Origin: Pseudoalteromonas sp. UG3-2
Lineage (GTDB): Bacteria > Pseudomonadota > Gammaproteobacteria > Enterobacterales > Alteromonadaceae
Direction: 5' to 3'
Assembly (NCBI RefSeq): GCF_037120705.1
Contig: NZ_JAWLJU010000002.1
Location: 1,922,001-1,986,000 of the forward strand
Length of the DNA stretch: 64,000 nt
The notes beneath the pieces are model-generated. The model saw only the letters and a program-made list of their open reading frames with translations, was not told the origin of the DNA and made no database searches. Positions 1 through 64,000 of the stretch are shown here, one piece after another. A program made the position numbers and the translations under genes. Position 1 is the stretch's first letter; every line of letters begins with the position of its first letter.

Positions 1-188
1 AAGGAATAGCTATTGCTAAAGCTAATGGTAAGTACAAAGGTAAGGGCATCAACATGGAACTGCACGAGCGCATCAGACAGATGCACTCTGAAGGCATGAA
101 TAAAATGCAGATAGCAAAAACCCTAGGCTGTGCTAGGGCAACGGTTTACAAAGCGTTAGCAGGAAATCAGGAAGTAAATTGCAGCTAA
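1..188 (+). CDS. Serine recombinase (resolvase/invertase), C-terminal part only
   Basis: The reading frame is open from base 3 to the TAA at 186-188 and starts left of the window, giving the last 61 residues. It carries a short basic stretch (GKYKGKGIN) followed by a helix-turn-helix of the Hin/Tn3-resolvase type, with a motif close to MNKMQIAKTLGCARATVYKAL. This matches the C-terminal DNA-binding domain of small serine recombinases; the catalytic serine domain lies outside the window. Such enzymes invert or resolve DNA segments in plasmids, transposons and islands. It overlaps the end of the convergent gene at 185 by four bases. The family call is good; the substrate site is unknown. Confidence 0.8.
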   Translation, partial: GIAIAKANGKYKGKGINMELHERIRQMHSEGMNKMQIAKTLGCARATVYKALAGNQEVNCS

Positions 189-457
189 TCTTTGCGCCTG
201 TATGGGACATTATATGACCACTCATAATCGGAAGATTTTTCTCCCTTAACATCCCTAATTGCACAGTACTTGTTGAAAGCGTCTTTTGCACTTTTATATG
301 ATTTATACATCTTGATTTTTGGGTTCCTGTAGCCTTCGATACTTTTTTTTGCCTCTAAGTAAGAGCGATAAATACCAGGTTGAAACCCCCTAAAAACTAC
401 AAACCACCCTCTGTTATTTAACTTCCTACGACGAGTAGGAACAACAATTAGACTCAT
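185..457 (-). CDS. Stand-alone RNase H1 hybrid-binding / viroplasmin-like domain protein
   Basis: This 90-residue protein is almost entirely one domain. Residues about 17-64 read GWFVVFRGFQPGIYRSY, then a helix, then GYRNPKIKMYKSYKSAKDAF. This is the pattern of the N-terminal hybrid-binding domain of eukaryotic RNase H1 and caulimovirus viroplasmin (Y/W-V-F-x-G-x-x-P-G-I-Y ... K-x-F-x-S-x-x-x-A). That domain binds RNA/DNA hybrids and double-stranded RNA. No RNase H catalytic domain follows, so I infer a binding protein and not a nuclease. A good GGAG ribosome binding site lies six bases before the ATG. It sits in the mobile island and converges on the recombinase gene. Confidence 0.7.
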   Translation of the reverse strand: MSLIVVPTRRRKLNNRGWFVVFRGFQPGIYRSYLEAKKSIEGYRNPKIKMYKSYKSAKDAFNKYCAIRDVKGEKSSDYEWSYNVPYRRKD

Positions 458-532
458 TACTCTCTCCTAAAATCTAAGTCAGATATTTTGATATGGTCAT
501 TTGAAGTAATACGTATACCTCGATTTTGGACC

Positions 533-1048
533 TTAGGTTTCGAATGAGACTTCTGAATACAGACAGCCTCCATTTCGGATCTCAACTTCAAAATTAAAAC
601 CACTTGAGTAATATTCACTGGCTGTCATCCCATCATCAAAAGCAGAAAATAATGAAATTAATAAGCAGTTAAGGTTGGAATAAAAGAGCTGACCTTCATC
701 ATTAAAATCAGTTTGATATTCGAAAGCCACTATAGAGCCCCTATCGCCACCGCTATAAACTAATAAATGTGGAATTACTTCAATACTTTTAATTACTCTG
801 AAATATTCTGAAGAGCTGTCCAAAACGCCACTGTGGAAGAGTCTGTTAACGTTAAACCGTGAAGTTCTACTTAGCTTAGGTAGTTTCATCACAGCCCAGC
901 TAAGAAAACTCATAATGTCTCTTGGATCTGTGATTATTGACTTCTCGCGTTTACTGAAAAGTTTATGCCATCGTTCTCTATACTGTATCGTTGATTGCTC
1001 GGTACAAACTGGATTTACAGATTCAATTCGAATAATTAGCTCATTCAT
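533..1048 (-). CDS. Hypothetical protein, 171 aa, island gene
   Basis: I do not recognise this protein. It is 171 residues long, has no signal peptide or membrane segment, and looks like a soluble alpha/beta protein; the C-terminal half contains several short hydrophobic strands. The ATG is preceded by GAGG at a seven-base distance, which supports the start. It lies upstream of the RNase-H1-domain gene on the same strand with a 75-base gap, so the two may be co-transcribed. The region is AT-rich like the rest of the left island. No function is proposed. Confidence 0.6.
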   Translation of the reverse strand: MNELIIRIESVNPVCTEQSTIQYRERWHKLFSKREKSIITDPRDIMSFLSWAVMKLPKLSRTSRFNVNRLFHSGVLDSSSEYFRVIKSIEVIPHLLVYSGGDRGSIVAFEYQTDFNDEGQLFYSNLNCLLISLFSAFDDGMTASEYYSSGFNFEVEIRNGGCLYSEVSFET

Positions 1049-1297
1049 CTATCTTCCTCTTTTTAAGACTTATTTAAGATAGTTGATACTTTACCAAAGC
1101 TTTAAAACCGTTATTTTCAGTGCATTTACCGTCAATCATGCTCCCAACAGCGCATAGAGCAACTTGTACTATGTTTTTCTATGGCTGGGTGCTATATTTA
1201 CAATTAAAAATAAGAAGCAAAAATATTTAGATATATAAATCAAAAAGATAACTATCAACCATCTCTTTTTATTCAAAAATACAAGGATATAACTGAT

Positions 1298-2074
1298 ATG
1301 GGTACTTGGAGGGAAGTCAAATCGCATGGATTCACCTGTTTTGAAACCGATGAATTTGACTTATTCAAACGTAACCAAACCGAATACCAGCTCAGGTGGC
1401 GTGATAAACGCAGAAAGATCCTATCACTAGAGCTTATGAGGGAGTTCTGTACTTACCTAAAAAAACATAAACACAAATGTGTAGATGAACTAGAGACTGC
1501 CAAAGACTTTATCAAGCTGGCACAAAAAGTACTCAAAGACACAAAGGAAGGGCTAGTCGGTGATGATGAATATTTTGAGGCATGGACTGAGTGTTATATC
1601 TCAGCAAAAGACATGACCGCAAACTGGCGGAAATTCAAATTATGGCGGAATGCAAAAGCATATAAACGTAGAGGTGCAAGTGGAACCAAGAAGCGCCTGT
1701 ATAAAAAAACAATTTCATTTACCACTTATCAAATAATTATTGACCCCAACATCAAACAGTCAGTAGCAATACTCTTTGATGGCAGGTATAACACCTTTGA
1801 TTTTGACTTTATCGAAGACTTTTATCTTTACTTGAAAGAAAAATGCAGACAAAAGCCAAAGCCCTTAATTGATCAAACCTCCGACGCAAAAAGGGAGGTT
1901 AGCCGCATTAAAAGAGAAAAGCATAGCCAGCAACGACATATCGACTTATGGGAGCAGTTAGTACCACAATTAACGCAAAACAAAGAAATCCTTGCTCGGT
2001 TTCTTAACTGGCGTAATAAAGCGGCCTCAAAACAATGGCTTCTGACTAAGAGAGGGCACGTTAACAGGCACTAG
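1298..2074 (+). CDS. Hypothetical basic protein, 258 aa, island gene
   Basis: This is an unrecognised 258-residue protein, rich in Lys, Arg and aromatic residues and without a signal peptide. The last ~70 residues (about 190-258) are highly charged and probably helical (KREVSRIKREKHSQQR). An AAGGA element lies upstream of the ATG at a slightly long distance of ten bases. The gene converges on the 442-residue gene at 2114. The strong positive charge suggests contact with nucleic acid, but this is inference from composition only. Confidence 0.6.
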   Translation: MGTWREVKSHGFTCFETDEFDLFKRNQTEYQLRWRDKRRKILSLELMREFCTYLKKHKHKCVDELETAKDFIKLAQKVLKDTKEGLVGDDEYFEAWTECYISAKDMTANWRKFKLWRNAKAYKRRGASGTKKRLYKKTISFTTYQIIIDPNIKQSVAILFDGRYNTFDFDFIEDFYLYLKEKCRQKPKPLIDQTSDAKREVSRIKREKHSQQRHIDLWEQLVPQLTQNKEILARFLNWRNKAASKQWLLTKRGHVNRH

Positions 2075-2113
2075 GGTTTGCTTTTCCAAGTCACCTTCCT
2101 AAAGAAGGTTAGG

Positions 2114-3442
2114 TTATAATCGATGAGGATCTCGGATCGACCAATACAGTTTATCAATCACTTTAAAGAAGCACCGCTCAATTGCATCACTGTCCACAGC
2201 AATTTTATTACTGTCTAGTGATAAAACCTTGTCCAACTGCCTCCTTTCTCTGGTTCCTAAATGTTCCCATACACCATCGAGTTTGTACCTTGCCACTTTT
2301 ACTGCTAACTCATCAGGCAATTGCTGATATAACCTTGGAGAGAAATACTCAAGTCGACCAAGCTTTGTTTGTACGCCCTTCTCTTTATCACCCAGCCTAG
2401 CATTCGAGTTGGGTATTAAAGCTGAAACCAACGTGCCACCTTTACCGTCTTTACTAGATAGCAGCCTGCGCTCAACTTTAGAGATAGGGCCTAATCGCTT
2501 CGCATACTTTAGCGTGATAGTACGATCGTCAATCAGCTTCAGTAGTGGGTCATACACTGCGTAGTGCGAAGAGCCCGCAAGGTCGCCATGGTAAACGGTT
2601 TCTGTCAGAGCGTGAGATACATCTTCAGGCCAAATAGAATAAGTACTGGACATGTGATGAGGATCTCTAGTTAACAAAAATGGAACTGGTACACCGTATA
2701 ACTTAAGTTCACAATCCAACCTTGTAACGTATGCACCACGCGTTGTCCCTCTCGCCCCCTGCTTACGATTAAACCTAACAGCCTTATCATACTCACCATC
2801 CGATTGCGCTTTAAGCCAACCTAAGAATATTCGAAAGTTTCGGAATCCAAGCTGGGATAGGCGAGTGGAAATTCTTGAGGACCGCCTGACTTCTTTTTGG
2901 CTATCATCATTATCTTCTGCCTCGTTGCAATCAGCGCACTCACTCTCCTTCCAAACAGGATCAAAATGAAAGCGTATCTCCCCACCATGTTTAAACTTAA
3001 AGATCCGTTGCCGCTTGTACAGATGTTCAAGTTCACCACCAGAGTGGCTCGTTACTTTGACGTCCACCTTTGACTTCAACAACTTTACGTTACGTCGCAT
3101 TCGTTTCCATGTTTGCTCACTCAGTTCAAGAGTCATGGCAAAGTCATCAATACTTGGATCTATGTGCAACTCAGGATTTTGCAGAACTCGTACAAGCGCA
3201 TCATGACTAAAATTAGCAAATTCTTCATCTCGCACAAAACTTAGTAGTTCGCTATTCCTAATATTTCTAAAGTGGCCATCAGCACCATAGAAGTTTGTAT
3301 ACCGCTTGGCCATTGGAGCCAATGGATCGTATTGGTTAGTTGGTAGTAAGGCTATGGGTATAAAGAGGTACTTATACTTATTGTAGTTGGATAGATGGTT
3401 AGGTTTCACAGTGCTATTAGAACCTTTCTTTGCTTTTTTCAT
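2114..3442 (-). CDS. Hypothetical protein, 442 aa, island gene
   Basis: This is a long unrecognised protein. The frame stays open up to 3487, but the ATG at 3442 (MKKAKKGSNS) has GGGGA six bases upstream and is the likely start. There is no signal peptide. The middle holds a basic region, an acidic insert with two CxxC-like cysteines (ESECADCNEAEDNDD), and then a segment resembling RLSQLGFRNFRIFLGWLKA. Its upstream region carries direct repeats (3688-3744) that resemble iterons or operators. A replication-initiator or DNA-binding role is therefore possible, but I see no motif that proves it. It is transcribed divergently from the gene at 3773. Confidence 0.6.
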   Translation of the reverse strand: MKKAKKGSNSTVKPNHLSNYNKYKYLFIPIALLPTNQYDPLAPMAKRYTNFYGADGHFRNIRNSELLSFVRDEEFANFSHDALVRVLQNPELHIDPSIDDFAMTLELSEQTWKRMRRNVKLLKSKVDVKVTSHSGGELEHLYKRQRIFKFKHGGEIRFHFDPVWKESECADCNEAEDNDDSQKEVRRSSRISTRLSQLGFRNFRIFLGWLKAQSDGEYDKAVRFNRKQGARGTTRGAYVTRLDCELKLYGVPVPFLLTRDPHHMSSTYSIWPEDVSHALTETVYHGDLAGSSHYAVYDPLLKLIDDRTITLKYAKRLGPISKVERRLLSSKDGKGGTLVSALIPNSNARLGDKEKGVQTKLGRLEYFSPRLYQQLPDELAVKVARYKLDGVWEHLGTRERRQLDKVLSLDSNKIAVDSDAIERCFFKVIDKLYWSIRDPHRL

Positions 3443-3687
3443 AATGCATCCCCACAGAGGGGCCCCTAAACGATGGATTAACGCCAATTACGCTACATTC
3501 GAATGCGGCGTGACTATTGTGAACTGCAAAAGTTTTTAATTTTCTCAGCTGTACACAAATTAGGGTTTACAGTTTTGGAAAAGCACCTCTTTGAAGAAGA
3601 GGCAACAACCCAACGTTACCATTTATCAGGAAATCACAATCTGCACCAAGAAGGTTCAGGCACCTAATTAGAACCCAACAAAAAACC

Positions 3688-3744
3688 CTGGAAAGGATTT
3701 ATAAAAAGCTCTGGAAAGGAGCTATAATAAAATTCTGGAAAAAG
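3688..3744. repeat. Three iteron-like direct repeats
   Basis: The decamer CTGGAAAGGA occurs at 3688-3697 and 3711-3720, and a third, decayed copy (CTGGAAAAAG) lies at 3735-3744. The repeat starts are 23 and 24 bases apart, about two helical turns. Each is followed by an A/T-rich stretch, and a TATAAT hexamer lies at 3723-3728 inside the second unit. The array sits between the divergent genes at 3442 and 3773. It may be a regulator-binding array over a promoter, or plasmid-style iterons. Confidence 0.5.
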
Positions 3745-3772
3745 CTTTACCTTAATTTTTAGGACTCTGTAG

Positions 3773-4342
3773 ATGGCGAAAAAAAACTTGGCAAAAAGTG
3801 AACATGAGTGGATAGCGCATCATGAACGTTTAATCCAGTTGCTTCCAAAAAAAGCGAGAGAGGAAATAGCACCAATGATAGAAGTACTTCTTGCTACAGC
3901 AGATGGTACTCAAGAACGAAAGCAGCAAGTTGAAAAGCTAAATGAACTGAGGGAAGTCAAACCCTACAATAAGCACTGGACGAGCTGGACCAAGGCCATT
4001 AGCAACATCACAGCTGGAAAATCTACTAAGATTGCCATTAGTCAGCACAATGCTGCGCTAATTGATAAGGTCAAAGTTGCTGCTAGCCTTGGCTCCCGCA
4101 TGGCTGCTATTGATTTTTTGGTTGATTCGTTTAGACCCATTATTGAGCCATTGTTAAATAGCAACGACATAGACGAGCTACCAAAACGTATTAACCTAAT
4201 CGCATATGACGATGAAGTGACGGAAGATAAAATTGTTCAATTACAAGAAGAGAGAACGCGCCTAAACAAACTAGTAGATCAGTTGCAAGCGGAGATCTCG
4301 AACTGCTCAGATCCTGTTCATGGAATTGATTTTGAAGAATAG
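3773..4342 (+). CDS. Hypothetical protein with C-terminal coiled coil, 189 aa
   Basis: I do not recognise this 189-residue protein. It is predominantly helical and soluble, with no signal peptide. Residues about 150-178 (VTEDKIVQLQEERTRLNKLV) form a leucine-spaced heptad segment, suggesting oligomerisation. The ATG has an AGGA element eight bases upstream. It is transcribed away from the direct repeats at 3688-3744, whose internal TATAAT could be its promoter. It converges on the secreted-protein gene at 4408, with a hairpin between them. Confidence 0.6.
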   Translation: MAKKNLAKSEHEWIAHHERLIQLLPKKAREEIAPMIEVLLATADGTQERKQQVEKLNELREVKPYNKHWTSWTKAISNITAGKSTKIAISQHNAALIDKVKVAASLGSRMAAIDFLVDSFRPIIEPLLNSNDIDELPKRINLIAYDDEVTEDKIVQLQEERTRLNKLVDQLQAEISNCSDPVHGIDFEE

Positions 4343-4362
4343 ATTCAAGAAAGGTAGAAATT

Positions 4363-4395
4363 GTTAAGTGCCAAACAGTTCATTTGGCACCTAAC
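4363..4395. terminator. Hairpin between convergent island genes
   Basis: An eight-base inverted repeat, GTGCCAAA (4368-4375) and TTTGGCAC (4383-4390), is extended by four more pairs beyond one mismatch. It lies between two convergent genes (ends at 4342 and 4408), so it probably terminates transcription in both directions, although no long T-run follows. Confidence 0.45.
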
Positions 4396-4407
4396 TGGAT
4401 TTGGGAA

Positions 4408-5868
4408 TCACTCAGCGATCAACCTAACACCATGTGATGAACCGCAACTTTTAATATTCTGAGCTAAGCCAATGATTTTACTCATACCATCTTGGTTAGC
4501 GGGGTTATTAGGCTCGGCAGTATCAACGATGACATATTGTTGAGTACCGTAGGCGGTTACAAAGCTGAGCCTCAACACATACTGCGTATCGATGCTGAAC
4601 AAGCCTTTCTCACCAAACGATATATCGATAGCTTTACCGTTTTTTGCGACTTCATGCCCACCAAAGTGGCTTGAAAGACAATGTACAACTGCATATGTGC
4701 TGTCTATCGGGTTGCCGTACTGTCCGAATGAGAACATAGCATCAGGATAACCAAGGTCTTGAAGGCTTTGGGCTGCTTCGCTTGATTGTGCCGCTATTGC
4801 GTATTGCCTGACCTTTTCTTGCTCACGCTCTCGAGCCTGCATGATCTGCCGGTTATTTTCTTCTTCAGCTTGTTGAATCGATTCATGGACAGCTAGGAAC
4901 TTAACTTTAGTCGATTGAGCATCAGCTAAAATACCTTTAACTTGGCTAATATTTTCTGCTGGTAGCCCTCTGTTCTCAAGCATCTCGCCACTTCTGATCA
5001 AGGCTTCAAGAATAGACTCTAGTTCAAACTCATTTGGGATTTGTGAAGGCCCCTCGGGCGACTGGAATAAACTCTGTAGATCTAGTTGGCCAGCAGCGTG
5101 CTGCTCGACGAAAGGCTTAATATTTTGATTTAGTCTTGCCGCATACTTATTGAATATAGCTAAGTAAGGTTCATAACGGGCATCGCGTAAGTAACTATCA
5201 AACTGCTGAGACACATTTGATACTTTAGTAAGCACCTCTTTATCACTGTAAGTAAGCAGATCCTTCATATCGACATTACCAGACTGCGCTAACGAGGTTA
5301 CGCCTTCTATCCACTCTGATAAGTTTGATATAAGGTCTTTAATGCTCTTGATAGCATTGTCATCTAACGCCTTAGGCAGTTTACGACCAAGGCCTGAAGC
5401 CGCTACAGAAGAGATCCGCTCACGCTCTATAGGTAACTTTTTATTACTAAAGCCGTCTTCACTATATTGGATACCATGCGCCTTCAGCTTCTGCTCTAGC
5501 TCACTCATCAACTTGCCGCCCTTTCCTTTGTAAGTATCCACAATCTGTCGGGCTTGAAGGTTGACTTCAATCTCGGCTTTCACGGTCTCAAAATAAGCTT
5601 GTTGCTTAACTAGCTTTTGCGTTTTGAAACCATCTTTACCATGCTTTTGAGTGTATTCAGATAAACACTCCTGAAACCTTTTCTCAATTTCACCAACAAG
5701 CTCGGGCGACCAGCTACCGAATGGGCTTCTAAGCCTATCAGGCTGGTAAGCTTTTGGGTCAAGGTAAGAGCTTTTCTCTAGGTGGCTACAGCTAATTGTT
5801 GTGGCTTGAGCACTCAATGCAGTGGTGGATAAAGTAACTAGGGCAATGACTTTCCATTTGGCGTTCAT
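4408..5868 (-). CDS. Hypothetical exported protein, 486 aa
   Basis: The likely start is the ATG at 5868 with GAGGG eight bases upstream; a TTG at 5883 would only add five residues. The N-terminus (MNAKWKVIALVTLSTTALSA-QA) is a typical Sec signal peptide, so the mature protein is periplasmic or secreted. The central part is helical, with a charged coiled-coil stretch near residues 335-365 (EEENNRQIMQAREREQEKV). The C-terminal ~120 residues look globular with two spaced cysteines (VVHCLSSHF and IKSCGSSHG). I do not recognise the family. It diverges from the XRE repressor at 6018, and the three operators between them suggest repressor control. Confidence 0.6.
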   Translation of the reverse strand: MNAKWKVIALVTLSTTALSAQATTISCSHLEKSSYLDPKAYQPDRLRSPFGSWSPELVGEIEKRFQECLSEYTQKHGKDGFKTQKLVKQQAYFETVKAEIEVNLQARQIVDTYKGKGGKLMSELEQKLKAHGIQYSEDGFSNKKLPIERERISSVAASGLGRKLPKALDDNAIKSIKDLISNLSEWIEGVTSLAQSGNVDMKDLLTYSDKEVLTKVSNVSQQFDSYLRDARYEPYLAIFNKYAARLNQNIKPFVEQHAAGQLDLQSLFQSPEGPSQIPNEFELESILEALIRSGEMLENRGLPAENISQVKGILADAQSTKVKFLAVHESIQQAEEENNRQIMQAREREQEKVRQYAIAAQSSEAAQSLQDLGYPDAMFSFGQYGNPIDSTYAVVHCLSSHFGGHEVAKNGKAIDISFGEKGLFSIDTQYVLRLSFVTAYGTQQYVIVDTAEPNNPANQDGMSKIIGLAQNIKSCGSSHGVRLIAE

Positions 5869-5908
5869 ATTAGGTTCCCTCAATGGAATTAATAATCGGT
5901 TGTATTAA

Positions 5909-5985
5909 CTAAGGAATACTTAGCTTCAGCAAATACTAAGTACTCCTTAGTAAAAAAGTCAATGGAAAAACTAAGAATCTCTTAG
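5909..5985. promoter_or_regulatory. Three palindromic operators CTAAG-N5-CTTAG
   Basis: Perfect 15-base palindromes with half-sites CTAAG and CTTAG and five-base spacers lie at 5909-5923, 5936-5950 and 5971-5985. The middle one extends to TACTAAG...CTTAGTA. They fill the 149-base gap between the divergent secreted-protein gene and the XRE repressor gene. This arrangement is typical of operators bound by the adjacent Cro/CI-type repressor, which would control itself and the divergent gene. Confidence 0.75.
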
Positions 5986-6017
5986 ATGCATTACTGAAGT
6001 TCAAAGAGATACTAAAT

Positions 6018-6278
6018 ATGCCTAAGAGCCCATTTGCCAAACGGCTTAAGGAAGCAAGAACGAAAGCAAAATACACCCAAGAAAAGCTCGGTATTGAGGC
6101 TGGAATTGATGAGGGTTCGGCAAGCGCTCGAATGAATCAGTACGAAAAAGGCGTTCATGCCCCTGACTTTGGGATGGTAAAAAGCTTAGCAACCGTGCTT
6201 AAAGTACCCACCGCCTACTTTTTCTGTGAAGAAGATGACCTTGCCGAGATTATCTCTAGTTACCAGCCCAACGAGTAG
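6018..6278 (+). CDS. XRE-family transcriptional repressor
   Basis: The protein has 86 residues and is nearly all one helix-turn-helix domain of the Cro/CI (XRE) family: FAKRLKEARTKAKYTQEKLG, then the recognition region ending in MNQYEKGVHAPDF, then the typical tail MVKSLATVLKVPTAYFF. Small proteins of this type are DNA-binding repressors. Three CTAAG-N5-CTTAG palindromes directly upstream are the obvious binding sites, predicting autoregulation and control of the divergent exported-protein gene. It lies upstream of the tandem AAA+ gene on the same strand with a 140-base gap. The fold call is secure; the regulated set is inference. Confidence 0.88.
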   Translation: MPKSPFAKRLKEARTKAKYTQEKLGIEAGIDEGSASARMNQYEKGVHAPDFGMVKSLATVLKVPTAYFFCEEDDLAEIISSYQPNE

Positions 6279-6418
6279 TCGTTTCGGTGCCTAAGTACGG
6301 CCAAGGCTCACCCTAAAACCGCTCAAGCCTTCCTGATACCTTGGATTAAAAGAAACAGGGTATCAACTATGCTAATCATACACTTACAGCAATGCTGTCT
6401 TCAGTTGATGGAGGCAGT

Positions 6419-8455
6419 ATGACACGAACATACAACAAACTTCTGCCCTCAAACATGTATCAGTCCTACGCCACAGGCTATACATATCGGGCAATGACCT
6501 CAGGCTTTATCGACTCCACTGACTTAATGGCGGTCAAAGGTGCCACCATCAAAAGCATCTGTGGCACTTCTTTTAAGTTCACGGGGCAAAATGAAGACTT
6601 TGACAACCTAATCCACCACCTACACCAAAGGTTATCTGTGACCAAAGGCTGCGACCTAGGCCATAACTGCCGTGTGTTTGAACATGGCTTGCAGCTACCC
6701 GCCAACAGCTGGAAGGTGATTAAACTCATGGTGGTGCTTAAGGTAAACGGTGGCCTTTATGAGTGGATACACTGCTGTCTGCCTTCGGACATTCATATCA
6801 ACTCGATGTTTTCTCATATGGTTGGGATCACAGAAGAGGCGCTCATTAACATCAACCTTGCCTTGGCGGAAACTGGCCTAATACAGGGTTCACAATACCC
6901 CCAACTGGATCAATCCGGTATCCCCCATGCCTTGGTGGAAAAGCTAGTGTGTGAAAAGGTTACAAGTTATACCGAGCTAATTGAACCATTGGTACAGATG
7001 CAACCAGCATCAACCTTAGGCTTAAGTGACTTTAAGCACCTTGAATTAGATGACCTAATCGCCTTCCTTAATGTGGCATTAAATCACTCCATCCAAGGCT
7101 GTAACGTGCTTTTGTGGGGCGTGCCTGGCACTGGCAAGACTCAGCTAAGTCGCTTGTTGGCTGATACCTTAGGCGCTTCGCTTATTGCCATTAAAGCCTT
7201 TGGCTCTGATGTCCACCAGCGAGAGGTGGATTATGACCAAGAGAGATTAAGTTCAAACCTTAGGCTTCAGCATCACCATTTGGTACAACGAATAGTCAGC
7301 CATGACGAGAAGTCTTTGCTTATGCTGGACGAGGCGGAGGATATATTAGTCCAACAGGTGTTTAACCACCGCGCCTCAGGTGGCAAAGATAACCTACACA
7401 CCACACTGGAAGCCAACACCGTACCGTGTATTTGGGTGGTTAATTCGGTAGATGATATTCCAGCCAGCGTCCTAAGGCGGTTTAATTTCGTTAAACACAT
7501 TTTCGTGCCAGACAACCGCGTTATGGAAGGCATTATCGCCAAAACCTCCAAAGGCCTGAGGTTAAGTAAACCATTTAAGGCGCAGCTTGCCACCAAGGAC
7601 AATGTTACCCCCGCCAATATCGCCAACGCCGCCTTCGTGTGCCATACCATAGGCCACCAAGGTAAACAGGCTGAGGCTTTGGTAGATAGCCTTATTACTG
7701 AAGTGCACCAAGCCTGTGGCTTTAAAACGACTACCGCCACCTACAAGGCACAAATGGCGTTTTCACTCGATAACCTTAACATCAAAGGTGGCAATAAAGC
7801 CTTGGTGGACATTGAACGAGCCATTAAAAAATCTGGTGGTGTACGTGCCTTATTCACAGGGCCAAGTGGCACAGGTAAATCTGCTCTAGCCAACCACCTA
7901 GCCAAAACAACCAATCAAGAACTTATCATCATCCGTTGTAGTGACGTCCTCGATAAGTATGTGGGTGGTTCAGAGAAGAACATAGCCACCCTGTTCGCCA
8001 ATGCCACAGAGCAAGGAGCTGCCCTGTTCATTGATGAGGTGGATAGTCTGTTGGCCGATAGGTCTGGGGCTTCTCAAAACTTTGAAATACAGCAAGTTAA
8101 CGAGCTACTGACTCAAATCGACTGCTTCGAATTTCCGCTCTTCGCTGCAACGAACTTTGAAAAGCATCTCGATCGCGCTGTAATGCGTCGTTTTGACTTT
8201 AAATTAGCTTTTGAGTACATGACATCAGATCAAGTCATAAAGCTCTTCAGAGAAGCGTGTGGACGCTCTCAGATAACAGATTATCAGCTACAGCAACTAG
8301 CAAATCTTAAAAACATCGCAGTCGGCGATTTTGCGATTATCAAACGCAGACAGCAATTTTCGACAACTAAGCTATCCGCCCAAGACTGCTTAGACATTCT
8401 CATTACTGAATCCAATCACAAGCAAACCACAAGGCCAATTGGCTTTGTAAAGTAA
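6419..8455 (+). CDS. Tandem AAA+ ATPase
   Basis: This 678-residue protein carries two AAA+ modules behind an N-terminal domain of about 210 residues that I do not recognise. Module 1 has Walker A GVPGTGKT (about residue 235), Walker B LLMLDEAED (about 300) and an LRRF arginine motif. Module 2 has Walker A GPSGTGKS (about 481), Walker B ALFIDEVDSLL (about 535) and MRRFDF. Both look catalytically intact. The second resembles p97/FtsH/spastin-like unfoldase or remodelling ATPases. The ATG at 6419 is preferred over 6392 because GGAGG lies four bases before it. The partner gene follows 23 bases downstream, so they form an operon. Substrate unknown. Confidence 0.8.
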   Translation: MTRTYNKLLPSNMYQSYATGYTYRAMTSGFIDSTDLMAVKGATIKSICGTSFKFTGQNEDFDNLIHHLHQRLSVTKGCDLGHNCRVFEHGLQLPANSWKVIKLMVVLKVNGGLYEWIHCCLPSDIHINSMFSHMVGITEEALININLALAETGLIQGSQYPQLDQSGIPHALVEKLVCEKVTSYTELIEPLVQMQPASTLGLSDFKHLELDDLIAFLNVALNHSIQGCNVLLWGVPGTGKTQLSRLLADTLGASLIAIKAFGSDVHQREVDYDQERLSSNLRLQHHHLVQRIVSHDEKSLLMLDEAEDILVQQVFNHRASGGKDNLHTTLEANTVPCIWVVNSVDDIPASVLRRFNFVKHIFVPDNRVMEGIIAKTSKGLRLSKPFKAQLATKDNVTPANIANAAFVCHTIGHQGKQAEALVDSLITEVHQACGFKTTTATYKAQMAFSLDNLNIKGGNKALVDIERAIKKSGGVRALFTGPSGTGKSALANHLAKTTNQELIIIRCSDVLDKYVGGSEKNIATLFANATEQGAALFIDEVDSLLADRSGASQNFEIQQVNELLTQIDCFEFPLFAATNFEKHLDRAVMRRFDFKLAFEYMTSDQVIKLFREACGRSQITDYQLQQLANLKNIAVGDFAIIKRRQQFSTTKLSAQDCLDILITESNHKQTTRPIGFVK

Positions 8456-8478
8456 CCACAAACCAAAAGGTAAATACC

Positions 8479-8916
8479 ATGACTAAATCAATATTGAGTA
8501 CGCTCAAGGCCGTTTCACGTCCAGAGAAAAGCACCACACCAGAGGCCAAACGCCGTGACAAGCTAATCAACCGCCTTCAAATCCAATTGGAAATGGCAAC
8601 GGCGCTGGTTAATGGCGAATCCTACACCTGTTACAAAGAAAAGTGGCAGAAGAACGAGGAAACAGGCCAACAGGAAAAAGTTAAAGTCGCTAAGAAGGTG
8701 AGCCCTTGGTTCTACGCCAAAGGCGGCAAGTATTACTTAGAGGTGCGATACGCCAATAAGCCATTGGAGCTATCTAAAGGAAACCATGCCATTGAAGTTG
8801 GTGACAAAGAAAGCCTGCCGATGGTAATTCAAACCGTGATTGACGCCACCGCCAATGGTGAACTGGATAAGGCAATCGAGTTGGTTACCAGTAGCTTACC
8901 TATCAACAAAGCCTAG
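8479..8916 (+). CDS. DUF6641-like protein, partner of the AAA+ ATPase
   Basis: This 145-residue soluble protein begins ILSTLKAVSRPEK and has a basic helical N-terminus (about 20-45) followed by a beta-rich part with WFYAKGGKYYLEVRYANKPL and a helical tail. From memory, this layout fits the DUF6641 family, small proteins found beside AAA ATPases in proteobacterial integrated elements. I cannot verify that by search. AAGG lies eight bases before the ATG. The gene follows the ATPase at 23 bases, and a terminator-like hairpin follows it, so the two genes close one transcription unit. Function unknown; an ATPase adaptor is one possibility. Confidence 0.65.
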   Translation: MTKSILSTLKAVSRPEKSTTPEAKRRDKLINRLQIQLEMATALVNGESYTCYKEKWQKNEETGQQEKVKVAKKVSPWFYAKGGKYYLEVRYANKPLELSKGNHAIEVGDKESLPMVIQTVIDATANGELDKAIELVTSSLPINKA

Positions 8917-8945
8917 TCAACTTGATTATCTATGGACTACACCAC

Positions 8946-8983
8946 AAAGGAGAGCTAAAACTAGTTCTCCTTTACGAGTTTTT
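8946..8983 (+). terminator. Rho-independent terminator after the AAA+ operon
   Basis: AAAGGAGA (8946-8953) pairs with TCTCCTTT (8966-8973) around a 12-base loop, with GAGTTTTT following. It lies 30 bases after the DUF6641-like stop and between convergent transcription units. Confidence 0.55.
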
Positions 8984-9017
8984 GGGAGTTAGCTGGTTAA
9001 GAGTAATTAATAAAGCA

Positions 9018-10094
9018 TCATGGCGTTTTTAACTTTATTACAGGCAAAGCCCTATCAGCCCCTCCCCCTACATACTTTGAAAACATAACTTTTTCACCAA
9101 CCTCAGGGAGCGTACCGTATACACTGTCGACATGATAAAAAACATCACACTGCGTTGGAAGTGTAATAAACCCCCATTTTTGGTGATTAATACTTTTCAT
9201 GGTTCCGATAAACCGCTCGCTTACTTGGTAGCATAGCTCACCGCATTTCTCGACTAACTCATCCGCTGTGGGCCTATCGTCAACAGAAACATTTAAGCAA
9301 CTTTTAATCAACATAATTAGTTCACTAGACAAATAGCTAAATTGGGGGTTAGCGGTGATAAAAGGAGGAAATGGATCATATTTTCCGTCCATTATATGTC
9401 TTACTGCCCTAAGCCCTGAACCAAATGGCTTGCTGCCTGTGAGCAATTCATACATCATGGCGCCTAGTGACCATACATCAGCTTTCAAAGTAACCTTTCT
9501 CGGGGTGTCAATAGCCTCGGGAGCCATATATGGCAGGGCCCCAACAGCTGTAGCTGAAGTACTGTTAGTTATATCACCTCCTTCCGCTGCCTCAACAATT
9601 TCTTCTTCTGCCATTTTAGCTATGCCAAAATCTGTAATTTTCAATTCTATAAGCTGATATTGCCCGGCCACCATTATATTTGTAGGTTTTAAATCTCTAT
9701 GTAAAACGCCTGCGTGATGAGAGGCTGCTAGCCCTTTAGATAAGTGATGAAAGATTTTTGCCACTAGAAATGGATCTAGGAACTCCACACCTTTCAAAAT
9801 GGCGCAAGATAAATCCAACCCCTCTATCAACTCTTCAATTAAATATGGCCTGCCACTTTCTTCAACATAATCAAGTGTCTTCGCCACGTTGGGGTGATTT
9901 ACTCTTGAAGAGACAATAGCACTCCTATGAAAGCGCTTTTCAGCAGTAGCATCTTTGGGTGTTTTGAGCGCGACAAACCTACTTAGAACCTCATCCCGTG
10001 CTTTATAAACAAATTGCATCCCTCCTTCACCAACAAAGTCCACAACAGTATACCTAGATACTATACGGTCACCCTCTGTGTGCGGACCTTTCAT
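9018..10094 (-). CDS. Ser/Thr protein kinase fused to a cold-shock domain
   Basis: Residues about 15-285 form a complete Hanks-type kinase: glycine loop GEGGMQFVYKA, ATP-binding Lys in VALKT (K44), catalytic loop HRDLKPTN (132-139), DFG (155-157), APE (191-193) and DVWSLG. The last ~60 residues (about 296-356) read GTMKSINHQKWGFITLP, CDVFYHVDSV, then VGEKVMF and end in PVIKLK. This is the layout of a cold-shock domain with RNP1 (K-WGFI) and RNP2 (VFYH) motifs, which binds single-stranded RNA or DNA. There is no membrane segment, so the kinase is cytosolic. The start has GGAGG upstream and overlaps the preceding kinase stop as ATGA. It is the last gene of the phosphatase-kinase-kinase operon. 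Confidence 0.88.
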   Translation of the reverse strand: MKGPHTEGDRIVSRYTVVDFVGEGGMQFVYKARDEVLSRFVALKTPKDATAEKRFHRSAIVSSRVNHPNVAKTLDYVEESGRPYLIEELIEGLDLSCAILKGVEFLDPFLVAKIFHHLSKGLAASHHAGVLHRDLKPTNIMVAGQYQLIELKITDFGIAKMAEEEIVEAAEGGDITNSTSATAVGALPYMAPEAIDTPRKVTLKADVWSLGAMMYELLTGSKPFGSGLRAVRHIMDGKYDPFPPFITANPQFSYLSSELIMLIKSCLNVSVDDRPTADELVEKCGELCYQVSERFIGTMKSINHQKWGFITLPTQCDVFYHVDSVYGTLPEVGEKVMFSKYVGGGADRALPVIKLKTP

Positions 10095-11161
10095 ATTGCT
10101 ACCTCCGGATTGGATATATCAAATGTAACAAAGATTCTCTGTGTATAGTGTCGGCTGCTGGTACCAATACCAACAACACATGAACCAGGAATTACCATAT
10201 CACCGTTTACCTTAATATTATTCATGTAAACTTCACCCGAGACATTCTTTAGAGAGAAGTTCAAGCCGTTATAATGAATCTCAAAGGAACCTATAGTTCC
10301 GAACTCTAATTTAGCGCTTCTCTTGTTCTTATTGAGAATATGGGGCTGACCTTTTATTACAGCTAAAGCTTGATGTTTATCGAATAACAAATATTTACTT
10401 ATTTCATCTCTGATGACAGACATCTCGGGTCTAGACGTAGGCTCACTTGACAAACATTTCTTAAAAAGCTCAACTAATTTAGGATAAGGAGCTAAGAGCT
10501 CGCAATCAAAAGCCGAGTCGGTTACTGGAATGGGGGGGAATTGATTCTTCAACTTAGGTAAATCTTGAGTCGCTAAATAAAGAGCTGTGGCACCAAATGC
10601 GTAAACGTCTATTGCTGGTGTAAAGCACACCTCATGATATGTAAATTGTTCTGGGGCCGAAAACCCTGGAGTTCCTTTGAAGCCGACCGTTCTAGCATCC
10701 TTCCCTGTATTTCTAGCCAACCCAAAGTCAAAAATTTTCAGTACGCCTTCGCTATCGAGTTTCATATTATTTGGTTTAATGTCTCGATGAATAATACCAG
10801 CTGCATGTATATCGGAAATTCCTGATGCGATTTGCCAGAGTAACTTCAGCAGTCTTATAGAGTCTAATGAATCAAAATCCAAATTAAACAGGTCAGTGCC
10901 ATCAATATATTCCATCACTATCGCAAATTGTTCACTGTCCCAAGGGACAATATCGAACACCTGTACGACATGCTTGGAGCGCATTTTCATCAAAGCTGAT
11001 ACTTCATCCCTCAACCGCTCAAGCTCTGAAAAGTCTTTAATTGTTTTAATTGCGACAGTCCTATCTAGGTGCCTATCTTTGCAAAAAATCACATCTCCAA
11101 ACCCACCACTTTCTTTAGTTCCATTAGGTAGGTAGCGTGAAGAAAGAGAACTACTAATCAT
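10091..11161 (-). CDS. Ser/Thr protein kinase with a possible FHA-like tail
   Basis: This is a Hanks-type kinase of 356 residues with glycine loop ESGGFGDV, VAIK lysine (about residue 39), HRDIKPNN (about 125), DFG (about 145), GTPGFSAPEQ and DVYAFG, so it should be active. The C-terminal ~75 residues are beta-rich (EIHYNGLNFSLKNVS, VYMNNIKVNGDMVIPG) and resemble a degenerate FHA fold, without the usual GR and SxxH phosphopeptide residues. That part of the call is weak. The ATG at 11161 is preferred because AAGGA lies nine bases upstream; it overlaps the phosphatase stop by eight bases. No membrane segment is present. It is the middle gene of the operon. Confidence 0.85.
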   Translation of the reverse strand: MISSSLSSRYLPNGTKESGGFGDVIFCKDRHLDRTVAIKTIKDFSELERLRDEVSALMKMRSKHVVQVFDIVPWDSEQFAIVMEYIDGTDLFNLDFDSLDSIRLLKLLWQIASGISDIHAAGIIHRDIKPNNMKLDSEGVLKIFDFGLARNTGKDARTVGFKGTPGFSAPEQFTYHEVCFTPAIDVYAFGATALYLATQDLPKLKNQFPPIPVTDSAFDCELLAPYPKLVELFKKCLSSEPTSRPEMSVIRDEISKYLLFDKHQALAVIKGQPHILNKNKRSAKLEFGTIGSFEIHYNGLNFSLKNVSGEVYMNNIKVNGDMVIPGSCVVGIGTSSRHYTQRIFVTFDISNPEVAI

Positions 11162-12221
11162 CAAAATCAATCCTTAATTGTGGCTTTTTGGTATTATTAT
11201 CAAGCTCATCCTTGCCTGTTTTCTTACGCTTATGTCTTTTATGTACAGGCTTTTTTTCCTTGTCAGAGCCGCTTTTCTCAACTTCCTCAGTACCGGAGCT
11301 AAGTGGTTCATCATCTGACGGAACCTTCTTTGGTTCAGTTGGCTGATTTTTCTCAATGCCAATTAGTTGCACATCTCCGAATGCATCCCACAGCTGAACT
11401 GTACCTGTTTTAATCTTTTCTGCTGAGTTATAGAACGAAGCCAAATCCGACAAAGCTATGACCGTTGAATTATCATGCCCTCCACACCACTTTGCTACAT
11501 ATATGAGCCGTTTTGATAACTCTAGAGGAGTAATATTTTGAGTAATAATAGAACTTAAAGTATTACTCTCAAGATAATGCACACCATCGCTAGTTAACAA
11601 GACTTTTTCTACTTCATTGGGCATTGACAAATTTAGCAAATGAGGCTCAATATCATCACCAATTCCGATGTATTGAAGCAATTTATTACTTAACTGAGAA
11701 GGTGATGACTGGTGGTTTAATTGTCCCGCAATCGTGTCATCTACAGATATTTGTTTAAGCGCACCATCACAGCTTGTGTAAAGACGACTATCACCTACAT
11801 TTACAGCTTCAAAATGGCCGTCACTATCTAATATGAAAGCAGATAGGGTAGCCCCACCTTCACCATTATATTTTTGAAAAACATCTTTGTTTGCTAACTC
11901 TACGCCCTGTAACAGCCGCTCTTTAACTTGAAGGTTTCGATTTCTAATACAACTAGATATGAAAGATGCGACTGCTAACGAGGCACAATCTGCCCCTTCG
12001 CTCATCCCCCCCATACCATCACATAAAACACCAACCAAGAAGAACTTACTACTAGACACCTGAGCTCTGAGTATCACCGCTTTATCTTGATTTTCCTCTC
12101 GAACGCTACCTATGTCTGAACCTATGGCTACAGGTAACCCTAGTATTTCTCGACAACCAGCTCTGGCAGTTTTTCTACATAGCCAGTCTTTAATCTGTAT
12201 TTTGATTGCATCTTGTTCCAT
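11154..12221 (-). CDS. PP2C-family Ser/Thr phosphatase
   Basis: The 355-residue protein carries all PPM/PP2C metal-site motifs: SDIGSVREENQD (about 34-45), CDGMGG (about 69-74), GGATLSAF, NVGDSRLY, LTSDGV and GGHDNSTV. It should be a Mn/Mg-dependent phosphoserine/phosphothreonine phosphatase. Residues about 290-355 form an acidic, lysine-rich low-complexity tail (KKPVHKRHKRKKTGK) not found in minimal PP2C enzymes. It is the first gene of a three-gene operon with two kinases, so it probably reverses their phosphorylation. It lies 132 bases downstream of the integrase gene on the same strand. No clear ribosome binding site is visible before the ATG. Confidence 0.88.
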   Translation of the reverse strand: MEQDAIKIQIKDWLCRKTARAGCREILGLPVAIGSDIGSVREENQDKAVILRAQVSSSKFFLVGVLCDGMGGMSEGADCASLAVASFISSCIRNRNLQVKERLLQGVELANKDVFQKYNGEGGATLSAFILDSDGHFEAVNVGDSRLYTSCDGALKQISVDDTIAGQLNHQSSPSQLSNKLLQYIGIGDDIEPHLLNLSMPNEVEKVLLTSDGVHYLESNTLSSIITQNITPLELSKRLIYVAKWCGGHDNSTVIALSDLASFYNSAEKIKTGTVQLWDAFGDVQLIGIEKNQPTEPKKVPSDDEPLSSGTEEVEKSGSDKEKKPVHKRHKRKKTGKDELDNNTKKPQLRIDFDD

Positions 12222-12353
12222 AGAATATTATCGACCATGCAGTTGTAGGTTTTTATCAGTTCGCCCAATTAAAAATCGTAGGAGCGAACATAAAGAGATT
12301 ATTAGTTTATAACACATTGTTACTAATTGAACATAAACCAGATCCACCATATA

Positions 12354-14132
12354 TCACTCCAAACAAACTTTAAATACATCCACTACCCCCACCAAACTTT
12401 TAATACTCGTTGCCTTATGGGTATAGTTACTCGTTATACCGAACGAGCTGATCTCGTGTCCCACCACTTGTTGGAGGTTATTCACTGGCACTCCATCGTT
12501 CATTAGCTTGGTAATGAAGGTGTGACGGAAACTGTGGAATGACCGTTTATGGCCTAGCTCATTGAACGTTGGTACACCAATAGACTCCATTAGCCTAGGC
12601 ATCCAGCCTGTTACACGTACCGACTTATCTAACTCTTCAAATAACCATTGATCACATGAAGCCACATACTCAAGGAAGCCGTTCGCTACCAAGGCCTTGT
12701 GTATTGGTATCTTGCGTTTGGCATTATCCGTCTTTAACTTCTGATCTTTATGTTCGTCGGTGATAAGTATGTAATGCCGCAGAGTTTCCTCATCATACCG
12801 AATATCCGACTTCCTTAACTGAGACAGCTCACCAAGCCGTGCCCCTGTGTATATGCCAAGTTGAATAATCCACTTCTTCCAAGGCTTGTGTTGCTCCTTG
12901 GCGGCATTTAAGAACTGTTTTAGCTCTGTATCCGAAAAAGCACCTCGGGTATTGGTAGTAAAGTCGCGCTTGATAGAGCAAGGTGACACACTAATCAAGT
13001 CCACCGTGTCTTTCTTGGCGTAGGCGAATACCGACTGTGCCCATTTGTAATAGCCTTGGACTGACTTAGGTGAAATCAAGTCATCCTCGGGCACTTCACA
13101 CTCCACCCGCTCTTGCCAACTCATTTTGTTGTAAGGCGCAATATTCATGCGGGGTAGCTCAAAGCACTTATCGATAAACCGCCCAATATCCTTAGGCTTG
13201 TACTGCTCAATTGGCCGATCTTCCATCACCAGCCGCCAAACCGTATAGATCCTTTCATAGTCTTTCTGTATTTTCTCGGTCAACTTTTCCTTCTTGATTT
13301 TGAATGCAAGGAATTCGGCATAGACCTCCGAAAACAGCGGACCTGTTGGCTCCTCTTTCACCTCAATCTCAGGAGCTGCGACCATGACCTGAGGTGGCTT
13401 GGTTAGTAAGCCTTGGACTTCGCGCTCTCCTAGGAAATCTTCGTTAAAGATGGACGCCAATAACTCCCCCCTGACAGCATTACTGGCCTTGAGCTTACTC
13501 AATAGGACGCGGTAAGGAAGGCTATTTGGCTCAATGGAAAAGCCGTGTTCGGCGAGTAGTTCATTGGCCTGTTGGGGTAGACCTTCTTCATCGGTAGGAT
13601 CTTCCTCCATCCTTGAGAACATCTTCATCACTGAAGCCATAGACTCTAGGAAAGACCACCTTTCATCATCGGGCAAAGCTTTAATAATCTCAGCGAATCG
13701 GCTTACACGTTCTTCATTGGAGTCTATATCCGCCATGTCGATGAGTAGCTCTTTGAATTGGCCGTCCAGTTCCAGTATCGACTTATCACCTAAGGCATTA
13801 ACTGCGTGACCACCATCACTAAAGCTCTGCTCTAGCTTGGCTATCATTGGATCTATGTCGGCTATGGTTAACTGCTTTTGCATGGCACTTTTTATCTGAT
13901 TTAGCTGCTGGCTTATTGAACTAGTGTCTAACGTCCTTGAATGAATAACAAGCCCCTTTAGCTTTGAAATTAGTGGCTTGAGGCGTTCGATCAATACCAA
14001 GGCCACCTCTAGTTTGTGTGTCCTAAGGCACAGCCTTATTTCCCTCACTCCAAGGCGCTTAGGTATTTTAACCCTAAGGTAGTATGTGGCCTTCCGACGA
14101 TATAAATATTGGCAACCAACTACGGCCTGCAT
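12354..14132 (-). CDS. Tyrosine recombinase / integrase of the island
   Basis: The C-terminal ~180 residues hold the tyrosine-recombinase catalytic set: TGARLGELSQLR (Arg about 432), a lysine in the KTDNAKRKIPIHK region, HSFRHTF (His-x-x-Arg), GHEISSFGITSNYTH (His and nucleophile Tyr). The N-terminus (YLYRRKATYYLRVKIPKRLG) resembles the small arm-type/DUF6538-like domain of long integrases. The family is unusually long at 592 residues because of a helical insert. The ATG at 14132 has GAGGT four bases upstream; the frame extends to a TTG at 14150. It lies at the end of the island next to rnpB and is transcribed into the island, as expected for the enzyme that integrates it. Confidence 0.9.
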   Translation of the reverse strand: MQAVVGCQYLYRRKATYYLRVKIPKRLGVREIRLCLRTHKLEVALVLIERLKPLISKLKGLVIHSRTLDTSSISQQLNQIKSAMQKQLTIADIDPMIAKLEQSFSDGGHAVNALGDKSILELDGQFKELLIDMADIDSNEERVSRFAEIIKALPDDERWSFLESMASVMKMFSRMEEDPTDEEGLPQQANELLAEHGFSIEPNSLPYRVLLSKLKASNAVRGELLASIFNEDFLGEREVQGLLTKPPQVMVAAPEIEVKEEPTGPLFSEVYAEFLAFKIKKEKLTEKIQKDYERIYTVWRLVMEDRPIEQYKPKDIGRFIDKCFELPRMNIAPYNKMSWQERVECEVPEDDLISPKSVQGYYKWAQSVFAYAKKDTVDLISVSPCSIKRDFTTNTRGAFSDTELKQFLNAAKEQHKPWKKWIIQLGIYTGARLGELSQLRKSDIRYDEETLRHYILITDEHKDQKLKTDNAKRKIPIHKALVANGFLEYVASCDQWLFEELDKSVRVTGWMPRLMESIGVPTFNELGHKRSFHSFRHTFITKLMNDGVPVNNLQQVVGHEISSFGITSNYTHKATSIKSLVGVVDVFKVCLE

Positions 14133-14164
14133 ATTCACCTCACTAACCAATGCAGATCAAAGCA

Positions 14165-14382
14165 CCGTGTACCAAAGCCATGTACCACAAAAACTGTGCT
14201 TTCGATTTGTAAAATCAAACTGTTAGTAAAAAGTGTATCAGGCGAAAAGAATCACCTAAATCAATACCTTAGGAATTTATTGCGAGTTGAATTTTGTTTT
14301 TTGAATTGAGTTTTTAAGTTGGGAGCCGTGTACCAAACGGTACATGGAAATGTGATTTGAGGGGGGATAATTTTAGTGTACC
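14165..14382. repeat. Repeated GTGTACC motifs between integrase and rnpB
   Basis: The 12-mer CCGTGTACCAAA occurs at 14165-14176 and again at 14326-14337. Related sites are TGTACCAC (14181-14188) and GTGTACC (14376-14382). At 14330-14343 the motif forms a small palindrome, GTACC-AAAC-GGTAC. The spacing and place, between the integrase start and rnpB, fit arm-type integrase sites or an integrase operator. This 270-base gap otherwise holds no gene. Confidence 0.45.
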
Positions 14383-14411
14383 GCTTGATCTACATAAGTA
14401 AATCAAGCGGT
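14380..14411. repeat. Ten-base inverted repeat at the island/rnpB junction
   Basis: ACCGCTTGAT (14380-14389) and ATCAAGCGGT (14402-14411) are perfect complements around 12 bases, starting about ten bases beyond the rnpB 3' end. It could be the rnpB terminator, though no T-run follows in that direction, or part of the attachment core recognised by the integrase. Confidence 0.5.
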
Positions 14412-14419
14412 TACTAAAG

Positions 14420-14790
<371 letters not shown>

Positions 14791-14795
14791 GGGGG

Positions 14796-14801
14796 ATTAT
14801 A
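14796..14801 (-). promoter_or_regulatory. rnpB -10 box
   Basis: A perfect TATAAT on the minus strand lies six bases before the expected 5' end of RNase P RNA. The -35 region is not convincing. Confidence 0.6.
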
Positions 14802-14844
14802 CGCACTTTAATACCAGAACGCACGCGCTAATTAGCTACTCCCG

Positions 14845-15705
14845 TTACGACTCGCGTTCTGCAATGATTGCTTTGTATAAGGCGTTCTTTTTCAGGCCGA
14901 AATAGTCAGCAGCCACACCACAGGCTTTTTTCAACGGCATATCGGCCTCTAATAAGCCAATCAGTTTGCTGGCTTCAGGGCTAAGCGCCTGTTTATCAAT
15001 CACCGCTGCTGGAAGCATTAACACCAGCTCGCCTTTTTGTTTCTCTGGCTCTGCTTCTAAGTAAGCAATCAGCTCAGTAACACTGCCACTGAAAAAGGTT
15101 TCGTAGGTTTTCGTCAGCTCTTTGGCAAACACCACCTGTTGCGCCTCACCCAGTGCGGTTTGCATGTCAGCTAAGCTTGCCATGATCCTGTGGGTACTTT
15201 CGTAAATAATACTGGTGCAACCTGAGGCCACGGCATCTTTAAAAAATTGCTGACGCGCTTGGCTCTTAGCAGGGGTAAAACCAATAAACTGAAAGCGGTC
15301 AGTCGGCAGCCCAGAGCAGCTTAATGCAGCAATGGCGGCGCAGGCACCAGGCACAGGCGTGACGGCGGCGCCAGCATCACGACAAAGATTAACTACGGCA
15401 TAGCCCGGATCGCTGATCAGCGGGGTGCCTGCATCGGATACTAAGGCTATGTCTTTGCCTTCGTTTAACCAATCGAGGACTTGCTGGGCTTTTTGTTTTT
15501 CATTGTGATCATGCAGCGCAAAAGTTTTTGCTTTTATACTGAAATGGCTCAATATTTTACCTGTGTGGCGAGTGTCTTCAGCGGCAATTAAATCGACCTG
15601 ACTTAACACCTTCAGTGCACGTTCACTGATGTCATCTAAATTACCAATGGGCGTGGCAACAACATACAGCGTGCCGATTTTGTTTTCATTGTGAAGATTA
15701 GCCAT
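14845..15705 (-). CDS. rsmI: 16S rRNA (cytidine(1402)-2'-O)-methyltransferase
   Basis: RsmI uses S-adenosylmethionine to methylate the 2'-O of C1402 in the ribosomal decoding centre. The protein shows the family signature GTLYVVATPIGNLDDI near the N-terminus, AEDTRHTG, SDAGTPLISDPG and VPGACAAIAALSCSG, the tetrapyrrole-methylase-like fold. The ATG at 15705 (GGAG six bases upstream) gives 286 residues, equal to the E. coli protein; a TTG at 15717 is a less likely start. It is transcribed toward rnpB and diverges from lpoA, the usual arrangement in gammaproteobacteria. Confidence 0.95.
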   Translation of the reverse strand: MANLHNENKIGTLYVVATPIGNLDDISERALKVLSQVDLIAAEDTRHTGKILSHFSIKAKTFALHDHNEKQKAQQVLDWLNEGKDIALVSDAGTPLISDPGYAVVNLCRDAGAAVTPVPGACAAIAALSCSGLPTDRFQFIGFTPAKSQARQQFFKDAVASGCTSIIYESTHRIMASLADMQTALGEAQQVVFAKELTKTYETFFSGSVTELIAYLEAEPEKQKGELVLMLPAAVIDKQALSPEASKLIGLLEADMPLKKACGVAADYFGLKKNALYKAIIAERES

Positions 15706-15765
15706 TGAGCTCTCCAATATCAGTCAGTAAGATATCCACTTATTCGGGAAAAAGAAGGTTTGCCT

Positions 15766-17652
15766 GTGCAGTTTCAAAAGATAGCGCTTTTAGTTGCCAT
15801 ATTGTCGGGGTTATCCGCTTGTAGTACAAGCACAAATGTCACTACATCAGACCGCGCCAAGCAAATTGAGCCAACAGCGGTGTCCGCCGAACTCAGCGCT
15901 GCAGCCTTATTCAACAAAGCACAAGGCGCGTCTGGGATCAGCAAGATTCAACTGTTGTACAGTGCCAGAGATGCCGCCATTAGCGAACAAGATTGGCAAA
16001 CGTTAGAACAAGTTGGCTTAGCCTTAGAGGCCAAGCCCAGTGTCGACCATATCCAAAATAAGCTCTACATCGCCTTTGCACGCAAACAGTTAGGTAAATA
16101 TGAAAGCGCGCTGATAATGTTAAAAACCTTAGAAGGGCGTTTAACCACACCACAGCATCAAGCTTGGCATCAGTATTTAATGGCGAGCGTCTATGCTTCG
16201 CAAAGCCTACCTAAAAAAGCGTTAACAAAATACTTTGCCGCTGCAGATATCGCTAAAGCCAATAACCTCACTGTTGCAGGATTGGATGAGGGTATTTGGC
16301 AAGCACTGCAACAACTGTCTACATATGCGTTGGAACGCTTTGATAGCGGCTCAGTATTACAACGTGGCTGGGTTACCTTAGCCAAGTATCAACAAATTTA
16401 TCTCGGCTCCAGTGCCGCGTTAGATCAAGCCATGAACAATTGGCGTCGCCGCTTTCAAGATCATCCGGCCATTAGCCTGCTGCCAAAGGAGCTACAAGGT
16501 GCCGTGGCGCTTGAGCCGTATCAAGTGAGCAAGCTGGCGATTTTACTGCCGCAAACGGGCCCCAGTGAGCGCCTCGGCAGTGCATTAAAAAATGGCTTTT
16601 TGGCGGCCACCGATGACAGCAATATTGAAGAAATTTTCTTTATCGATGAAAGGGCATCGGCCGATGAGATCACTGCGGAATTGGCCAAAGCCAACGTTGA
16701 TTTTGTAATTGGACCACTATTAAAAAGCAATGTCGAGAAGCTCGCCCAAGACAATCGCTTTGCCGCCTACCCGACGTTATTTTTAAACAGCCAAGAGAGC
16801 ATTGAGACAAGCGCCAGTGAGCAATACTTTTTTGCTTTAAATCCAGAGCATGAAGTACAACAAGCCATGAACCACTTCTTGGCAAAGGGCTACGAAAAGC
16901 CCATGTTATTGGCACCAGATACTGGCTCCGGCAAACGCTTGATTGCACATTTTACCGAACATTGGCAGCGCTACAGTGAAGTAGAGCCGGAAATCGGCTA
17001 TTACACCAACAGCGAGAATATGGCCGAAGTCATTGCCGACCTGCTTGAGGTCGATGCTTCTCGCTCTCGCACTCGCAGTGTGAAAAGCTTGTTTCGCCAA
17101 GAAGTAAAGAGCGAAACGCGCTCACGCCGTGATATCGATGCCGTGTATATTCTGGGTGACGCCATGGAAACCCGTTTATTGAAACCTTATTTAGACGTTA
17201 ATGTCAGTACGTTTGCCGAGCGTATTCCGCTCTATGCCAGTTCGCGCAGTTACAGTAAGCAAATTGATGTCACCGATAAAGGCGATTTAGAAGGGCTTTA
17301 CTTCACCGAGCAACCTTGGATGCTTCCAGGCGCGGTCAACCAAGCGTCATTGCGTGAGGCATACCAACGACTATGGCCTGAGCAGGCTGATTTAGAACAG
17401 CGCTTATTTGCCATGGCTTATGATGCCGTGGGCTTAGTGCCGCAATTGCGACAGCTTGCTTGGCTGGCTGGAAAAAGCTATGACGGCTTAACCGGTGAGC
17501 TTAGCATTCAAAATGGCACCCAAATACAACGCAAGCTGAGCTGGGCGCAATACAAAAATAAGCAAGTGCGACTGGTCAGTTTAGATGAACAAGCGCCCTT
17601 GCCGTTATTTATGCAACAGGAGGAGCAAACCGCTACTTCCTTGGTCAGATAG
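15766..17652 (+). CDS. lpoA: Penicillin-binding protein activator lipoprotein LpoA
   Basis: This 628-residue outer-membrane lipoprotein activates PBP1a for peptidoglycan synthesis. The signal peptide ends in the lipobox LSAC at about residue 17-20. An N-terminal TPR-like helical part (to about 240) is followed by a periplasmic-binding-protein-like domain with LAILLPQTGPSERLGSALKNGF, typical of the LppC family. The GTG at 15766 has AAGG seven bases upstream and is preferred over the TTG at 15760. It leads the lpoA-yraN-diaA-dolP cluster and diverges from rsmI. Confidence 0.92.
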   Translation: MQFQKIALLVAILSGLSACSTSTNVTTSDRAKQIEPTAVSAELSAAALFNKAQGASGISKIQLLYSARDAAISEQDWQTLEQVGLALEAKPSVDHIQNKLYIAFARKQLGKYESALIMLKTLEGRLTTPQHQAWHQYLMASVYASQSLPKKALTKYFAAADIAKANNLTVAGLDEGIWQALQQLSTYALERFDSGSVLQRGWVTLAKYQQIYLGSSAALDQAMNNWRRRFQDHPAISLLPKELQGAVALEPYQVSKLAILLPQTGPSERLGSALKNGFLAATDDSNIEEIFFIDERASADEITAELAKANVDFVIGPLLKSNVEKLAQDNRFAAYPTLFLNSQESIETSASEQYFFALNPEHEVQQAMNHFLAKGYEKPMLLAPDTGSGKRLIAHFTEHWQRYSEVEPEIGYYTNSENMAEVIADLLEVDASRSRTRSVKSLFRQEVKSETRSRRDIDAVYILGDAMETRLLKPYLDVNVSTFAERIPLYASSRSYSKQIDVTDKGDLEGLYFTEQPWMLPGAVNQASLREAYQRLWPEQADLEQRLFAMAYDAVGLVPQLRQLAWLAGKSYDGLTGELSIQNGTQIQRKLSWAQYKNKQVRLVSLDEQAPLPLFMQQEEQTATSLVR

Positions 17653-17661
17653 GATATCTGT

Positions 17662-18027
17662 ATGTTTAAAGGACTATTTAATAATACCCGCAGTAAAGGT
17701 CAGCATTTTGAGACACTGGCAGAAGACTACTTAAAAAAACACGGTCTTGTGCCCGTCACGCGCAATTATTTGTGTAAGTATGGGGAAATCGACCTCATTA
17801 TGCGCGATGGCGATACTTGGGTCTTTGTTGAAGTGAAATTTAGAAAATCGCCCCATTTTGGTGGTGCGCTTAACGCGCTTTCGAAAACAAAGCTACAAAG
17901 GCTAAGGCGCAGCATTTATACTTACACTGCGCAACAGCAAATACACAACACGCAACTGAGAGTAGATTTTGTTGCAATTCAGGGGGAGCAGCCTCCACAA
18001 ATAAACTGGATAAAAAATATTTTTTAG
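17662..18027 (+). CDS. yraN: YraN-family endonuclease-like protein
   Basis: The 121-residue protein belongs to the UPF0102/YraN family, related to Holliday-junction-resolvase-like nucleases. It shows GQHFETLAEDYLKKHGL, then NYLCKYGEIDLIMRD and WVFVEVKFRKSPHFGGAL, with the D...E-V-K pattern of a restriction-endonuclease-like core. Its biological role is poorly known. It lies nine bases after lpoA and one base before diaA, as in E. coli relatives. Confidence 0.9.
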   Translation: MFKGLFNNTRSKGQHFETLAEDYLKKHGLVPVTRNYLCKYGEIDLIMRDGDTWVFVEVKFRKSPHFGGALNALSKTKLQRLRRSIYTYTAQQQIHNTQLRVDFVAIQGEQPPQINWIKNIF

Positions 18028-18028
18028 T

Positions 18029-18616
18029 ATGCAAGAATCTATTAAGTCAATATTTACAGAGTCTATTCAAGCCCAGATAGCGGCAGGTGAAGTACTGCCT
18101 CACTCATTGGAATCCGCCGCCATGACCATGGCGCAAAGCCTCATCAATGGCAATAAAATTATCTGTTGTGGCGCTCCGAGTAATCATATGCTGGCAACCC
18201 ACTTTGCCACCATTTTAAGCAATTTTTACGAAACTGAGCGCCCTTGTTTACCAGCGATAGCCTTAACCAACGAGCAATACAACCTAGCCTCTCCAGAAAA
18301 TGGTAAAGCCAGAGAGCGCTTTGCCAAACAAGTCAGAGCCTTCGCTCAAGAAGGTGACTTGTTGGTAGTGTATGCCATTAATGGCCAAGAGAAATCAGTG
18401 ATTGGCGCTGTTGAGGCAGCCCTTACCAGAGACATGAAAGTCATTGCCCTGGTGGGCGACGATGGCGGTGAGATCACCGGGTTATTAGGCCCTCAAGACG
18501 TTGAAATCCGCATTCCCAGTAAGCGTCCAAGTCGTATTATTGAATCACAATTATTTAATACTCACTGCCTTAGTGAGTTAATCGATGCCATATTGTTCCC
18601 TCAGGATGAAGTATAA
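18029..18616 (+). CDS. diaA: DnaA initiator-associating protein DiaA
   Basis: DiaA is a SIS-domain protein that forms a tetramer and promotes ordered binding of DnaA at oriC. The 195 residues show the SIS core: NKIICCGAPSNHMLATHFATIL, then LLVVYAINGQEKSVIGAVEAA and KVIALVGDDGGEI. The usual GNGGS loop is replaced by GAPSN. It sits in the conserved yraN-diaA-dolP order; its stop overlaps the dolP start (TAATG). Confidence 0.9.
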   Translation: MQESIKSIFTESIQAQIAAGEVLPHSLESAAMTMAQSLINGNKIICCGAPSNHMLATHFATILSNFYETERPCLPAIALTNEQYNLASPENGKARERFAKQVRAFAQEGDLLVVYAINGQEKSVIGAVEAALTRDMKVIALVGDDGGEITGLLGPQDVEIRIPSKRPSRIIESQLFNTHCLSELIDAILFPQDEV

Positions 18617-19179
18617 TGATGAGAATAGCTTCCTTATTAGCCGCTATAATGTTGCTCCAAGGCTGTGCTGCTGCCGTTGTAGCGGGTACTGCAGGAGCAG
18701 TGTCTGCGGCAAACGATAGACGCACTATCGGCGCACAAATCGACGATAACAATATCGAAATAAAAGGCACATTGGCAATTAAAGGCATTAAACGCCTTGC
18801 CGATCACGCCAATATCACTTTGGTGAGCGTTAACGGTGTAGTTTTGATGATTGGCCAAGTAGCCAACCAAGAAATGAAATCTCAAGCAGAGCGAGCACTG
18901 CGAGACGTCTCCGGGATCCGTCAGATACACAACCAGCTGCGACTCAGCAGCAATATTGGCATCACCACCCAAACCCATGATACCTGGCTTACTTCGAAGG
19001 TAAAAACCAAACTATTGGCAGCGGATGATGTTAATGGCGCAAATATCAAGGTGGTGACCGAGAACGCCGAAGTATTCTTAATGGGGTTAGTATCGCAAAC
19101 AGAAGCCAATTCTGCGGTTGAGATTGCTCGCAATATCAGTGGTGTTAAGCGAGTGATTAAAGCGTTTGAATATCTCTAG
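18616..19179 (+). CDS. dolP: BON-domain outer-membrane lipoprotein DolP
   Basis: DolP (YraP) is a division-associated lipoprotein that maintains outer-membrane integrity. The signal peptide ends in the lipobox LQGC (about residue 16-19). Two BON domains follow, about 44-110 and 115-187, each with the pattern of a helix then V...V.L.G.V, for example LVSVNGVVLMIGQVANQEMK and KVVTENAEVFLMGLVSQTEA. Length is 187 residues as usual. It is the last gene of the cluster and is followed by a strong bidirectional terminator. Confidence 0.93.
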   Translation: MMRIASLLAAIMLLQGCAAAVVAGTAGAVSAANDRRTIGAQIDDNNIEIKGTLAIKGIKRLADHANITLVSVNGVVLMIGQVANQEMKSQAERALRDVSGIRQIHNQLRLSSNIGITTQTHDTWLTSKVKTKLLAADDVNGANIKVVTENAEVFLMGLVSQTEANSAVEIARNISGVKRVIKAFEYL

Positions 19180-19198
19180 TTGCTCTTTCGCTGGACAT

Positions 19199-19227
19199 AA
19201 AAAAAACCTGCTATTGCAGGTTTTTTT
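19199..19227. terminator. Bidirectional terminator dolP/sspB
   Basis: AAAAACCTGC (to 19210) pairs with GCAGGTTTTT around a short loop, with A-run and T-run on the two sides, so it can stop transcription from dolP (+) and sspB (-). Confidence 0.9.
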
Positions 19228-19245
19228 ATGTCGCAAAGATTGCCG

Positions 19246-19671
19246 TTACTTGATCACTCTCAAGTGTGACCCTTTCTTCTTGTCTGCGTCAGGCTTTGCC
19301 TCTGGCTCAGGAGTAGATTCTACTTCTAACTCTGGCTCCGTACCCTGCTCTTCAAAAAGATCTTCTTCTGGAGTAAATACGGTGCCTTCACCATTTTCTC
19401 GGGCATAGATAGCCAGTATGGCCCCAACCGGCACATACACCTGCATAGGCTGACCACCAAATCGAGCATTAAAGCTAAGTGCTTGATTGTCCATTGAGAA
19501 GTTGGTCACCGCCGACGGACTAATATTCAACACAATTTGCCCTTCTTGGATAAATTGTGTTGGTACTTGTACTGAAGGAAAGTCAGCATTCACCACTAAA
19601 TGAGGTGTGCAGTCGTTGTCGACAATCCACTCATAGAACGCGCGTAACAGATAAGGACGATTAGACGTCAT
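19246..19671 (-). CDS. sspB: ClpXP protease specificity-enhancing factor SspB
   Basis: SspB delivers ssrA-tagged and other substrates to ClpXP. The N-terminal substrate-binding domain (about 1-110) has RPYLLRAFYEWIVDNDCTPH and FNARFGGQPMQVYVPVGAILAIYARENG. It is followed by an acidic linker and the short C-terminal ClpX-binding peptide (GSHLRVIK), all standard for the family. The start overlaps the sspA stop by one base (TAATG), showing translational coupling. Confidence 0.95.
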   Translation of the reverse strand: MTSNRPYLLRAFYEWIVDNDCTPHLVVNADFPSVQVPTQFIQEGQIVLNISPSAVTNFSMDNQALSFNARFGGQPMQVYVPVGAILAIYARENGEGTVFTPEEDLFEEQGTEPELEVESTPEPEAKPDADKKKGSHLRVIK

Positions 19672-20297
19672 TATGATCTGATCTCGCGTTCAGCATCTGT
19701 TAGTGATGCTTGGAATGAGTCACGTTCGAACAAACGTAGCATGTATTCTTTTAGCTCTTTACTACCAGCACCGTTAAGCTCAATACCTAATTGCGGTAGA
19801 CGCCATAGCAGTGGTGCAAGGTAACAATCAACCAAGCTAAATTCCTCACTCATAAAGTAAGGGGCTTCATTGAAAATAGGTGCAACAGCTAGCAAAGCTT
19901 CTGTTAGCTCTTTACGCGCTTGCGCAGCTTCATCACCGCCCGCGGTGATTTTTTCAGCTAGGCTATACCAGTCTGTTTCAATGCGGTGCATCATCAGACG
20001 GCTACGACCACGCATAACTGGGTATACTGGCATCAACGGAGGATGCGGGAAGCGCTCATCTAAATATTCCATAATGATGTCAGCTTGATACAAGCCAAGC
20101 TCGCGGTCAATTAACGTTGGCACTGTGCCATACGGGTTAATCTCATGCAGAGCTTCTGGTAAGTTGTCCTTTTCAGCCTGATGAATATCAACACTTACAC
20201 CTTTTTCAGCAAGCACAATGCGTACTTGATGGCTATACATACAGTTAGAGCCAGAAAAAAGTGTCATTACAGGGCGCTTATTGGCAGCAACGGCCAT
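19671..20297 (-). CDS. sspA: Stringent starvation protein A
   Basis: SspA is a GST-fold protein that binds RNA polymerase and helps cells survive starvation and acid. It shows the thioredoxin-like start MTLFSGSNCMYSHQVRIVLAEK, followed by NPYGTVPTLIDRE and the all-helical C-terminal domain. The ATG at 20297 has GGAGG five bases upstream and gives 208 residues; an earlier in-frame codon at 20309 is less likely. It precedes sspB and follows petABC on the same strand, the common gammaproteobacterial order. Confidence 0.95.
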   Translation of the reverse strand: MAVAANKRPVMTLFSGSNCMYSHQVRIVLAEKGVSVDIHQAEKDNLPEALHEINPYGTVPTLIDRELGLYQADIIMEYLDERFPHPPLMPVYPVMRGRSRLMMHRIETDWYSLAEKITAGGDEAAQARKELTEALLAVAPIFNEAPYFMSEEFSLVDCYLAPLLWRLPQLGIELNGAGSKELKEYMLRLFERDSFQASLTDAEREIRS

Positions 20298-20340
20298 GCC
20301 TACCTCCATTAAAAAACTAAAAGTAATTAAATCACTTTAA

Positions 20341-20365
20341 ACAGCAAAAGGGGCGAATGCCCCCG
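20341..20365 (-). terminator. Terminator after petABC
   Basis: On the minus strand GGGGC-ATTC-GCCCC (20350-20363) is followed by TTTTGCTGTTT. It lies between petC and sspA. Confidence 0.65.
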
Positions 20366-20393
20366 TTGCAATAATTACCTTTGGATATTCAAA

Positions 20394-21155
20394 TTAATGA
20401 ACATCTCTCCAGTACTCTTTCTTCAAGAAGAATGCCAGGATGAAGAAAATAACTAAGAAGCCTAACACTTTATATCCTAATGCTTCTGACTCTAGGCGAG
20501 AAGGCTCACCGACATAAGCTAGGAAGTTAGTGATATCACGAGCCGCTTGGTCGTATTCATCAACACTCATCTCACCAGTACCATCGGTTTCGGTGCCTAC
20601 TACCTTGGTTACTGTTTTTGTTACTTTTTCGCCGTTTTCCATCACTTCAACTTGATGCTCTTCAGTGATAGGCGTTGGCAAGCCTTGCAGCTCTTGCAGT
20701 ACGTGTGGCATACCCACCAGTGGGAAGACCATATTGTTTACGCCAAATGGGCGCGACTCATCTTTATAAAACGACTTCAGATAAGTGTAAATATAGTCTG
20801 GAGACTTAACACGAGAAATCAATGTTAAATCCGGTGGTGGAGCACCAAACCACTTTGCTGCATCTTCTTGATCCATCGCGTTTAAAATATGACTACCCAC
20901 TTTAGAGCCGTCAAAAATAAGCGTTTCTTCACCAATATCAGTTGGAATACCGATATCGCGGAAGGTACGCTCATAGCGCTGGTATTGCATCTGGTGACAG
21001 CCTAAGCAGTAGTTCATGAACAACTGCGCGCCACGTTGCAAAGATGCTTTATCTCTTAGGTCGTTGTTAGCTTCCATCAATGGTACTGATGGGCCTGCTG
21101 CCATCGACAACGTTGGCAACAATGCGAATAAACCGATTACTAGCTTTTTCATCAT
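20394..21155 (-). CDS. petC: Cytochrome c1 of the bc1 complex
   Basis: Cytochrome c1 passes electrons from the Rieske centre to soluble or membrane cytochromes. The 253-residue protein has a signal peptide (to about residue 20), a c-type haem site CLGCH (about residue 51-55), and a C-terminal membrane anchor (VLGFLVIFFILAFFLKKEY). A methionine region MPHVLQELQG is in the usual place for the haem ligand. Its ATG overlaps the petB stop (ATGA). It is the last gene of petABC. Confidence 0.95.
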   Translation of the reverse strand: MMKKLVIGLFALLPTLSMAAGPSVPLMEANNDLRDKASLQRGAQLFMNYCLGCHQMQYQRYERTFRDIGIPTDIGEETLIFDGSKVGSHILNAMDQEDAAKWFGAPPPDLTLISRVKSPDYIYTYLKSFYKDESRPFGVNNMVFPLVGMPHVLQELQGLPTPITEEHQVEVMENGEKVTKTVTKVVGTETDGTGEMSVDEYDQAARDITNFLAYVGEPSRLESEALGYKVLGFLVIFFILAFFLKKEYWRDVH

Positions 21156-22453
21156 TTCGTTAACCTCGTTGGTAATGGCTTCGTCTTCTCATTTTTACTA
21201 TAGAAGAACAACAATACGAAGAACATGAAGTATGTCACAGTCGTGATTTGCGACAACAACGTTTTAAAGTCAGTTTGTGGTGTTGCACCAATCCAGCCAA
21301 GGATAATGAAAGTCACAACAAACTGTGCAATGTTCAACTTGTGTAGACCACAACGGTAACGAATAGAGCGTACCGAGCCACGGTCAATCCAAGGCAGTAA
21401 CGCTAGCGCTACAATCGATGCACCCATTGCTAATACCCCGATTAACTTATCTGGGATAGCACGTAGAATCGCGTAGAACGGTGTGAAGTACCAAACAGGG
21501 AAAATATGTTCTGGTGTCTTCAATGGGTTAGCTGCTTCAAAGTTTGGCGCCTCAAGGAAGAAGCCATTCATTTCCGGTGCAAAGAACACAATAGCACAGA
21601 AGAAAATTAAGAAGCCTGCCACACCCACTACGTCTTTTACGGTGTAATACGGGTGGAATGGAATCGCATCAACAATGTCTTTTTTGCTGGTGTAGTACTC
21701 ATGGAATTTGAATTTAGGCTTATCTTCTTCAGCAACAGTGCCTTTCTTACGTTTGATTTCAACGCCGTCAGGGTTGTTTGAGCCCACTTCATGTAATGCC
21801 ACAATGTGAAGGAAAACTAGGATAACAAGAACCAATGGCAGTGCAATAACGTGTAAAGCAAAGAAACGGTTAAGCGTTGCACCAGAGATTACGTAGTCAC
21901 CACGGATCCATAAAGTTAAGTCATCACCAATAACTGGGATCGCACCAAACAGTGAGATGATTACCTGAGCACCCCAGAATGACATCTGACCCCAAGGCAA
22001 TAGATAACCCATAAAGGCTTCAGCCATCAAGGCTAGGAAGATGAACATACCAAATAGCCAAAGCAATTCACGAGGCTTTTGGTAAGAACCGTAAATCATG
22101 CCACGGAACATGTGCAGATAGACCACCACAAAGAAAGCCGAGGCCCCAGTGGAGTGCAGATACCTTAGCAACCAGCCGTATTCAACGTCACGCATGATGT
22201 ATTCAACTGAAGCGAATGCGCCCTCAGCTGAAGGAACAAAGTTCATCGTTAGCCAGATACCAGTTACGATCTGGTTAACAAGTACAAGAATGGCCAACGA
22301 GCCAAACAAGTACCAAAAGTTAAAGTTTTTCGGCGCTGGGTATTGCGCAATGTGCATATTCCAAACACGCGTCATTGGAATACGATCATCAATCCAGTTT
22401 AACACCTTACCCACGGCGCCCGTATTTGCTGCTTTATCTACTTGACCAGACAT
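21152..22453 (-). CDS. petB: Cytochrome b of the bc1 complex
   Basis: This is the membrane core of ubiquinol:cytochrome c reductase, 433 residues with eight or more membrane helices. The four haem-b histidines sit in HSTGASAFFVVVYLHM and FFALHVIALPLVLVILVFLH. The quinol-oxidation motif PVWYFTPFYAILRAIPDK corresponds to the PEWY loop with a valine in place of glutamate, as in many gammaproteobacteria. It lies between petA (one-base overlap, TAATG) and petC (four-base overlap). Confidence 0.95.
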   Translation of the reverse strand: MSGQVDKAANTGAVGKVLNWIDDRIPMTRVWNMHIAQYPAPKNFNFWYLFGSLAILVLVNQIVTGIWLTMNFVPSAEGAFASVEYIMRDVEYGWLLRYLHSTGASAFFVVVYLHMFRGMIYGSYQKPRELLWLFGMFIFLALMAEAFMGYLLPWGQMSFWGAQVIISLFGAIPVIGDDLTLWIRGDYVISGATLNRFFALHVIALPLVLVILVFLHIVALHEVGSNNPDGVEIKRKKGTVAEEDKPKFKFHEYYTSKKDIVDAIPFHPYYTVKDVVGVAGFLIFFCAIVFFAPEMNGFFLEAPNFEAANPLKTPEHIFPVWYFTPFYAILRAIPDKLIGVLAMGASIVALALLPWIDRGSVRSIRYRCGLHKLNIAQFVVTFIILGWIGATPQTDFKTLLSQITTVTYFMFFVLLFFYSKNEKTKPLPTRLTK

Positions 22454-23043
22454 TATGCAACCCCTTCTTCTTCACCTACCAAGATGGTAGTGTCGTCAAT
22501 AAAGGTATACGGAGGGACTTCTAAGTTGAGTGGTGCAGGTACGTTTTGGAATACACGACCAGCCATATCAAACTTGGAACCATGACAAGGACAGAAGAAA
22601 CCACTTTCCGTGCCTTCTACTTTTTCACCAAAGCTTCCGTTTAAGAACGTTGGTGAACATCCTAAGTGCGTACAAATCCCAACCGCTACGAAGATTTCAG
22701 GTCGCTTAGAACGATGATCGTTCTTAGCAGACTCTAGCTGCTGAGGCTCTTCAGAGTTAGGATCACGAAGTTGGCCTTCGTGTTGTTTCATTTGTTCTAT
22801 CATTCTAGGTGTACGAGAAACAATCCATACCGGTTTGCCTCGCCACTCAACACGAATAAGTTGTCCAGGTTCAAGTTTGCTGATATCTACTTCTACAGGC
22901 GCACCTGCAGATTTAGCTCGCTCACTTGGATTCCAGGACGCAATAAAAGGAACAGCAGCTCCAACCGCACCAACGCCACCTACGACAGAGGTAGCGATAG
23001 TTAAAAAGCGACGTCGGCTGTTGTCTACAGGCGCATTGCTCAT
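22453..23043 (-). CDS. petA: Rieske iron-sulfur subunit of the bc1 complex
   Basis: The 196-residue protein has an N-terminal twin-arginine-type anchor (NSRRRFLTIATSVVGGVGAVG). The Rieske [2Fe-2S] ligands are CTHLGC (about residue 124-129) and CPCHGS (about 151-156). It accepts electrons from ubiquinol and passes them to cytochrome c1. GGAG lies eight bases before the ATG. It is the first gene of petABC and follows the rplM-rpsI operon after a 490-base gap. Confidence 0.96.
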   Translation of the reverse strand: MSNAPVDNSRRRFLTIATSVVGGVGAVGAAVPFIASWNPSERAKSAGAPVEVDISKLEPGQLIRVEWRGKPVWIVSRTPRMIEQMKQHEGQLRDPNSEEPQQLESAKNDHRSKRPEIFVAVGICTHLGCSPTFLNGSFGEKVEGTESGFFCPCHGSKFDMAGRVFQNVPAPLNLEVPPYTFIDDTTILVGEEEGVA

Positions 23044-23486
23044 CCACTTATCTCCACTTGATTCCCAACACTTGCTATATTGAGAACATCAGTTACAGCA
23101 GGTTAATTTAAGAAATTACAAAATAGACGCGATCATAAATAAATCCCTTGATTAAAACAAGGTTATTTCAGACCCATGCCCCAATAAACCTATGCTTAGG
23201 TTACCTCGAGCATGAGACCGCCAATCTATAATACCGCATCAGGCATCACAATAAACTGACTAAGATCAACCCCTACAGGGGATACGCAACAACACGCGTG
23301 TCTGGATCTCAGGTCTTTCTACTTGCTCCGCCAATTGTAGCAAAAAAAACCGCCAAGTTATCGCTCCAATTGCACTAATTATTATATTTATTGAACTTTT
23401 TTTACGATTTAAATCGTGAAGGCTTAATTTGTAGGAGCAGCGCAAAGGCAAGATGGGGTTAAACAGAAACCTTTATCGCGTAAAAA
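23044..23486. other. Intergenic region petA / rpsI
   Basis: This 443-base gap holds no gene I can support. On the minus strand a TATTAT-like -10 element near 23228-23236, with a T-rich hexamer about 16 bases upstream, may start the petABC transcript and would give a leader of about 180 bases. No riboswitch motif was recognised. Confidence 0.4.
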
Positions 23487-23515
23487 CAAAAAACCCAGCA
23501 TAAAGCTGGGTTTTT
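23487..23515. terminator. Terminator of rplM-rpsI
   Basis: AACCCAGC pairs with GCTGGGTT around TTTA or TAAA, flanked by AAAAAA and TTTTT, directly after rpsI (minus strand). Confidence 0.9.
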
Positions 23516-23536
23516 GAATTCTTGAAACGTAATAAA

Positions 23537-23926
23537 TTAACGCTTTGAGAACTGTGTCTTCTTACGTGCTTTCTTAAGACCCACTTTCTTACGCTCAACT
23601 TTACGAGCATCGCGAGTAACAAAGCCAGCTTTACGTAGAGTAGGACGTAGAGACTCGTCAAACTCCATTAGTGCACGAGTGATACCGTGACGGATAGCAC
23701 CAGCTTGACCAGTAGTACCACCACCTGCAACAGTGATGTGTAGGTCAAACTTTTCTGTCATTTCAACAAGCTCTAGTGGCTGACGAACAACCATACGAGC
23801 CGTTTCACGACCGAAGAACTCTTCTAAAGAGCGTTTATTGATTACGATGTTGCCAGTGCCTGGGCGTAAGAATACGCGAGCACTTGAACTTTTACGACGA
23901 CCTGTACCGTAGTATTGATTTGCCAT
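23537..23926 (-). CDS. rpsI: 30S ribosomal protein S9
   Basis: S9 contacts the P-site tRNA in the small subunit. The 129-residue protein shows [15 protein letters not shown] at the start, [15 protein letters not shown] in the middle and the basic C-terminal tail [12 protein letters not shown] whose last residues touch tRNA. AGGAG lies before the ATG. It follows rplM with an 11-base gap and ends before a strong terminator. Confidence 0.98.
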
Positions 23927-23937
23927 GATAGTGCTCC

Positions 23938-24366
23938 TTAAATGTCTAGAACCTGAGGCTGCTGTGCAGCGTGGTTGTGCTCGTTACCAGCGTAAACTTT
24001 AAGTTTACGGAACATTTCACGACCTAGAGGACCGCGAGGTAACATGCCTTTAACCGCTTTCTCGATGATCATTTCAGGCTTTTTAGCTTGAAGTTTCTCA
24101 AAGTTTAGAGACTTAAGGCCACCTGGGTAACCAGTGTGCGCATAGTACATTTTGTCCTGAGTTTTGTTACCAGTTACAGTAACTTTCTCAGCGTTGATTA
24201 CGATGATGTAGTCACCAGTGTCAACGTGTGGAGTGTACTCAGCTTTATGCTTACCGCGAAGGCGACGAGCGATTTCAGTAGCGATGCGACCTAAAGTTTT
24301 ACCTTCAGCGTCAACTACGTACCAGTCACGTTTTACAGTTTCTGGTTTAGCAACAAACGTTTTCAT
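23938..24366 (-). CDS. rplM: 50S ribosomal protein L13
   Basis: L13 is an early-assembling protein of the large subunit. The 142-residue sequence is standard: [40 protein letters not shown] and [18 protein letters not shown]. It heads the rplM-rpsI operon. The leader of about 150 bases between the putative promoter at 24526 and the start may carry L13 autoregulation, known in E. coli, but I did not identify a specific fold. Confidence 0.98.
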
Positions 24367-24525
24367 TATAAAAATCCAAAGTTTTCAATTTAAAACCACA
24401 GGCAGTCCTTAGACTACCGCTCTACTTGTATTTGCTTAAAACCCCTTCGAGTTTAAGACTTTGATGCCGCTCAAGTCAGTGGCTAAGCCGACGAGGGCAA
24501 TAGAACGCAACGTGGCAGGCCGCGG

Positions 24526-24531
24526 ATTATA
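24526..24531 (-). promoter_or_regulatory. Putative rplM -10 box
   Basis: A perfect TATAAT on the minus strand lies in the 299-base gap between zapE and rplM, 160 bases before rplM. It is followed by a GC-rich start region (CCGCGGCCTGCC), as expected for a ribosomal-protein promoter under stringent control. The -35 match is poor. Confidence 0.5.
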
Positions 24532-24665
24532 GCAAGGCTTAAAAACGAAAACCAGCGCTTGGTGCTTTTTTCTACAAGAAAATTGCGGTTAATTAGGCTG
24601 CTAGTGTCACGGTCGAATCACAGCGGCTTGAATTGCGGCTTTTTTCTTACTGCCCCGTCATTTGC

Positions 24666-25757
24666 TTAGGCTAAATGCTCACGGGCGAGGTATTCATGGG
24701 ACTGCATTTCTTGCAAGCGACTAATGCAACGTTTAAATTCAAAGGTTAAGGTGCCTTGCGTGTACAATTCGGTGATCGGCGCAGCAGCGGAGATGATAAG
24801 CGTTACATTGCGCTCATAAAACTCATCCACCAAGGCAATAAAGCGCCGTGCAGCATCGTCATTATGCTGCCCCATTTGTTTTACGTTCGACAAAATAACG
24901 GTGTTATAAAGACGGCTTATCTCCATGTAATCCACTTGTGAGCGCGCGGTTTCACACAGCGCGGTAAAATCGAACATAACAATACAATCCGACACCATAC
25001 GGGTTTGGATCTGTCGCCCTTCTATTTCGATGCTTTGATCTTTTTGCCCCGGCTCAGGAGAAAGCTTCTCGAAGTACTCAAATAAATTATCGTCGGCTTG
25101 TTGATCCAACGGGCTATGGAAGATTTCCGCTTGCTCTAAGGTGCGTAAGCGATAATCAATGCCGGAATCCACATTCACCACTTCCGTGTTTTGCTTTACT
25201 AACTCAATGGCCGGTAAAAAACGCGCTCGCTGCAGGCCGTTTTTATATAGCTCATCGGGAATAATGTTAGACGTTGCCACTAACACAATGCCACGTTCGA
25301 ATAAGGCTTCCATCAACCCACCGAGCAACATGGCATCGGTAATGTCTTGGACAAAAAACTCATCGAAGCAAATGATGTCGGTTTCCGCTTTAAAAATATC
25401 GGCAATAGTCTCAAGCGGGTTTTTTACCTCTTTGAGCTTTTTTAGCTCGCTATGAACCCGATGCATAAAGCGATGAAAATGCACCCGCATTTTGCGCTCT
25501 GTTGGCAAGGCTTCGTAAAAAGTATCAACCAGATAGGTTTTACCGCGCCCCACTCCGCCCCAAAAATATAGGCCTTGAACTTTAGGCTGCGACGGCTGCT
25601 TACCCAGCAGGCGCGCAAAGAAGCCTAATTTCGGTTCCGGCTGGTTGACCAAATCATCATAAAGGCGCTGCAAATGCTTAACGGCATTTTCCTGCGCACT
25701 GTCGTATTGAAAGTCATCACGTTGTAGGTCTTGCTGATATTTTTCCCAAGGCGTCAT
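24666..25757 (-). CDS. zapE: Cell division ATPase ZapE
   Basis: ZapE (AFG1 family) is an AAA+ ATPase recruited to the constricting Z-ring, needed under stress or low oxygen. The 363-residue protein has Walker A GGVGRGKT (about residue 68-75), Walker B IICFDEFFVQDI (about 137), and SNIIPDELYKNGLQR, all diagnostic. It diverges from zapG with a 170-base gap, as in E. coli relatives. Confidence 0.95.
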   Translation of the reverse strand: MTPWEKYQQDLQRDDFQYDSAQENAVKHLQRLYDDLVNQPEPKLGFFARLLGKQPSQPKVQGLYFWGGVGRGKTYLVDTFYEALPTERKMRVHFHRFMHRVHSELKKLKEVKNPLETIADIFKAETDIICFDEFFVQDITDAMLLGGLMEALFERGIVLVATSNIIPDELYKNGLQRARFLPAIELVKQNTEVVNVDSGIDYRLRTLEQAEIFHSPLDQQADDNLFEYFEKLSPEPGQKDQSIEIEGRQIQTRMVSDCIVMFDFTALCETARSQVDYMEISRLYNTVILSNVKQMGQHNDDAARRFIALVDEFYERNVTLIISAAAPITELYTQGTLTFEFKRCISRLQEMQSHEYLAREHLA

Positions 25758-25928
25758 CGAGTTAAATATTTTTTTGCGATTTGTTTGCCAGTTATATTAA
25801 CACGACTGGGTTCTAAGCGTATATTAAATAACAGTCTCATTAATACTGTTCGATACGTAAGTTTAATTGCTATTACCCTAGCCGTATCGTATTTTCATTT
25901 GCCATTGCAGGCACACAGGGAGAAACCT

Positions 25929-26384
25929 ATGACTACCGTTACTTGGCTTGGACTACTCATTATTGTTGCGATTGCCGCCTTCTTTTTAGGCAGCTTTATC
26001 ACCAAAAAACAGTTCAAGCACGATGAGCTTGAAATTCAAGCACAACAGGCTAAGCACGACTTAGAGCAATACCGTCAGGATGTCTCAGATCACCTAGCCG
26101 GCACGCGCAAGCTAGTTAATAAAATGCAAGACAGCTACTCGCAATTGCTAAGTCATGTTGAAGAAACCAATCAGCTGCTGACCAAAGAACGTCCTTCTCA
26201 CCCGCAAGATCCGTTCTTCTCGAAAGAAACCACTGAGCAGTTGCAAGCCTCTTTACAGGCGCGCCCTGAGAAACGACGTAAACAAGACCCTAGCTTCGAT
26301 GCGCCGCCTAGCGACTACGCGGAAGGAGAAACGGGGTTATTTTCTGGCGATAAAAAAGAAAGTGAGCAAATTAAAGCCTCTTGA
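25929..26384 (+). CDS. zapG: Z-ring associated protein ZapG (YhcB family)
   Basis: The frame is open from 25731, but the conserved family start is the ATG at 25929 (MTTVTWLGLLIIVAIAAFFL), giving 151 residues. A single N-terminal membrane helix is followed by a long coiled coil (about 35-100) and a polar tail. YhcB/ZapG links division and envelope growth. It lies between zapE and degQ, the conserved position. Confidence 0.9.
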   Translation: MTTVTWLGLLIIVAIAAFFLGSFITKKQFKHDELEIQAQQAKHDLEQYRQDVSDHLAGTRKLVNKMQDSYSQLLSHVEETNQLLTKERPSHPQDPFFSKETTEQLQASLQARPEKRRKQDPSFDAPPSDYAEGETGLFSGDKKESEQIKAS

Positions 26385-26508
26385 TGAACTTTTTTTTGCC
26401 CCCATAGTCTTTAAAAGAAGCTATTGATTGCAAATAAGGGCCTGTTTATCAGTCCCTTATGTTCGCGTTTTATAAGATTAACGCTTTTTTGCGGAGTACT
26501 TCACGACT

Positions 26509-27861
26509 ATGAAATTTAAATTATCTTTGCTATCAGCCGCACTGCTTTCTTCCAGTCTATTGCTGTTACCGCAGCAAAGTGTGGCCAAGTTACCCGTTGC
26601 CGTAGATGGCCAACAATTACCCACCTTAGCGCCCATGCTAGAAAAGGTCGCCCCGGGCGTTGTAAGTATCCAAGTCCGCGGTGCCAAAGAAGTGCGCCGT
26701 CGCGTTGACCCCTTTGACTTTTTCTTTGGGCAACCACAACCACGGAGTCAAAAGCGGCCGTTCAGTGGCCTAGGCTCGGGTGTTATTATTGATGCCGATG
26801 AAGGCTATGTGGTAACCAACAACCACGTCATTGATGACGCTGATGAAATGATAGTAACACTCAAAGATGGCCGCGAATTCAAGGCAAAATTGCTTGGCAG
26901 CGATCCGGAATCGGACATCGCATTGCTGCAAATCGATGGCGATGATCTCACCGAGGTAAAACTGGCTAACTCCGATAAGTTAAGAGTCGGCGATTTTTCT
27001 GTGGCTATTGGTAACCCTTTTGGTCTCAGTCATACCGTCACTTCGGGCATTATCAGTGCCCTTGGTCGCAGTGGACTAAACATTGAGGGTTACGAAGACT
27101 TTATTCAAACCGATGCTGCCATTAACCAAGGTAACTCTGGTGGCGCACTGGTGAATCTAAAGGGCGAATTAATTGGCATTAACACCGCCATTTTAGGTTC
27201 TTCGGGCGGCAATGTTGGGATTGGTTTTGCAATTCCTTCCAATATGATGAAAAACTTGGTGGATCAGATTGTCGAGTATGGTGAAGTGCGTCGTGGCTCG
27301 CTCGGTATTATGGGCCGTACACTAGACGCGGGCCTTGCCAAAGCACAAGGCTTTGACGTTAAGCGTGGTGCTTATGTCATGCAAGTACTCAAAGACTCTG
27401 CCGCCGATGATGCCGGGCTGAAAGCCAACGATGTCATTGTTAGCCTGAACGGCGACGCCATTGAGAGCTTCAATGAATTACAAGGCAAAATTGCCACTAT
27501 GGGTGAAGGTCGTGAGGTGACGCTGGGTATTTACCGTGATGGTGACATCCGTGAAATCGACGTGGAACTGGGTGGTCAGCAACAGCAACAAGCCAATGCC
27601 GAAGACATCCATCCGATGCTCCGTGGTGCCGTGTTAGAAGGCGGTGAACGCAATGGTAACGAAGGTGTGGTAGTGGTTTCTGTCGAATCGCGTTCACCTG
27701 CAGCCCGAGTTGGCCTAGAAGAAGGCGACGTTATCATGCAAGTGAATCGCCAACGCGTCACCAATGTTAACGACATGTCTAAGTTAATTGATAACATCCA
27801 AGGGAATATTGTTTTAGGTATTAAGCGCGGCCGCGAAACCGTGTTCTACTTAATCCAATAA
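26509..27861 (+). CDS. degQ: Periplasmic serine protease DegQ/DegP family
   Basis: This HtrA-type protease and chaperone degrades misfolded envelope proteins. Signal peptide (to about residue 26) is followed by a trypsin-like domain with the triad His in TNNHVIDDAD, Asp in ESDIALLQ and Ser in GNSGGAL. Two PDZ domains follow (about 260-350 and 365-450). The arrangement degQ-degS directly downstream of zapG matches E. coli, so degQ is the better name than degP, although sequence alone cannot fully separate them. Confidence 0.92.
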   Translation: MKFKLSLLSAALLSSSLLLLPQQSVAKLPVAVDGQQLPTLAPMLEKVAPGVVSIQVRGAKEVRRRVDPFDFFFGQPQPRSQKRPFSGLGSGVIIDADEGYVVTNNHVIDDADEMIVTLKDGREFKAKLLGSDPESDIALLQIDGDDLTEVKLANSDKLRVGDFSVAIGNPFGLSHTVTSGIISALGRSGLNIEGYEDFIQTDAAINQGNSGGALVNLKGELIGINTAILGSSGGNVGIGFAIPSNMMKNLVDQIVEYGEVRRGSLGIMGRTLDAGLAKAQGFDVKRGAYVMQVLKDSAADDAGLKANDVIVSLNGDAIESFNELQGKIATMGEGREVTLGIYRDGDIREIDVELGGQQQQQANAEDIHPMLRGAVLEGGERNGNEGVVVVSVESRSPAARVGLEEGDVIMQVNRQRVTNVNDMSKLIDNIQGNIVLGIKRGRETVFYLIQ

Positions 27862-27881
27862 CCAGCCACTATTTAGGAAAG

Positions 27882-27915
27882 AAACACAGCGAAACTTGTC
27901 GCTGTGTTTTTTTTT
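27882..27915 (+). terminator. Terminator after degQ
   Basis: AACACAGCGA (27883-27892) pairs with TCGCTGTGTT around AACTTG and is followed by a long T-run, 20 bases after the degQ stop. Confidence 0.92.
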
Positions 27916-27959
27916 GTGTCATTATTAGTAAATTACAAAAATTATAAGTTTAAGCGCTC

Positions 27960-29039
27960 GTGTTCAAATTATTTAAGTTTATCTTCCCGCCTTTATTGGC
28001 CGGGCTAGGTATTGCTTTCATTGTTATCTGGTTTAACCCAGAGCTGCGAAGCAATTTACCACAATTAGAGGTCTCACCGCATACCCAAGCCAAGCATATG
28101 AGTTTTGCTGATGCCGTCGATAAAGCGGCCCCCGCAGTGGTGACCATTTTTTCAGAAGGTTTCAGTAATCAACCTAGATACCAACGGCAAAGCACTGTCA
28201 GAGAGCTCGGCTCTGGGGTGATTATGAGCCGCGATGGCTATATCCTGACCAACTATCATGTGGTGAATAATGCCGACCAAATCATTGTTTTACTCACCGA
28301 CGGCAGACAGTATACCGACACCCAATTAATTGGCTTTGACACCATTACCGATTTGGCGTTACTGAAGATCCCAGCGGAAAACCTGCCGGTGATCCCCATC
28401 GATAACAGTTTTAATCCCAGAGTCGGTGATGTGGTGTTAGCGATTGGTAACCCACTGAACTTAGGGCAAACCATCACTCAAGGGATCATTAGCGCAACAG
28501 GCAAGCAAGCACTTACCGACAGTCAATTTAACAGTTTGTTGCAAATGGATGCTGCGATTAATGTGGGTAACTCGGGTGGTGCGGTAGTGAACTCCAATGG
28601 CGCCCTAGTTGGGATTACCTCAGCCCAGTTTAGAACTCGGCTTAACATTGATATCCAAGGTATTTCATTTGCCATTCCGTACGACCTTGCCCTTGAGGTA
28701 ATGAACAAGTTGATCATGGACGGGCGAGTTATTCGTGGTTATTTAGGCTTTAGAGGCACTCCGGTGGACAACACCGGGAAAAGTGTCACAGATCTGTACA
28801 CGCCCATTGTGGGACTCGCGGTGAGCGACCTTGACCCATTGGGACCGGCTTGGCAGGCGGGAATGAAAGAGGGAGATATTGTTGTCAAAGTGGCCGGAGA
28901 TGCGGTTACTAACCCACAGCAAACACTAAAGAAAATTGGCAATACCGCGCCAGGTACTAAGCTCAAATTTGAAGTGTTACGTGGCGGTAAGCGGCTCAAC
29001 ATCAACGTTGAAGTCGCAGAACTAGAAACCGGATACTAA
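27960..29039 (+). CDS. degS: Membrane-anchored stress-sensor protease DegS
   Basis: DegS senses unfolded porin C-termini and makes the first cut in RseA, starting the sigma-E response. The 359-residue protein has an N-terminal membrane anchor (FIFPPLLAGLGIAFIVIWF), the protease triad (TNYHVVNNAD, TDLALLK, GNSGGAV) and a single PDZ domain. The start codon is GTG at 27960. The single PDZ and anchor distinguish it from degQ immediately upstream. Confidence 0.94.
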   Translation: MFKLFKFIFPPLLAGLGIAFIVIWFNPELRSNLPQLEVSPHTQAKHMSFADAVDKAAPAVVTIFSEGFSNQPRYQRQSTVRELGSGVIMSRDGYILTNYHVVNNADQIIVLLTDGRQYTDTQLIGFDTITDLALLKIPAENLPVIPIDNSFNPRVGDVVLAIGNPLNLGQTITQGIISATGKQALTDSQFNSLLQMDAAINVGNSGGAVVNSNGALVGITSAQFRTRLNIDIQGISFAIPYDLALEVMNKLIMDGRVIRGYLGFRGTPVDNTGKSVTDLYTPIVGLAVSDLDPLGPAWQAGMKEGDIVVKVAGDAVTNPQQTLKKIGNTAPGTKLKFEVLRGGKRLNINVEVAELETGY

Positions 29040-29051
29040 CCGGGTATCAGT

Positions 29052-29090
29052 GAAAAATCAGCGCAAGCAGTGTCCTGTTTGCGCTGAGTT
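29052..29090 (-). terminator. Terminator of the mla-murA operon
   Basis: TCAGCGCAA (29058-29066) and TTGCGCTGA (29079-29087) form a nine-base stem; reading the minus strand it is followed by TTTTT. It lies just downstream of murA and also after degS (convergent). Confidence 0.8.
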
Positions 29091-29094
29091 ACTA

Positions 29095-30354
<1,260 letters not shown>

Positions 30355-30367
30355 TTATGGCACTCCG

Positions 30368-30625
30368 CTATTGTGGCAGGATAAATTTGCGCTCTTTTTG
30401 CCACTCATCCGCAGTGAAAGCGCGAATGCTAACGGCGTGGATAGTACCGTCTTTGATGGTATCCATTAACGGACCATAGATCAGCTGCTCACGCTTAAGC
30501 CTTCTTAATCCGTCAAAACACGCTCCAACTGCAATCACTTCATAATGGCTACCATTCGCTTTAACAATGATTTCGTCCAGCGATAGCGTTTCTTTTAATA
30601 GGGTTTCGACTTGATTTGTTTCCAT
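30368..30625 (-). CDS. ibaG: BolA-family protein IbaG
   Basis: IbaG is a small BolA-like protein that can bind Fe-S clusters with monothiol glutaredoxins and is linked to acid stress. The 85 residues show VKANGSHYEVIAVGACFDGLRRLKREQLIY with the conserved His and the RxKREQ helix, then HAVSIRAFTADEW. The ATG at 30625 aligns best with the family; a GTG at 30634 overlapping the mlaB stop is an alternative start. Confidence 0.93.
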   Translation of the reverse strand: METNQVETLLKETLSLDEIIVKANGSHYEVIAVGACFDGLRRLKREQLIYGPLMDTIKDGTIHAVSIRAFTADEWQKERKFILPQ

Positions 30626-30630
30626 TAGAC

Positions 30631-30936
30631 TCACTCAAATAAGGTTGTCACCTGCCCCAGCTCCATCAAACTTTGCAGCTGCACAGGTGTATTTTTCAGC
30701 TCTAGACGAATGTCTCGCTGTTTTAATTGACCTAAAGAGTGAATTAACCAAGCTAAGCCCGCAGTGTCAACCCTTGTCACTTCAGAAAGGTTAAAATTGA
30801 CGGTTGATTGTGCATTTTTCAACAATTCGGTGATCTCAGACCCTTGTAGGGCACTTGGCAAACTCTCTCTTGTCAGTTCGCCATTTAACACGATTTCACC
30901 TTTACTTTGCGTGAATGAGATTTTAGGCGCTGCCAT
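30631..30936 (-). CDS. mlaB: Mla system STAS-domain subunit MlaB
   Basis: MlaB is the cytoplasmic STAS-domain subunit that stabilises the MlaFEDB lipid transporter. About 101 residues; the STAS signature VNFNLSEVTRVDTAGLAWLIH is present with the conserved threonine region. The ATG at 30936 has GAGG five bases upstream; two further start codons lie three and six bases earlier. It overlaps the end of mlaC. Confidence 0.9.
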   Translation of the reverse strand: MAAPKISFTQSKGEIVLNGELTRESLPSALQGSEITELLKNAQSTVNFNLSEVTRVDTAGLAWLIHSLGQLKQRDIRLELKNTPVQLQSLMELGQVTTLFE

Positions 30937-31606
30937 CATCACCTCGAAACTGCACTGGCAGCTTACTTTTTTTATCCAGTAGCTCTATCACATGCTCAAT
31001 CCCTTGCTGCCGCAAGATACCATGAAGCTCAGTTTGTTTGGCGTCAAGTAAACTAATTCCTTCAGCCATCATATCGTAGGCGCGCCAATCATTATCCTTA
31101 CCACGACGTACTTTAAAATCGATTTTGATGTCGGGTTTACCCGCTTCAACAATCTTAGTTTTGACAATGGCAATGTTCTCCCCCTCAAAAGGTCGATGCT
31201 CACCAAACACCACTTCCTGATCTTGGTACTGGGTAAATACACCGGCATAAGTAGCAACCAAGTAGTTTCTAAATACCTCTATAAACTCTCGGATATGCTC
31301 TATCGCGGCAGCTTTTTGTTGCTGATCTTCCATATTGCGCACGGTTTGGATATAAGCCCCTAGCACGCGGTAAGCTGCATACTTGTAATCAATGTATGGC
31401 ATTAGCTCTTCTTCAACGATAACACGTAAGTGCTCTTTGTCTTGCTCAATAATTTCTTGCTCTCGAGCCACCCGTGCAAAGGTCTGATCGGCAACTTGCT
31501 CTACCATTTTATAGGGGTTGCTCTCATCCACTTCTTTAGCGCTAATTGGCAATGCAAATAACAGAGCGAGCAGCAGTGCCAACCTAATATTAAACATCTT
31601 GTGCAT
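30923..31606 (-). CDS. mlaC: Periplasmic phospholipid-binding protein MlaC
   Basis: MlaC shuttles phospholipids across the periplasm between the outer-membrane MlaA complex and MlaFEDB. A signal peptide (LALLLALLFALPISA) is followed by the all-in-one Tol_Tol_Ttg2 domain with DYKYAAYRVLGAYIQTV and YDMMAEGISLLDAKQTELHG. 227 residues, slightly longer than E. coli MlaC. It starts two bases after mlaD. Confidence 0.94.
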   Translation of the reverse strand: MHKMFNIRLALLLALLFALPISAKEVDESNPYKMVEQVADQTFARVAREQEIIEQDKEHLRVIVEEELMPYIDYKYAAYRVLGAYIQTVRNMEDQQQKAAAIEHIREFIEVFRNYLVATYAGVFTQYQDQEVVFGEHRPFEGENIAIVKTKIVEAGKPDIKIDFKVRRGKDNDWRAYDMMAEGISLLDAKQTELHGILRQQGIEHVIELLDKKSKLPVQFRGDDGSA

Positions 31607-31608
31607 TT

Positions 31609-32154
31609 CTATTCGCTCCCTTGATTAAACAAGAATTGGCCGATTAACTCTTCTAATACTAGTGCAGATTTGGTGTCAGTGATCATGTCACCGTCTTTCA
31701 ATGCCTTGGTTTCAACCCCAAAGAGTGATTCTATATCAACGCTGTCGCTGCTAGTCACCTCTTGCCCAAGGCATTTTTGTTTTGCCGACTCTGCGGCAAT
31801 AACAGGCGAAATACCCAAGTATTGCTCACCTAAAATACCTGACGTAAGAATGGATACCGAAGAGGTATCGGAGAACTGACACTCATAGTTACGGTCAATG
31901 CTCATTGATACCACTGGCACAAATTCTTCAGGGTGAATATGGATTTTTTCCACGCGACCTATGACAACACCACCCACTTTAATTGGTGCACGGGTTTTTA
32001 ACGAACCAATGTTCTCAAACTTGGCCTCTAGCGTGTAGGTTTCGCCATTTCCTGCGATACCTGTGTTGGCAACCTTTAGGGCTAACAATACAAACGCGCC
32101 AATCCCAAGCGCAACGAACAAACCAACTAAAATCTCTGTTTTCCGTGAATTCAT
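31609..32154 (-). CDS. mlaD: Mla system MCE-domain subunit MlaD
   Basis: MlaD forms a hexameric MCE ring anchored in the inner membrane that guides lipids to and from MlaC. An N-terminal membrane helix (ILVGLFVALGIGAFVLLAL) is followed by the MCE domain, KFENIGSLKTRAPIKVGGVV and SVSILTSGILGEQYLGISP. 181 residues, near the usual length. It sits between mlaE and mlaC. Confidence 0.95.
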   Translation of the reverse strand: MNSRKTEILVGLFVALGIGAFVLLALKVANTGIAGNGETYTLEAKFENIGSLKTRAPIKVGGVVIGRVEKIHIHPEEFVPVVSMSIDRNYECQFSDTSSVSILTSGILGEQYLGISPVIAAESAKQKCLGQEVTSSDSVDIESLFGVETKALKDGDMITDTKSALVLEELIGQFLFNQGSE

Positions 32155-32167
32155 TTTTTAAAACCTT

Positions 32168-32947
32168 TTAACTTGAGAACATAACTGCGGTTAATACAAA
32201 GTCAAAGCCAAGCACCGCCAGTGATGAGTGCACCACTGTCTCAGTGGTGGCTTTACTGATCCCTTCTGAAGTTGGGATACAGTCATAGCCTTTGTATAAC
32301 GCAATCCAAGTTACCAATAACGCAAATACGAAACTCTTAATAAGTCCGTTCAAAATATCTTTTTGGAACGACACTTGCGACTGCATAATCGACCAGAAGC
32401 TGCCTGAATCGACACCTAGCCAATCAACACCCACAAGATGTGCACCGAGTATGGCAATCGCAGAGAAAATTAATGCCAGTAACGGCATACTGATAACCCC
32501 AGCCCAAAACCTTGGCGAAATCACTCGCTTCAGTGGATCTATAGCCATCATTTCAAGACTGGATAGTTGCTCCGTTGCTTTCATCAAGCCAATTTCGGCA
32601 GTTAACGCACTCCCCGCCCGACCAGCAAATAACAATGCGGTTACCACAGGTCCCAGCTCACGCAATAAGCTTAATGCCACTAAAGGCCCTAAACTGTCTT
32701 CGGCACCGTAGCCCACCAAAACAGTATAGCCCTGTAGCGCCAATACCATACCAATAAATAGCCCCGACACCATGATGATTAATAGCGACTGGTGACCCAC
32801 TTGGTATAGCTGTTTAATCAATAATGGCGTGCCTTTACGAACATTTGGCAAACTAAACAATGTGCCTGCAAGCATGCTAGTAGCACGACCCAAAGCCGCA
32901 AATCGACTTAAGGTTTTATGACCAAGGCGCTGAAGTAAATCCATCAT
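32168..32947 (-). CDS. mlaE: Mla ABC transporter permease MlaE
   Basis: This is the inner-membrane permease of the phospholipid transporter that preserves outer-membrane asymmetry. The 259-residue protein shows the MlaE/Ttg2B permease pattern: [52 protein letters not shown], and several membrane helices. It overlaps mlaF by four bases (ATGA). Confidence 0.96.
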
Positions 32948-33750
32948 TTGACACCTCCAGATAACAACGCTTGCTGATAATCCGGCGCTTCATAATGAAA
33001 TGGCACTGGGCCATCAGCCAAGCCTTGCAGGAATTGCTGCACCAATTCTGATTCATGCTGCAACATTTGTTCGGGTGTGCCTGACCCAATCACGCCTTGA
33101 TCGGCAATTATGACCACGTGATCGGCAATACTGAGTACCTCAGTAACATCGTGGGTAACAATGAGGGAAGACAAGCCCAGCACTTCATTGAGGGATTTAA
33201 TTAACCGCACCAACACTCCCATTGAAATAGGATCTTGGCCTGCGAATGGCTCATCATACATGATAAGTTCAGGGTCTAATGCTATGGCTCGAGCCAAAGC
33301 CGCACGGCGCGCCATACCGCCGGAGAGCTCAGCTGGTTGCATGTCTTTTGCACCACGCAAGCCCACCGCTTGCAGCTTCATTAACACAACAAGGCGGATC
33401 AGTTCTTCTGATAACTCGGTATGCTCTCGCAGTGGAAAAGCCACGTTATCAAACACACTCATATCGGTAAACAAGGCACCACTTTGAAATAACATGCTCA
33501 TGCGAGTTCTTGCTTGATAGAGTGCGGTTCGAGACATTTTAGGAATGCTGTTGCCAGCAAAAACAATATCACCGGAGTCCGGCTTAAGCTGACCACCAAT
33601 CAGGCGCAACATGGTGGTTTTACCAATCCCGCTTGGCCCCATAATGGCGGTAATTTTGCCCTTGGGTACGGAAAAGCTCATGTTTTTGTAGATGATCCTT
33701 TCACCTCGAGAAAAGGTTACATCCTTGACTTCTACAATTGACTGCGACAA
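32944..33750 (-). CDS. mlaF: Mla ABC transporter ATPase MlaF
   Basis: MlaF powers the lipid transporter. It has Walker A GPSGIGKT, the Q-loop region [14 protein letters not shown], signature [11 protein letters not shown], Walker [11 protein letters not shown] and the switch histidine VTHD. I place the start at the TTG at 33750, where GGAG lies six bases upstream; this gives 268 residues and aligns with the E. coli start. The frame remains open to a TTG at 33807, which has no visible ribosome binding site. It is the first gene of mlaFEDCB. Confidence 0.93.
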
Positions 33751-33926
33751 GTCGCTCTCCAGATCGAGACTAAATTCATCCCTATATGATACTTTTTTTT
33801 CAATCAAGATGGAAAATCGTTTTGGTAAATTTTTGTAAGTTTGTAAATGTCGCGGTTTACTTATACTTTCGATGGCGCTTTTGGTAGTATCTACGAAAAT
33901 TTAAATCCGTTTCTGGCTAGAGGTTT

Positions 33927-34886
33927 ATGGTTCTATCGTTTGTTATTCTGGTTCTGGGCTTTATCGCCTTAGTTTGGAGTGCCGATCGTTTTGTATTCGG
34001 AGCCGCAGCGTTAGCACGTAACTTTGGCGTGCCAACCTTAATCGTAGGGTTAACCATTGTTGCCATGGGCTCTTCTGCACCAGAAATGATGGTGGCTGCA
34101 CAAGCTGCTCTCGCAGACAAAACCGACACCGCGGTAGGCAACGCCATTGGCTCTAATATTGCCAATATTTTATTGGTGCTGGGGATCACCGCTCTACTGA
34201 GGCCATTATCTGTCGGCTCCGGTATTTTACGCCGAGAAATGCCGCTATTAATTCTGGTTTCCCTAGGTGCTTGGTACATCGTCAGTGATAACGCCTTTAG
34301 CTTCAGCGAAGGGGTGGTCTTGTTAGTGGGCTTTATCACCTTTATTGTGGCGCTAATTATCGTCACCAAAAACAGTGGCGGCCAAAGTGATGACCCCTTA
34401 GTCAGCGAAGCTTGCGACGAAGTGCCCGATAATATCCCCACCCAAAAAGCCGTTTTTTGGCTCGTTGTCGGCATGGTGCTATTACCAATTAGTGCCGATT
34501 ATTTAGTCGGTGCTGCGGTGGATATTGCCAAATACTTTGGCATGAGCGATCTATTAATTGGACTGACCATCATTGCCATTGGTACCAGTTTGCCGGAATT
34601 AGCAGCCTGTATTGCTGGGGTGCTGAAAAATGAAGATGACTTAGCCCTGGGCAACATCATTGGCTCCAATATTTTTAATATCCTCGCTGTTTTATCCATT
34701 GCTGGCATTATCAACCCCGCTAATTTAGATTTAAATATAGCGTCGCGAGATATTTATATCATGCTTGGTGCCACACTGTTGTTATTGCTTATGAGCCTGA
34801 GCATCACTGGCAAACGTCGCATCAACCGTATTGAAGGTGGCTGCTTGCTAGCTGGATTTACGGCGTACATTTATTACATTATTTAG
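33927..34886 (+). CDS. yrbG: Calcium/sodium antiporter family protein (YrbG/CaxA)
   Basis: This is a 319-residue inner-membrane exchanger of the Ca2+:cation antiporter family. It has two inverted repeats carrying the alpha motifs: GLTIVAMGSSAPEMMV with GNAIGSNIANILLVLG in the first half, and GLTIIAIGTSLPELAA with GNIIGSNIFNILAVL in the second. About ten membrane helices are visible. Its position between mlaF (divergent) and kdsD is conserved. Confidence 0.93.
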   Translation: MVLSFVILVLGFIALVWSADRFVFGAAALARNFGVPTLIVGLTIVAMGSSAPEMMVAAQAALADKTDTAVGNAIGSNIANILLVLGITALLRPLSVGSGILRREMPLLILVSLGAWYIVSDNAFSFSEGVVLLVGFITFIVALIIVTKNSGGQSDDPLVSEACDEVPDNIPTQKAVFWLVVGMVLLPISADYLVGAAVDIAKYFGMSDLLIGLTIIAIGTSLPELAACIAGVLKNEDDLALGNIIGSNIFNILAVLSIAGIINPANLDLNIASRDIYIMLGATLLLLLMSLSITGKRRINRIEGGCLLAGFTAYIYYII

Positions 34887-34895
34887 GAACTGGCT

Positions 34896-35867
34896 GTGTC
34901 AACACATCATTTCATTGCTTCTGCCAAGCACGTTTTTGCAACCGAGCTCGCTGCAATCGAAGAAGTGCAGCGTTTTGTCGACTCAGAGTTTGCTGCAGCC
35001 TGTGAACTCATGTTTAATTGTCAGGGTCGAATTATTGTCGTTGGTATGGGAAAATCGGGCCATATTGGTAACAAGATAGCCGCGACCCTAGCCAGCACTG
35101 GCAGCCCAGCGTTTTTCGTGCACCCAGGAGAGGCCAGTCACGGCGATTTAGGCATGATCACTGCGGATGACGTCATTGTCATGATTTCCAACTCAGGGGA
35201 AACCCAAGAGGTGGTGTCAATTCTACCGGTGATCAAACGCCTTGGCGCCCCGGTCATTGCCATGACCGGAAACCCAGAATCAACGATGGCGAAAAATGCC
35301 ACGGTGCATGTCTGTGTTAAAGTGTCTAAAGAGGCGTGCCCACTAGGATTAGCGCCCACGGCCAGCACCACAGCGACCTTAGTGATGGGCGATGCCATGG
35401 CGGTCGCTTTACTCGAAGCACGAGGCTTCACCGCGGATGACTTTGCCCTTTCTCACCCTGGTGGCAGCCTTGGCAAACGCTTACTACTGACACTCAATGA
35501 TGTGATGCACAGCGGGGATACTATCCCTATGGTCCATGAGCTCAGTACAGTGAAAGAGGCCTTATTTGAAATGTCAGCTAAAGGCTTAGGTATGACCGCC
35601 ATTATCGATGACCACAAATGCCTTAAAGGGATTTTTACCGATGGTGACTTGCGTCGTATTATCGAGCAAAAAATCGATATTCATAGCACCCCCATCACCC
35701 AAGTAATGACGGCCAAATGCACCACCGGGAAAGCCAATATGTTGGCAGCTGAAGTGCTTAATATTATGGAAAAAAAGCGCATCAATGGCTTAATTGTGGT
35801 GGATGATAACAACAGCCCGATTGGTGCTTTGAATACTCAAGATTTGCTGCGAGCAGGAGTGTTATAA
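34896..35867 (+). CDS. kdsD: D-arabinose 5-phosphate isomerase KdsD
   Basis: KdsD converts ribulose 5-phosphate to arabinose 5-phosphate, the first step of Kdo synthesis for lipopolysaccharide. A SIS domain (VVGMGKSGHIGNKIAATLASTG, SNSGETQEV) is followed by a CBS pair (about 205-323). GTG start at 34896. Its stop overlaps the kdsC start by one base. Confidence 0.96.
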   Translation: MSTHHFIASAKHVFATELAAIEEVQRFVDSEFAAACELMFNCQGRIIVVGMGKSGHIGNKIAATLASTGSPAFFVHPGEASHGDLGMITADDVIVMISNSGETQEVVSILPVIKRLGAPVIAMTGNPESTMAKNATVHVCVKVSKEACPLGLAPTASTTATLVMGDAMAVALLEARGFTADDFALSHPGGSLGKRLLLTLNDVMHSGDTIPMVHELSTVKEALFEMSAKGLGMTAIIDDHKCLKGIFTDGDLRRIIEQKIDIHSTPITQVMTAKCTTGKANMLAAEVLNIMEKKRINGLIVVDDNNSPIGALNTQDLLRAGVL

Positions 35868-36418
35868 TGCAGTTTAAAGATTTATATCAGCCCATATCTG
35901 AGTCCGCTTGGCAGCAAGCCAGCAAAATTAAATTACTTATTTGCGACATTGACGGTGTTTTTTCCGATGGTCGCATATACTTAGGCAATAATGGCGAAGA
36001 ACTAAAAGCGTTTAATACCAAAGATGGATTTGGCGTCAAAGCGCTCATTGACAGTGGCGTTGAAGTGGCCGTTATTACCGGTCGCCATTCACAAATTGTT
36101 CAGCAGCGTATGACTAGCTTGAATGTAAAGCACATTTATCAAGGCCAAGAGGACAAGTTGCAAGCCTATCAAGCACTGAAAAACACACTCAATCTAAGCG
36201 ACAGTGACATTGCCTACATAGGCGATGACGGCCCAGATTTGCCAGTAATGGCGCAAGTGGGTTTTGCTGTAGCGGTCAACGATGCTCACCCGGTGATTAA
36301 ACAGATTTCAGATTACATTACCTTGCAGCCAGGGGGCTTTGGCGCAGTGCGAGAGCTCACCGACTTATTGATGTTAAGCCAAGGTCATAGCCTAACCACC
36401 AAAGGTGTCAGTGCATGA
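35867..36418 (+). CDS. kdsC: Kdo 8-phosphate phosphatase KdsC
   Basis: KdsC removes phosphate from Kdo-8-P, a HAD-superfamily enzyme that acts as a tetramer. The nucleophile motif is CDIDGVFSDGRIYL; other HAD motifs are VITGRHS and YIGDDGPDLPVM. 183 residues. It is coupled to kdsD and lptC by short overlaps. Confidence 0.96.
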   Translation: MQFKDLYQPISESAWQQASKIKLLICDIDGVFSDGRIYLGNNGEELKAFNTKDGFGVKALIDSGVEVAVITGRHSQIVQQRMTSLNVKHIYQGQEDKLQAYQALKNTLNLSDSDIAYIGDDGPDLPVMAQVGFAVAVNDAHPVIKQISDYITLQPGGFGAVRELTDLLMLSQGHSLTTKGVSA

Positions 36419-36969
36419 CCGTACTTCGTGTCATCTTACTTATTGTTTTCGCAGCCATCATGGTGTGGATGTGGTCTCCCATGTTCAACCAAGATACTAG
36501 CCGCAAAAGCCAAGGAGATGAGCCGCTGGCTAAACCTGACTATGTCGCCACCGCATTACAACAAACCACCTACAGTGAAAATGGCTTGCTCAACTACCAA
36601 GTCACGGCAGATAAGATGGAACTCTATCAAGACCTTGGTTTTAGCCATTTTGAGAAACCCATTTTCACTTTGTACAACGGCGAGCAAAATTGGCGCATTA
36701 GCGCCCTTGAAGCCACGTTATATGAAAACAACACCCTGATTTTAGAGGGCCAGGTACTAGCACAAAACTTAGTGCCAAACGCCATGATAAGCGATATTAA
36801 CGCCGATAATGTCAGAGTCGATATTAAGCAAAAATTGATGAAGTCGGAACATCCAGTCATTATTACAGGTCCTAGTGTTAAGATCACCGGAAAAGGCCTG
36901 CATGCGGATTTACACAACCAAGTGATCGAACTCATCAATCACACTAAGACAATTTATTATGACCAGTAA
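36415..36969 (+). CDS. lptC: LPS export protein LptC
   Basis: LptC is the bitopic inner-membrane protein that passes LPS from LptB2FG to LptA. An N-terminal membrane helix (LRVILLIVFAAIMVWMW) is followed by a beta-jellyroll domain, with YQVTADKMELYQDLGFSHFE being typical. 184 residues, overlapping kdsC by four bases. Confidence 0.93.
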   Translation: MTVLRVILLIVFAAIMVWMWSPMFNQDTSRKSQGDEPLAKPDYVATALQQTTYSENGLLNYQVTADKMELYQDLGFSHFEKPIFTLYNGEQNWRISALEATLYENNTLILEGQVLAQNLVPNAMISDINADNVRVDIKQKLMKSEHPVIITGPSVKITGKGLHADLHNQVIELINHTKTIYYDQ

Positions 36970-37504
36970 AGTAATGAACAAACTCGTTTTTTTAGGCTTA
37001 TTAGCTGCCGCTACCAGCGCGCTCGCCGCGGAGCAAAATGAAGTCATCATTGATTCCGGCAGACAGCAAGCCCAGCTACAGAGCAACATTGGTATTTTTG
37101 AGCAAAACGTGGTGATTATCCATGGTGACAGAAAAATCCAAGCCGACCGCCTAGAGGTCCATCGTCGCGCAGAGCTTGGCACCAACAAACAATTATTGGT
37201 TGCCACCGGAAGCCCAGCTATTTTTAGTGAAAAGCAAGCGGATGGTAGTTTATTAGAGGCTAAAGCCAATGAAATTCGTTACGACGTCGCAGCACTGACG
37301 CTAGTCATTTCCGGTGACGCCGAAATTAGCCAAGCAGGACAAAAAATTAATGCTCAGGTCATCACCTATGATATTGAACAACAACTGATCAGCGCAGAAC
37401 GTTCAGGACAACAAGACTCCAGGGTCAGAACGGTATTAGTGCCGGTTAATGAGGGCGATGAAAACAAAAAAGAAAAAGAACCATCGCAAGGTAACAATCC
37501 ATGA
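36959..37504 (+). CDS. lptA: LPS periplasmic bridge protein LptA
   Basis: LptA polymerises into the periplasmic bridge that carries LPS to the outer membrane. The signal peptide ([17 protein letters not shown]) is followed by the OstA-like jellyroll ([31 protein letters not shown]) and a charged tail. The ATG at 36959 overlaps lptC; an ATG at 36974 is an alternative. It overlaps lptB by four bases. Confidence 0.94.
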
Positions 37505-38226
37505 GCGTATTAACAGCAACGGGGCTTGCCAAAAGCTACAAAGGCCGACAGGTGGTCAAAAATGTTGAGTTAAGCGTTGAAGCTGGCAGCATTGTCGGTT
37601 TATTAGGGCCTAATGGCGCTGGCAAAACCACCACGTTTTATATGATCGTAGGCTTAGTGCCTAGCGACAAAGGTGAAATTAGCATCAATGATGAAGACAT
37701 CACGTTATTGCCAATGCACAGCCGTGCCCGAATGGGGATCGGCTATTTACCCCAAGAGTCCTCGATTTTTCGTAAGCTTTCCGTATACCAAAACTTAATG
37801 GCCATTTTAGAGACCCGTAAGGACTTAACCAAGGCCCAACGCGAAACCGAACTCAATGAACTATTAGATGAGTTTAATATCCAGCATATTCGCGACTCAC
37901 AGGGAATGGCATTGTCTGGTGGTGAACGACGTCGAGTAGAGATCGCCCGAGCACTGGCGGCCAACCCGAAATTTATTCTCCTTGATGAACCTTTTGCTGG
38001 TGTTGATCCCATTTCGGTGTTAGATATAAAGACCATTATTGAACACTTAAAAAATCGTGGCATTGGCGTGCTAATTACGGATCATAATGTCAGGGAAACC
38101 CTTGATGTATGTGAAAAAGCTTATATTGTTTCACATGGGGAATTAATCGCATCAGGTACGCCAGAACACGTTTTAGCCGATCAAACCGTAAGAGATGTCT
38201 ACCTAGGCGAACAATTCAAGCTATAG
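37501..38226 (+). CDS. lptB: LPS export ABC ATPase LptB
   Basis: LptB drives LPS extraction by LptFG. It has Walker [10 protein letters not shown]-loop region [14 protein letters not shown], signature [13 protein letters not shown], Walker [14 protein letters not shown] and switch histidine TDHN. 241 residues, the standard length. It lies between lptA and rpoN. Confidence 0.97.
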
Positions 38227-38272
38227 TTAAGACGTAGTAATAATAACTGTTAAAAGGGATTGTTAAAGATAC

Positions 38273-39772
38273 ATGAGGCAATCATTACAGCTGCGCATGG
38301 GGCAGCAACTTACAATGACTCCACAACTGCAACAGGCGATTCGCTTGCTGCAGCTCAGTACGTTGGATTTGCAACAGGAAATCCAAGAAGCACTGGATAG
38401 CAATCCGTTGCTAGAAGTGGAAGAAGGTGAAAACGCTGATACCGAAAGCTTGGAGCAAAACAACCAAGAAAAATCCGCTGCAGACGAAGGTCAAGCATCT
38501 CAGGAAGAAGCGCCTGTCAGTGATTATGAGCTCGATTCTGATACCGCCATGAGTAAAGACACGGTCAGCGATGACTTAGCCATGGACGTCACTTGGGATG
38601 AGTATATGAGTGCAGCCCCTGTTGCCAGCTCTGCACCTCTTCCTGATGATGATAATGTTTATCAAGGAGAAACGTCTGAGTCGCTGCATGACTATTTGAT
38701 GTGGCAATTAGAGCTCACTCCTTTTAGTCCCACGGATAGAGCCATTGCTATTGCTATCATTGAGGCGGTAGATGTCTCAGGATTACTTACCCTAAGCTGT
38801 GAAGACATTCTCGACAGCATTAATGACGCAGAAGCAGAGGAACCGATAGAATTAGACGAGGTGGAAGCCGTACTCAAGCGTGTGCAGCTGTTTGACCCTG
38901 TCGGTGTTGCCGCGCGTAGCTTGCAAGAGTGTTTGTGTATTCAGCTTAACCAATTTGCACCAGAGACGCCTTGGCTGGCAGAAACCAAAATGATCCTTAC
39001 CGAGCACATCGATCTGTTGGCGAGCCGAGATTACCGTACTTTAGCGAAAAAAACCCGGCTCAAAGAAGCTGAGTTGAAAGAGGTGATGACTCTTATTCAT
39101 AGCCTCAACCCCAAACCGGCCGCCAGCATTATTCGTGAAGAGCCTGAGTACGTCATTCCTGATGTCTCGGTAAAAAAAGTAAAAGGTCGCTGGGTAGTTG
39201 AACTCAACCCAGATGCTATGCCGAAAATCCGCGTTAATGACCATTATGCGGCCATGTCTAGAACCGCTCGCTCTAGTGCTGATAGCCAATTTATTCGCTC
39301 CCACTTACAAGAAGCTAAGTGGTTTATTAAAAGCTTAGAAAGCCGTAATGATACTTTATTAAAAGTAACCAATTGCATTGTCCAACAACAACAGGCATTC
39401 TTTGAACATGGCCCTGAGGCAATGCGCCCTATGGTACTTAATGATGTCGCTGAGATGGTTGATATGCATGAGTCTACAATTTCTCGTGTCACCACCCAGA
39501 AGTATATGCATACGCCTCGTGGTATCTTTGAGTTAAAGTATTTCTTCTCTAGCCATGTAAGTACCGAAAACGGCGGTGAGTGCTCATCTACCGCGATTAG
39601 AGCGCTCATCAAGAAGCTAATAGCTGCAGAAAATACCGCTAAGCCATTAAGCGATAGCAAAATTGCAGATATTTTAGCTGAGCAAGGAATTAAGGTAGCG
39701 AGACGTACGATTGCAAAATATCGTGAATCCCTAGCCATTCCACCGTCAAATCAACGCAAAAGCTTGATTTAA
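38273..39772 (+). CDS. rpoN: RNA polymerase sigma-54 factor RpoN
   Basis: RpoN recognises -24/-12 promoters and needs enhancer-binding ATPases. The glutamine- and leucine-rich region I ([20 protein letters not shown]) binds activators. An acidic region II follows, then the core-binding and DNA-binding parts, with the RpoN box [10 protein letters not shown] near the C-terminus. 499 residues. It is followed by hpf-ptsN-rapZ-ptsO, the universal neighbourhood. Confidence 0.97.
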
Positions 39773-39801
39773 GACGTAAAAAACCAAGAAGGAAAATGCT
39801 T

Positions 39802-40089
39802 ATGCAACTAAATCTAACTGGTCGCCATGTAGAAATCACAGACTCATTACGAGACTATGTCACCAACAAGTTTGCGAAGCTAGAGAGGCATTTTGATCAT
39901 ATAAATAACGTTCACGTGATCCTTGATGTTGAAAAGCTGGTACAAAAGGCAGAGGCAACATTACACGTCAACGGCGGTGAGCTGTTTGCATCAACCGAGC
40001 ATCAAGACATGTATGCGGCGATTGATAAGCTCATTGATAAGCTAGACCGTCAAGTTATCAAACACAAAGAGAAGCTCACTCGACACTAA
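39802..40089 (+). CDS. hpf: Ribosome hibernation promoting factor HPF
   Basis: HPF (short form) promotes 100S ribosome dimers in stationary phase. The 95-residue protein MQLNLTGRHVEITDSLRDYV has the beta-alpha S30AE fold and matches the E. coli length exactly. The ATG at 39802 lies eight bases after AAGGA; an ATG at 39796 is too close to it. Confidence 0.95.
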   Translation: MQLNLTGRHVEITDSLRDYVTNKFAKLERHFDHINNVHVILDVEKLVQKAEATLHVNGGELFASTEHQDMYAAIDKLIDKLDRQVIKHKEKLTRH

Positions 40090-40090
40090 A

Positions 40091-40549
40091 ATGAAATTAT
40101 GCACATTAGTGAACAAGGACTGTAGCAAAGCTGCGGTCCTTTTTAATAGCAAAAAAAGGATCCTCGAGTACATCAGCGAGTTGGCCCACAAGCAACTGCC
40201 TGATGTCGGTAAACACGTCATTCTCGATGCCTTAATGACACGGGAAAAACTCGGCAGTACTGGGATTGGTAAAGGCATAGCCATACCTCATGGTCGGGTT
40301 CAAGGTATTGAAGAGATCCTAGCGATGGTACTGGTCAGTAAGCAGCCGATCTCCTTTGAAGCAATCGATAAACAACCCGTGGACATTTTTGTCGCGTTTA
40401 TTGTCCCTGAGGGCAATAATGAAGAACATTTAAAAACTTTAGCTGCTATAGCTGAAAAACTGCAAGACAAATCGTTTTGTAAACAGCTACGGCACGCCAA
40501 GACCGATCAAGAGCTTTACGCGGTTATCCAAGGAGACGATAATGAGTGA
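40091..40549 (+). CDS. ptsN: Nitrogen-PTS EIIA protein PtsN
   Basis: PtsN is the terminal phosphoacceptor of the regulatory nitrogen PTS, affecting potassium and envelope stress control. The phosphorylated histidine lies in GIGKGIAIPHGRVQG. 152 residues with the EIIA-fructose fold. It overlaps rapZ by eight bases. Confidence 0.95.
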   Translation: MKLCTLVNKDCSKAAVLFNSKKRILEYISELAHKQLPDVGKHVILDALMTREKLGSTGIGKGIAIPHGRVQGIEEILAMVLVSKQPISFEAIDKQPVDIFVAFIVPEGNNEEHLKTLAAIAEKLQDKSFCKQLRHAKTDQELYAVIQGDDNE

Positions 40550-41408
40550 TGAAGACAAGGGATTAGAGTTAATCATTATTAGTGGCCGCTCTGGTTCTGG
40601 AAAATCAGTGGCTTTACGCGTGTTAGAGGACTTAGGCTATTACTGCGTTGATAACATCCCAGTCAACCTGCTGCCTTCTTTGGTGCGCAGCGTATCGGAT
40701 AATTACAATAAAATCGCTGTCAGCATCGACGTTAGAAACCTACCCAAAGAACAAGACGAATTTAACGACATACTTGAGTATCTTCCTGGATTTGCTAAGC
40801 CCGCTCTATTTTATTTAGATAGTGACGATCAGACCCTTATAAAGCGCTTTTCCGAAACCCGACGTTTACACCCACTATCGCTGCATAACTTGCCACTCGA
40901 TTTAGCAATAAAGAAAGAGCGCGAGCTATTGGATGTCTTGATCACCCGAGCTGACTTTTTACTCGACACTACCAGCCTCAGTGTCCACCAGCTAGCAGAA
41001 GAGATCCGCGAGAAGATTTTAGGTAAAAAAGACAAACAACTGATCATCACCTTTGAGTCATTTGGTTTTAAGCATGGTATCCCTAAGCAAGCCGACTACG
41101 TGTTTGATGCCCGCTTTTTGCCCAACCCCCATTGGGAGCCAGAGCTAAAACCATTAACGGGCTTAGATCAGCCGGTGATTGACTACCTTGCTAGCCACAG
41201 CATAGTGCAGAAGTTTACTTGGCAAATTCAAACTTTTGTGCAAACTTGGCTGCCACACTTAGAGCGTAATAACCGCAGTTATTTAACCATAGCCATTGGC
41301 TGTACTGGCGGTCAGCACCGCTCTGTTTATCTGGCGCAAACCATTGGCGAACGCTTTGCCAAAACTCACAGTAACGTCAAAATACGCCACCGTGAGCAGG
41401 AAGGCTGA
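40542..41408 (+). CDS. rapZ: RNase adapter protein RapZ
   Basis: RapZ binds the sRNA GlmZ (in enterics) and brings it to RNase E, thereby controlling glucosamine-6-phosphate synthesis. It has Walker A SGRSGSGKSVAL and an RNA-binding C-terminal domain with FESFGFKHGIPKQADYVFD and GCTGGQHRSVYLA. 288 residues. It lies between ptsN and ptsO. Confidence 0.96.
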   Translation: MSDEDKGLELIIISGRSGSGKSVALRVLEDLGYYCVDNIPVNLLPSLVRSVSDNYNKIAVSIDVRNLPKEQDEFNDILEYLPGFAKPALFYLDSDDQTLIKRFSETRRLHPLSLHNLPLDLAIKKERELLDVLITRADFLLDTTSLSVHQLAEEIREKILGKKDKQLIITFESFGFKHGIPKQADYVFDARFLPNPHWEPELKPLTGLDQPVIDYLASHSIVQKFTWQIQTFVQTWLPHLERNNRSYLTIAIGCTGGQHRSVYLAQTIGERFAKTHSNVKIRHREQEG

Positions 41409-41677
41409 TGCAACAAGGGACCTTTTTAATCAAAAACAAACTCGGCTTGCATGCCAGAGCCGCGTCGGTGCTGGCGCAACTAGCGACGCAATTTGATGCC
41501 TCGGTCACGCTTTATCAAGGCGATAAGTCAGCCGCCGCTGATAGCGTGCTAGCACTGTTATTGCTTGAGAGCAGCCAAGGTAAAGAGGTTAAGGTGGTGT
41601 GCGAAGGCCCTGACGCTGATAAAGCGCTGGCTGAAATTGGCGCCTTGATTGAAAATAAATTCCACGAAGATGAGTAA
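41408..41677 (+). CDS. ptsO: Nitrogen-PTS phosphocarrier NPr
   Basis: NPr is the HPr-like carrier that passes phosphate to PtsN. The active histidine is in NKLGLHARAASVLAQLA, and the second conserved motif is SAAADSVLALLLLESSQGKEV. 89 residues. It closes the rpoN-hpf-ptsN-rapZ-ptsO operon. A hairpin (GATGAGT...ACTCATC, 41669-41702) overlaps its stop and may end transcription. Confidence 0.95.
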   Translation: MQQGTFLIKNKLGLHARAASVLAQLATQFDASVTLYQGDKSAAADSVLALLLLESSQGKEVKVVCEGPDADKALAEIGALIENKFHEDE

Positions 41678-41702
41678 TACCAAGCTGTTTGGATAACTCA
41701 TC
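41669..41702 (+). terminator. Possible terminator at the end of ptsO
   Basis: GATGAGT (41669-41675) pairs with ACTCATC (41696-41702), with an inner CCAA/TTGG pairing; TTTACTG follows. It overlaps the ptsO stop codon. Confidence 0.4.
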
Positions 41703-41915
41703 TTTACTGTCCACCTTCACATCCTGTCGTCATAGCTGATCCGGTGGCGCTTTTCTTTACTCTACTTGGTAGTTTTTTGTAAAGTGGGTTACACTGTATT
41801 GCCCTCCTGGCGCTGCATGTAAGGTTGCTTCTCTGCAATAAAACAACAAAATAGCTAGGGTAAAATATAAAACCAACAACCATAGTATTCAGTATTAACA
41901 CGCAAAAGGATGCCT

Positions 41916-43274
41916 ATGCCTGAAGTATTTGAGCAAGACTACACACTGGAACAACTGCAAAAGGTGACAAAAGCCTTAAACAGTGGACAGTTTGTTCAAG
42001 TTCGGCGGGTATTAGCTGAAACCGCGCCGTGTGATACTGCTCTTTTACTCGAGTCTTCACCGCATAAAGTCCGTGCCATGCTCTGGCAATTGGTCGACCC
42101 AGATATTCAAGGGGATGTCCTTGAAGAACTGTCCGAGGACGTGCGTTTGGGGATCATCGCGCAGATGGAACCGGAGCTCATCGCAGCGGCTACCGAGGAC
42201 ATGGATGACGACGATCTCGGCGACGTATTAAGAAGCCTGCCTGATACCGTTTATCAAGACGTGATTGGCGCCATGGATAGCCAAGACCGCGATCGCGCCA
42301 CCCAAGCCTTATCGTACAAAGAGCATTCTGCCGGTGCTTTAATGAGCACCGATACCGTCACCATTCGCCCCGACGTCACCTTGGAAGTGGTATTTCGTTA
42401 CTTGCGCTTAAAAGGTGAGTTACCCGATGGCACCGATGAGCTCTATGTGGTCGACAAAGACAACTGCTTTTTAGGGGCGTTAACCATCAATTTATTATTA
42501 ACCAGCTCACCTGAGAGCTTGGTGCGTGACTTGATGGATGAAGACAAAGAAACCATCCCTATCTCGATGGATGAATCAGAAGTGGCACAACTGTTTGAGC
42601 GTCACAACTGGATCTCAGCGCCTGTGGTGGACGATAACGCGCATTTGCTAGGCCGAGTCACCATCGATGACGTCGTTGATGTTATTCGTGAGGACGCTGA
42701 GCACAGTTTACTAAGCATGGCCGGCCTTGAGGATGAAGAAGATACCTTTGCACCGGTGATGAAAAGTAGCCAGCGCCGCTCTATTTGGCTTGGCATTAAT
42801 CTTTTAACGGCGTTACTGGCGGCCTTTGTTGCCAGTTTCTTTGAAGGCACGTTAGATATTCTGCCCATTCTTGCGGTATTAAATGGCATTGTGCCCAGCA
42901 TGGGTGGTGTGGCTGGTAGCCAAACGCTCACCTTGGTGATACGGGGTATCGCCCTTGGCCACATTAACCAAACCAACCAACGATTTTTACTCGGCAAAGA
43001 GCTGGCCATTGGGGCGCTCAATGGCGTGCTTTGGTCTGTGCTCATCGCTGGGGTGATTGCTATCTGGCAGTGGGACTTTAAACTCGGCGGTGTGATTGCC
43101 TTTGCAATGTTTATGAACCTGGTGGCGGCAGGTATTGCCGGCGCCAGTATTCCCATCATTTTAAAGAGAATGAACATCGACCCAGCATTGGCCGGCAGTG
43201 TGGTGCTCACCACAGTCACCGATATAGTGGGTATTTTTGCTTTCTTAGGTACCGCAACCTGGCTGCTGGTTTAG
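41916..43274 (+). CDS. mgtE: Magnesium transporter MgtE
   Basis: MgtE is a Mg2+ channel gated by cytoplasmic Mg2+. The 452-residue protein has the N-domain (about 1-130), two CBS domains (about 135-250, MSTDTVTIRPDVTLE and WISAPVVDDNAHLLGRVT) and five membrane helices with the pore motif GGVAGSQTLTLVIRG. The ATG at 41916 is chosen because AAGG lies six bases before it. I saw no Mg2+ riboswitch in the 230-base upstream gap. Confidence 0.93.
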   Translation: MPEVFEQDYTLEQLQKVTKALNSGQFVQVRRVLAETAPCDTALLLESSPHKVRAMLWQLVDPDIQGDVLEELSEDVRLGIIAQMEPELIAAATEDMDDDDLGDVLRSLPDTVYQDVIGAMDSQDRDRATQALSYKEHSAGALMSTDTVTIRPDVTLEVVFRYLRLKGELPDGTDELYVVDKDNCFLGALTINLLLTSSPESLVRDLMDEDKETIPISMDESEVAQLFERHNWISAPVVDDNAHLLGRVTIDDVVDVIREDAEHSLLSMAGLEDEEDTFAPVMKSSQRRSIWLGINLLTALLAAFVASFFEGTLDILPILAVLNGIVPSMGGVAGSQTLTLVIRGIALGHINQTNQRFLLGKELAIGALNGVLWSVLIAGVIAIWQWDFKLGGVIAFAMFMNLVAAGIAGASIPIILKRMNIDPALAGSVVLTTVTDIVGIFAFLGTATWLLV

Positions 43275-43282
43275 GGTATTAG

Positions 43283-43310
43283 CACGATGCTGGCACATGC
43301 CAGCATCGTG
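43283..43310. terminator. Strong hairpin between mgtE and pmbA
   Basis: A perfect 13-base inverted repeat, CACGATGCTGGCA (43283-43295) and TGCCAGCATCGTG (43298-43310), lies between the convergent stops of mgtE and pmbA and probably terminates both. No long T-run is present. Confidence 0.7.
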
Positions 43311-43317
43311 GGCCGTG

Positions 43318-44667
43318 TTACTCTCCACCAACCTGCATATTATTAACCAGCACCGAGCCGGTTTGCACCGCGCCGCGCTGCTCAATATCACCGCCAATGC
43401 CCTCAATACCCATAAACATGTCTTTTAGGTTTCCGGCAATGGTGATTTCGCTAACGGGGTATTGGATTTCGCCATTCTCCACCCAAAACCCTGCCGCGCC
43501 ACGAGAGTAGTCACCCGTCACCGTATTAACACCTTGCCCCATAAGCTCGGTTACCAACAACCCAGTGCCCATATTAGCGAGCAGGCTAGTGAGATCATCG
43601 TGAGTTGGCTTGACCAACCAGTTATGAATACCCCCGGCGTGCCCCGTCGCTTCCATTCCTAAGCGTCGTGCTGCATAGCTTGCCAACAGGTAAGTATTTA
43701 ACACACCATCGGTGATAATATCGCGGTCCACCGTCTTGACTCCTTCGCTATCAAAGGGGCTAGACGCTAAGCCACGCATTAAGTGAGGCTTTTCTGCAAT
43801 GTTGACACAAGGGTTAAAGATTTGCTCACCGAGTGTGTCGAGTAAAAAGCTCGATTTACGATAAAGCGCCCCACCGCCAATACCGGCAACAAGGTGGCCA
43901 AACAAGCTATTGGCGATGTCGGCACGAAATACCACCGGCACTTTTGCCGTTGATACTTTACGGCTCCCAAGCTTTGCCAGTGTTGCAGTGGCAGCTTCCA
44001 AGCCAACATCGTGGGCCGATTTTAACTCACCATGCACCCGTGAAATGGTGTAAGCAGAGTCACGTTGCATTTGCTCGCCTTCCTTACCAATCACCATAGT
44101 GCTTAAGGTATGGCGAGTGCGCGGGTAGCCGGCAATGAGTCCGTGGCTATTACCATATACTCGGATCCCTTGGTGACTAGCAAGGCTGGCGCCATCGGAA
44201 TTAACAATTCTGGGGTCGGCTTCCAGAGCTGCTTTTTCTGCTTCAATACACTGAGCGACTCCCTCTTCGGGCGTTAATTGCCATGGGTGAAATAAGTCCA
44301 GCTGCGGTGGCGACATTTCCAGTAGCTCTTTATCGGCAATACCATTACAAGGGTCATCCGAGGTAAAACGCGCAATATCAACGGCTTTTTCTACCACTGT
44401 GCGCAAGGTCTCAGGGCTTAGATCGGCGGTAGACGCCGAGCCCTTATGATTACCGACATATACACTGATCCCCAAGCCGCCATCTTGGTTAAACTCTATG
44501 GTTTCAACCTCCCCCATGCGGGTGCTAACGGAGAGCCCTGAGGTGCTCGACATGGCAGCTTCTGCAGAGGTTGCACCAAGCTTTTTAGCATGCTTAAGCA
44601 CCTCTTCTACGGCATTTTTTACTTCATCAATTTGGCTATATATTGGGTCTTGTGAGGAGTGCGTCAT
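43318..44667 (-). CDS. pmbA: TldD/PmbA-family metalloprotease subunit PmbA (TldE)
   Basis: PmbA is the partner of TldD in a heterodimeric protease that matures peptides such as microcin B17 and degrades CcdA. The 449-residue protein contains the conserved MRGLASSPFDSEGVKT, SYAARRLGMEATGHAGG and DYSRGAAGFWVENGEI. PmbA itself lacks the metal-site HExxxH, present in TldD at 45372. It diverges from darP, as in most gammaproteobacteria. Confidence 0.95.
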   Translation of the reverse strand: MTHSSQDPIYSQIDEVKNAVEEVLKHAKKLGATSAEAAMSSTSGLSVSTRMGEVETIEFNQDGGLGISVYVGNHKGSASTADLSPETLRTVVEKAVDIARFTSDDPCNGIADKELLEMSPPQLDLFHPWQLTPEEGVAQCIEAEKAALEADPRIVNSDGASLASHQGIRVYGNSHGLIAGYPRTRHTLSTMVIGKEGEQMQRDSAYTISRVHGELKSAHDVGLEAATATLAKLGSRKVSTAKVPVVFRADIANSLFGHLVAGIGGGALYRKSSFLLDTLGEQIFNPCVNIAEKPHLMRGLASSPFDSEGVKTVDRDIITDGVLNTYLLASYAARRLGMEATGHAGGIHNWLVKPTHDDLTSLLANMGTGLLVTELMGQGVNTVTGDYSRGAAGFWVENGEIQYPVSEITIAGNLKDMFMGIEGIGGDIEQRGAVQTGSVLVNNMQVGGE

Positions 44668-44807
44668 AGATACCTTATCCGCTCGTACTTATTGGCAAGT
44701 GTGATATAAATAGTATTGGCTAATAATCGTAACACAGCCATTCGCTATTGTAGTGATCAATTGTGGTATACTTTGCATAATTCACCAACGATAAACAGAT
44801 CAAAGCA

Positions 44808-45326
44808 ATGGCAAAAGACGAGCAAAATACCGAAGAAGAAATCATCTATGTTTCTAAGACCGAGCTAAAACGTGATGCCCAAGAGCTGCACGAGTTAGGC
44901 TGCGAAATTGCCGCGTTAGGCAAGAAACAACAAGAAAAGTTACCCCTGTCCGATGAGCTGAAGGAAGCGATGAAGGTAGCGGATAAGATCCGTGCCAAAA
45001 CCGACGCTTACCGTCGTCACATGAATTACATTGGCAAGACGTTACGCAGCACCAGTAATATTGACGAGATCCAAGCAGCCATGGATATTCTGCTCAACCG
45101 CAATAACCAAGCTGATGTATTATTAAATCAAATTGAAACCACCCGTGATGAGGTCATTGCTCAGGGAGACAGCAAGATCAATGAGCTGCTAAACAGCTAC
45201 CCAGAGTTAGAGCGTCAAAAGATGCGTCAGTTAGCCCGACAAGCCAACAAAGAACTCAAAGCGGAAAAGCCAGGCAAAGCCTACAAAGAGCTGTTTCAGT
45301 ACCTTAAAGATGCCATCATGCCATGA
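44808..45326 (+). CDS. darP: Ribosome-associated protein DarP (YjgA)
   Basis: DarP (UPF0307, formerly YjgA) binds a late 50S assembly intermediate near the peptidyltransferase centre. The 172-residue, highly charged helical protein shows YVSKTELKRDAQELHELGCE, YRRHMNYIGKTLR and YPELERQKMRQLARQA, typical of the family. It lies between pmbA and tldD. Confidence 0.93.
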   Translation: MAKDEQNTEEEIIYVSKTELKRDAQELHELGCEIAALGKKQQEKLPLSDELKEAMKVADKIRAKTDAYRRHMNYIGKTLRSTSNIDEIQAAMDILLNRNNQADVLLNQIETTRDEVIAQGDSKINELLNSYPELERQKMRQLARQANKELKAEKPGKAYKELFQYLKDAIMP

Positions 45327-45338
45327 GGGTATGCGGCC

Positions 45339-45360
45339 TAGAGGGAGCTCGCTCCCTCTA
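45339..45360. terminator. Hairpin between darP and tldD
   Basis: TAGAGGGAGC (45339-45348) and GCTCCCTCTA (45351-45360) form a perfect GC-rich inverted repeat between two convergent genes. Confidence 0.7.
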
Positions 45361-45371
45361 ACCTTTAGCGT

Positions 45372-46811
45372 TTATGCCGTGCCACCTACGGTGATTTCGT
45401 CAATTTTAAGACTAGGTTGGCCAACGCCCACAGGCACACTCTGACCGTCTTTACCACACACCCCAACCCCTTTATCTAAAGCCAAGTCATTGCCTACCAT
45501 AGAGACCTTTTTCATCACTTCAGGGCCGTTGCCAATTAAAGTGGCTCCCTTTATTGGCTGAGTAATTTTGCCATTTTCAATCAGGTAAGCTTCAGACGCC
45601 GAGAAAACAAACTTACCCGAAGTGATATCGACCTGTCCTCCGCCAAAGTTGCTGGCGAAAATGCCTTTATCAACACTGCGGATAATTTCTTCTTGCGTGT
45701 GCTCACCTGGCAACATATAGGTGTTGGTCATACGGGGCATAGGCAAATGCGCATACGACTCACGACGGGCATTGCCAGTTGGCGCCACGCCCATGAGTCC
45801 GGCGTTGTGCTTGTCTTGCATATAGCCTTTCAACACGCCTTTTTCAATTAGCACGTTGTACGCCGCTGGCGTGCCTTCGTCATCCACGTTTAATGAGCCA
45901 CGGCGATCGGCAATGGTGCCATCGTCCACCACAGTGCAAAGGCTAGAAGCAACCTGTTGACCAATGCGACCACTAAATGCAGAGGCTTCCTTACGGTTAA
46001 AGTCACCCTCTAGACCATGGCCTACTGCCTCGTGTAACAACACGCCTGGCCAACCGGCCCCCAGCACCACTGGCATCGCACCAGCTGGCGCATCTATCGC
46101 TTCGAGGTTAACCCGAGCTTGGCGCACCGCTTCTTTAGCAAACTGCATCCAGCGGGGCTCACCATCCACTAACTCTTTAAAGTAGCCATAGTCTAACCTA
46201 GCACCGCCACCAGCACTGCCGCGCTCTCGGCGACCATTTTTTTCCAATAACACCGAGCAGTTTAAGCGGATCAAGGGCCTGATATCGGTGGCAAACGTGC
46301 CATCACTGGCGGCAATAAGCACCTCTTCATACACCGCTGAAATAGAACTGACGACCTGCTGCGCTTCTGGCGCAAGATCGCGAATACAACCTTCCACCTC
46401 TCGTAATAAAGCCACCTTATCCGCATCCGTCATGCTCATAATGGGCTGCGCTGGTTGAAAGTGCAGTGGTGCTTTAACGTCGCTGAAAACTTGTACCGAG
46501 TCATTGTTACCAGCACTAGCAATGCTACGAGCGGCTTCTGCCGCTTTGTTCAAGGCTTCTAGGTTAATGGCATCGGAATAGCTAAACCCCGTCTTCTCGC
46601 CACTGATCGCCCGTACACCGACACCGCGTTCGATATTATAGCTACCGTCTTTTACCACGCCATCTTCAAGCACCCAGGTCTCATGATGACTTGATTGGAA
46701 GTAAAGATCGGCATAATTTACTTGGTGCTGATGAATATAAGCTAGCGTTTGTGCTAACTGCTCGCGCGTCAACTGACTATTGGCCAGTAAATTTTGCTCT
46801 ACATTACTCAT
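45372..46811 (-). CDS. tldD: TldD metalloprotease
   Basis: TldD is the catalytic subunit of the TldD/PmbA protease. The zinc-binding [11 protein letters not shown] motif (about residue 261-271) is present, with the conserved [19 protein letters not shown] region. 479 residues. Its start overlaps the end of the nitrilase gene by four bases, so it is downstream in a yhdP-nitrilase-tldD transcription unit. Confidence 0.96.
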
Positions 46812-47623
46812 AAAAACTCACTTTTAAATCGATTGTGACTCGCAACGGGCATTTTGCCACGGATTTCTTTTAGGTAACTCAAATCTAATTGCTGCTGCAG
46901 TGGCGTTAATGCCGTACCAGAGTCGGCTAACACCTCTCCCCAAGGTGACACAATTACACTATGACCATAAGTATCACGGCCATTGTCATGGTGCCCTGAC
47001 TGTGCTGCTGCAATCACATAACACTGTGTTTCGATGGCTCTGGCTTGTAATAGCGGCTGCCAATGTGCCGCTCCGGTGCTACAAGTAAATGCACTTGGTA
47101 CTAAGATCAGCTCAGCACCTTGCTGCCGTAAACGCTGGTACAGCCCCGGAAAACGCAGATCATAACAGACACTTAGACCAATTAAACCAAACGGGCTGTT
47201 GACTACAGTTGTGGCATCGCCGGGCTGTGTCCGTGCCGACTCGCGGTATTGCTGGGTACTGTCATTAACGTCGGCATCAAAAAGATGGATCTTATTATAG
47301 CGGGCGACCACCTCACCAGCATCATTAAACAATAAACTGGTGGCATAATATTTTTCATCGTTGCTTGGGGTGGCTATGGTGCCAGCGGCTAACCAAATGT
47401 TGAACTCACGGCACAATTGCGCCAGTTGTGCTATGTGTTGTTCACTGTGCTGTGCTACTTGCCAACTTTGTGCCGCTGTAGCACAAAAAGCCAACCAGGT
47501 TTCGGGTAAACACACTAAGGTCGGCGCTGTGATTTGCAGCTGTTGTAACTGTGCTCTCAGGTAAGCTAAATTATCTTGAGGTTCTGGTGTTGAACGCATA
47601 GGCAGTGCAATCACGTTAGCCAT
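46808..47623 (-). CDS. Nitrilase-superfamily amidohydrolase
   Basis: The 271-residue enzyme has the Glu-Lys-Cys triad of the nitrilase superfamily in [18 protein letters not shown] and [12 protein letters not shown]. Close relatives (NIT2/omega-amidase or deaminated glutathione amidase type) clean up metabolites such as deaminated glutathione, but the substrate here is not proven. The ATG at 47623 has AGGAG seven bases upstream and overlaps the yhdP stop; the open frame extends to 47665 without support. Confidence 0.9.
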
Positions 47624-50600
47624 TACCTTTCTCCTGCTGTACTTGCTGAGGTTGTAACTCCTCACTTTGAGCTTGCTTTGGTTGCAACGCAGGCTCGCCG
47701 GAGGCCTGGGGCTCTCTCTCAGGCACTATCGGCTGCGGTAACTCAACCTCTTTACTCTTACGGTCGACTTCAGTCACAATGGGCTCTTGCATGGTCCCGG
47801 TAATTTTGAAATTAATTTCCGAGATCACCCGGGCGGAATGGATCACCTTATCAAGCGCCAAGGCGGCCAGCCCAGTCACCGGATTCACTGCCCAGGCCAT
47901 GATCACCGGCAAGCTAGAGGTGACTTGCGGTGCAACCGCAAGATCATAATTAATTTCGTGCGTGTTAAGGTTAGCATAACCACGAATAGATAAGTCGGCC
48001 GGCACCCCATCTAACTTGGAGTCATCGCTGTAAGCAATGCCCTTATCTAAGCGTACTTTGCCACTCATACTGTTGTAAAAAAAGCCTTTAGAAAAAACAT
48101 CGCGAAAGTCTAATCTGAGCTTGCGGATCAAAGAGTCTAGGCTCAGTAACGAGAACACTCTTGCGCCCTTATCACTGATCTCAGCCAAATGCCCCTCTCC
48201 GAGCTGCCAATCCAACTCACCGCCTAAACTCGCAATATTGAGATCATAAGGCGCACCTTGCCAGCTCAGGTCGAATTCAATATTGGCGCTGGAGTCTTTT
48301 ATGGTAGAGGTAATATCAAATTCATCCGTTAGCTCACCAAAATCTTCACTGCTCAGCACCCCGCTAAAACGGCTCTGGCCCTGCTCAAAGCGTCCGCTGG
48401 CATTGAGCTGGTGCTCTTCTTTATCGATCACCAACTCGGAAATATTCAACTTATCACCGTCCCCGAATAAAGATAAATTGACTCGGTCTAACTGATAGTC
48501 ATCCACCTTGCAGTCACTGCAGACAAATTCTGTCGCGGGTAGGGTTAATAACCAATCTAAAGAACGCAAAGGGCTTTCTGCACTTTGCGGTAATAACTCT
48601 GTTTGTTGCTCTTGAGGTAAGTTTAGCCGCAGATAATCACTATTGATATGAATTGGACGGCTGGAGCTGGATGCAGGAATGCTGACTTGGGTGCGCATTT
48701 CTTTGCTGTTTAGTCGTAATAACGTTCCTGACTGCGCTGGGGTCAGCGTAAGTTCAACATCGTGAAATGGAATATCAGCAAACGATAAGCTGGCAAATTG
48801 CCCTTGCACCCGATTAAGAGCTGGGAAAAAACTTTTTCCTTCAGAGCGGTTAGCAGCATTGGTAATGTTCTCTAACAAGGGTAACCATGGCAATAACTCG
48901 GTGTTTTGTTGTGCAATGGTGACATCAAAACCTTGAGTGTTTAAGCCTAAGTCTTGCTCGGCTAAAATCAGGTGGGCGTTGTCCATGCGCCCAGAGTCGT
49001 TGCCAATAATGGCATTAAAATAGAGTTGCTCACCCCAGTTGGCGGTGATTAAATTCGAAATGTCATCACCTAAGACGGTGCCTCGCAGTAATGTTGTTTG
49101 CTCGGCCGGCTTGTGTAGAGGCTGCGGTAATTGGCTGGCTACCCCGCGTAAATCCGAGTCAAACTTTGCCTTATAACTAAAGCCAGTATCAGCAAAGCGC
49201 AGTGCCAAGGAGGCATTAAGGGTAGTCGTTCCAGCTAAATAATTATCTAGGATGCCATTAGTATGTGGTTGCAGCTTCGTCATCTCGGCTTGTAATTCAA
49301 TATCACTATCGAGCTGATACTGTGTGCTATCACCACTGCCACTGAGTTGTAAGGATAAAGGCATGTCTAGCCATGAGGCGCTCAACTGCTCAATATGAAT
49401 AGTATCATCAACGAATGCCACTCGGCCTGAGACATCCGTGATTTGCATGCCAGGTTTAGATAAATAAATCCGATTATTATCGAGCCACACCTCTCCCTGA
49501 GCTCGAGTCGCTCCCGAGCGGAGGTCTACCCGCAATTGAATATCACCACGAGCCGGCCGCTCAACTTGCACCACAGAAAATATATTGGCTAAGGGGTCCG
49601 CCAAAGGAGTGGCAGCAAAAAAAGGCTGTAATGTCTGCCCTGGTGTTTGATGATTAATATCCACCGTTAAAATATCAGCATGACTTAAATCCGCGATGCT
49701 GACCACCACACCTTCTTGGATACTTTGGTTGAGCAACTTGCCGCTGTGCGCGTAAATGTCCATGCGCTGGTTTTCAAAGTGTAGCTCGACCTCCCCCTGT
49801 TGCACGTTCGGCCAATCCGGGGCAAAGCTGAAGGTCACGTCATTCAGTTGTGATTTCACCTCGAACTGCCCCTCTTTATTAGCATATGGAAAGTGCTGCA
49901 AAGGACCATTCAGTAATACTTGAGTGGTTAAGTGCTGGCCACTGATAATGCCTCGCTCTAAGTAATCCACTAAGTTATCTCGCATAATGCTAACAGGGAA
50001 ATAGCTGTCTGCAATTTCACCGCGGCCACCCAGTAGTTCGGCATACAGCGCAAGCTCAGGTTGCTCACCTAACTGCAAGGTAAACTCTGTGCTTAGGGCA
50101 AGGTCTTGGTTACTCAGCCACAAGTTGGGACTGGAAAGCTGCCATTGCTGCTGCAATGAACGCTGCAAATAAATATCACCACTGAGCTGAGTTATTTTGA
50201 GGTTATCTTTAAAGGTCTCACGGGCCAAAAGCTGCACATTTTCAGCACTTAGGTTAAGATGTGCCTGCTGATTAACGAGGTTAAACTCAGCGCGTGTGCC
50301 ATACAGCCCAGGGATCCCTTCATACGGCTGAAATGCCAATTCATCGATTACTCCCCAAGCTGAAATATCACCATTATTCGCCACCGTTAGCTTAGCACTA
50401 CTCAATTCGCCGTTTGGATTCATACCATACAGTACTTCCCGACCAGAGAACTGCAACAGCTGCGCTAACTCAGCCACAAAACTGATATTCAAATGCTCAA
50501 ACCAAAAAGTTCTAACGTCTGGCTGAATGACCGCCTCAACCTTCACCGGCGCTAAGGCCTGCTGATCTCGGCTAAACTGAACACCGCTGCTCTTTACTCG

Positions 50601-51512
50601 CCACCCCTGTTGCTCTGGCGTTAGAATGAACTGGGCATCGTCCAGCGCTAAAGAGCTGGGTCTGTCGTCTTCCACCCAAGTGAGTACACTGGGCTTTATA
50701 TCGACACTAATATCTTGCAAGGTTCCTGCACTAAAACCAAGCCACAGTTGGGCATTAATATCGGCTTCAATGTCTGGGTATTGTAAGGTAACAAACTCCT
50801 CCAGCCACTCAACTGGGTTGACAGTATCAGCAGACACATAGATGTCCCCCGTGAGCTCCGACAACTTACTGCCAGAAAGTGATAAACGAGCGTTAAATTG
50901 CCCTTGAGAAAATCCAGGTAAAGCGATTTCTCCGGTACCTTGATGGAGCTGACTCGAGTTTTGCCAAATCAAATCCTTAAGTAACAGGCTATGGGTTTTG
51001 CCACTGTCAAAAGTTAAGTTTAAGCGGCTATTTTGAATAGCAAAGTGGCCGACATCGCCTAAGAATAAGCCTTCGATGAGGGCTTGTTGCTCAAAGTTTT
51101 GTTGTTCTTGTGAGGTTTTTAATTGCGCTAAATTAATGTCCGCTTCGAAGCCCTCGATAACAAAATAATTAGACGCAATTTGCAGTCGTCGTAACGACTC
51201 AATGACATTAAGCTGCAGTGATGTTTTGGCGATTTTAACGGCAATGGGCGAGTTTTGATTATCTTTAAACGAGAGCGATTCCAGCACCAGTGCGGGGCCG
51301 TTGCCCTCCCAACTGGCACTTATTTGACCGATGCTGATATCAACATTGAATTGTTTCTGTACTAAGGCCTCAATGTTGTCACGATACTCATTGGCATAGG
51401 GCAACGCATACTTTAGCGCCGACACCAATACCGCAAGTGTCACTAAGGTAATAGCAAACAGCTGCCACGCTTTACGCAGACAGAAAAAACAGACGGCCTT
51501 AGCCTGCATCAA
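47616..51512 (-). CDS. yhdP: AsmA-family phospholipid transport protein YhdP
   Basis: YhdP is a very long inner-membrane-anchored protein that spans the periplasm and moves phospholipids to the outer membrane, redundantly with TamB and YdbH. The 1298-residue protein has one N-terminal membrane helix (LFAITLVTLAVLVSALKYAL), a long repeating-beta bridge and a C-terminal DUF3971/AsmA-like region. The end is a low-complexity Gln/Glu-rich tail. Its place between rng and the nitrilase gene is conserved. Confidence 0.93.
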   Translation of the reverse strand: MMQAKAVCFFCLRKAWQLFAITLVTLAVLVSALKYALPYANEYRDNIEALVQKQFNVDISIGQISASWEGNGPALVLESLSFKDNQNSPIAVKIAKTSLQLNVIESLRRLQIASNYFVIEGFEADINLAQLKTSQEQQNFEQQALIEGLFLGDVGHFAIQNSRLNLTFDSGKTHSLLLKDLIWQNSSQLHQGTGEIALPGFSQGQFNARLSLSGSKLSELTGDIYVSADTVNPVEWLEEFVTLQYPDIEADINAQLWLGFSAGTLQDISVDIKPSVLTWVEDDRPSSLALDDAQFILTPEQQGWRVKSSGVQFSRDQQALAPVKVEAVIQPDVRTFWFEHLNISFVAELAQLLQFSGREVLYGMNPNGELSSAKLTVANNGDISAWGVIDELAFQPYEGIPGLYGTRAEFNLVNQQAHLNLSAENVQLLARETFKDNLKITQLSGDIYLQRSLQQQWQLSSPNLWLSNQDLALSTEFTLQLGEQPELALYAELLGGRGEIADSYFPVSIMRDNLVDYLERGIISGQHLTTQVLLNGPLQHFPYANKEGQFEVKSQLNDVTFSFAPDWPNVQQGEVELHFENQRMDIYAHSGKLLNQSIQEGVVVSIADLSHADILTVDINHQTPGQTLQPFFAATPLADPLANIFSVVQVERPARGDIQLRVDLRSGATRAQGEVWLDNNRIYLSKPGMQITDVSGRVAFVDDTIHIEQLSASWLDMPLSLQLSGSGDSTQYQLDSDIELQAEMTKLQPHTNGILDNYLAGTTTLNASLALRFADTGFSYKAKFDSDLRGVASQLPQPLHKPAEQTTLLRGTVLGDDISNLITANWGEQLYFNAIIGNDSGRMDNAHLILAEQDLGLNTQGFDVTIAQQNTELLPWLPLLENITNAANRSEGKSFFPALNRVQGQFASLSFADIPFHDVELTLTPAQSGTLLRLNSKEMRTQVSIPASSSSRPIHINSDYLRLNLPQEQQTELLPQSAESPLRSLDWLLTLPATEFVCSDCKVDDYQLDRVNLSLFGDGDKLNISELVIDKEEHQLNASGRFEQGQSRFSGVLSSEDFGELTDEFDITSTIKDSSANIEFDLSWQGAPYDLNIASLGGELDWQLGEGHLAEISDKGARVFSLLSLDSLIRKLRLDFRDVFSKGFFYNSMSGKVRLDKGIAYSDDSKLDGVPADLSIRGYANLNTHEINYDLAVAPQVTSSLPVIMAWAVNPVTGLAALALDKVIHSARVISEINFKITGTMQEPIVTEVDRKSKEVELPQPIVPEREPQASGEPALQPKQAQSEELQPQQVQQEKGNG

Positions 51513-51521
51513 TGGATACCC

Positions 51522-52994
51522 TTACATCATTACAACGTCAAACTGCTCTTGGCTATAGAGGCTTTCTGTTTGAATACTTACTTGTTTGCCAATAAACAGT
51601 TCTAGTTCGGCGAGGTTATGATACTCATCATTTATTAGCGCCTCGCTCACCGCAGGTGCGGCATAGACCATAAACTTATCGGCGTCATAGGCGCGATTAA
51701 CCCGGACTATTTCCCGCAAGATTTCATAACACACGGTCTCAACGGTCTTTAACGAGCCACGGCCTGCACAGGAGGGGCAGACACCACAGAGAATGTGTTC
51801 CAGGCTTTCTCGAGTGCGCTTACGCGTCATTTCTACCAACCCCAGCGCTGACAAGCCATTAATATTGGCTTTCGCTCGGTCTTTGGACAACGCGGTTTCC
51901 AAAGAGTGCAATACGCGTCGTTTATGTTCATCAGAAACCATGTCGATAAAGTCGATGATAATAATGCCACCCAAATTGCGCAGCCTTAATTGTCTGGCAA
52001 TGGCAGAGGTTGCTTCGACATTGGTGTTAAAAATGGTTTCTTCTAAGTTACGGTGACCCACAAAAGCCCCGGTGTTGACATCTACTGTGGTCATGGCTTC
52101 AGTTTGGTCGATGATTAGGTAACCACCAGATTTCAGCTCCACCTTACGATGCAACGCCTTTTGGATCTCGGTTTCAACATCGAATAGGTCGAAAATAGGG
52201 CGCTCACCTGGGTAGTACTCCAAAGCTTGGGCCAGCTGCGGAACAAACTCTTCGGTAAACTTTTTCAGCTCTTGATAGGTCAGCTTAGAGTCAACTCGAA
52301 TACGTTCCATATCTTCGCCAACATAATCCCTGAGGGTTCGAAACGCGAGCGTTAAGTCTTCGTGTAAAATACTGGCTTTGCTGGTTTTACGACGGCGACT
52401 GATGATTTTTTGCCACAGCTTTTTTAAGAACTCAGCATCGTGTTTTAGTTCAGCTTCCGTGGCCCCTTCCGCCGCGGTTCTGACAATAAAGCCACCGTTC
52501 TCGTCATTGTATTCAGCCACAATGTCTTTTAATCGGTCGCGTTCGGCCTCGGTTTCGATGCGCTGGCTGACCCCAACATGGGTGGCATCAGGCATAAACA
52601 CCAAGTAACGCGATGGAATGGTGATGTCGGTGGTTAAACGCGCGCCCTTGGTTCCTAAGGGGTCTTTAACCACTTGCACCATAATATACTGGCCCTGTTT
52701 AACCAACTCCCGAATATCTTGCACCTTTTTTACTGGAGAGTCGTCTACGCCCTCTTCGATTGAGGCGCTATTAACAATATCTGAGGCATGCAAAAATGCC
52801 GCTTTCTCCAGACCAATATCCACAAATGCCGCTTGCATGCCGGGCAGTACGCGGCTTACTTTGCCCAAGTAGATATTCCCCACGATGCCAAGGTTACCGA
52901 TACGCTCCACTTGCACTTCTTGCAGAACGCCATTTTCGATTAACGCGACTCGGCTCTCACTGGGCGTAACATTAATTAGTAACTCTGTACTCAT
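51522..52994 (-). CDS. rng: Ribonuclease G
   Basis: RNase G matures the 16S rRNA 5' end and degrades some mRNAs. An S1 domain (about 35-125) is followed by the RNase E/G catalytic core with FIDMVSDEHKR and the zinc-link cysteines in CGVCPSCAGRG. The ATG at 52994 gives 490 residues, near the E. coli length; it overlaps the maf stop region (TAATATG). It lies between maf and yhdP, as usual. Confidence 0.96.
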   Translation of the reverse strand: MSTELLINVTPSESRVALIENGVLQEVQVERIGNLGIVGNIYLGKVSRVLPGMQAAFVDIGLEKAAFLHASDIVNSASIEEGVDDSPVKKVQDIRELVKQGQYIMVQVVKDPLGTKGARLTTDITIPSRYLVFMPDATHVGVSQRIETEAERDRLKDIVAEYNDENGGFIVRTAAEGATEAELKHDAEFLKKLWQKIISRRRKTSKASILHEDLTLAFRTLRDYVGEDMERIRVDSKLTYQELKKFTEEFVPQLAQALEYYPGERPIFDLFDVETEIQKALHRKVELKSGGYLIIDQTEAMTTVDVNTGAFVGHRNLEETIFNTNVEATSAIARQLRLRNLGGIIIIDFIDMVSDEHKRRVLHSLETALSKDRAKANINGLSALGLVEMTRKRTRESLEHILCGVCPSCAGRGSLKTVETVCYEILREIVRVNRAYDADKFMVYAAPAVSEALINDEYHNLAELELFIGKQVSIQTESLYSQEQFDVVMM

Positions 52995-52995
52995 A

Positions 52996-53562
52996 TTATT
53001 CAAAAAACCGTTGAATTAATTCATCTGTCTCATACAAAGGTAAGCCGACAACTGCAAAATAGCTACCTCGGATCTCAGTGACAAAGCGGCCACCTTGCCC
53101 TTGAATACCATAGCCACCGGCTTTATCCAGCGGCTCACCACTGTCCCAGTATGCTAGGATCTCAGCATTACTTAAGGGTTTAAAGGTGACATCGGTGATC
53201 ACCACCTCGCTCTGCACTTTGTCGTTGCTTGCCAGAGCAACCGCCGTCATCACTTGGTGTGTTCGCCCTGATAGCTGCTGCATCATCGCCATAAAATCGG
53301 CTTTGTCGCGTGGTTTACCTAAGGCTTGGTCATCCACTACCACCACAGTATCGCTGCCTAAAACTGGCTTGTCGGTGTAGCCCATTGCTACGCCAGATTG
53401 TGCTTTGAGACGCGCTAAACGAGTCACTAACTGGATGGGCTTCTCATCAGCCAGTGGGGTTTCATCAGCATCAACGCTGAACTGCGAAAATTGATAGCCC
53501 AACTGCGCCAACAGCTCTTTGCGGCGTGGCGAAGCGGACGCTAAATAAAGCGAAATTGACAT
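52996..53562 (-). CDS. yhdE: Maf-family nucleotide pyrophosphatase (YhdE type)
   Basis: Maf/YhdE hydrolyses dTTP and UTP (house-cleaning pyrophosphatase). The 188-residue protein has LYLASASPRRKELLAQLGY, DADETPLA, VLGSDTVVV and GGYGIQGQGGRF, all conserved. It overlaps mreD by one base and rng by a few. Confidence 0.93.
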   Translation of the reverse strand: MSISLYLASASPRRKELLAQLGYQFSQFSVDADETPLADEKPIQLVTRLARLKAQSGVAMGYTDKPVLGSDTVVVVDDQALGKPRDKADFMAMMQQLSGRTHQVMTAVALASNDKVQSEVVITDVTFKPLSNAEILAYWDSGEPLDKAGGYGIQGQGGRFVTEIRGSYFAVVGLPLYETDELIQRFFE

Positions 53563-54041
53563 TATCTGATCCTAAACTGTCTGCGGTACTTTCTTAGTAG
53601 CGGAAAAATCCACAACCAGCACACCATACCCGTAACCGCTGGCCATAAATATTGCGGGTTAAAGTAGATATCAAGCAAGAAGTGATTAAGCCAAAATTGT
53701 AACAAATGATAGAGAGCCAAGAACAAGCCAATTAACACTGCTTGCTGCCAAATTGAAAAGTTACGTATTTTTTGGAAGTTACTCGCAGTTATATAAATAC
53801 AAATGGAATAGGTTAAGGAGTTGACCCCTAATGGTGCCCCCATGGCTAAATCAATGATTAAACCAATCACCCAGGCCCAGCCAATATTAACACGGTGTGG
53901 TACCGCCAATGACCAGTACATGAGCACTAAAAGCACCCAATCTGGACGAAAAGGCTCTAACGAAAATGGCAATGGCATCAGCGCCATAATCAAGGCCACA
54001 AACACGCTGAGCGCAATCATTAAGTTGCTATGTCTACTCAT
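53562..54041 (-). CDS. mreD: Rod shape-determining protein MreD
   Basis: MreD is the membrane component of the elongasome. The ATG at 54041 (MSRHSNLMIALSVF) gives 159 residues with about five membrane helices and overlaps the mreC stop by eight bases. The extra N-terminal residues possible from 54071 lie inside mreC and are unlikely. Confidence 0.93.
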   Translation of the reverse strand: MSRHSNLMIALSVFVALIMALMPLPFSLEPFRPDWVLLVLMYWSLAVPHRVNIGWAWVIGLIIDLAMGAPLGVNSLTYSICIYITASNFQKIRNFSIWQQAVLIGLFLALYHLLQFWLNHFLLDIYFNPQYLWPAVTGMVCWLWIFPLLRKYRRQFRIR

Positions 54042-54875
54042 TATTAATGGCCTCGCGACTTTGCTTGCCAAGCACCACTAACAACCTGATACGATCTAGC
54101 TGCGCTACGGGCTCTGCTTGTACTTGCGCAAAGGGTAAGCCTTCATCCCGATCGATTTCAGTCACCACCGCCACAGGGTAGCCTTCTGGAAAGGTGCCCC
54201 CTAAGCCAGAGGTAACCAACACGTCGCCGATACGAATATCCATGCTATGGGGTACATGGGCTAATCTAACGCTCTGGATTTTACCCGTGCCCTCTACCAC
54301 AGTACGCACGTCGTTGCGCAAAATACGCACCGGAGTGGCATGGGTTGTATCTGTCATCAGCAACACCCGAGAGGTCGTGGTCCCCACTTGCGTTAATTGC
54401 CCGACAATCCCCATTTCGTCAATGACTGCCTGACCCTCTTTAACACCATCAATAGTGCCACGGTTGATCACCACTTGGTGACTATAAGGGTTAGAATGCA
54501 CTGACAGTACCTGTGCAATTAGGCGTTTATTGCTCTCTCGTGCCGATGCCCCAAGCAGCGCTCGCAGCTCTTGATTTTCTTTTTGTAGAAATTGTAATTG
54601 TTGTAGCTGCTCACTTTGCAGTAATTGCTTTTCCAGTAAGGTTTGATTTTGTTGTTGTAGCTTATCTCGGGTATTTAGACTTTGCAGCCCGAGGTTAAAC
54701 GCTTCATATGGAATGTTCGCAACGTACAAAAGCGGACTGACTAAGGTATTTAAACTGGTACGCACTAGGGTGCCGCCAGCGGTAAAACGATCGCCAATAA
54801 TGAGGATAATACTAAGCACAACTGCGACCGTAAGTCGCAGTTGTAGGGAGACGGTACGTCCGAATAAAAGATTCA

Positions 54876-54876
<1 letters not shown>
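54034..54876 (-). CDS. mreC: Rod shape-determining protein MreC
   Basis: MreC links the cytoplasmic MreB filaments to periplasmic peptidoglycan synthases. An N-terminal membrane helix is followed by a coiled coil (about 65-110) and the beta-barrel domain with VVINRGTIDGVKEGQAVID and GDVLVTSGLGGTFPEGYPV. 280 residues; it abuts the mreB stop by one base. Confidence 0.95.
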
Positions 54877-55934
<1,058 letters not shown>

Positions 55935-55944
55935 TTAAGAATTC

Positions 55945-55975
55945 TATCAAACAAAGTGACGTTCAACGTCACTCT
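55945..55975 (-). terminator. Terminator after the SUMF-domain gene
   Basis: AGTGACGT (55955-55962) and ACGTCACT (55966-55973) form an eight-base stem, followed on the minus strand by TTTGTTTG. It lies between the 669-residue gene and mreB. Confidence 0.5.
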
Positions 55976-55987
55976 TAGTGTACTACC

Positions 55988-57997
55988 TTAGCGCTCTCGA
56001 ACCAGTCGAAAGCCTATATAATTTGCTCTGAAGTCAGGAGCTAGGGCTAAGCGAGTTGAAACACGAGCCAAACTAGGTGCAAAGTTCCATGCCCCACCTC
56101 TTACTGTGACATCACTTTGAGATGCGCGTTTTTGCGTCCACTCCCACACATTACCCACGGTATCATATAGTCCGTAACCGTTAGGAGAAAACTGTGCCAC
56201 TGGCGCTGGGCTTTTGTTTGACCATTCACTGCCACACCAACCACAATTCGCTAAATTGCGACCAATTTCATTGCCCCAAGGGTATTCAGACGTGGTCCCC
56301 GCTCGAGCTGCGTACTCCCACTCCACCTCATTGGGTAAGCGAAACTGTTGTCCTTTCTCGCCTGATAACCAGTTTGCATACGCTTTTGCGTCTTCATAAG
56401 AAACACATACTACTGGGAAATTATCTGACTGTTGGTAGCCGGGATTCTGCCAACTGTATTCTAGCTCCCATACCGGCGCGCCATTTTTATAATAAGCACA
56501 GCCTTTGCCTTGTTCAGCGAGGGTTTTATAGCCTGTGCTTTGCACAAACTGGCGAAAAGCCGCCACACTCACCTCAGTACTTTGCATAGCATAAGAATGA
56601 CTCAGTACTTTTTCCACAACCGGACGCTCATTGGGTAAGCCATTGCCCGTCAGGTCGCCCATTTCAAATGTCCCAGCAGGAATAATCGCCAGCTCATTGT
56701 CATGATTGGAAACGGCCACTTCAATGGCATTGCTGCTCTTGGTTGGCTGCTCGGTTACAACAGCGGTTACCGGCTCGCGTTTTTTAACTAATTTGGCGTT
56801 GACGGTTTGCGCCGCACGCAAGTTTACTCGCGTTTTAAACGGTTCGTAGCCGATTTTACGTATTTCAATATCGTAAAATCCTGGTGGCATGTTCACCACG
56901 GTTTTGGTGGCGCCATAGCTGACACCATTGATAAACACTTCGTCGTCATAGACATTAGAACGCAGGGTAAGCTCGACTGTTTTATCAGCCGATTGTGACT
57001 TTTTTACAAGGGGGGTCTCCACAATCGGTTGTGCTTGTACAGTAGCCACTTCCACTGTATCGGCAACGGGATCGGAAAAAGTCAGTTGACTGTCGCTGTA
57101 GGTAGCAGGATAGCTTGACTGATAACTAACAGCCAAAGGCGTACCATATTCACTGCAATAGCGGTTATCTAAACTCAACAGATTACACAAACGACTGCTG
57201 TTGACGTCGCCACGCATGGTGACACTTAAATTGACGCTGTAATTACCTTGACCACTAAAGCCACTGTCAACCACATGGCTACTGACCACTTGTACTTGGG
57301 CACCAGCCATATTGCGTTTTGGTTCAACGACACGATTCTCGGTTAGATTAGCAAAGATTTGATCAATAAAGCGTTTGGTCGCTTTTTGTAGCCCCATTTG
57401 TTGACCACGCTGTTCACACGCCGCTAAGGTTTCTGTGCGCTTACAGTTAATGGTGTGCTCAACTTCCAGTGTGCCTTCGCGGGTAAACTCATTGCGTAAG
57501 CGCTCAACTCGCGCAGTGCCTAGCTGATCTTTGAGATTTTCTAGGGTATTAACTAGGGTGTGTTTTGTTACTCGAACTTGCTCAATGTCTTTTCGTTGCG
57601 AGGCAATTGCCGCTATTTGCATCGCAATGTCTTCTTTGTTCTGCTTATGATCGGCGACCGCCTGCTGATAGCGAGACTGGGCTGCACCAATATCGATAGA
57701 AGGATCGTCAATCAACCTTCTATAAAGCTCGTTCATAGCATCAAGAGCCTGATTTTTTTCTTTATCTAATTCGGTAGAGCGATCACGCAACAATTCTAAT
57801 TGCGTTTGCAAACGGGTTTCTTCAGCAAGGTGTTTTTCTAGAATAGCCGAGTATTTATCAAGCTCGTTTTGCTTATTAGACAATTCGGACTCTATGGCAG
57901 TTACAGTGGCGGTATCTTGCGCGTTAGCGCTCGGAGCTACTGCACTCATGGCCAAAATAGAGGCCGAGACAATAAAAGTTATAGGAGCAATTCGCAT
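55988..57997 (-). CDS. Exported SUMF1/FGE-fold protein with coiled coil and PEGA domain
   Basis: The 669-residue protein has a signal peptide (ITFIVSASILAMSAVAPSANA), a long periplasmic coiled coil (about 30-180), a PEGA-type domain (about 340-405, VFINGVSYGATKTVVNMPPG) and a C-terminal SUMF1/formylglycine-generating-enzyme fold (about 440-669). The last domain has GAWNFAPSLARVSTR and ends in YIGFRLVRER. The paired catalytic cysteines of true FGE are absent at the usual place, so I infer a structural or carbohydrate-binding role. The ATG at 57997 is chosen because GGAA lies just upstream. It precedes mreB but is separated by a hairpin. Confidence 0.85.
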   Translation of the reverse strand: MRIAPITFIVSASILAMSAVAPSANAQDTATVTAIESELSNKQNELDKYSAILEKHLAEETRLQTQLELLRDRSTELDKEKNQALDAMNELYRRLIDDPSIDIGAAQSRYQQAVADHKQNKEDIAMQIAAIASQRKDIEQVRVTKHTLVNTLENLKDQLGTARVERLRNEFTREGTLEVEHTINCKRTETLAACEQRGQQMGLQKATKRFIDQIFANLTENRVVEPKRNMAGAQVQVVSSHVVDSGFSGQGNYSVNLSVTMRGDVNSSRLCNLLSLDNRYCSEYGTPLAVSYQSSYPATYSDSQLTFSDPVADTVEVATVQAQPIVETPLVKKSQSADKTVELTLRSNVYDDEVFINGVSYGATKTVVNMPPGFYDIEIRKIGYEPFKTRVNLRAAQTVNAKLVKKREPVTAVVTEQPTKSSNAIEVAVSNHDNELAIIPAGTFEMGDLTGNGLPNERPVVEKVLSHSYAMQSTEVSVAAFRQFVQSTGYKTLAEQGKGCAYYKNGAPVWELEYSWQNPGYQQSDNFPVVCVSYEDAKAYANWLSGEKGQQFRLPNEVEWEYAARAGTTSEYPWGNEIGRNLANCGWCGSEWSNKSPAPVAQFSPNGYGLYDTVGNVWEWTQKRASQSDVTVRGGAWNFAPSLARVSTRLALAPDFRANYIGFRLVRER

Positions 57998-58268
57998 ATG
58001 TTCCATTCCCAACAGCGGCAGTTGTTTGGTCTTGTTATTTCTTATAGTTAGGGCTCTATGCTATGTACTTACAAAGTAAAACACAAGCTTTGCGCAATTA
58101 ATATCTGAGTTTACAACTATTAACCAGCCTGTTGCCAGTTTTTGCCAACTATTTTTTATATTTTATTAGGATGTTTGAATTTTAGGGCCATCAGGCCTAC
58201 GTTTGTCGCTGGCATAGTCGTTTTCCAACTATTACACTATAGTCCTTAAATAGCGAAGAGAAAAACCT

Positions 58269-59180
58269 TTGATAACCCTAGACAGATTGCCTGAATCCCC
58301 GCTACAAACCATTCACCACCCGCTATTAAAGCAGCATAAAATTACCTTAGTAGTAAAGCGGGACGACTTACTGCATCCACTGATCCAAGGCAATAAATGG
58401 CGTAAATTAAAGTATAACCTATTGCATATGCAGCAAAGCGGTGTGAGCGAGCTTGTCACCTTTGGCGGTGCTTTTTCAAATCACCTCTATGCTACCGCAA
58501 TGGCGTGTAAAACATTTGCTATAACAGGTCATGCCATCATCCGTGGGCCGCAGTTAGATGACAATAACCCGACGATTAAAATGGCCAGAGCCTGTGGCTT
58601 ATCCCTGCACCCGGTTACTCGAATTGAATACCGCCAGCGACACCAGCCAGACTACCTCAACGCTTTACAACATCAATTCCCTAATGCCTTTATTATTCCT
58701 GAAGGCGGTAGCAATAGCTTAGCCCTAAATGGCGTGAAAGAGTTAGCAGAGCAGCTTCCGAAAAGTGATTATGTCATGACAGCTGTTGGCAGCGGCGGCA
58801 CCCTTGCAGGCTTAGCACAAGGGCTAGCGCCAGAAACGCAACTTATTGGCGTGGCTGTTTTAAAAGGAGCAGAATATTTAGCAGCGGAGATCCGCACAAT
58901 GTTAGATGGCAAGGAGAGCGCTGCATGGCACTTAGAGCATGACTTCCATCATGGTGGCTACGCCAAAGTGACCCCGGAACTGCTGCAATTTTGTCACACC
59001 ATGAAACAGCACTATCGATTACCACTGGAACCGATATACACCGGGAAATTATTCTATGCCTTGTTCAGCCTAGTGGCGCAAGGCCAATTTCCATCGGGCG
59101 CAACCATTACCGCTATTCACACCGGCGGACTGCAAGGGCTTGATGGCTTGCGCTATATGAATTTAATGAATGTCCGCTAA
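58269..59180 (+). CDS. PLP enzyme of the D-cysteine desulfhydrase / ACC deaminase family
   Basis: The 303-residue protein is a fold-type II PLP enzyme. The lysine that binds PLP lies in QGNKWRKLKYN; other family parts are TFGGAFSNHLYATA, IPEGGSNSLALNG and the phosphate loop GSGGTLAGLAQG. The closest known groups act on D-cysteine or 1-aminocyclopropane-1-carboxylate, but the substrate here is unknown. The start is TTG at 58269. It converges with the csrD-like gene and overlaps its end by 18 bases. Confidence 0.85.
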   Translation: MITLDRLPESPLQTIHHPLLKQHKITLVVKRDDLLHPLIQGNKWRKLKYNLLHMQQSGVSELVTFGGAFSNHLYATAMACKTFAITGHAIIRGPQLDDNNPTIKMARACGLSLHPVTRIEYRQRHQPDYLNALQHQFPNAFIIPEGGSNSLALNGVKELAEQLPKSDYVMTAVGSGGTLAGLAQGLAPETQLIGVAVLKGAEYLAAEIRTMLDGKESAAWHLEHDFHHGGYAKVTPELLQFCHTMKQHYRLPLEPIYTGKLFYALFSLVAQGQFPSGATITAIHTGGLQGLDGLRYMNLMNVR

Positions 59181-60755
59181 TTGCTGCAAGGGCGCAGAAA
59201 AATAGTGCCCTTGTGCCCCCTTAACACCCAAGCCTTTCACACAACTGAGTTCACTGTCGGTTTCAACGCCCACAGCATACACCGGCACCCCAAACTCAGC
59301 GGCTTGCTGAATAATGTGTTTGACTGTGCGGCGGCGATATCCGGAATGCTCAATGCCGTGGATGAGTTCATAGCTGAGCTTAAAGGCGCTCACGTAATCC
59401 TGCAAAGCGCATGGCGTCGATGACAGGGTTTGAGCAATATTATCAAGATAAATATCACATCCCAGCTCACTTAACTGCTGAAATGCAGGCCGCAACTTAC
59501 TACTGTGGCTGTAAGCCTCATCGATACTCAGTTCAAAAGCAATCGCCGAACCAATGCCCGCTTGCTGTAAGCGCGTGATTAACCAATCGATAAAAGACTG
59601 CTCTAACCAGCTACTGATATGCAAATTGACGCTCACTTTACCAAACCCCTGCTCTTGCTGATAAACACTGAGCACTTGATTGATAATGATCTTATCTAAC
59701 GCTTGGAATTGGCTAGGATCATATAAATATTGCATTACTTGTTTTGCCGATATCCGTCCAAGCTCCTGATGTGACACCCTAAGTAGAGCTTCACTGACCA
59801 CAATATCGTCGCAACGAAAGTCGAATAGGGGTTGGAAAAACAGCGAAAACTGTCCTCGCTTTATGTGCTCAAGCAATGACTCGCCATCAGCCTGTAATCG
59901 TTTTGCCAGTAATGAGGTAAGGTGGATAAGGTGCGTGTGCTGCCACACTTGGTTTTGCGCAATAGAAAGTGCGGACTTTGCACTCTGATACACTTGAGTT
60001 TGCTGTCTACCCTGTTGATAGAAACAGGCACCTAGCTTCACTTTACTTCTTGACAGATCCCCACGAAATTCCCGCAAGGCACAATACACCAACTCATGAA
60101 TTTGCTTACTAAGCACTTCACCTTGCCCTACTTGCAGCGCTTGCACGGTGACTGCCAAGGCGTCAGTGTTTAAATATTTCACGGTAACATTGCCAAAGCG
60201 CCCTAAGCCTTTTACTAATGCTAACTGAAAATGAAGTTGTAAATCGACCTGCTGCGATACCGTCGATTGCCAATGCAGCAAGGCAAACAGTGCGTAGTTG
60301 TCTTCATTTGCTTTGTTTATTACAGCTTTGACAGGCGCTGTGCTTTGTTTCGCTGCCGTGGTTTTGCGACCATATAAAAACCACCAGCGATGAACAAACA
60401 AAATAAGCCCAATAGAGAGTAAATTAAAAAACAGTAATACCTCTGGGTGACTACGCCAAATCGGCTGGTGATACAGGGTAACGGATTGTTCATCCACGCT
60501 AAAAACATGAGGTTCTAAGGTATTGCCGGGGCTTAATGTAAAACCATATTGCTGTGCCTGCTTAGTAACATCTTGCACCGCTGCCGTGCTATGAGCACCA
60601 GCTATGCTCTTAGCCAGTTCCGCACCTTGTTTATGCATTTGCAAATGCAGCATATGATTAAGCAATAAGTTCAGGCACAAGAGTACCGTGATGGCAAGCA
60701 TCAAAAGCTTAACCAGATAGCGGCGACTACATCCACTTAAAAGCTGAGTTGGCAT
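59163..60755 (-). CDS. CsrD-like GGDEF/EAL-domain protein
   Basis: The 530-residue protein has an N-terminal membrane helix, a short periplasmic part, a second helix (LLFFNLLSIGLILFVHRWWF), a degenerate GGDEF-like region (about 150-275) and an EAL domain (about 285-530). EALLR is present, but other catalytic positions are changed: LDN in place of LDDFG, and AVGVET in place of AEGVET. It is therefore unlikely to cleave cyclic di-GMP. In E. coli csrD lies beside mreB and has degenerate domains; it helps RNase E degrade the Csr sRNAs. The nearby mre genes support that identification. Confidence 0.8.
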   Translation of the reverse strand: MPTQLLSGCSRRYLVKLLMLAITVLLCLNLLLNHMLHLQMHKQGAELAKSIAGAHSTAAVQDVTKQAQQYGFTLSPGNTLEPHVFSVDEQSVTLYHQPIWRSHPEVLLFFNLLSIGLILFVHRWWFLYGRKTTAAKQSTAPVKAVINKANEDNYALFALLHWQSTVSQQVDLQLHFQLALVKGLGRFGNVTVKYLNTDALAVTVQALQVGQGEVLSKQIHELVYCALREFRGDLSRSKVKLGACFYQQGRQQTQVYQSAKSALSIAQNQVWQHTHLIHLTSLLAKRLQADGESLLEHIKRGQFSLFFQPLFDFRCDDIVVSEALLRVSHQELGRISAKQVMQYLYDPSQFQALDKIIINQVLSVYQQEQGFGKVSVNLHISSWLEQSFIDWLITRLQQAGIGSAIAFELSIDEAYSHSSKLRPAFQQLSELGCDIYLDNIAQTLSSTPCALQDYVSAFKLSYELIHGIEHSGYRRRTVKHIIQQAAEFGVPVYAVGVETDSELSCVKGLGVKGAQGHYFSAPLQQLADIH

Positions 60756-60904
60756 AACGTATTTATTGCGTGGTTAGATACATGAAGTGTTGTTCAAAAG
60801 GTCCGAAAACTCAAGCCAGCCCTAGGCTTTTATGGCTATTGAACACTAACTAACTGAACCACAATAGTAATTAGTCGATTCTGAAAACGCCGTGTTTAAA
60901 TCAG

Positions 60905-60935
60905 CGATCTTGTTTGTAGTGCACAAACAAGATTG
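60905..60935. repeat. Perfect inverted repeat upstream of the csrD-like gene
   Basis: ATCTTGTTTGT (60907-60917) and ACAAACAAGAT (60923-60933) are exact complements around AGTGC; two more pairs extend the stem to 60905-60935. The 290-base gap (60756-61042) has no gene. The hairpin lacks a T-run, so its role is unclear. Confidence 0.5.
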
Positions 60936-61042
60936 CGATAATTTTGGCTTCTTCGTAAAGTTGAGGCTCGTCCAAGTCAGTAATCCAACATATACCAATT
61001 AAAACGCCCCTTGGATTCGAACAAAAAAAAGAAAGCAACCAT

Positions 61043-62260
61043 CTACTTTCTTAAATTCCATTTACACGCCGCTATCAGTAAATTGATTTGGCCCCCATCA
61101 GTCCCTCTCAATCTGCACTTCGATAATCTAAAGCCTTGCTTGAGGTGGCCAATTATCGGCTCTATGCCTGCTTTTTTTGACTCCGTGCTCTCTTCTTCTG
61201 TCACTGGTGTTCACTATCTCGTTTTAGAGGTAGCTTGGGAAGTAAGCCTCTATATCAACACACTGCCGAGCACCTCGACCTCCCTGTCGACCTCGGCTAA
61301 ATCAATAGCGGTTTCTTGGTGTTGGTGCGCATGAGTTAGCGCGGGTTCCAGTGTTTTAGAGCCATGAACATTTACATCATGGCTCACCACGCCAATGATA
61401 ACTTTACTTTTTAACGTCAAGACAACCGACGCTTTGCTCCTATATTCATATGGCTTAGGGCCTCTCCCTTTTCCCACACAATAAACATCTGCTTCATAAA
61501 GGCTGCAAATCTTATTTTTATAATTGGGTGATTAACCCAGTACACGCCGGTACAAGGCGAAGTGTTCTTCTTGCTCTTTTGACACCTCTGTAGGTAATTT
61601 CCGTTGTAATTACGAAATAGAATCCCCGCAATTATACTAAGGCGCTTTAGAGCTCTTCTGGCTTTGCCTCTCTCTTTTGGGTGACGAAAATGAAGACTCT
61701 TTAAGCGTAATCCTTTTATTTCTTTTACAAAGGTACGACGTTGTTCAATGCCATGCCGTTTGGCCAGCTTATTCAGTCTGTTGATAATCTTTATTGCAAG
61801 TTTTGTGTCTGGCGGGTAGGTGATGCACTTCTCTTGAACAGTGGTATCGACCAGTACGGTTTTTTCTTCTATGGTCTGACCATGTAACTCAACCGATAAA
61901 GCAAAAATACGCTCTACGCCTTGTGTGTCAATACGCTTTCAAAAAATACTAAGTTGACCACTGACACACGGTTGGATTATTTAAAAACTGCTTTCACCAC
62001 AGAAAGCTTGAAAATGAGGGTCATCTGACACTGCTCAATCACCACATCATTACCTAGGTTGTGTAGCTGTTTTAGGATTAAAGGCCCTGACATTAAGCAA
62101 ATAGGTGTAGCCCCCCTTCCGGTATGTGAATACAACTCAGAGAAAGCAGCTTCTAATACTTGCCAGTTGAATCCATTAGCTAAAGCAAGCAGTTTATGAT
62201 TGGGGTCCAGTTTTTTGCATTAGATCGAAAAAACAAATTGAGGGTGAGCTGAAGGGGGTA
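61043..62260 (-). pseudogene. Decayed IS5-family transposase gene
   Basis: Reading the minus strand in changing frames gives pieces of one DDE transposase. The N-terminal part is ANGFNWQVLEAAFSELYSHT with LILKQLHNL. The middle has VLVDTTVQEKCITYPPD and LKSLHFRHPKERGKARRALK. Then comes EADVYCVGKGRGPKPYEYR with ASVVLTLKSKVIIGVV, and the C-terminus is GIEPIIGHLKQGF with QINLLIAACKWNLRK and a stop at 61043. At least three frameshifts and internal stops separate them, so the gene is dead. The order matches IS5-family enzymes with a DUF772 N-terminus. I did not find terminal inverted repeats. It marks the start of the right accessory region. Confidence 0.8.
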
Positions 62261-62439
62261 TTTTTAAGCATTTTGTTGACTAATTTCGACCAGAAACAGG
62301 TTGATACTTTACCACTACTGGTAGAAAGCCGCACTCTTTAATTACATTTATCTCAATATTATCAATCAGCTACCTAATTACAAGTATCGACTATTTATCG
62401 CGACTAAGTGGGTGAAGCCTCGCTATATAGAGACATTGA

Positions 62440-63447
62440 TTAAGTTAATGGTTCAGCTTTAAACCTATTGCGATATGCGTTTGGTGACAAGCTAGTGTGC
62501 CGAGAGAAACTTTTTCTAAACGCACTGATATCTTCATAACCAACTGAGTTAGATATTTTTTCTATTGAGAGGTTACTTGATTCGATTAGGATTTTTGCCT
62601 CTTCAACTCTCAAGCGTTGTCGATATGCAGCAGGTGTTTCTCCCGTTGCTTTTTTAAATCTTCTTATTAAAGTTCTTTCACTTACAGCAAATCTCTTCGA
62701 TAACTCCTCAATTGAAGAGTTATCTTTTATGTCATTTTGCATCCACTGCTGAACTTTATATATTAAGTCATCTTGGTGCTCTGACACTAAACGCCTATCT
62801 ATAAATGGCATTTGAGATGAACGATTAGGGTCGATCAACAAGAGTTTTGAGATTTTACTCGCTAGTTTCTCATTTGCTAGTTCGCGAACTAATACAAGTG
62901 CCAAGCTGAGGTTTGCCGATGCTGCACCAGCTGTGAAGATGCCATTATCCTTAATCACTATTTTATCCATCGATAAATGTACTTTAGGATAAAGCTGAGT
63001 AAACATTGCCGAAAGCCACCAAGCACAAGTCGCTTTATGATGGTCGAGCAACCCTGTTGCTGCTAGTACTAAGACACCCGAACAATACCCAGAAATCGGC
63101 CTATTTAACTTTTTATACTCAATAATTGCCTGTGAGATAGGGGCGAATGATAGTAAATACTCATTGAAGCTTTTTCTATCACTTATAACCGTCGAGGCAA
63201 CGATGACTGCATCCATATCAATGAGGTAATTTGATTGCTTCAGGCTTTTTGTGGCTAACTGAACCCCTGCACTATTGCTGATTGGGTTTCCCGAAGGAGA
63301 AACAATGAAACATTCAAAAAGTAACTCATTGGATTCAGGCTTGATTGTTTTCCAGTACATGTTGCAGTAATCGAAAGTTTCGATCAGTGTAATCATTCCA
63401 CCTACAATCGCTTTGTCAGTAGCCAATATTGCTATTTTGCGTGGCAT
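62440..63447 (-). CDS. GlxA-type transcriptional regulator (DJ-1/PfpI plus AraC)
   Basis: The 335-residue protein joins a DJ-1/PfpI-like domain (about 1-190; GYCSGVLVLAATGLLD with the nucleophile-elbow cysteine) to a C-terminal AraC-type double helix-turn-helix (about 235-330; RFAVSERTLIRRFKKATGE and VGYEDISAFRKSFSRHTSLS). This is the GlxA/FtrA regulator layout; members often control amino-acid or quaternary-amine catabolism. The effector here is unknown. It diverges from a cysteine desulfurase gene with a 244-base gap, suggesting possible control of it. Confidence 0.88.
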   Translation of the reverse strand: MPRKIAILATDKAIVGGMITLIETFDYCNMYWKTIKPESNELLFECFIVSPSGNPISNSAGVQLATKSLKQSNYLIDMDAVIVASTVISDRKSFNEYLLSFAPISQAIIEYKKLNRPISGYCSGVLVLAATGLLDHHKATCAWWLSAMFTQLYPKVHLSMDKIVIKDNGIFTAGAASANLSLALVLVRELANEKLASKISKLLLIDPNRSSQMPFIDRRLVSEHQDDLIYKVQQWMQNDIKDNSSIEELSKRFAVSERTLIRRFKKATGETPAAYRQRLRVEEAKILIESSNLSIEKISNSVGYEDISAFRKSFSRHTSLSPNAYRNRFKAEPLT

Positions 63448-63691
63448 TTGTCTTTTTTATCCTTTTAATTGTCAATTTAAACTCTGTTTCCCTCTCCACC
63501 AAATTGTTAAATTACCATTAACAGTCGGCTTGATAACATTTCTTATGTGAATTTAATGTTCTTTTTGGCTCTTGATTAATAAACCTTTTTTTTACATTAT
63601 TTTATCTCAAGGTTTCACTCGTGTCCAAAATAAACACAGAAATACGTAACACGCAGGCTATCACTTATTAATTAATAAATGATTTAAAAAG

Positions 63692-64000
63692 ATGGAAAAG
63701 AAAATTGCAGGATACTTAGATTATAGTGCTACGACCCCACTTGATAACGAAGTTATTTTAGCGATGCAAGAGTCATTGGGGTCTTATGCGAACCCTTCTA
63801 GTAGCTATTCTATAGCTTGGCAAAATAAGAAAACGATTGCACTTGCTCGTAAAGTATTGGCGAATATATTACAGGTCCAAGTAAATAGCATCTTCTTTAC
63901 ATCTGGTGGGACTGAGGCAAATAACACGGCAATAAAGGGCCGAGCAATGATATTCCTAGACTCGCCCGGACATATCGTTTGCTCCAGTATAGAGCATGCA
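63692..64000 (+). CDS. Cysteine desulfurase (NifS/IscS family), N-terminal part
   Basis: The first 103 codons are present; the gene runs off the right edge. The start reads MEKKIAGYLDYSATTPLDNE, the universal beginning of class-V aminotransferase cysteine desulfurases, and FFTSGGTEANNTAIKG is the conserved PLP-phosphate region. These enzymes release sulfur from cysteine for Fe-S clusters, tRNA thiolation or DNA phosphorothioation. The context of a GlxA regulator and a dead transposase does not show which; an accessory paralogue is likely. No strong ribosome binding site is seen. Confidence 0.88.
   Translation, partial: MEKKIAGYLDYSATTPLDNEVILAMQESLGSYANPSSSYSIAWQNKKTIALARKVLANILQVQVNSIFFTSGGTEANNTAIKGRAMIFLDSPGHIVCSSIEHA

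Follow-up and report, generated by a model that had tools for sequence, protein, structure and literature searches.

The genes and the question

Next to an integrase gene in the genome of Pseudoalteromonas sp. UG3-2 lie a gene for a PP2C phosphatase and two genes for Ser/Thr kinases. The question is whether they form a signalling system of a new kind, and whether they serve defence against phages or the regulation of the element that carries them. A first-pass annotation of the 64,000-nucleotide stretch analysed here (the window) had called them a self-contained phospho-signalling cassette, possibly not described in this form. The first half of this description holds, as the three genes are conserved as a unit and are carried on a mobile island. 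The second half does not: in order, sizes, domains and motifs the triad corresponds feature by feature to KKP (kinase-kinase-phosphatase, PfpC-PfkB-PfkA), described in 2024 (PMC11341870), and is therefore not an undescribed system. KKP is reported to be a tripartite toxin-antitoxin and anti-phage module. Very probably, the triad represents a KKP module that the island carries as defence cargo. The features of the locus are collected in Table 1.

Table 1. Features of the KKP locus and its island (positions in the window)
Feature	Position	Strand	Length	Evidence or remark
Backbone AAA ATPase	6392..8455	+		Pfam AAA E 1e-38; phrog_10401 E 6.9e-71
Backbone gene DUF6641, bounds the cargo slot	8479..8916	+		92-94% identical in three sibling islands
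Variable cargo slot	8917..12353		3437 bp here	Holds the triad
pfkA-like Ser/Thr kinase	9018..10094	-	358 aa, 1077 bp	PF00069 E 3.9e-47; C-terminal cold-shock domain
pfkB-like Ser/Thr kinase	10091..11161	-	356 aa, 1071 bp	C-terminal FHA fold
pfpC-like PP2C phosphatase	11154..12221	-	355 aa, 1068 bp	PF13672 (PP2C_2) E 1.4e-06
Tyrosine integrase of the island	12354..14150	-		PF00589 (Phage_integrase) E 1.1e-16
Attachment-site repeat	14402..14439		38 bp	Imperfect direct repeat; adjoins and overlaps the rnpB 3' end
rnpB (RNase P RNA), integration target	14420..14787	-		Rfam RF00010, 330 bits

Domains and motifs of the triad

The gene coordinates agree with the arrangement first noted, in which the PP2C gene and the first kinase gene overlap by 8 bases and the two kinase genes by 4, and the integrase gene lies 132 bases upstream of the PP2C gene on the same strand. 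For pfkB, the ATG at 11161 was taken as the start; a TTG upstream of it, at 11170, is also possible and would yield a gene of 1080 bp. A scan for sigma-70 promoters returned 7 promoter-like sites, compared with a mean of 13.8 in shuffled sequences, and no minus-strand site between the integrase and PP2C genes.

The catalytic motifs had been described as intact, and every kinase and PP2C motif that was searched for is present. PfpC contains the metal-site motifs DGMGG, GDSR, TSDGV and GGHDN as well as EENQD and GGATL. It matches the Stp1/IreP model (E 2e-31) with 109 bits, which does not reach the curated cut-off of 230, and weakly matches the candidate model PDC-M21C (E 8.8e-06); its tail is charged, with 17 K/R and 16 D/E among the C-terminal 70 residues. 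Both kinases match Pfam Pkinase (E 3.9e-47 for PfkA and 2.1e-38 for PfkB). PfkA has GGM, VALK, HRDLKP, DFG, APE and GFI, the last at residues 308-310 and invariant in 23/23 aligned rows, and PfkB has GGF, VAIK, HRDIKP, DFG and APE. At the PfkB position of GGM, GGF is found in 23 of the 26 aligned PfkB rows.

The C-terminal domains of the kinases are recognized less readily. In PfkA, the C-terminal 70 residues match the cold-shock family PF00313 with E 2.8e-4 and 21.1 bits, under the Pfam cut-off of 27, and matches to CspB are weak (best E 0.0077); relatives of this domain were found in 19 of 28 candidates, our own included. When the C-terminal domain of PfkB was modelled alone, its top PDB matches in Foldseek were mostly FHA domains, none of them reaching E 0.001, and a fold search with the whole PfkB model returned kinase folds only. 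Pfam FHA had no match in any of the 16 PfkB C-terminal domains searched, and other sequence searches for an FHA domain in PfkB gave nothing usable. Relatives of the PfkB domain were found in 23 of 87 candidates (own included), and its conserved residues do not include the canonical phosphothreonine-binding ones.

Conservation of the triad across genomes

As to whether the three genes stay together elsewhere, models were built for all three proteins and 39 loci were scanned: three species genomes (found via PfpC), 35 viral contigs picked up with PfkA, and a Klebsiella phage. A full-length PfkA, scoring 447-626 bits, is present in 18 of the 39 loci, and in all 18 PfpC and PfkB lie directly upstream of it in identical order and on the same strand. 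In the remaining 21 loci, all viral and lacking a full-length PfkA, the search matched other kinases with no more than 124 bits or nothing at all, and PfpC is absent as well. Loci with interrupted frames, L022 (PfpC, PfkB) and L034 (PfpC), were counted as found. The window, L021, L023 and L024 supplied the sequences of the PfpC model, and some of them also entered the models of PfkA and PfkB; only the 14 viral contigs thus lie outside the models, and these were themselves fetched with the PfkA alignment. Nor do the 18 loci represent 18 independent events, since L029 and L030, and likewise L035 and L036, score nearly alike. With some near-duplicates among the 18 loci in which the triad is kept together, its association exceeds chance.

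An integrase match was seen in seven of the 14 viral triad contigs, at a distance of 4.9-5.9 kb, and in none of the other seven, which are possibly fragments; the Klebsiella phage is an exception, with an integrase on the opposite strand 267 bases past PfkA. Tight integrase linkage is not a constant feature of the triad.

Full-length PfkA is rare among relatives. Of 108 species genomes searched in the genus and 369 in the class (at most five candidates per genome scored), a single one has it in each case, our own, and other kinases reached at most 150 bits. A PfpC search of 60 relatives matched 21 genomes, the best match apart from our own having E 1.5e-10 and 32% identity. An exact-peptide search of genome contigs with one protein matched 20 stretches, three of which encode a relative. 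In E. coli, 14 of 5426 genomes (15 records) carry one clade of the triad, of which NZ_CP010235.1 was examined. In E. coli S40 the triad is part of a P2-like prophage, flanked there by the genes for the replication endonuclease and the portal protein, and its proteins are 57% (PfkA), 45% (PfkB) and 39% (PfpC) identical to ours. Nine of 72,556 plasmid records match PfkA at E <=1e-60, and on the one plasmid examined, from Rhizobium, the triad adjoins a Shedu-annotated gene. In the Planktothrix phage PaV-LD (L153:3989-5943), a PP2C protein 36.5% identical to PfpC is followed by a single annotated kinase of 272 aa; this pair is perhaps a reduced or different module.

The island at rnpB

The triad is carried by an island of 17,561 bp at the 3' end of rnpB. 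That the host is a Pseudoalteromonas agrees with its LpoA, which has 77% identity to the protein of P. piscicida. The second copy of the 38-bp repeat, identical at 36 of 38 positions, lies outside the window (G000:C2:1918841-1918878). Just beyond this left repeat, at L025 about 16700-16880, there are more rnpB-tail-like and attachment-like repeats, which may be the remnant of another insertion. Second copies of the repeat were also seen in other Pseudoalteromonas (G065:C24, L143; G102:C2, L144; G016:C11) with 84-92% identity, a hint that integration at rnpB recurs. The island integrase is 92% identical over 418 residues to a protein at rnpB of the relative G090.

At the far island end, upstream of the window (L025:16906-19313), a D12-type DNA methyltransferase matches PD-Lambda-5 B (E 5.9e-122) and a ParB-like protein matches PD-Lambda-5 A (E 1e-194). 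Because these matches span nearly the full length of both proteins, the island probably carries a second, PD-Lambda-5-like defence system, and defence-type cargo is thus found at both island ends. An assignment of the backbone AAA ATPase to IetAS was rejected: the IetA matches cover only part of it, and blastn finds the gene kept in three sibling islands. Two further island proteins, of 491 aa (4408-5883) and 457 aa (2114-3487), have no Pfam or PHROGs match, and the N-terminus of the former resembles that of an exported protein. A check for a P4-type satellite gave no Psu match in our genome; the control was positive nowhere, so this check is uninformative.

A possibly exchangeable slot for defence genes

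DUF6641 has matches in 5 of the 108 genus genomes: our own, the three siblings of Table 1 (G090, G102 and G016) and a distant relative at 41% identity (G100), which has no nucleotide match to the island. Nucleotide identity to the three siblings is 73-92% over parts of the flanking backbone and 70-91% in the integrase region. What lies between DUF6641 and the integrase is different, however, and none of the three carries KKP. The slot of G102 (4554 bp) contains matches to Lamassu LmuA, LmuB and LmuC (E 1.5e-24, 2.1e-81 and 2e-19). In that of G090 (2018 bp), a match to the candidate system PDC-S14 (7.2e-107) is accompanied by a gene for a 304-aa protein (L141:16423-17337) without PADLOC or NCBIfam match, and in that of G016 (585 bp) there is a 118-aa match to a methyl-directed restriction enzyme (1.4e-45) that covers about two thirds of the model. 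All four slots read thus contain defence-type genes, with KKP in one of the four.

These observations bear on the suggestion that the cassette could be an element regulator. The Pf6 KKP is reported to control prophages through phosphorylation of the silencer MvaU, and our triad might likewise act mainly on mobile elements, governing through phosphorylation of a silencer whether its own island, or a prophage in the same cell, is excised. This precedent and the 132 bases that separate the triad from the integrase speak for such a role; against it, the triad is missing from three sibling islands that share backbone genes and have an integrase that aligns, and these hold other defence-type genes in the slot. 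Nor did our genome match the single phage portal family and the single terminase family searched for (controls positive in 4/14 and 6/14 genomes). On these grounds, a prophage-regulator role is less likely here, and we consider regulation of mobile elements as the main function improbable. Because the sibling slots hold other defence-type genes, KKP at this locus looks like exchangeable defence cargo rather than a required element regulator.

A broader reading, to which we give about even chances, is that the rnpB islands of Pseudoalteromonas share a single defence slot, next to the integrase, with contents that are exchanged, KKP being swapped with Lamassu, PDC-S14 and the methyl-directed restriction enzyme. 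It would follow from this exchange that KKP is here freed from prophage control and serves solely as a kinase toxin set off by infection, possibly together with PD-Lambda-5 at the opposite island end. Exchangeable defence slots are not new in themselves, since modular defence hotspots in Pseudomonas genomic islands are the subject of a 2025 paper (PMC12629846). A literature search found no paper treating Pseudoalteromonas, genomic islands and rnpB together.

Proposed function

In the published KKPs, the two kinases are jointly toxic and PfpC neutralises both. Four modules were tested in E. coli K-12; each gives protection from T4 and, in addition, from one or more of T1, T5 and T7, but not from lambda or M13. 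T4 Gp59 binds the PfpC of one E. coli KKP module, and a Pf4 protein triggers KKP via degradation of PfpC, according to a 2026 paper (PMC13048266).

Because KKP is reported to be both a toxin-antitoxin and an anti-phage module, infection-triggered kinase toxicity held back by the phosphatase appears the likeliest function of our triad, and we infer its toxicity, antitoxin role, trigger and anti-phage effect from other KKPs. PfkA (kinase and cold-shock) and PfkB (kinase and FHA) would form a joint toxic pair, restrained by PfpC through dephosphorylation. If a phage component inhibited or removed PfpC, the kinases would be released and would then phosphorylate host proteins of replication, translation and division, so that growth and phage production stop. 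Defence, initially one of two options, thus appears the likeliest role, judged by the match to KKP and by the defence-type slots of the siblings. In the literature KKP is portrayed mainly as a module of prophages that both directs lysogeny and fends off lytic phages. The present locus, on an island without visible phage genes and in a slot where sibling islands have other defence-type genes, lends itself to the question whether defence by itself suffices to maintain the module.

Comparison with known systems

Kinases and phosphatases also occur together in other systems. The PppA/PpkA/Fha set of T6SS control is linked to T6SS structural genes, and the TerY-P triad has TerY (vWA) as a partner gene. 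A Pfam scan of 15 island proteins matched neither TerY (vWA) nor any T6SS structural gene, and no partner gene of T6SS control, TerY-P, MADS or PD-T4-6 was found among the island proteins scanned. The kinase domains of the triad do match the PADLOC models of MADS Mad6 and PD-T4-6. However, the matches listed for the PADLOC defence kinases lie in the kinase domain, those to PD-T4-6 included, and the E. coli KKP-type kinases give generic matches of the same kind. What the triad shares with PD-T4-6, MADS Mad6, PglW and the other PADLOC defence kinases is a Ser/Thr kinase domain. Membership in MADS was rejected, the NCBIfam Mad6 model giving 123 and 109 bits, far under its cut-off of 460, and T6SS control, TerY-P and PD-T4-6 are disfavoured; that the triad belongs to any of these four is highly improbable. 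The matches in the 2023 defence library (PADLOC models) include no KKP-named model, which makes for a pitfall in annotation: the best kinase matches in this library are then Mad6 and PD-T4-6.

The comparison with KKP is much closer. In the 2024 report (PMC11341870), the module is defined by the order PP2C-Pkinase-Pkinase and by genes each >900 and <1300 bp, PfkA has a C-terminal cold-shock domain with GFI/A, PfkB has a C-terminal FHA domain, and GGM occurs in both kinases. More than 90% of KKPs are located in prophages; 114 are outside, 70 of these linked to mobile-element genes. Our triad likewise has the PP2C gene ahead of the two Pkinase genes, all on one strand, each of the three genes falls within the size filter, HRD and DFG are found in both kinases and the PP2C motifs in PfpC, and the whole lies on a mobile element. 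PfkA has the C-terminal cold-shock domain, with a Pfam score under the cut-off, and GFI; the C-terminal FHA domain of PfkB is indicated by its predicted fold only and not by Pfam. The E. coli KKP-type triad shares the above identities and has the same overlaps of 8 and 4 bases, and differs in its P2-like prophage site in S40. Two differences from the published modules stand out: PfkB has GGF instead of GGM, which PfkA retains, and the triad occupies the variable slot of an rnpB-integrated island rather than a prophage. As a system the triad is ordinary; what makes it interesting is its place in an apparently exchangeable defence slot.
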